Shown one piece after another: positions 1-21,227 of a stretch of 21,227 bases of DNA. Each line of letters begins with the position of its first letter. Within the stretch, counting starts at the first letter, position 1. Position numbers and translations under genes: made by a program. This stretch comes from a virus. Location: IMG/VR virus record IMGVR_UViG_3300021963_000770, positions 1-21,227 of that record; one strand, given 5' to 3'. The notes beneath the pieces are model-generated. The model ran no database searches. It was not told where the DNA came from and was given only the letters and a program-made list of their open reading frames with translations.

Positions 1-297
1 GCACTCCGAGCGGACATATCCGTCGTCGTCGTCAATCGACACTTTGCCGCCAGATTCGACTATGCGCTCGATTTCTACCTCTGCGTTCTCTACCAGCTCG
101 TATGCGGGCATACCAAACCTAGTGGGAGGGGGGCGGTCTAGCCTCGGCTTACCCGAGAGAAGCCTGCGCAAGAGAAGCGAGTTTTCAACCGACTCGGTGC
201 TAATGTGCTTCCCGTTGGCAAGGCATATGTCGCAGTACTCCTTGAAGCACTCGATAACGCGCTCAATATCCTCTGGCGAGAGCGTTCTTTCTTTCAT
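1..297 (-). CDS. Hypothetical protein, 3' end cut by window edge
   Basis: An open frame of 99 codons runs from an ATG at 297 to the left edge of the window without a stop, so the C-terminus is missing. The product starts MKERTLSPEDIERVIECFKE and is acidic near the end of the visible part (four consecutive Asp residues around 89-93). It has two Cys in a CDIC arrangement near residue 22 but no partner pair, so a zinc site is not supported. A purine-rich stretch (GGGTGAGAAAAG) precedes the ATG. It lies 6 bases after the stop of the Pro/Gly-rich gene and is probably co-transcribed with it. I do not recognise the family. Confidence 0.6.
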   Translation of the reverse strand, partial: MKERTLSPEDIERVIECFKEYCDICLANGKHISTESVENSLLLRRLLSGKPRLDRPPPTRFGMPAYELVENAEVEIERIVESGGKVSIDDDDGYVRSEC

Positions 298-303
298 CTT
301 TTC

Positions 304-678
304 TCACCCTTGGGGAGCCTGTGGTGGTTCTTTTGCCTCGGGCTGGGGCGGAGCCTTTCCTTTTTCTTCGGGTTTGCCTTCCGAGTCGGCCTTATCGCCC
401 TTGACCAGTTTCTCAAGTGTATCCCAAACGGAGTAGGCCTTCAGCTTCTTGGAGGCCTGGCCTCCGCCTGGGGCGCCTGGCGGGGGGCCGCCCATCCCTC
501 CGCCCCCCATAGGGGAAGGCAAGGGTGGGGGTGCGCCGCCGCCGCCACCACCAGCGGCTGGCATTGGGGGCGGTGGGGCTCCACCGCCTGGAGGCGGTCC
601 TCCGGGTGGCGGGCCGCCAGGAGGGGCATCGACCTCGTTGAGCTGCCGTGTATTGATGTAGTTCATGAAAGTCTTCAT
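304..678 (-). CDS. Small Pro/Gly-rich protein with capsid-targeting-like N-terminus
   Basis: The 124-residue product has three parts. Residues 1-15 are MKTFMNYINTRQLNE. About 55 residues of Pro/Gly runs (PPGG, PPPP, GGGGGG) follow. The charged C-terminal part contains WDTLEKLVKG and ends in a Pro/Gln/Glu-rich tail. The first 15 residues resemble the capsid-targeting sequence of T4 internal proteins (T4 IPIII starts MKTYQEFIAE), and L13-N14-E15 fits the (I/L)xE cleavage site of the T4 prohead protease. This suggests a head-internal protein, but that is an inference. A GTG lies directly before the ATG (679-681), so the start could be one codon earlier. No Shine-Dalgarno is visible. The low-complexity region makes the coding call less certain, but the frame is clean and is followed closely by another gene. 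Confidence 0.6.
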   Translation of the reverse strand: MKTFMNYINTRQLNEVDAPPGGPPPGGPPPGGGAPPPPMPAAGGGGGGAPPPLPSPMGGGGMGGPPPGAPGGGQASKKLKAYSVWDTLEKLVKGDKADSEGKPEEKGKAPPQPEAKEPPQAPQG

Positions 679-683
679 CACAG

Positions 684-691
684 TAGTTATG
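684..691 (-). promoter_or_regulatory. Late-promoter-like octamer (CATAACTA) before the Pro/Gly-rich gene
   Basis: On the minus strand CATAACTA ends 5 bases before the ATG at 678. It differs at one position from the T4-type late promoter core NATAAATA. In T4 the start point lies about 6 bases after the core, which here would be at the ATG. The call rests on similarity and on the two better cases at 9182 and 11442. Confidence 0.3.
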
Positions 692-767
692 AGTTTGGCT
701 CGTGATTTGCGTTTGGGATTGCCGTCGATGTCATTCGGGGACTATCCTCTGTTTTGGAGGCCATGAC

Positions 768-1826
768 ATGCGAAAGATACTGCTTTTCTCTGACATACAC
801 ATCCATCCCCACAAGAGGAGTCAGCAGAGGCTGGACGACTGCCTCCGGGCTCTGCAGTGGGTTTTTGATGTGGCCAAAGACGAGTCGATAAAAGAAATAC
901 TTTTTGGCGGCGACCTGTTTCACGACCGCCAGAAGATCGAGGTCTATACCTACCAGCGAGCGTTTGAGGTCATCTATGGAAACATGTTGAGTGGGAGCTT
1001 TTCGCTCACGCTCCTGCTGGGAAACCATGACCTTTGGTTCAATGACAGGACAAACGTCAGCAGCGTGACGCCCCTTTCTGCAATACCAGGAGTCCGTGTG
1101 GTTGGTGAACCCGCAAGGATAAACATCTGCGGCTCCAACTGGGATTTCGTCCCCTTCACGCACAACCCGATAGAGACCTTGGAGCAATTGAGGGCCATGC
1201 CCGGCGATCCAGAGTACGCTCTTGGCCACATCGCCTTGGACGGCGCGATACTCCATGGCAGCCAGCAGTCCGATGTGGCCATCGAGCATGACGGGGACAT
1301 GGTGAGGGTGAGCCCTTCTATCTTCGGGCACTACAGGCACACATACCTGGGTCATTATCACGCCGAGCAGCGTGTCAACCTAAAAGTTGAGTACATCGGA
1401 TCGCCCTTGGAGCTCAGCTTCGGGGAGGCCTTCCAAGAGAAGCACCTTATAATCCACGACTGCGAGAGCGGGGAGCGCCGCTACGTGGTCAACAACTTCA
1501 GCCCGAAGCACCTGATCGTGAAGGCGGAGGATCGATCCAAATACGATTTGGAGGGCAACTTCGTGCAGATCAAGGTGGACGACATGAGTGCCACAGACCT
1601 GCTGACCATGAAGAGAGAACTCCAGACGGAGTCCAATGCCGCCTCTGTGGAAATAAAGCAGCAAAAAAGGGCCATAGAGGAACATGTAATTCGTGATGCC
1701 AAAGCTATCTTAAATCAAGGCGATATGCTGGCACGCTACGCCAACGAGGTGGGCCATGATGGTCTTGACCTAGAGCAGCTTCTTGCGGTGGGCAAGAAAA
1801 TCTGCCAGCAGACGGAGCAAGATTGA
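768..1826 (+). CDS. 47: Recombination endonuclease subunit gp47 (SbcD/Mre11-like)
   Basis: A 352-residue metallophosphoesterase nuclease, the partner of gp46. In T4 the gp46-gp47 complex resects DNA ends for recombination-dependent replication. The family's metal-binding motifs appear in order: D9-x-H11 in LLFSDIHIHPH, GGDLFHDR at 47-54 and GNHD at 85-88. They are followed by LHGSQ and, near the end of the domain, GHYH. Length matches T4 gp47 (about 340). I chose the ATG at 768 because the motif-bearing N-terminus begins there and GGAGG (756-760) sits 7 bases upstream; the frame stays open further upstream but that part has no motif. The stop overlaps the TTG start of the next gene (TTGA). 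Confidence 0.93.
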   Translation: MRKILLFSDIHIHPHKRSQQRLDDCLRALQWVFDVAKDESIKEILFGGDLFHDRQKIEVYTYQRAFEVIYGNMLSGSFSLTLLLGNHDLWFNDRTNVSSVTPLSAIPGVRVVGEPARINICGSNWDFVPFTHNPIETLEQLRAMPGDPEYALGHIALDGAILHGSQQSDVAIEHDGDMVRVSPSIFGHYRHTYLGHYHAEQRVNLKVEYIGSPLELSFGEAFQEKHLIIHDCESGERRYVVNNFSPKHLIVKAEDRSKYDLEGNFVQIKVDDMSATDLLTMKRELQTESNAASVEIKQQKRAIEEHVIRDAKAILNQGDMLARYANEVGHDGLDLEQLLAVGKKICQQTEQD

Positions 1827-2533
1827 ATTTCGTAGTCACGGGCCTAAACGAGAAGTTCTGGAACCCTTGGGGCCTGTCGTGGGCGCTTTCTCTGCGCAAG
1901 ATCGCTCAGACCAAAGCGGATGTGGTGGTTCTGAACTATGGGCTCTCGCTTCGCTCCAAGAACATCCTTGAGTCCCTTGACATTTCCGTGCTGGACGGGG
2001 CAAGCAACGGGACTTTGAGGCAGTCTTCCTTGCTCCAGTCGGCGAAAAGCGCAGTCAAGGGCGGCGACAAAGTTGTTTATTTCGACGCAGACATTTGGTT
2101 CCAAAACAACTTCGATGAAATTTTCGATGAGATAGAAGACTCTAGACTCAGGCTATCAAGCAACTTCAATCAGGGATTCATGGCTGGTAACTCCAGAGCT
2201 TGGTCCAAGTACACCGACATACACGCGATATGCCAAGGCACCAAGGAGAGCCGTGTCTATGAGGCGCTGGTCAACTTCTTTCAAGGCTTTTTCGATACCA
2301 CCAACCACAGGTACAACTGTCCCAACGTGCATCAACTCGTCGATGTCGATGGCGCGCTGACCCACATGGGGATGCCGGTCGCTGGGATACACTTCACGGG
2401 ACCGCTTAAAACTCTTGGGCTGAAGAGAAACGTCACTTTCCAAGAACGACACGCCGACCTGTTCGGGGAGTACATCAACTCATATCGAACAAGGCACATC
2501 TACCTCGGCAAGCCCAGCCACCTGAAAAGTTAA
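1823..2533 (+). CDS. GT8-like glycosyltransferase
   Basis: A 236-residue putative GT-A-fold sugar transferase. VVYFDADIWFQ places a DxD motif at D88-A-D90 (nucleotide-sugar/metal binding). FNQGFMAGNS (115-124) resembles the acceptor-side FNaG motif. HFTGPLK at 190-196 fits the HxxGxxK motif of family GT8. Donor and acceptor are unknown; phage DNA bases, capsid proteins or host glycans are all possible. The start is TTG at 1823, overlapping the gp47 stop, with GGAG about 5 bases upstream; there is no ATG nearby. It sits between gene 47 and gene 46, where T4 has only the small gene 47.1, so translation is coupled to the recombination nuclease. Confidence 0.72.
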   Translation: MNFVVTGLNEKFWNPWGLSWALSLRKIAQTKADVVVLNYGLSLRSKNILESLDISVLDGASNGTLRQSSLLQSAKSAVKGGDKVVYFDADIWFQNNFDEIFDEIEDSRLRLSSNFNQGFMAGNSRAWSKYTDIHAICQGTKESRVYEALVNFFQGFFDTTNHRYNCPNVHQLVDVDGALTHMGMPVAGIHFTGPLKTLGLKRNVTFQERHADLFGEYINSYRTRHIYLGKPSHLKS

Positions 2534-2601
2534 GAGCAACCCTGCCTTGCAAAAGATTCGCGTGGTGGATACTTTCTGTTTACCACACGGCACGGTGACA
2601 C

Positions 2602-4650
2602 ATGCGCAAATTGAACATCAAATATGCTGCTGCATATAATTTCCTCCCCTTCGGACCCGATGGAATAAAAATATCATTTCAGAACCATGGCAACGTGGTG
2701 CTGATAAGGGGCGAGAACCGTGACGCCAAGCAGCTAGAGGAGAGCCTGGCATCCGACGAGATGAGGGTGAGCAGCAACGGGACTGGGAAAAGCAGCATAC
2801 AAGAGATCGTCGTATACGGGCTATACGGCAAGACCGTCAAGAGGCCGGAGAAGGTCGGCGCAAACGATGTTGTGCACAATAAGGTCGGGAAAGACGCCAA
2901 GGTGGAGATACACTTCGACGACTACAGGGTTGTGAGGACGCGCAAGGACGGCGGCAACGACAAGAAAAACACTCTGCGTCTTTGGGAGAGCCCCGAGGGC
3001 AGGTGGGACAAGGACACGGAGGTGACCCTCGGCACGATGGCCCTGACCCAGAAGAGGATAGAGGACATCATAGGCCTTTCGTACGACGCATTTATCAACA
3101 TCTGCATCTTCACCGACGATCAGCGCGCCTGCTTTTTGGAATGCGACAACAGGCAGAAGAAAGAGATAGTCGAGAACATGCTGTCGCTAGGCACCTACAG
3201 GCAATGGCACGAAGGCGCTCGGGCTCTAAGGAAGGAGCTGAAGGGTCAAATAGACATCAAGGCCAAGGAGTACATGATACTCGAGAACAACGTGTCCGAA
3301 GCCACCAAAAGGCTGGAGGCATCCAAGCAAAAGGTTAGGTCTTGGTACGAGCTGAAGGTCAAGGAGGTGGAGGATGTAGGCAACAAGATAGCCACCGTAG
3401 AGCAGATGATGGAGAAGACAGGAGGCGACCAGAGCAAGGCGTTGAAGGAATATGAGGACGCACAAGCTAGGATCAAGGAAATCGAGGGAGCTCTGCCATC
3501 CCTAGACGGGAAGCGGGCCGACATCGACTCAAAGATCAAACTTGCAAACGAAAAGGAAACAAAAGTCAAGGCGGAGGCCCAAAAGACCTCCGAGGCCCTG
3601 CACGACCTTGCCAGGAAAATCAAGGGCCTGAAGGAGGACAAGGACAAGAAAAAGTCCGACATAGATGCCGTTGCGAGCATGGCTCCAGGAACCACGTGCG
3701 ACAAGTGCATGGGCGAGATCATGGAGCAGAATCTTGAGGGTTACGCTGCGAAGGTTCGCAAAGAAATAGCCGAAATAGACAACGAGATAAACGTACTTGC
3801 AACAGCGTCTGGACGGCTATCTGAAGAGGCCACTAAAACCAAGGAGATGCTGGACAAGATCAGGAAATTCATTCAGCAGCAATCCACGGAAATGGCCAAA
3901 GTTGATTCGGATATCAGGTCGCTTAACTCCGAGATGGCGACCTGTAGCAAGGTCAAGGAGCCGAAGGTGGATCAACACCTTGCGGTGCTCTCTGGCAAGC
4001 TGGACGAGCTGCGCAAGCTCTTGGACTCAAAGAAGAAGGAGCTCGACTTCGGCTCCCCATTCGCAGAGATGGTCAAGTCCGGCGAGGATGAGCTGGTCAA
4101 AGACAGCCAGCTTGCCGCAGATAAAAAGCAGGAGGTCGCTGAGCTGGAGGCTCAACTGCCATACGTCGACTACTGGATCACGGGCTTCGGCGATCAAGGA
4201 ATACGCAAGTGGGTCGTTGACGGCGTCGTTCCCGAGCTCAACAGCAGAATCAACTACTGGTTGCAATTCCTAATTGACAACAGGATCACCCTCCAGTTCG
4301 ACAACGAACTGAACGAAACCATCCAGCGGAACCCTGCCGACGGCGACCCCTACGTGTACCACGCGATGTCAACGGGCCAGCGAAGAAGGCTTAATCTTGC
4401 CGTCAGCCAGTCGTTTGCCCATGTCATGTCAATGAGCTCCGGAAGCCTCCCATCCCTCGTGTTCCTCGACGAGGTAACCACGAATGTCGATCCCGCCGGG
4501 GTTTTGGGCATTTTCAACATGATCATGGAGATAGCGCAGGACAAGCAGGTTTTCATTACCACCCACGACCACGACCTCCTGCGAATGCTGGGTGGTTGCG
4601 ACACAATCAGCTTGGTTCACGAAAACGGCTACACGAAGCTTGTCGACTGA
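2602..4650 (+). CDS. 46: Recombination endonuclease subunit gp46 (SbcC/Rad50-like ATPase)
   Basis: A 682-residue SMC-like ATPase, the partner of gp47 in DNA end resection and recombination. The Walker A is N59-GTGKSS-65. Long charged coiled coils on both sides of the middle carry a zinc hook C366-DK-C369. The ABC signature STGQRRRLNLA begins at residue 590. Walker B is LVFLDE, with D623-E624. The H-loop is H655 in FITTHDHD. Length is above T4 gp46 (560), mostly in the coiled coil. About 18 residues (roughly 40-57) separate GEN from the SSNGTGKSS loop, where classic Rad50 has a continuous GxNxxGKS. The start ATG at 2602 has GGTGA 4 bases upstream. A 68-base gap separates it from the glycosyltransferase gene. 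Confidence 0.95.
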   Translation: MRKLNIKYAAAYNFLPFGPDGIKISFQNHGNVVLIRGENRDAKQLEESLASDEMRVSSNGTGKSSIQEIVVYGLYGKTVKRPEKVGANDVVHNKVGKDAKVEIHFDDYRVVRTRKDGGNDKKNTLRLWESPEGRWDKDTEVTLGTMALTQKRIEDIIGLSYDAFINICIFTDDQRACFLECDNRQKKEIVENMLSLGTYRQWHEGARALRKELKGQIDIKAKEYMILENNVSEATKRLEASKQKVRSWYELKVKEVEDVGNKIATVEQMMEKTGGDQSKALKEYEDAQARIKEIEGALPSLDGKRADIDSKIKLANEKETKVKAEAQKTSEALHDLARKIKGLKEDKDKKKSDIDAVASMAPGTTCDKCMGEIMEQNLEGYAAKVRKEIAEIDNEINVLATASGRLSEEATKTKEMLDKIRKFIQQQSTEMAKVDSDIRSLNSEMATCSKVKEPKVDQHLAVLSGKLDELRKLLDSKKKELDFGSPFAEMVKSGEDELVKDSQLAADKKQEVAELEAQLPYVDYWITGFGDQGIRKWVVDGVVPELNSRINYWLQFLIDNRITLQFDNELNETIQRNPADGDPYVYHAMSTGQRRRLNLAVSQSFAHVMSMSSGSLPSLVFLDEVTTNVDPAGVLGIFNMIMEIAQDKQVFITTHDHDLLRMLGGCDTISLVHENGYTKLVD

Positions 4651-4715
4651 TCAAAAAAAAACGAACCTTGGTGATTACATAACCTTCCCCACTTGGGGCA
4701 GAAGCAGGAGGAATC

Positions 4716-5690
4716 ATGAGCATTTTCGACAAAAGGGTCGCATTCAAACCCTTCGAATACCCGGAAGTAACAGAGTACAAGAACGCGATCACCCACAGCT
4801 ATTGGCTAGTGAGCGAGTGGAACTTTATAAGCGACATACACGATTTCAACGTGAAGCTTGACCCGATTGAGAGGAACGCCCTCAAGAACGCCATGCTCGC
4901 AATCTCGCAGATCGAGATTTCGGTGAAAAAGTTCTGGACGAGACTTGGCGACCGTTTCCCCAAGGCAGAGTTCGATCAGGTCGGCGTGACGTTCGGGGAA
5001 AGCGAGGTCAGGCATTCTGACGCCTATTCGCACCTTTTGGAGGTGCTGGGCATGAACAAGGAGTTCGACCAGCTCATGGAGAACCCTGTTATCCAGGGCC
5101 GTGTCGATTATCTCACGAAATATCTCAAGGGTGCATCCGACAACAGTAACGAGAACTACACTCTCGCCTTGACCCTGTTCAGCATATTCATCGAGAACGT
5201 GAGCCTTTTTAGCCAGTTCGTGATCATCAAGTCTTTCAACAAGTACAAGAACTGCCTTAAGGACATCGACAACGTCGTCCAGGCTACCCAGAAAGAAGAG
5301 CAGATACATGCGCTCCTTGGGGTCTACCTCATCAAGCAGATACACAAAGAGTTCCCTGGGTGGTTCAACGAGGACTTCTACGAAAAGCTCTATCGCGCCT
5401 GCAAGAAGGCGTACGAGGCAGAGGAAAAGATCATAGATTGGATTTTCGAGGCGGGAGAGCTTTCGTTCATGGCCAAGGCCGTGGTAAAGGAGTATGTCAA
5501 AAAGCGGTTCAACGACAGCCTAGAGATGATAGGCGGCAAACCCGTTTTCGATGTCGACAAAACCAAGGTGGCAGAGCTTAAGTGGTTCGAGGACGAGATT
5601 CATGCTGAAGTGAACACGGATTTCTTCCACAAGAAGCCCGTGACGTACTCCAAGAAGACCAAGCCCATCAAGGCCGACGACCTGTTTTAG
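4716..5690 (+). CDS. nrdB: Class I ribonucleotide reductase, small (radical) subunit
   Basis: A 324-residue R2 subunit that houses the metal/tyrosyl radical cofactor used by the large subunit to make deoxyribonucleotides. Expected ligands are visible: E67 (in SQIEIS), E97-x-x-H100 (in ESEVRHSDAY), E160 (in FIENVS) and E195-x-x-H198 (in KEEQIHALLG). The radical tyrosine Y104 stands four residues after H100, as in E. coli (H118/Y122). The first ligand is Glu, whereas E. coli has Asp. The C-terminal tail KADDLF would dock to the large subunit. The ATG has AGGAGG about 5 bases upstream. It is followed by the large subunit gene after a short gap, forming an operon with small before large. Confidence 0.95.
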   Translation: MSIFDKRVAFKPFEYPEVTEYKNAITHSYWLVSEWNFISDIHDFNVKLDPIERNALKNAMLAISQIEISVKKFWTRLGDRFPKAEFDQVGVTFGESEVRHSDAYSHLLEVLGMNKEFDQLMENPVIQGRVDYLTKYLKGASDNSNENYTLALTLFSIFIENVSLFSQFVIIKSFNKYKNCLKDIDNVVQATQKEEQIHALLGVYLIKQIHKEFPGWFNEDFYEKLYRACKKAYEAEEKIIDWIFEAGELSFMAKAVVKEYVKKRFNDSLEMIGGKPVFDVDKTKVAELKWFEDEIHAEVNTDFFHKKPVTYSKKTKPIKADDLF

Positions 5691-5719
5691 AATTTGAAGA
5701 AACCGAAATGGAGAATGAC

Positions 5720-7363
5720 ATGAGCGAATACAGGTGGCTGACAGACCTCTCCCAGCAGTTCTTGGAGAGGGACTACCTCGTCGACGGCCAGACGGTGGAC
5801 CAGCGCGTTGATGAGATTTGTGGCTGCGCAGAGAGGCTCCTAGCCAAGCCTGGGTTCGCTGCGAGGTTCAAGGAGTACTTCAAGAAGGGCTGGTACAGCT
5901 TCAGCACGCCCATCTGGACTAACTTCGGAAACGACCGGGGGTTGCCCATAAGCTGCTTCGGCAGCTACATCGAGGACTGCATGGAATCCATCGCCTTCAC
6001 TTGGGCGGAGGTGGCCATGATGACCAAGCATGGCGGGGGCACAAGCGGGTTCTTCGGCAATCTGCGTGAGCGTGGCGCCAAGATACGGAAGAACGGCGAG
6101 AGCTCAGGGGCAGTCCACTTCATGCAGGCCTTCGACAACCTCATCAACGTTGTCAGCCAGGGCAAGACGAGGCGTGGAAACTTTGCGGCATACCTCAACG
6201 TCGACCACCCCGACATCATGGAGTTCCTGCAGATAAGGAACGAGGGCTTCCCCATTCAGGATCTGTCCTACGGGGTGTGCGTGCCCGATCGGTGGATGCA
6301 GGAAATGATCGACGGGGACGGCGAGAAGAGGAAGGTCTGGGCCAAGATACTTGAGAGCCGCTCCAACCTAGGCTTCCCCTACATAGCCTTCATCGACAAT
6401 GCCAACAACGGCGCCCCCGACTGTTACAAAGACAAGGGCGTAAAGATCACGCACTCCAACCTCTGCTCGGAGATATTCCTTCCCGACGGGCCGGACGAGT
6501 CGTTCGTTTGCGACCTGAGCAGCATGAACATCCTCCACTACGATGAGTGGAAGGACACCGATGCTGTCGAGCTGATGGTCTACTTCCTAGACGCCGTGAT
6601 GACGGAGTTCATCGAGAAGGCGTCGAAGGTCCAGTTCCTTGAGAGAACCGTCAAGTTCGCCGAGAGGCATCGCGCCCTCGGCATCGGGTGGCTCGGCTGG
6701 CACAGCTATCTACAGAGCAAGATGATCGCCTGGGAGAGCATGGAGGCGAAGCTAATCAACACCCAAGTCGCCAAGTCGATACGGGACGCAGCCTACGCAG
6801 CGTCCACCAAGATGGCCTTAGAATACGGGGAGCCCGACGCTTGCAAGGGTTTCGGGAGGCGCAACACGACGCTGCTAGCCATCGCGCCAACAAAGTCTTC
6901 CGCATTCATCCTCGGGCAGGTTTCGGAGGGCATCGAGCCCCACCGGACCAACTACTACATCAAGGACTTGCAGAAGGGCAAGTTCACGGTGAAGAACCAT
7001 GAGCTTGAGGCCCTCCTGAAGCAGAAGGGCAAGGATGAGGAGTCGGTCTGGCAGAGCATCCTCATGAACGGGGGCAGCGTCCAGCATCTGGACTTCCTGT
7101 CCGACCACGAAAAGGACGTCTTCAAAACATTTGCCGAGATAAGCCAAAAGGAAATCATCATACAGGCCGCCGCAAGGCAGAAATTCATCGACCAGGGACA
7201 GTCGCTGAACCTCATGGTCCACCCCTCCATACCAACCAAAGACGTGAACGCGCTCATAATCGAGGCTTGGAAGCTGGGGGTCAAGAGCCTCTACTACCAG
7301 ATATCGGTCAACGCCGCCCAGAATTTCTCCAGAAACATTCTGGCCTGCAAGAGCTGCGAGTAG
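5720..7363 (+). CDS. nrdA: Class I ribonucleotide reductase, large (catalytic) subunit
   Basis: Catalytic R1 subunit, 547 residues from this start. With M1 at 5720, the active-site residues are: N247-L-C249-S-E251 (N/C/E equivalent to E. coli N437, C439, E441); redox pair C79 (LPISCF) and C264 (FVCDLS); radical-transfer tyrosine pair in SLYYQIS; C-terminal shuttle cysteines C543 and C546 (ACKSCE). It is about 200 residues shorter than E. coli NrdA, and the loss is largely N-terminal: the first redox Cys is residue 79 rather than 225. The regulatory ATP-cone is therefore absent. An ATG at 5708 in the same frame is possible, but GGAG at 5710-5713 is well spaced for 5720. A strong terminator follows. 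Confidence 0.95.
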   Translation: MSEYRWLTDLSQQFLERDYLVDGQTVDQRVDEICGCAERLLAKPGFAARFKEYFKKGWYSFSTPIWTNFGNDRGLPISCFGSYIEDCMESIAFTWAEVAMMTKHGGGTSGFFGNLRERGAKIRKNGESSGAVHFMQAFDNLINVVSQGKTRRGNFAAYLNVDHPDIMEFLQIRNEGFPIQDLSYGVCVPDRWMQEMIDGDGEKRKVWAKILESRSNLGFPYIAFIDNANNGAPDCYKDKGVKITHSNLCSEIFLPDGPDESFVCDLSSMNILHYDEWKDTDAVELMVYFLDAVMTEFIEKASKVQFLERTVKFAERHRALGIGWLGWHSYLQSKMIAWESMEAKLINTQVAKSIRDAAYAASTKMALEYGEPDACKGFGRRNTTLLAIAPTKSSAFILGQVSEGIEPHRTNYYIKDLQKGKFTVKNHELEALLKQKGKDEESVWQSILMNGGSVQHLDFLSDHEKDVFKTFAEISQKEIIIQAAARQKFIDQGQSLNLMVHPSIPTKDVNALIIEAWKLGVKSLYYQISVNAAQNFSRNILACKSCE

Positions 7364-7384
7364 AGCATATCGAGCTTCTATAAC

Positions 7385-7421
7385 CCCCGTGCCCCAAAAA
7401 GGCACGGGGATTCTTGTTGTT
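7385..7421 (+). terminator. Rho-independent terminator after nrdA
   Basis: A perfect 9-bp stem, CCCCGTGCC (7385-7393) with GGCACGGGG (7401-7409), has a 7-base loop and is followed by a T-rich tract (ATTCTTGTTGTT). It separates the ribonucleotide reductase operon from CTP synthase. The rest of this 138-base gap holds an eight-T run (7433-7440) and the Shine-Dalgarno of pyrG. I could not define a convincing promoter in it. Confidence 0.85.
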
Positions 7422-7501
7422 GGACGAAGAAATTTTTTTTAGACTGTGCGACAGGCGGACACTCCTTTAATCCGTACGTACAAAAGGCGGAGCTCCAGAA
7501 A

Positions 7502-9160
7502 ATGTCCTGCAAATACATCATCGTGGCCGGCGGCGTTTTCAGCGGGACCGGGAAGGGAGTTTCTGCGGCGAGCGTGGGTCTTCTGCTGAAACTGCGTGGC
7601 CACAAGATTGACCTTATAAAGTTCGACCCATACCTCAACAGGAACGCCGGCATCCTCGCGCCCAGCCAGCATGGCGAGTGCTTCCTTTGCGACGATGGCA
7701 CGGAAACCGACCTCGATCTCGGCCACTACGAGCGGATCGCCGGCATCAACATGTCCAAGGCCAATATCTGCACATCTGGGACGCTCTACAAGGAGCTCGA
7801 CGAGGAGCAAGAGGCAGGCAAGTACCTAGGCCAGACCATACAGGTCGTGCCCCACCTGACAAACAAGATCATCGACAGGCTGGTCCAGCTTGGTCGCGAC
7901 AAGGACGTGGTCGTGGTTGAAATAGGGGGCACAATCGGCGACAGCGAAAGCGACTCGTTCTTTGAGGCGGTGCGGCAGTTCAAGCAGATGCTTAAGGACG
8001 ATGTCCTCGTGACGATGGTCGCCCCCATCATCTGGGTTCCGACGATCAACGAGCTGAAGACCAAGCCGCTACAGAACGCAGTAAAGGACCTCCAGAGCTA
8101 CGGCCTCCAGCCGGACATTATCTTCTGCAGGACGGATCGCCAGATTCCCGAGAAGATCATGAGCAAGATATCCCAAATGACTAATGTGAAGCGCGAGTGC
8201 GTTTTCGAGGCTCCGGACGTCAAGAGCATCTACCAAGTGCCTTTGGAGTTCTACGACAGGCACGTTGACGACCTCTTCGTCGATCTTTTCAGGCTGGGCA
8301 GGAGCTCGTGCCGTGTACATAAGTACAGAGAGGTCGTTGAAAAATATGTCGCCAACCACATGGACACGGTGGAGATTGGCATTTTCGGCAAGTACGAGAA
8401 CTGCGACGAGGCTTACATCAGCCTGAAGGAAGCGCTAACGCATGCCGGAGTTGCAAACGACGTCAGGGTCGTCATCAGGTGGATAAAGGCCGAGGAGTTG
8501 GAGAAGTACAAGGACAACCGAGGGCTTCACAAGTATTTTGAGGGGCTGCACGGAGTCATAGTGCCGGGCGGATTCGATGCGAGGGGCGTGGAGGGCAAGA
8601 TCAAGGCCATCCAGTACTGCAGGGAGAAGCGGCTGCCCTTCCTAGGGATATGCCTCGGCCTTCAGATGGCTGTAGTGGAGTTCGCGCGAAACGTCTGCGG
8701 CTTCCAAGGCGCCAACAGCCTCGAGTTCGATAAGGGAACACAGCATCCGGTCGTGCATTTCGTCCACGGGCAGGAGGAACTCATCAAGAAGTCCGCCAAC
8801 ATGAGGCTGGGCGCATACGAGTGCGAGCTCGCAAAAGACAGCCTTGCACATGAGCTATACAACGCCAAGCATGTGTCAGAGAGGCACAGGCACAGGTACG
8901 AGGTGAACTCCGAATATTTGGAGTCCTATGCAAAAAAGGGATTAAAGGTATCTGGGCTGAGCACAGAAAGCGGCAGACCAGGGCAGGCGGGATTGGTGGA
9001 AATTATGGAGCTGGACCGCTCTGTCCACCCATACTTTATCGGCACCCAGGCCCACCCGGAGTTCAGGTCTAGGCTGATGTCGGCGAGTCCTCTTTTCAGG
9101 GGACTCATCACGGCCGCCAAGAACATGCGTGACCAGAGCCAAAGTGGGCAAGAAGCATAA
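7502..9160 (+). CDS. pyrG: CTP synthase
   Basis: A full-length 552-residue CTP synthase (E. coli 545), which aminates UTP to CTP using ATP and glutamine. The N-terminal amidoligase domain has the P-loop GGVFSGTGKG (10-19), QHGE at 56-59, and ETDLDLGHYER around 68-78. VVVVEIGGTIGDSES follows, with its Mg-binding Glu. The C-terminal class I glutaminase has C384 in FLGICLGLQ and H518/E520 in GTQAHPEF, completing the triad. Some usually near-invariant parts are changed: LNRNAGILAP stands where most enzymes have NVDPGTMSP. It is therefore a divergent member with its catalytic residues intact. GGAG lies about 8 bases before the ATG. It would feed cytidine nucleotides to the upstream ribonucleotide reductase. 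Confidence 0.95.
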   Translation: MSCKYIIVAGGVFSGTGKGVSAASVGLLLKLRGHKIDLIKFDPYLNRNAGILAPSQHGECFLCDDGTETDLDLGHYERIAGINMSKANICTSGTLYKELDEEQEAGKYLGQTIQVVPHLTNKIIDRLVQLGRDKDVVVVEIGGTIGDSESDSFFEAVRQFKQMLKDDVLVTMVAPIIWVPTINELKTKPLQNAVKDLQSYGLQPDIIFCRTDRQIPEKIMSKISQMTNVKRECVFEAPDVKSIYQVPLEFYDRHVDDLFVDLFRLGRSSCRVHKYREVVEKYVANHMDTVEIGIFGKYENCDEAYISLKEALTHAGVANDVRVVIRWIKAEELEKYKDNRGLHKYFEGLHGVIVPGGFDARGVEGKIKAIQYCREKRLPFLGICLGLQMAVVEFARNVCGFQGANSLEFDKGTQHPVVHFVHGQEELIKKSANMRLGAYECELAKDSLAHELYNAKHVSERHRHRYEVNSEYLESYAKKGLKVSGLSTESGRPGQAGLVEIMELDRSVHPYFIGTQAHPEFRSRLMSASPLFRGLITAAKNMRDQSQSGQEA

Positions 9161-9181
9161 CGATTTAAAAATAAGTTGCAA

Positions 9182-9189
9182 CATAGATA
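9182..9189 (+). promoter_or_regulatory. Late-promoter-like octamer (CATAGATA)
   Basis: CATAGATA ends 7 bases before the ATG at 9197 and differs at one position from the T4-type late core NATAAATA. The same NATAGATAAA string precedes the gene at 11455. The start point predicted by T4 spacing falls within a few bases of the ATG, giving a nearly leaderless transcript. No Shine-Dalgarno is present here, unlike most genes in the window. Confidence 0.45.
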
Positions 9190-9196
9190 AATTACC

Positions 9197-9775
9197 ATGC
9201 GATTCAAAGAGTTTCTCATCAACGAGCAGCAGGCCTATCTCGGGCAAAAGGTCGGGGACATACTCACGGCGGTACAAGAGCTCATGACCGATGCGCAGGG
9301 CATGGGCACTCGCGACCTCGTAAGATATACCCAGCAGGTTGTCAATCAGATCAGGCCGATTCTCCACAGTAGCTGGCCACGCGAGGAGAGGAAGTTCCTG
9401 CTCACTCTCCAGAAGGTCGCAGTTTCTCTCTCCAAGGCGATTGAGGACAAGGGCGACCTCCCGAGCAAGCTTGCAGGCAACGCCGAGGTTCTCCAAAAGC
9501 TAGTCGCAGACCTTGGTGTGCCGATCAACAAACTCAGCACCACGGACTCAGCGCCGCCCACACCAGACTCCAAAGGGACGGACATCTCTGCCCAAGGCGA
9601 AGCAAAAGCCGAAGCCCCGCCTCCAGCGGAGGGCCAGAAGACAGCGCCCGACGCGCCTCCTGGTGCGGCCGCTCCGCAAGAGGAGCTTCCGCAGGCCGGA
9701 TCGCCCCTGCCACCAGACCAGGGGCTTTACGCCCCTAGCCTAGGCGGAAGCTCTGGGCCGCTGGACGCGTTCTAA
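9197..9775 (+). CDS. Probable head-internal/virion protein with capsid-targeting-like N-terminus
   Basis: 192 residues. The N-terminus MRFKEFLINE aligns without gaps to the capsid-targeting sequence of T4 IPIII (MKTYQEFIAE). I8-N9-E10 matches the (I/L)xE cleavage site of the T4 prohead protease, leaving QQAY as the mature end. Residues 11-110 are predicted helical from composition (VGDILTAVQELMTDAQ, LTLQKVAVSLSKAIED). The last 75 residues are Pro/Ala/Glu/Gln-rich and probably disordered, ending PLDAF. The function is not otherwise recognisable. It lies between CTP synthase and a glutamine amidotransferase but has its own late-type promoter candidate. Its TAA stop is in the same frame as the next gene and overlaps that gene's Shine-Dalgarno. 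Confidence 0.75.
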   Translation: MRFKEFLINEQQAYLGQKVGDILTAVQELMTDAQGMGTRDLVRYTQQVVNQIRPILHSSWPREERKFLLTLQKVAVSLSKAIEDKGDLPSKLAGNAEVLQKLVADLGVPINKLSTTDSAPPTPDSKGTDISAQGEAKAEAPPPAEGQKTAPDAPPGAAAPQEELPQAGSPLPPDQGLYAPSLGGSSGPLDAF

Positions 9776-9783
9776 AGGAGGTG
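9774..9783 (+). promoter_or_regulatory. Extended Shine-Dalgarno for a non-canonical AUC start
   Basis: AAAGGAGGTG is a ten-base perfect complement of the 16S rRNA 3' end, the longest in the window. AGGAGG (9776-9781) is 6 bases from the ATC codon at 9788, the normal spacing. This fixes the start of the amidotransferase, because the upstream in-frame codons are TAA AGG AGG TGC CCC and contain no ATG, GTG or TTG. Confidence 0.85.
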
Positions 9784-9787
9784 CCCC

Positions 9788-10870
9788 ATCTGTGGCATAG
9801 CCGGGTTCATAGGGGCCTCCACGAGGCCCGAAGTAAGTTTTGCGATACTGACCAAGCTTCTTGAGAAAAGCGAGTCCAGAGGGATCGACGCTAGCGGCTA
9901 CTGGGCAGTTTGCGCAGAAGGAATCGTTCACTACCACAAGGAGTCGACCAGGGCGAGCCAGTTCGTCCGGAAGCCTATTTGGAGCAAGCTCAGGGAAACT
10001 AATTTCGATCTTTTCATAGCTCATGCGAGGGGTGCGTCCAAGGGGGTGGGTGGACCCGAGTCCAACATCAACAACCACCCCTTCACATCGGCAGACCGAA
10101 CTCTAGGCATGGTCCACAACGGAAGGATCGACGATTGCGAGTACTGCGTACTCAAGAACAAGTACGAGGTTCGATCAGGGTGCGACTCCGAGATAATACT
10201 TCGCATCGTGGAAGCTTCGGGGCAGGACAGGCTCAAGGGGATTTCGGAGGTCTTCAGCCTGATCAACCATGGACACATGGCCGTTGCGATGGGCCAGCGG
10301 ACATCTCATACGGACAGGGACCTGTGGCTTTTCAGAAACGAGCACAGGCCTCTATGGGTCGTCGATGTGCGCGACAGCCTCGGTCAAATCATGTTTGTTT
10401 CGGAGCCGTCCATCTGGGACGACGCCCTATCGCAGTGCGACAAGGCGAAAGGGGTAGTCAGAGCAGCGAAGGTCATAGAGTTGCCCGTGGAGCAGATTTG
10501 GCACTTCAGGCTGGCAGATGGCATTCGGCAGTCTCTTGCGCCCCAGCGCTACGCTGTCGAAAAAGGCCCAGCCATGGCATGGGAGGACGATGGATCGCGC
10601 CATGCAATTCAGACTCATGGGGTTGAGTCAAAGGTGCAGACGGTTCTGGGGGCCGACGACAGATTAGACGCTGGCAAGGTGGCGGGCGGGATTCGTCTCG
10701 ACGTGCTGAATGCCTCATGCGACACTCTCATAGATTTGGTCAACAACGTGAGGCTTTTCGCCGAGCAGAAGGCAGTCGAGGAGTCGATGGCCAAGGCCGA
10801 CTTCCAGAGGCTTTTACGCTCTCTGGAAGACAAGAGAACGGAGCTTGAAGAGATACTTGGCTTGATCTGA
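9788..10870 (+). CDS. Class II glutamine amidotransferase, apparent AUC start
   Basis: 360 residues. The glutaminase domain (about 1-200) is of the N-terminal-nucleophile type. The first codon is ATC, followed by C2-GIAGFIGA, where C2 would be the catalytic Cys exposed after removal of the initiator residue. Further family features are RGIDASG (31-37), R81 in AHARGAS, NNHPF (95-99), HNG (110-112) and D133 in SGCDSE. The C-terminal half has no recognised synthase or isomerase domain and ends in a helical, probably coiled-coil segment. The ammonia acceptor is unknown. An internal ATG at 10046 would drop the nucleophile and is rejected as the start. The upstream in-frame codons lack any usual start, so the choice rests on C2 and the exact Shine-Dalgarno. 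A sequencing error (ATG read as ATC) is possible. Confidence 0.85.
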   Translation: MCGIAGFIGASTRPEVSFAILTKLLEKSESRGIDASGYWAVCAEGIVHYHKESTRASQFVRKPIWSKLRETNFDLFIAHARGASKGVGGPESNINNHPFTSADRTLGMVHNGRIDDCEYCVLKNKYEVRSGCDSEIILRIVEASGQDRLKGISEVFSLINHGHMAVAMGQRTSHTDRDLWLFRNEHRPLWVVDVRDSLGQIMFVSEPSIWDDALSQCDKAKGVVRAAKVIELPVEQIWHFRLADGIRQSLAPQRYAVEKGPAMAWEDDGSRHAIQTHGVESKVQTVLGADDRLDAGKVAGGIRLDVLNASCDTLIDLVNNVRLFAEQKAVEESMAKADFQRLLRSLEDKRTELEEILGLI

Positions 10871-10888
10871 GCCAAACAAAAGGAGCAA

Positions 10889-11443
10889 ATGCACCCCTTT
10901 GAAGACTACGACGATTTCGTCAACGAGGATTTGACGCAGAACAAGCCCATCAAGAAGCGCAAGAACGGCAAGCGCAAGGGAAGCCGAACAGAGCTTGACC
11001 TCACCAAGGTCCTCAACGCAAGGTTCGGCACGGGATTCTCTAGGTCAGTAGGCTCCGGAAATCGCTGGGGCCAGGTCAACCACCTGCCGAAACACGCAAG
11101 AGATGTCTTCTCAGGCGACCTTATAGTCCCTGAAGGATTCCGTTTCGCAATTGAGAGCAAGGGCGGCTATGACTCCATAGACGTCAACAGCGTGTTCGTG
11201 CGTGGGAACAGCGAGCTCGACGCTTTTCTCAAGCAGGCATTCGCCGATGGACAGCGGTGCGGCAGAATGCCCATGATGTGCTGGAAGCGCACGCGCAAGC
11301 CATGGCTTGCGTTCGTGCTGACCCAGGACCTTGCGGGTCGCGAGTTCAAGTACTCGATGAAGTATGGGGAATGGACTGCCGTAGCTCTTGAGCACCTTTT
11401 GAAGCTCGAGGACGATTTCTTCATAAGTCCTGGCAATCCATAA
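10889..11443 (+). CDS. PD-(D/E)XK nuclease, Holliday-junction-resolvase-like
   Basis: 184 residues. After a Lys/Arg-rich N-terminus (KKRKNGKRKGSR) the core shows the order expected for PD-(D/E)XK enzymes. This is RTELDLTKVL with an early Glu, a SRSVGSGN loop, DVFSGDLIVPEG with the Asp of the core (about residue 77), and FAIESK with E-x-K (about 89-91). The E / R-x-x-GSG / D / E-x-K layout resembles archaeal Hjc-type resolvases. A role in cutting branched DNA from gp46/47-driven recombination is inferred. GGAG lies 5 bases before the ATG. It follows the amidotransferase gene after 18 bases, so is probably in the same transcript. Other nuclease roles, such as host DNA degradation, are not excluded. 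Confidence 0.6.
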   Translation: MHPFEDYDDFVNEDLTQNKPIKKRKNGKRKGSRTELDLTKVLNARFGTGFSRSVGSGNRWGQVNHLPKHARDVFSGDLIVPEGFRFAIESKGGYDSIDVNSVFVRGNSELDAFLKQAFADGQRCGRMPMMCWKRTRKPWLAFVLTQDLAGREFKYSMKYGEWTAVALEHLLKLEDDFFISPGNP

Positions 11444-11449
11444 TAGATA
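11442..11449 (+). promoter_or_regulatory. Late-promoter-like octamer (AATAGATA)
   Basis: AATAGATA overlaps the end of the nuclease stop codon and ends 5 bases before the ATG at 11455. It shares ATAGATAAA with the site at 9182 and differs at one base from NATAAATA. T4 spacing predicts a start at the ATG itself. No Shine-Dalgarno is present. Confidence 0.45.
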
Positions 11450-11454
11450 AAGAT

Positions 11455-11826
11455 ATGGAACTCAAATTCAAAATGTGGCTCAGGGAGTCAAGGGCTTCCG
11501 AGTTCGAGCAGTATCTGATATCCTGGATGTCTTCTCTAGGTGAATTCCTGCCCACCGAGGGAATGACTCATGTGGACTTCGCCAAGGAACTCGAACCGAA
11601 CGCAAGCTCCCCAGAGGAGGCTAGAGAGACGCTTTTCAACAAAGGGTACATGAGGATCAACTTCTCGAACGGAATCCTGTACGCCAACAACCCACGCATC
11701 ATGCCGAATCCGAGGCAGGTGGAGTACCTCAAAGAGCTGCCTGTTGAATTGGATTACATAAACGAGATAGTTTACGACAACGACAGAAGCACAAAAACAC
11801 TATGGTCAAGAAAAGACATGATGTGA
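11455..11826 (+). CDS. Small conserved-looking phage protein with capsid-targeting-like N-terminus
   Basis: 123 residues. It starts MELKFKMWLRE, with L9-R10-E11 fitting the (I/L)xE prohead-protease site. The body contains THVDFAKEL, GYMRINFSNGILYANNPR and PNPRQVEYLKEL. That reads like a compact alpha/beta domain that I associate with unnamed proteins of T4-like phages, from memory and not verified. The start ATG follows the nuclease stop by 11 bases and has no Shine-Dalgarno, but has a late-promoter-like octamer. It is the last plus-strand gene of the block and converges on the VWA gene with a 19-base gap. Confidence 0.7.
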   Translation: MELKFKMWLRESRASEFEQYLISWMSSLGEFLPTEGMTHVDFAKELEPNASSPEEARETLFNKGYMRINFSNGILYANNPRIMPNPRQVEYLKELPVELDYINEIVYDNDRSTKTLWSRKDMM

Positions 11827-11845
11827 TTTTTCGCCAGAGTCGCGC

Positions 11846-13168
11846 TCACTCATAATCCCGAAGATTGTAGACATTGGAGCCTTTCGGCAGGCAAGACACA
11901 ACGCCGTACTCGGTCAGGAACCAGTGCCACCTGTCCTGCTTGGCGGGCCTGATCTGGTCGCCGTAGCCGTCCGTGATGACAAAGACCGCCATAGGGTGCC
12001 TCTCTCCACGGTTCATCTCGCTCTGTATGTGTTCCTCAAGTATCGAGAAGGAGGTGCCGCCGCCCCCATATACCTTTTTGCTCTGCAAGGTCGTCTCCTG
12101 TATCTCCGTGTCGAAGCAGAAGAGTCTGACTTTGAAGCGCCACTCCGGCAGCGACTCGGCAGCCGTGAAGAACCTGTCCTTTAGGTTCCAGCAGGAACCG
12201 CTGGTGTCCAGGTAGAACCACACGTCTATCTTGCATGCCTCAGGGTCGTTTACCTCCATCTCCATCTCTGTGGGTATTATCATGTCGTTGGGCAGCGCCA
12301 CCATCCTTCGGTTCGTGCGGGACCACTGTTCCACTTCCTTTTCCGTCGACCTGATATGCTTGAGAGCCCAGTTCTTGATCACTTGCTCCCACTTGCGCTT
12401 CTTCTTGACATATCCGGTGTTCAAAAAAACCCAGTGGCCAGTGCCCTGGGGGGAGCGTTCCCTGCCTTCCTTTTTGTCGGAGTCTTGATAATGTTTCTTG
12501 ACCGTGTTCTGCAGGCTCTTCTTCTCCTCCGGGGTCAGATTCTCGTTTAAGTCCTTCAGAACTTTGCCCCAGTCATCGCTCTGCTTACCCATCCCAGAGT
12601 GGTCGTCCAAGGTCTTCGGGCTTCCGTCCCCCTCCTCCCCAGTTCCCATGCCGCCCATTCCATATACAACCTCAAACAGACCGAGGTAATACTCAAAGCT
12701 TTCGTCCTCGGGAGGCTTCGGGTCGCGATCCTTGAAGACGGTGTCGATCCAGCAGAGCTGCGATTCGTTCTGTATCTTGGTTCGGTCGAATCCGAAGTTC
12801 TTGACCAGCGAGTGGTTGACCACGATGTCCATGGCGGTATTGGCGGCCCCGCCGTTTATCCCGGCGTCCTTCGCGCGACTTCCGTGGTTCAGCACGACAT
12901 GGAGGGCTTCATGGCTAATTACGAAAGACTTGTTGTACTCGTCCAAGGACTCCCAGAAGCTTGGGTTGAACCTGAACCAGACGTAGTCGCCGTTGGCATC
13001 GAACTGGATGCAGGCCGTGTCGATGGTTTCGTCGAAGACGGGCTTACCCATTTCCATGATCTTGTAGAAGACCGCATGGTGGTCCTCCAGGCCCAAGCCA
13101 AGGCTCAGCCACTCCTCGTCGGTGATGTGGACGCGCTTGTCGGCAGACGAGGCTATGATCTTGCTCAT
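11846..13168 (-). CDS. VWA domain protein with metallopeptidase-like N-terminal domain (DUF2201/COG3864 type)
   Basis: 440 residues. The N-terminal domain has HEALHVVLNH at 86-95, an HExxHxxxxH zinc-peptidase motif (H86, E87, H90, H95). A charged Gly/Asp-rich linker follows (about 185-290). The C-terminal von Willebrand A domain has a complete MIDAS: D321-x-S323-x-S325, T372 (in GGGGTSF) and D400 (in VITDGYGD). This combination is known from VWA-like predicted peptidases that work with MoxR-type ATPases. That partner is encoded 20 bases upstream, so the two probably form a chaperone or remodelling pair; substrate unknown. The start is MSKIIASS at 13168, with GAAGG about 7 bases upstream. The frame is open another 49 codons, but that part overlaps the ATPase gene and has no motif. 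Confidence 0.88.
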   Translation of the reverse strand: MSKIIASSADKRVHITDEEWLSLGLGLEDHHAVFYKIMEMGKPVFDETIDTACIQFDANGDYVWFRFNPSFWESLDEYNKSFVISHEALHVVLNHGSRAKDAGINGGAANTAMDIVVNHSLVKNFGFDRTKIQNESQLCWIDTVFKDRDPKPPEDESFEYYLGLFEVVYGMGGMGTGEEGDGSPKTLDDHSGMGKQSDDWGKVLKDLNENLTPEEKKSLQNTVKKHYQDSDKKEGRERSPQGTGHWVFLNTGYVKKKRKWEQVIKNWALKHIRSTEKEVEQWSRTNRRMVALPNDMIIPTEMEMEVNDPEACKIDVWFYLDTSGSCWNLKDRFFTAAESLPEWRFKVRLFCFDTEIQETTLQSKKVYGGGGTSFSILEEHIQSEMNRGERHPMAVFVITDGYGDQIRPAKQDRWHWFLTEYGVVSCLPKGSNVYNLRDYE

Positions 13169-13188
13169 GGCTTGCCTTCGGTTTGAGC

Positions 13189-14406
13189 CTACCGGTTCGA
13201 TGCCAGGTTGGGCTTGTCGTTGAACATCTTGGCCACCTCTGGGAACTCTGTCAGGTGGCGCCTTATCTTCTTGCAGAGCTTGGCGTTCTGGTTGGCCTCC
13301 ATGACATCCTTGCATATCTTGTGGAATACTGGATGCTTGGAAATGCTAGTTATTGCGTGGTTGCAGAAATCCTCGCTGGAGTCTAGCAGCGCGCTAATCT
13401 TTTCGTTGGGCAGAAGAGGCCCGTAGAAGTCAAGGTAGTCGGTCGATTTGAGTATGTACTTGATCGCGCTGTCAAAGTCGTTCTCGTTCTCCATCATCTT
13501 CTTCGCTTCGGGGATGTTCCTCGCTTTCATGACGGAGTCAAGGCGATCCGTGATAGGCCCGTTTTTCAGGGTCTGGCTCAGCTTGCTGACGTTGCAGGAG
13601 GGAGGAAGCACGTCGCGCATGTCGCCACGCTGAAGGTAGATGTCGAGGGCATACTGGAGCCTGCGAGGGCTAACCCTGTCCTTCTCTTCCTGTGGAAGCT
13701 CAACCCACCAAGCTATGGCGCTGTCCGCAAGCCGCCTGTCGTATCTCTTTCTGAACCAGTCGGCATTCGGGCGGTAGGGTATCTCGACTGGTATCTGGAA
13801 CCGATCCAGCTGAGCTGGGTCGAGCTTTTCCACGTCGTAGTTGAGTACATCGTCATCGTCGGGGTTGATCGCCGCCCAAACGAAGCGCAGGTTCTTGAAC
13901 TTCTTGCCGTTGATCGACCTGAACTGGATCAGCTCCATGACGGCGTTGCGGATCTTCTTGGGTGAGCGGTTGAACTCGTCGAAGAAAAGCGCTTCGATCT
14001 CGTCGTTGGCGAACTCCTTGGGGCGCACGATATCCAGCACCGGAACGCCCTCGCTGGTGCAAATGATATGGTTCAGCAGTATTTTGGCCTGGTCGTCGCT
14101 TAGCCTCCAGTTGTTGGCGATCCACGTCAGCGCCATCTTCTCGGACAACGAGTTCAACTCGCGTATGAGCTTGTACTCGGCGGGTTCCGTCTTTTGCTTC
14201 ATCTCCCTTGGAATGCCCACAAAATCGACCCAAGGGTCCATGGTGGAAGCTGAAAAGTACTTCCACTTTAGCCCGTGCCTCTCGAACGCGTCCTGCACCA
14301 TCGCCGTCTTGCCGACGCCGTGCTTCCCTATCAGGAGCACGTTGAGGTTGTGCTGAATCCAGAAGTCAAGCTTGATGTCCTTGAACGCACTCATGGCCTT
14401 GCTCAT
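13189..14406 (-). CDS. MoxR-type AAA+ ATPase
   Basis: A 405-residue AAA+ ATPase. Walker A is G27-KHGVGKT-34, Walker B is ALFFDE (D143, E144), sensor 1 is VWAAINP (N181), and DPAQLDRFQ carries the expected arginine. RVSPRRLQYAL carries the sensor 2 region. The C-terminal third is helical without a known domain. MoxR ATPases pair with VWA proteins to fold, load or activate protein complexes, and the VWA partner is the next gene in the same direction. The start ATG 14406 is immediately preceded by AGGGG, which is too close. The in-frame ATG at 14394 is an alternative. Confidence 0.88.
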   Translation of the reverse strand: MSKAMSAFKDIKLDFWIQHNLNVLLIGKHGVGKTAMVQDAFERHGLKWKYFSASTMDPWVDFVGIPREMKQKTEPAEYKLIRELNSLSEKMALTWIANNWRLSDDQAKILLNHIICTSEGVPVLDIVRPKEFANDEIEALFFDEFNRSPKKIRNAVMELIQFRSINGKKFKNLRFVWAAINPDDDDVLNYDVEKLDPAQLDRFQIPVEIPYRPNADWFRKRYDRRLADSAIAWWVELPQEEKDRVSPRRLQYALDIYLQRGDMRDVLPPSCNVSKLSQTLKNGPITDRLDSVMKARNIPEAKKMMENENDFDSAIKYILKSTDYLDFYGPLLPNEKISALLDSSEDFCNHAITSISKHPVFHKICKDVMEANQNAKLCKKIRRHLTEFPEVAKMFNDKPNLASNR

Positions 14407-14459
14407 CCCCTAGTTTGCGGTTGGCAAGTAAGGTTACCACGATTGTTTCTTTTTTGCGA

Positions 14460-15200
14460 TCAAGAAAAGATTTGCAGGGCGTTTTTCTCGGAAACGAACG
14501 TGCTCTCGCCGAGGTTGACCTCAAACCAGATGTTGTAGATGCCCTCGTCGAACTGGGTCGTGTCGAGGAAGTAGTACCCATATCCCCTCTCACGGTAGTC
14601 AACCACTTGCCTGTCAACCACCAACCTCAAGTCCTGCTCTGGAGGAAGGCACTCGCCGCAGGCCATCTCCATCGAGACTCTGATGTCTGCGTTGACTGCG
14701 AGGTTCTCGTAGTAGGGGAGTATGTCGGCCCCCTTGGGGACGTTGGGCGTGATCTGGATCAAGATATATCTCTTGCTTCCTTTGGATACTCTATTCGGCC
14801 TGAAGTTGAAGTTGAAGTCATAGATGGGCGGGGTCGGAGTGGTGAACCAGAGCTGGGAGTAAACCTGAAACTCGTTGGTGATGTTGCCAGAGGCGCACTC
14901 GCCATCCTGGAAGACTATCGACCAGACATCCTGGTAGACGCCCACTTGGTACGTCGACGTGTCGAGGTAAAGCGCAATCAGGTACTCCCCCGTCGCAGTG
15001 TTCTGGACGGAGGAGGCCGGAATAGTCTCGACCAGAGTGGCGCCGCTTGGGTTTACATCGGTGCGCTGCGTGGGATCTAGGAAGTAGATTTTTACCTCCG
15101 TGATCTCCTTCACGTTGCTCCGGCTGTTACTGTTGAAAGTAAACAGCCGGAGGTTAACCGTGTCGCCGCAAGTCGGGTTCTGGAAGCGCTCTTTACTCAT
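14460..15200 (-). CDS. Probable virion structural protein, beta-rich
   Basis: 246 residues with no family I can name. The sequence alternates short beta-like strands rich in Tyr, Phe, Val and Thr (GEYLIALYLDTSTYQVGVYQ, YDFNFNFRPNRVSK, RYILIQITPN, GYGYYFLDT), with few charged helices, as in beta-sandwich virion proteins. It carries single Cys residues at GDGEC-like positions and a MACGEC motif. Its ATG overlaps the stop of the upstream -1-frame ORF (ATGA), so it is translationally coupled to the gp26 module; a baseplate or tail role is the best guess from position alone. It ends 53 bases before the ATPase gene. Confidence 0.75.
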   Translation of the reverse strand: MSKERFQNPTCGDTVNLRLFTFNSNSRSNVKEITEVKIYFLDPTQRTDVNPSGATLVETIPASSVQNTATGEYLIALYLDTSTYQVGVYQDVWSIVFQDGECASGNITNEFQVYSQLWFTTPTPPIYDFNFNFRPNRVSKGSKRYILIQITPNVPKGADILPYYENLAVNADIRVSMEMACGECLPPEQDLRLVVDRQVVDYRERGYGYYFLDTTQFDEGIYNIWFEVNLGESTFVSEKNALQIFS

Positions 15201-15421
15201 CGCGATTTACTCTTAGCCTTGCGTTGTTGGGCCTCCATAGCCTTGTTCTCGCTCTCCTTCTGCTCTATGAAACGCTCAATCATCCACTTCCTGAGAAGAA
15301 TGGGCATCTGCATGGTCTTTTGCGGATCCAAGTGCAGATGGTACTGGAAAAAGAATATCTCCTCAGCAAGCGCTTTCCAAAGCGCTATGCTTGGGTCTTG
15401 GCCTTTTTCCGGCGTGGGAAG
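15197..15421 (-). CDS. -1-frame extension of gp26 or separate small tail-assembly protein, no usual start
   Basis: This frame is open from 15445 to the stop at 15199-15197 and reads like a real protein: ALWKALAEEIFFFQYHLHLD, then MPILLRKWMIERFIEQKESE and a Lys/Arg-rich tail. The first ATG (15313) lies after the first well-ordered helix, and no GTG or ATG lies between the upstream stop (15446-15448) and that helix. A -1 slip at the T TTT TTC heptamer (15427-15421) near the end of gp26 would fuse its last 74 residues to gp26 residues 1-365, giving 439 residues. Small proteins with this helical content occur beside gp26-like genes in T4-like phages, from memory. Initiation at TTG or ATG for a shorter 38-45-residue product is the alternative. 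Confidence 0.5.
   Translation of the reverse strand, partial: LPTPEKGQDPSIALWKALAEEIFFFQYHLHLDPQKTMQMPILLRKWMIERFIEQKESENKAMEAQQRKAKSKSR
15369..15386 (-). repeat. Perfect hairpin at the gp26 stop codon
   Basis: AGCGCTTT-GG-AAAGCGCT is an 8-bp perfect inverted repeat beginning within the gp26 stop codon and inside the -1-frame ORF. It lies 34 bases downstream of the slippery heptamer, further than usual for a frameshift stimulator. It has no T-run, so it is not a terminator. Confidence 0.6.
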
Positions 15422-16515
15422 AAAAAATTTGCCTCCAGCGGCAGATCAAGGCTGAACTCTGCGAGGCAGCTTGCGCACACGATCTCAACATTGGTGTCAA
15501 CGCCGAAAAGCGGCTCGTTGATGCAGTTCCTTACGTGGGACACATCGTTGATCGGCAGGTTCTTGAGGAGAACCTGAAGCTCGTTCTTGCTGGTGATGCC
15601 GTCGATCTCCTGCAGCAGCATAGCAGTTCGGTAAATCAGCGTGTCGTCCGCTGCGCTGTCCCCGAAGGCCTTGATGCGGCGGTCGCGATGGTCTTGGATG
15701 TCCTGCTCGTCCTTGCCCGTCGAGAGCCTGTAGGTGAAAGGCAGCTTGGTTGACGGCAGCACGTCCGAGAGGATCGGGCCGTAGTCGTCAGGGCAATACT
15801 CCACATACAAGTCGTTCAGGTTGATGGCAGTGCTGAATTTCGTATCGCACTCGGGGCACTTGATCTCTACCTCGTAGCTGGGGCTGTAGGATATGCCACG
15901 CAGATAGATCAGGATGTAGGTGCGGTCGATCGTCAGGAGGTTCTCGGCCCGGTAGCCCTCCTTGATGCACTTCTGGAAGATCATGTTGATGGCCTGCCCC
16001 TTCTTGACGAAGCGAGGCGTCGCGAGAATCTGCTCCTCCTCGCCCGTCATCGGGCGCAGCGAGATGATGCCATTAGTCGGGCCGTCCACGCCGTTGTAGA
16101 ACTTGCCCTTGGATGGCAGCTGAATCTCCTCGTAGGTTCCCGAAGAACCCTTCAGGCTTTCAAGCAGCTCCTTCAGGTGGCTGCTGCCGGAGATTTGGGA
16201 GGGAGCGCGCTGGGGGACGGGCGACTCGCCGCCTGCGCTGATGTTGCCGAAGCCCCTCTTGGGCTCGTTTCCGCTAAGGTCCTGCTCGACTGGCTGCTGC
16301 GCTGTCTTGGCCTGCGATAGAGCCTTCTGGAATGCTGGAGGCATGTTGCCAGTGATTTTGGGCAACGGGTTGCCGACCTGTGGCGCGCCCTCTTCATTTC
16401 TCACATTCGATTGAAAGTTCTGGACCTGGTCGACCGGGTTCTGATTGCTGTCTGACACGTTCTGCTCCTGTTGCTGCTGTGGTGCTTTGCGAGGACGAAA
16501 CACTTCATCGGCCAT
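15385..16515 (-). CDS. 26: Baseplate hub subunit, T4 gp26-like
   Basis: 376 residues. The N-terminal 125 residues are Gln/Pro/Asn-rich and probably disordered. The conserved part starts at IQLPSKGKFY (131-140) and continues with ISLRPMTGEEEQILATPRF (151-169), the typical opening of T4-type gp26/baseplate hub proteins. Two CxxC pairs, C220-PE-C223 and C347-AS-C350, probably form one zinc site. T4 gp26 is 208 residues, so this is a long version. The start ATG 16515 has AAGGAG 7 bases upstream. The last codons carry the slippery T-run described separately. It is first in a minus-strand operon with the beta-rich protein and divergent from the gene at 16579. Confidence 0.82.
   Translation of the reverse strand: MADEVFRPRKAPQQQQEQNVSDSNQNPVDQVQNFQSNVRNEEGAPQVGNPLPKITGNMPPAFQKALSQAKTAQQPVEQDLSGNEPKRGFGNISAGGESPVPQRAPSQISGSSHLKELLESLKGSSGTYEEIQLPSKGKFYNGVDGPTNGIISLRPMTGEEEQILATPRFVKKGQAINMIFQKCIKEGYRAENLLTIDRTYILIYLRGISYSPSYEVEIKCPECDTKFSTAINLNDLYVEYCPDDYGPILSDVLPSTKLPFTYRLSTGKDEQDIQDHRDRRIKAFGDSAADDTLIYRTAMLLQEIDGITSKNELQVLLKNLPINDVSHVRNCINEPLFGVDTNVEIVCASCLAEFSLDLPLEANFFFPRRKKAKTQA
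15421..15427 (-). promoter_or_regulatory. Candidate -1 ribosomal slippery site T TTT TTC
   Basis: On the minus strand the heptamer T TTT TTC is in phase with gp26 codons N363, F364 and F365. A GGAGG lies 4 bases upstream. This fits the X XXY YYZ rule for -1 frameshifting and leads into an open frame lacking a start codon. Confidence 0.45.
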
Positions 16516-16532
16516 TTTTTTCTCCTTGTGGA

Positions 16533-16578
16533 ACTCAATTGAATGAGAGCTTCGCCAGCGTAATTGAGTGTCTCATTC
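16533..16578. repeat. Interlocked inverted repeats between divergent genes
   Basis: ACTCAATT (16533-16540) pairs with AATTGAGT (16562-16569), and GAATGAGA (16541-16548) pairs with TCTCATTC (16571-16578). The order A-B-A'-B' means both stems could only form together as a pseudoknot; in DNA they are two overlapping operator-like repeats. The region lies between the gp26 start and the gene at 16579. Confidence 0.55.
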
Positions 16579-16938
16579 ATGGAAATAAATCTCAAAAATG
16601 TTGAACAGCTTATTTTCATGGACAAGTCCGTGCAGAGGCTGCTGCCCAAGTACAAGTACTTGTTCGATCAGTACAATCTTTCCTTCATGATTCCAGGGAT
16701 GCGCTCCCTAGCGCAGAGAAGTGTTCTCGACTTTCTTAATGCGGCGGACGGCGATGCAGTCGCCGTCCTTGAGGGGCACTTCGGCCAAGTGGTGTCGATT
16801 GGCAAGCTCCAAGATGCGCTTGTCGAACACTATGATTGTTATATAGACGACCACGAGGGGTTGTGCGCCTTCTCGGACTTCAAAGAGTTCTGCATAACGA
16901 GGCGAGGTCGCGAAGCAAAACTTACATTCTGGAGATGA
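16579..16938 (+). CDS. Small hypothetical protein
   Basis: 119 residues from MEINLKNVEQ. A helical first half (SVQRLLPKYKYLFDQYNLS, RSLAQRSVLDFLNAAD) is followed by GDAVAVLEGHFGQVV and a C-terminal part with three Cys and FKEFCITRRGREAKLTFW. The family is not recognised. The ATG sits directly after the inverted repeats; an in-frame TTG five codons upstream is possible but lacks a Shine-Dalgarno. The stop is followed after 1 base by the next gene's ATG, so the four plus-strand genes here form an operon. Confidence 0.7.
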   Translation: MEINLKNVEQLIFMDKSVQRLLPKYKYLFDQYNLSFMIPGMRSLAQRSVLDFLNAADGDAVAVLEGHFGQVVSIGKLQDALVEHYDCYIDDHEGLCAFSDFKEFCITRRGREAKLTFWR

Positions 16939-16939
16939 C

Positions 16940-17305
16940 ATGAGTTCCTATGACTTGCTGATGTATCTTTTGAGCACCGTGGGCATGTGCCACATAGTTG
17001 TCGACGGCTCAATTCTTGAGTGGTTTAGGGACTTCGTGAAGAAGGCGGCCGCCAAGTGCAAGATGCCGAAGCTGGGCACGGTCGTGGACTGCTACATGTG
17101 CGCAGGCACATGGTGCGGATTCCTCATGGGCTACATATGGCTTGTCTGCCCGAGGTGGCAGCAGCTCGGTTCTGGCCTTGCCTGGGCAGAGGTCTTCGCG
17201 TGCGGCTGCGCCGGGGGTTTCCTTTCCAACTTCGCCGCCGTGCTTCTCAACTGGATTGAGGCGAACACGATGGTGCATCTGCCAGAGGAAAAGCTGCCCG
17301 AATGA
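16940..17305 (+). CDS. Small membrane protein, Cys-rich (DUF1360-like)
   Basis: 121 residues with two likely membrane spans, near 55-72 (WCGFLMGYIWLVC) and 82-104 (VFACGCAGGFLSNFAAVLL), and a hydrophobic N-terminus (LLMYLLSTVGMCHIVV). CYMCAGTWCG at about 51-60 gives CxxC followed by another Cys. The pattern resembles small phage membrane proteins with a CxxC-x-x-x-W motif assigned to DUF1360, but this is from memory. The ATG has GGAG 5 bases upstream, overlapping the end of the previous gene, and its stop overlaps the next start (ATGA). Confidence 0.75.
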   Translation: MSSYDLLMYLLSTVGMCHIVVDGSILEWFRDFVKKAAAKCKMPKLGTVVDCYMCAGTWCGFLMGYIWLVCPRWQQLGSGLAWAEVFACGCAGGFLSNFAAVLLNWIEANTMVHLPEEKLPE

Positions 17306-17619
17306 CAGAACAGCCACCGAAGTACGTTCTGCACTGCGCAAGCTGCAACTTCAAGCGGTTCACGGATGGCACGGATTTGACAGACCTTTTCGAGATCAAG
17401 AGGTGCGAGCCCATGCGCTTCGTGCCGAAGGTGGACAAGTACACAAAAAAAGTCGTCGTGTCCAACAACATCAAGAGGCCCAAGATGTACAGGTGCCCCA
17501 AGTGCGGGCACACGCTGAAGGGGTTCCCCTCGGGCGTAAAGACGGAGGTTACCGAAGATGGCCAGACCAGTCAGCCTAATGGACGTGAAACAGGCGTTGA
17601 GGGACAGTCGCTTCCGTGA
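17302..17619 (+). CDS. Zinc-ribbon-like small protein
   Basis: 105 residues. HCASC (11-15) and RCPKCGH (about 64-70) supply four Cys of a zinc ribbon separated by a long insertion that contains a further Cys. The C-terminal 30 residues are polar and overlap the next gene by 62 bases in another frame. Its ATG overlaps the stop of the membrane protein gene (ATGA), indicating translational coupling. The role is unknown; zinc ribbons of this size bind nucleic acid or protein. Confidence 0.7.
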   Translation: MTEQPPKYVLHCASCNFKRFTDGTDLTDLFEIKRCEPMRFVPKVDKYTKKVVVSNNIKRPKMYRCPKCGHTLKGFPSGVKTEVTEDGQTSQPNGRETGVEGQSLP

Positions 17620-17938
17620 AAGCCTTCCAGAGTCCCTGAAGCCAGACGTCCAGAAGTTCTTGAGCAACCCAGGTTGCGCTTGCAACGTCCCGATCTACCA
17701 AAGGGTTCTCAAGGAGGGTGCAGAGCAACTGCGCAGCTACTTCCCCAACAGGCCGATAGCGAACCTGGAGGAGGAGGTAAAGCACATCGCAGAAAACCAC
17801 TGGAGAGTAATCAACTGCAAGGCCTCAGAGCTTGAAGCTCAGCTCAAGAAGCTGCCACCGGGAAGAAAGCAACTCGCAGTGGCGAGGTATGAGGACGAGG
17901 TGACCGTGGTGGTCAACGAGCTGGATGTGATCTACTGA
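17558..17938 (+). CDS. Conserved-looking phage protein with RVxxCKAxELE motif
   Basis: 126 residues, starting MARPVSLMDVKQALRDSRFR. NPGCACNVPIY (37-47) holds a CxC. RVINCKASELEAQLK (83-97) is strikingly like a segment of the protein at 19672. The C-terminus PPGRKQLAVARYEDEVTVVV reads like a final beta hairpin. The function is unknown. The start overlaps the zinc-ribbon gene by 62 bases and has GAAG just upstream. The stop converges with and overlaps by 7 bases the stop of the minus-strand GT2 gene. Confidence 0.75.
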   Translation: MARPVSLMDVKQALRDSRFRESLPESLKPDVQKFLSNPGCACNVPIYQRVLKEGAEQLRSYFPNRPIANLEEEVKHIAENHWRVINCKASELEAQLKKLPPGRKQLAVARYEDEVTVVVNELDVIY

Positions 17939-18888
17939 CGAACATAGATTCTGGTTTTTAAAATCATCTCATCGCACGATCCCATCATTTTCACGGGGTA
18001 GTCGGAATATTTTGATATCTGCATGGGCCAGAGCGATGAGCTCAGTCTGCGACTGCCCAGCACCACGGCGTTCTCATAGAATTCCTTTGCGCGACCATAG
18101 TCCGCCATTTTGTAGTAAACGTCCCCCAGCAGGCACCAGAACTCAGCCATCGTTGGCTTTTCGGCAAGGCATGGCAGAAGGCTCTCAAGGCAAGCCCTGT
18201 AGTTCTGCTTGGCGTAGCAGTTAACCAAGGCGACATAGTACCTCGTCATGAAATAAGACATTTGCCTTTTTGTTTCGGCATGTAGGTACGAATCTGCGTA
18301 AGCTAGAAACGAGTCGACGTTGCCGGCTTTTAGATGCGATGAGGCCAAGTAGTACAGAGGCTCCGTGTTGAATGGCGAGGATTTGTGCCATTTCTGACAT
18401 AAGGCCACCCGATCTACCTCTGATTCCCTTTCGACGGACGCTATGAAGCAGTCCGCTTGGTCTCCTTGCAGGTCCAGCCTCTCGAAAACGGGGTTCTTGA
18501 ATCTGGCTTTGCTGGACTTCTTCCAGGCCCTCACCTGCTTCGTCACCAGATCCCCGTCGATGCAGGATAAAGCTAGGCACTCTCCCTTTTGCAGCATGGC
18601 TCGGGCAAGTTCGTCATGACCGCCCACTATTCGCTCGTTGGGCTCTACCCAAAGGTTCCACTCGGTGCTTGAGTGGGATGCCATCGCGTTTCTGGCTTGG
18701 GCGCCGTCTTCGGCGGAGACCCTTATCACTCGCGCATCATAGAGCCCGCATAAGGATAGGGTGTCATCCCTGCTGCCAGCATCTCCTACGAGAATCTCGC
18801 ACTTAAGGGAATCAAGGCTGTCCAGACATCCCCTGATCGTCTTGGAGTCGTTGCGTACCAGAATGTGTGCCGTCAGCGCTTTTCTCAT
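17932..18888 (-). CDS. GT2-like glycosyltransferase domain with TPR-like C-terminus
   Basis: 318 residues. The N-terminus LTAHILVRNDSKTIRGCLDS with ILVGDAGSRDDT (about 34-43) matches the start of family GT2 glycosyltransferases. The segment that normally reads W-x-L-x-D-A-D-E is WNLWVEPNE (about 77-85), so the DxD motif is replaced and activity is doubtful. From about residue 165 the protein is helical, with repeats resembling TPR (EPLYYLASSHLKAGNVDSFL, FWCLLGDVYYKMADYGRAKE). Bacterial GT2-TPR proteins modify glycans or peptides; here the target is unknown. The start ATG 18888 has GGTGA 5 bases upstream; ATG 18891 and GTG 18897 are alternatives. It overlaps the small upstream gene by about 77 bases. 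Confidence 0.72.
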   Translation of the reverse strand: MRKALTAHILVRNDSKTIRGCLDSLDSLKCEILVGDAGSRDDTLSLCGLYDARVIRVSAEDGAQARNAMASHSSTEWNLWVEPNERIVGGHDELARAMLQKGECLALSCIDGDLVTKQVRAWKKSSKARFKNPVFERLDLQGDQADCFIASVERESEVDRVALCQKWHKSSPFNTEPLYYLASSHLKAGNVDSFLAYADSYLHAETKRQMSYFMTRYYVALVNCYAKQNYRACLESLLPCLAEKPTMAEFWCLLGDVYYKMADYGRAKEFYENAVVLGSRRLSSSLWPMQISKYSDYPVKMMGSCDEMILKTRIYVRQ

Positions 18889-19042
18889 CATTTTCACCGA
18901 AAAGCTGATTTAAGAGATATTTGATAGCATCAGAATCTTCATTGTTGCCATTTGCCTTGTAAAATGAATTTAGTTCACGATAGTTTTTTGGAGCTCTAGG
19001 GTTTTGAATGATATCCAAAAAAATATCCTGAATTTTTCTCAT
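18812..19042 (-). CDS. Small hypothetical protein
   Basis: 76 residues: MRKIQDIFLDIIQNPRAPKN, then YRELNSFYKANGNN and DAIKYLLNQLF, a helical N-terminal part. The last 25 residues overlap the GT2 gene in another frame. No Shine-Dalgarno is visible, but a sigma70-type promoter candidate ends 5 bases before the ATG. The family is not known. It lies divergent from the late sigma gene. Confidence 0.6.
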   Translation of the reverse strand: MRKIQDIFLDIIQNPRAPKNYRELNSFYKANGNNEDSDAIKYLLNQLFGENDEKSADGTHSGTQRLQDDQGMSGQP

Positions 19043-19055
19043 ATTCTAGTATAGT
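19028..19055 (+). promoter_or_regulatory. Candidate sigma70-type promoter for the late sigma gene
   Basis: -35-like CTGAAT (19028-19033), a 16-base spacer and -10 TATAGT (19050-19055, five of six consensus bases). The predicted start gives a leader of about 14 bases carrying AGGGG before the ATG. The -35 is weak. Confidence 0.35.
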
Positions 19056-19076
19056 TTTTTTAAACAAGGGGATCAA
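19048..19076 (-). promoter_or_regulatory. Candidate sigma70-type promoter for the small minus-strand gene
   Basis: On the minus strand TTGATC (19076-19071) is followed after 17 bases by TATACT (19053-19048), five of six -10 bases. It ends 5 bases before the ATG at 19042. The -10 overlaps the opposite-strand -10 of the sigma gene. Confidence 0.4.
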
Positions 19077-19621
19077 TGGCTACCGAATACCTCAACAACC
19101 AGACTTTCGAGGCGTTGATCAAGAACTTCCAGCAAGTGAAGAAGGAACGCATCAAGTACCAACTGTTCATGGACGACATAGTCTCCACCCAGCAACGCAT
19201 GCTCCGCCGTGGCGGCTTCAGCAAGCCCGAGTCATGGCTGGCTGTTGAAAGCGACTTCAAGTCTATATCCAGCACCTTCCATGAAGCACAAGATGATTTA
19301 GCTATAGCTTTCTACACATTATCAGAAAACATAGTTCGTTATGCCAAATTCAACCTCATAGATCAGGATGATGCCATACAAGAGGGGGTGATGATCTGCT
19401 TTGAGAAAATAGACAGGTTTGACCCGGAGAAGGGCAAGGCGTTCAACTACATGACCACTTGCGTGCTGAACCACTTCCGTCAGCTATACAGATCTGCCAG
19501 AAACTACAATGAGCTTAAGCGGAAGTATCTTGACTTCGTTCAAATTCAACTGGATTACAAGATACCGCTACTCAAGTCCAAAAGCCTATACAAGCGACAC
19601 AATATAGTCGCCGACGCTTGA
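19076..19621 (+). CDS. 55: Late transcription sigma factor, T4 gp55-like
   Basis: 181 residues, the size of T4 gp55 (185). The central part matches sigma region 2: DDLAIAFYTLSENIVRYAKF (88-107), DQDDAIQEGVMICFEKIDRF (111-130) and KAFNYMTTCVLNHFRQLYRS, where promoter melting and core binding take place in the family. Region 4 is lacking, as in gp55, which in T4 uses gp33 and the sliding clamp instead. It directs host RNA polymerase to NATAAATA-type late promoters. The ATG has AGGGG 4 bases upstream and the gene has its own early-type promoter candidate, fitting expression before late genes. Confidence 0.85.
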   Translation: MATEYLNNQTFEALIKNFQQVKKERIKYQLFMDDIVSTQQRMLRRGGFSKPESWLAVESDFKSISSTFHEAQDDLAIAFYTLSENIVRYAKFNLIDQDDAIQEGVMICFEKIDRFDPEKGKAFNYMTTCVLNHFRQLYRSARNYNELKRKYLDFVQIQLDYKIPLLKSKSLYKRHNIVADA

Positions 19622-19646
19622 ATCTACCATCTGATTCATTTATAAT
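19618..19646 (+). promoter_or_regulatory. Sigma70-type promoter for the gene at 19672
   Basis: TTGAAT (19618-19623), a spacer of exactly 17 bases and a perfect TATAAT (19641-19646). The -35 overlaps the stop codon of the sigma gene. The predicted start is near 19653, giving a leader of about 20 bases with no clear Shine-Dalgarno. It is the best host-type promoter in the window. Confidence 0.6.
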
Positions 19647-19671
19647 TTTCTGTTCAATTTTGGTATACAAC

Positions 19672-19947
19672 ATGACAAAAAATAGCAAAAGCATATTTGA
19701 GCATCTTGAGAACCAGGAGCTGATTCAGAAATTGATCGACAACGGCTTCGGTAAATTAGTCGACGCGTTCTTGTCGCACGACGGCAAGGTTTACACCAAG
19801 AAGGGTCGCCTCAACAAGTCAGGCGCTTGTCGCGTCATGAAGTGCAAGGCCAAGGAGCTTGAAGACATGCTGAAACGCTGTCAAGAGCTCCTTGGCCGTG
19901 AGCTGAGCCTGGAAGATCCGGTGGCGGAGGAGGAGTCGGAGGACTAG
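19672..19947 (+). CDS. Small protein with RVxxCKAxELE motif
   Basis: 91 residues from MTKNSKSIFE. A helical N-terminal part (HLENQELIQKLIDNGFGKLV) leads to YTKKGRLNKSGACRV and RVMKCKAKELEDMLK (54-68), then an acidic tail ending EESED. Ten of 15 positions in the CKA segment match the protein at 17558. The function is unknown. Its position just after the late sigma gene, with its own early promoter, is compatible with a regulatory role, but that is only context. The frame is open 18 codons upstream, but that part is the promoter region. The TAG stop shares CTAG with the stop of the convergent tail tube gene. Confidence 0.72.
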   Translation: MTKNSKSIFEHLENQELIQKLIDNGFGKLVDAFLSHDGKVYTKKGRLNKSGACRVMKCKAKELEDMLKRCQELLGRELSLEDPVAEEESED

Positions 19948-20462
19948 GTTCCTACTCTGTATGCTCGGTCGTACCTCAAGGTAACATCGCACGTTATCAC
20001 CTCGCTCGAGGTCATGTCTAACTCGCCGAACTCCACGTTCTGACACCAGACCGACTCAAAGACCCATTGCTCAACGCTCGTTCCGCAACCATCGTACAGG
20101 TCTAGGTAGGCATAGTCCTTCTTGAGGTCGGCAGGATAAAGGAATGTTCCTTTTTCTGGGTTGTAGTAGGTTTGTATCCATCGGAACACAGGATGGAAGT
20201 TCTCGCTGCTGAAAAGCGGCTTTGTGTCATAGAGTGTCATGGTTATGGGCTTCCAGTCAGGACGGCCTGCAAGATAAATAGTTTCTTGCATGTGGTTGAC
20301 CTCTATTTCCTTGAAGCTCAAGGCTGGTCTGGCAGCCTTCTGGTGAAGTAAAACCCCGATTCCCTCTGATGCGACGTCGGGTATGCGCAAAATCCACCGG
20401 TGTTTTCTCTTGAAGCAAGTTGTTGGGTCCTCAACAAACGGCCCGAGACCCATGTTGACCAT
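19944..20462 (-). CDS. 19: Tail tube protein, T4 gp19-like (second copy)
   Basis: 172 residues, near the 163 of T4 gp19, which polymerises into the inner tube of the contractile tail. It shares with the neighbouring copy MGLG at the N-terminus, FKRKHRW (17-23), ARPALSFKEIEVNHM, WKPITMTLYD, LDLYDGCG and VEFGELDMTSSEV followed by a beta strand VTLRYDRA. It lacks the Gly-rich insertion and the Cys-rich tail of the other copy. The ATG has GGAGG 5 bases upstream, placed about 20 bases after the terminator hairpin. A second ATG three codons in is possible. Its stop overlaps the convergent plus-strand gene. Confidence 0.83.
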   Translation of the reverse strand: MVNMGLGPFVEDPTTCFKRKHRWILRIPDVASEGIGVLLHQKAARPALSFKEIEVNHMQETIYLAGRPDWKPITMTLYDTKPLFSSENFHPVFRWIQTYYNPEKGTFLYPADLKKDYAYLDLYDGCGTSVEQWVFESVWCQNVEFGELDMTSSEVITCDVTLRYDRAYRVGT

Positions 20463-20483
20463 ATCAGCCTCCAGATGTGAAAA

Positions 20484-20520
20484 AAGCCCTGCATATCCTT
20501 GAAAGAGATATACAGGGCTT
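20484..20520 (-). terminator. Rho-independent terminator between the two tail tube genes
   Basis: On the minus strand AAGCCCTGTATATC pairs with GATATGCAGGGCTT in a 14-bp stem with one G-T pair and a 9-base loop, followed by a six-T run. It acts on transcripts from the first tube gene. The next gene starts only about 20 bases further on with no promoter visible between them, so it probably attenuates rather than fully stops. Confidence 0.85.
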
Positions 20521-20540
20521 CGATTTTAGGTTCAGGTTGA

Positions 20541-21119
20541 TTAGGAGCAACCCACGCAGGCGCAGGGGCTGAACTGAGTTCCGCAACCGGCCTCGTATGT
20601 AGCGGCGTGGAAGCGCAGCGTCAATTCGACGGTGACTTCCTCGGAGGAGCTGTAGTCCAGCTCGCCGAAGTTGATGGCTTGGGGCCACACGCCTTCCAGC
20701 GTCCAGGTTTCCATCACGGTTCCGCAACCGTCATACAGGTTGAGGGTGCCGGTGCCGGCATAGCCGGGGTTGCCGGTGTTGCCCTTGGCAGACGATTGCT
20801 TCAGCCCCACCGGGTCGGTGAAGTCGTAGACGCCAGCCAGCCACGAGTACAGGTTGGTGATACCCGGGTTGTTGCCGATGTCGTAGTAGGTGACAGTGAC
20901 TGCTTCCCACGTTCCCTTGCCCGGAATCCACATCTTGCCGTGCAAGTAGTTGATTTCGGTCTCCTCGATGGAGAGGTTCGGGCGCGCAGCCAGTTTCACG
21001 AAGGCCTCGGGAATCTCGTCGGTGCAGTACGGCTTCAGCTTGAACGTCCACCGGTACTTCCTCTTGAATACGATATCTGGTGCCTCGCCCAGAATACCTA
21101 GTCCCATTTCTTGTGCCAT
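20541..21119 (-). CDS. 19: Tail tube protein, T4 gp19-like (first copy, Cys-rich tail)
   Basis: 192 residues. It carries the gp19-type core: MGLGILGE, FKRKYRWTFKLK (18-29), ARPNLSIEETEINYL, WEAVTVTYYD, LNLYDGCG, then INFGELDYSSSEEVTVELTL. It differs from its neighbour by a Gly/Asn insertion (GNTGNPGYAGTG, about 115-126) and a C-terminal tail CGTQFSPCACVGCS with five Cys. It follows the probable sheath gene, the usual 18-19 order, so it is the likelier main tube subunit. The ATG has AAGGAG 7 bases upstream, and the strong terminator follows. Confidence 0.85.
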   Translation of the reverse strand: MAQEMGLGILGEAPDIVFKRKYRWTFKLKPYCTDEIPEAFVKLAARPNLSIEETEINYLHGKMWIPGKGTWEAVTVTYYDIGNNPGITNLYSWLAGVYDFTDPVGLKQSSAKGNTGNPGYAGTGTLNLYDGCGTVMETWTLEGVWPQAINFGELDYSSSEEVTVELTLRFHAATYEAGCGTQFSPCACVGCS

Positions 21120-21153
21120 TTTGTGCTCCTTTGTCTAGTTCGGTTTTGCTGGA

Positions 21154-21227
21154 TTAGAAGGTTTCGGCACCAGCAGTTGCGAAGCTACCGGTCCTGTGGA
21201 TTGAGAATTCGATGAACATGAACTCCA
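21154..21227 (-). CDS. C-terminal end of probable tail sheath protein (gp18-like), cut by window edge
   Basis: Only the last 24 codons are visible: EFMFIEFSIHRTGSFATAGA followed by ETF and TAA. A final strand of the form FIEFSIHRTGS is compatible with the C-terminus of T4-type sheath proteins from T4-like phages, from memory. The main support is position: in T4-like genomes gene 18 directly precedes gene 19. The frame enters from the right edge with one partial codon. Confidence 0.55.
   Translation of the reverse strand, partial: EFMFIEFSIHRTGSFATAGAETF

Follow-up and report, generated by a model that had tools for sequence, protein, structure and literature searches.

The amidotransferase locus and its start site

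The window analyzed here, a single IMG/VR record of 21,227 bases, contains a gene (GAT) whose product, judged by its sequence, is a class II glutamine amidotransferase (GATase_6). The protein matched PF13522 with 37.4 bits (curated cut-off 27) as well as phage PHROGs annotated as L-glutamine-D-fructose-6-phosphate aminotransferase, the latter from residue 1–2 on, and its motifs are intact (Cys2, HARG at 79–82, NNHPF at 95–99, HNGR at 110–113 and CDSE at 132–135), the conserved glutamine-site residues, Arg, Asn-Gly and Asp, being found in HARG 79, HNGR 110 and CDSE 132. The N-terminal Cys and the HAR, HNG and DSE motifs are common to the GATase_6/7 class II (Ntn-type) enzymes GlmS, PurF and AsnB; unlike these, the phage protein has no recognised synthase domain, starts at a non-AUG codon and has no close relative in cultured phages. 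The gene immediately upstream gave no match in Pfam or PHROG, and two genes upstream of GAT, at 7502–9160, lies a phage CTP synthase carrying a class I amidotransferase domain.

Table 1. Features of the GAT locus, in window coordinates
Feature	Position	Strand	Remarks
Upstream gene, 192 aa, MRFKEFL...	9197..9775	+	Orthologs in L004 and L005; stop TAA 9773-9775 overlaps the Shine-Dalgarno
AAGGAGGTGCCCC	between TAA 9773-9775 and ATC 9788-9790	+	Window sequence
Extended Shine-Dalgarno AAAGGAGGTG	9774..9783	+	6 nt from GGAGG to ATC
Spacer CCCC, 4 nt, GGTG to start codon	9784..9787	+	GGTG-N4/5-AUY spacing kept in relatives
ATC, strongly supported start codon	9788..9790	+	ATT at the same place in sister L067; ATG in L004/L009
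TGT, catalytic N-terminal Cys of class II amidotransferase	9791..9793	+	Cys in 59/59 members
Class II glutamine amidotransferase (GATase_6), 360 aa, C-terminal extension	9788..10870	+	Open frame, profile match
Downstream gene, PDDEXK_15 / RusA-like nuclease	10889..11443	+	Syntenic in L004

Read directly from the window, the codons TAA AGG AGG TGC CCC ATC TGT follow each other in frame across 9773–9793, and the first in-frame ATG, GTG or TTG after the TAA is at 10046 (a GTG), 86 codons on and 3′ of both the Cys codon and the HARG motif. This agreed with the original prediction, which had proposed the ATC before the Cys codon as the start, had listed the same in-frame codons and had seen no other start. 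Since there is no canonical start before codon 87 and the motifs are intact, translation must begin at or just before the Cys, and the ATC is the only AUN codon on offer at this conserved N-terminus, as expected of a site of the infC/ccpN/cvfC1 type discussed below. It is thus strongly supported that the ATC is the real initiation codon, and we consider it unlikely that reads would show ATG at this place.

The AAAGGAGGTG element occurs as a single exact copy within the window, and its pairing energy of −15.3 kcal/mol was the strongest among the 23 window genes tested. Because isolated phages gave no close relative (matches to the family queries at ≤30% identity), no host was assigned, and the 16S tail of the host may differ from the E. 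coli type with which AAGGAGGTG forms nine contiguous pairs. The ten-base perfect Shine-Dalgarno (SD) originally claimed thereby stands for nine of its bases, whereas for the tenth, an A, pairing requires a Bacillus-type tail and hence depends on the host. We found no special RNA structure at the start, the folding of 9745–9835 being no different from that of shuffled sequences (z 0.08), and Rfam gave no riboswitch or other known RNA upstream of the gene at eight loci including the window.

Start codons among related phages

In the collections searched, neither a near-identical second copy of the window nor another contig from this phage was present. L004, a 223-kb phage contig, carries an ortholog with conserved flanks; it is 48% identical, and its start, ATG TGT, overlaps the stop of a gene absent from the window. 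In L004 (7189–7665) and L005 (10104–10514) the MRFKEFL gene is followed by a gene of ≈130–150 aa with a His/Cys-rich N-terminus, for which there is no counterpart at window positions 9775–9788. The CTP synthase of the window is 76% identical to that of L004, and L005 (LR756511, a 595-kb phage) encodes at 1792–5685 a ribonucleotide reductase large subunit of 1297 aa with two long intein-like insertions that are absent from the window homolog at 5708–7363.

A profile search gave 34 loci, four of which begin ATT TGT behind AGGTG, and with a pattern for any ATH before Cys some 30 genuine N-termini were recovered, in part from these contigs. When the start codon was instead left free in a pattern run over viral contigs, the starts were ATG in 31, ATT in 20, ATC in 1, GTG in 5 and TTG in 2, together with three stretches judged not to be starts; four of the ATG matches (L087, L098, L110 and L117) belonged to different types of amidotransferase and were removed afterwards. 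About a third of the related phages accordingly start this gene with AUU or AUC, hereafter AUY. The final non-redundant set of 59 genes contained 28 ATG, 21 ATT, 3 ATC, 5 GTG and 2 TTG starts, but its AUY share (24 of 59) was enriched through the ATH pattern, and the start-blind census gives the fairer rate. The comparison with related phages that had been proposed thus showed the codon to recur, and while AUC starts are indeed very rare for genes at large, as had been stated, AUU and AUC are common in this amidotransferase family. Among the 24 AUY members the third base of the start codon was T in 21, C in 3 and A in none, most of these phages being AT-rich.

In 19 of the 24 AUY genes the stretch from the in-frame stop to the AUY contains no ATG, GTG or TTG, an example being L017 with the codons TGA AAT ATT TGT. 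Near-identical copies, several of them from different metagenomes, never differed in start codon, and the codon agreed across assemblies for L051/L063/L071/L075, L041/L045/L054 and L066/L074. An assembly error in the window (C for G), or a gene that has lost its start and is decaying, could be entertained for a single record having no near-identical second copy, but is extremely improbable when 23 further members of the non-redundant set, the sister gene among them, have AUY and the same codons appear in independent assemblies, which excluded sequencing error as a general cause. AUY is furthermore coupled to the GGTG motif (see below), and a dead gene would hardly have kept an intact frame, conserved catalytic residues and the AUY itself across saturated synonymous sites.

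We likewise consider it very unlikely that ribosomes enter elsewhere, either by readthrough of the TAA or at the GTG within GGTG followed by a +1 shift, to give a propeptide that is cleaved. Propeptides exist in some class II amidotransferases, the upstream TAA of the window is in frame, and most members have a GTG 7 nt before the AUY. Against this, the spacer codons are not conserved, the in-frame stops lie at variable distances, eight members have only a single codon from the stop to the AUY, the 5-nt spacer of L048 moves the GTG to another frame, and L069 has no GGTG. With neither spacing nor frames conserved, both stop readthrough and GTG initiation with frameshifting were rejected; a readthrough fusion had been disfavoured in the original prediction as well.

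On the protein tree the AUY label had to change nine times or more, with seven or more of the changes on well-supported branches; being unrooted, the tree does not tell AUG-to-AUY changes from the reverse. The window and L067 (ATT) formed a sister pair with support 100/98. At fourfold-degenerate sites AUY relatives were only 21–51% identical, with 29% for the window and L067, and since the sister has AUU despite such saturation of synonymous sites, AUY is maintained rather than decaying. Two AUY clades, of seven and five members, contain no AUG, though AUG is one substitution away. The weak codon is thus conserved within these two clades and in the window pair, with AUG being found in about half of the family.

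Coupling to a strong Shine-Dalgarno and restriction to one gene

The AUY codons were tightly associated with the sequence preceding them. GGTG is found 4–5 nt before the start in 23 of the 24 AUY genes and in none of the 28 AUG genes, the distance being 4 nt except in L048, where it is 5 nt; L069, the sole AUY gene without GGTG, has GGAG-N8-ATC. AUY genes paired with the 16S tail at a median of −11.4 kcal/mol, AUG genes at −5.8. The long start-proximal SD also lies at a fixed place, with an aligned spacing of 6–7 nt in all AUY genes, while that of ordinary ATG genes in these phages ranges mostly over 3–8 nt. Using phylogenetically independent pairs, SD strength followed the codon in 6–7 of 7 and never went in the opposite direction (median p 0.03). 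RGGTG-N4/5 precedes only 5 of 250 genes in contig G003. The combination of a weak codon with maximal SD pairing, seen by the original prediction at one locus, hence fits a family-wide pattern. From these sequence comparisons, GGTG, a spacer of 4–5 nt, AUU or AUC and UGY (Cys) probably make up a recurrent initiation site that selection has maintained in a single phage gene family; the finding is both real and larger than first claimed.

In three whole contigs, G003 (225 kb), G001 (381 kb) and G002 (245 kb), we also looked for genes best started at a non-canonical codon behind a strong SD. In each of them GAT was the only convincing, homology-supported AUY gene, the other low-energy candidates being without homology support and most of them near canonical starts. 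In 84,980 bacterial and archaeal genomes, the pattern [AG]GGTG-N4-AUH-UGY-GGN-AUH-G[CU]N-GG gave no amidotransferase start. In viral contigs, GAGGTG-N4-AUH-UGY-GGN-AUH gave the amidotransferase family and one further case, L200 (IMGVR_UViG_3300011118_000493, position 6487), a protein of 536 aa with an ATC start behind AAAGGAGGTGTATC and the site AAAGGAGGTG-TATC-ATC-TGY. By eye, rather than by profile, L200 was recognised as an amidotransferase fused to a QueC-like domain, and it possibly belongs to a deazaguanine pathway of a phage.

These data bear on whether AUY could have arisen by chance from AUG, with the strong SD merely restoring normal output and no regulation being involved. Such compensated drift agrees with the alternation of AUG and AUY members on the tree, and also with the weak SDs of AUG members, whereby the outputs of both versions may be similar. 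We nonetheless regard it as rather unlikely, because AUY lasts across saturated divergence in the clades of seven and five, with AUG one mutation off, because no other gene of the same genomes did likewise in the three scanned contigs, and because the same pattern gave nothing comparable for amidotransferase genes in the bacterial and archaeal genomes.

Another explanation is that the mispaired fMet-tRNA often leaves the AUY, upon which the SD-tethered ribosome restarts at the UGY codon, so that part of the protein is made free of Met. Neither deformylase nor methionine aminopeptidase would then be needed, and IF3, of either host or phage, would set the Met-free share of active enzyme. In a reconstituted E. 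coli system with AUU, a CAU anticodon and fMet, 31% of the product was full-length at 1.5 µM IF3 and the remainder lacked Met (PMC10158994), in agreement with loss of fMet-tRNA at AUU in vitro and a restart at codon 2 (PMC10158994). Codon 2 of the AUY genes is always Cys, which must become residue 1, and drop-off would account for the site being found in a Cys1-dependent enzyme as well as in L200, a second amidotransferase type, with G001, G002 and G003 having no other convincing AUY gene. Bacterial amidotransferases and half of the phage family, however, cope with AUG and removal of Met, mismatched codons gave very little product in absolute terms in vitro (PMC10158994), and a deformylase gene is present in three of the AUY phages. 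Altogether we find drop-off distinctly improbable.

Initiation factor 3 and the proposed control of enzyme level

Sites of this type are already known from bacteria. In Staphylococcus and Bacillus, conserved non-canonical starts with an extended SD are found in cvfC1 (AUU), ccpN (AUA) and infC (AUA) (PMC13009471), and experiments in S. aureus put the output of AUU and AUA starts behind a long start-proximal SD at about 10% of that from AUG; such starts can make expression condition-dependent (PMC13009471). Phage GAT resembles these genes in having a weak AUN start conserved across species with a long start-proximal SD, which in their case cuts initiation about tenfold. They are, however, cellular regulator genes whereas GAT encodes a metabolic enzyme, and GAT uses mostly AUU and some AUC, with no AUA seen, has Cys as codon 2 and switches frequently between AUY and AUG. 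E. coli infC, with an AUU start and autoregulation by IF3, likewise has a good SD before its AUU (GGAGG-N8-AUU), so that IF3 sensitivity would be expected for GAT too, but the product of infC is IF3 itself, while GAT encodes no translation factor and IF3 is encoded elsewhere in several of the phages. In Streptomyces, the GUC start of sigR is reported to confer IF3-mediated repression (PMC5472188), giving another gene-specific non-canonical start, though with GUC, for a sigma factor and in a bacterium (PMC5472188). The use of such a site by a phage amidotransferase was not found described: the literature searched, mostly without subscription papers, gave no description of this site in phages, for this gene or at this frequency, and as far as that literature shows this is the first phage gene family with recurrent, conserved AUU/AUC initiation.

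Genes for IF1 and IF3 were already known in huge phages (PMC7162821). IF3 genes with both domains were present in four of five AUY contigs larger than 100 kb vs three of ten large non-AUY contigs, an association that was not significant (Fisher p 0.12) and had only four independent pairs; the link between IF3 and AUY is suggestive, a lead and not a result. The IF3 genes with both domains (L120–L126) came from seven large phage contigs of the family (G001, G002, G003, G005, G017, G018 and G031), six of which have a peptide deformylase gene about 3–9 kb from IF3, a proximity that suggests a translation-start cassette. No GGTG-N4-AUY site was seen at the start of the phage IF3 genes, and autoregulation of phage IF3 through an AUY start was hence rejected. 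The same applied to a special phage initiator tRNA reading AUY: no initiator-like tRNA with a GAU anticodon was found in G001, G002, G003 or the window, with G003 and the window having no tRNA genes, and G001 and G002 having ordinary sets where Met has CAT.

We consider the site to be probably a maintained weak-codon/strong-SD initiation site that provides low, IF3-sensitive synthesis. The sequences themselves show how the site is arranged, that it recurs and outlasts saturated divergence, that it goes with a strong SD and that it is nearly unique within a genome; that expression is low or IF3-sensitive is likely, by analogy with the weak-codon sites of S. aureus. Against a need for AUY in particular, weak SDs or stop–start overlaps are found in several AUG members, so that the requirement of the family may be for low output. 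According to this proposal, pairing of the long start-proximal SD with the 16S tail would hold AUY in the P site, where fMet-tRNA (CAU) would mispair at the third base, and IF3 would reject many of these complexes, giving a low enzyme level that moves with IF3 activity. Met would be removed afterwards, thereby exposing Cys1. In phages with their own IF3, infection itself could shift the enzyme level.

For the annotation of such phages, tools that require ATG, GTG or TTG cut away the catalytic Cys, at a loss of 86 residues in the case of the window, whereby the enzymes look dead. Related phages, having the gene with either AUG or AUY, offer a natural experiment on start codon versus SD strength, and IF3, the very factor that judges such codons, is encoded by some of them.
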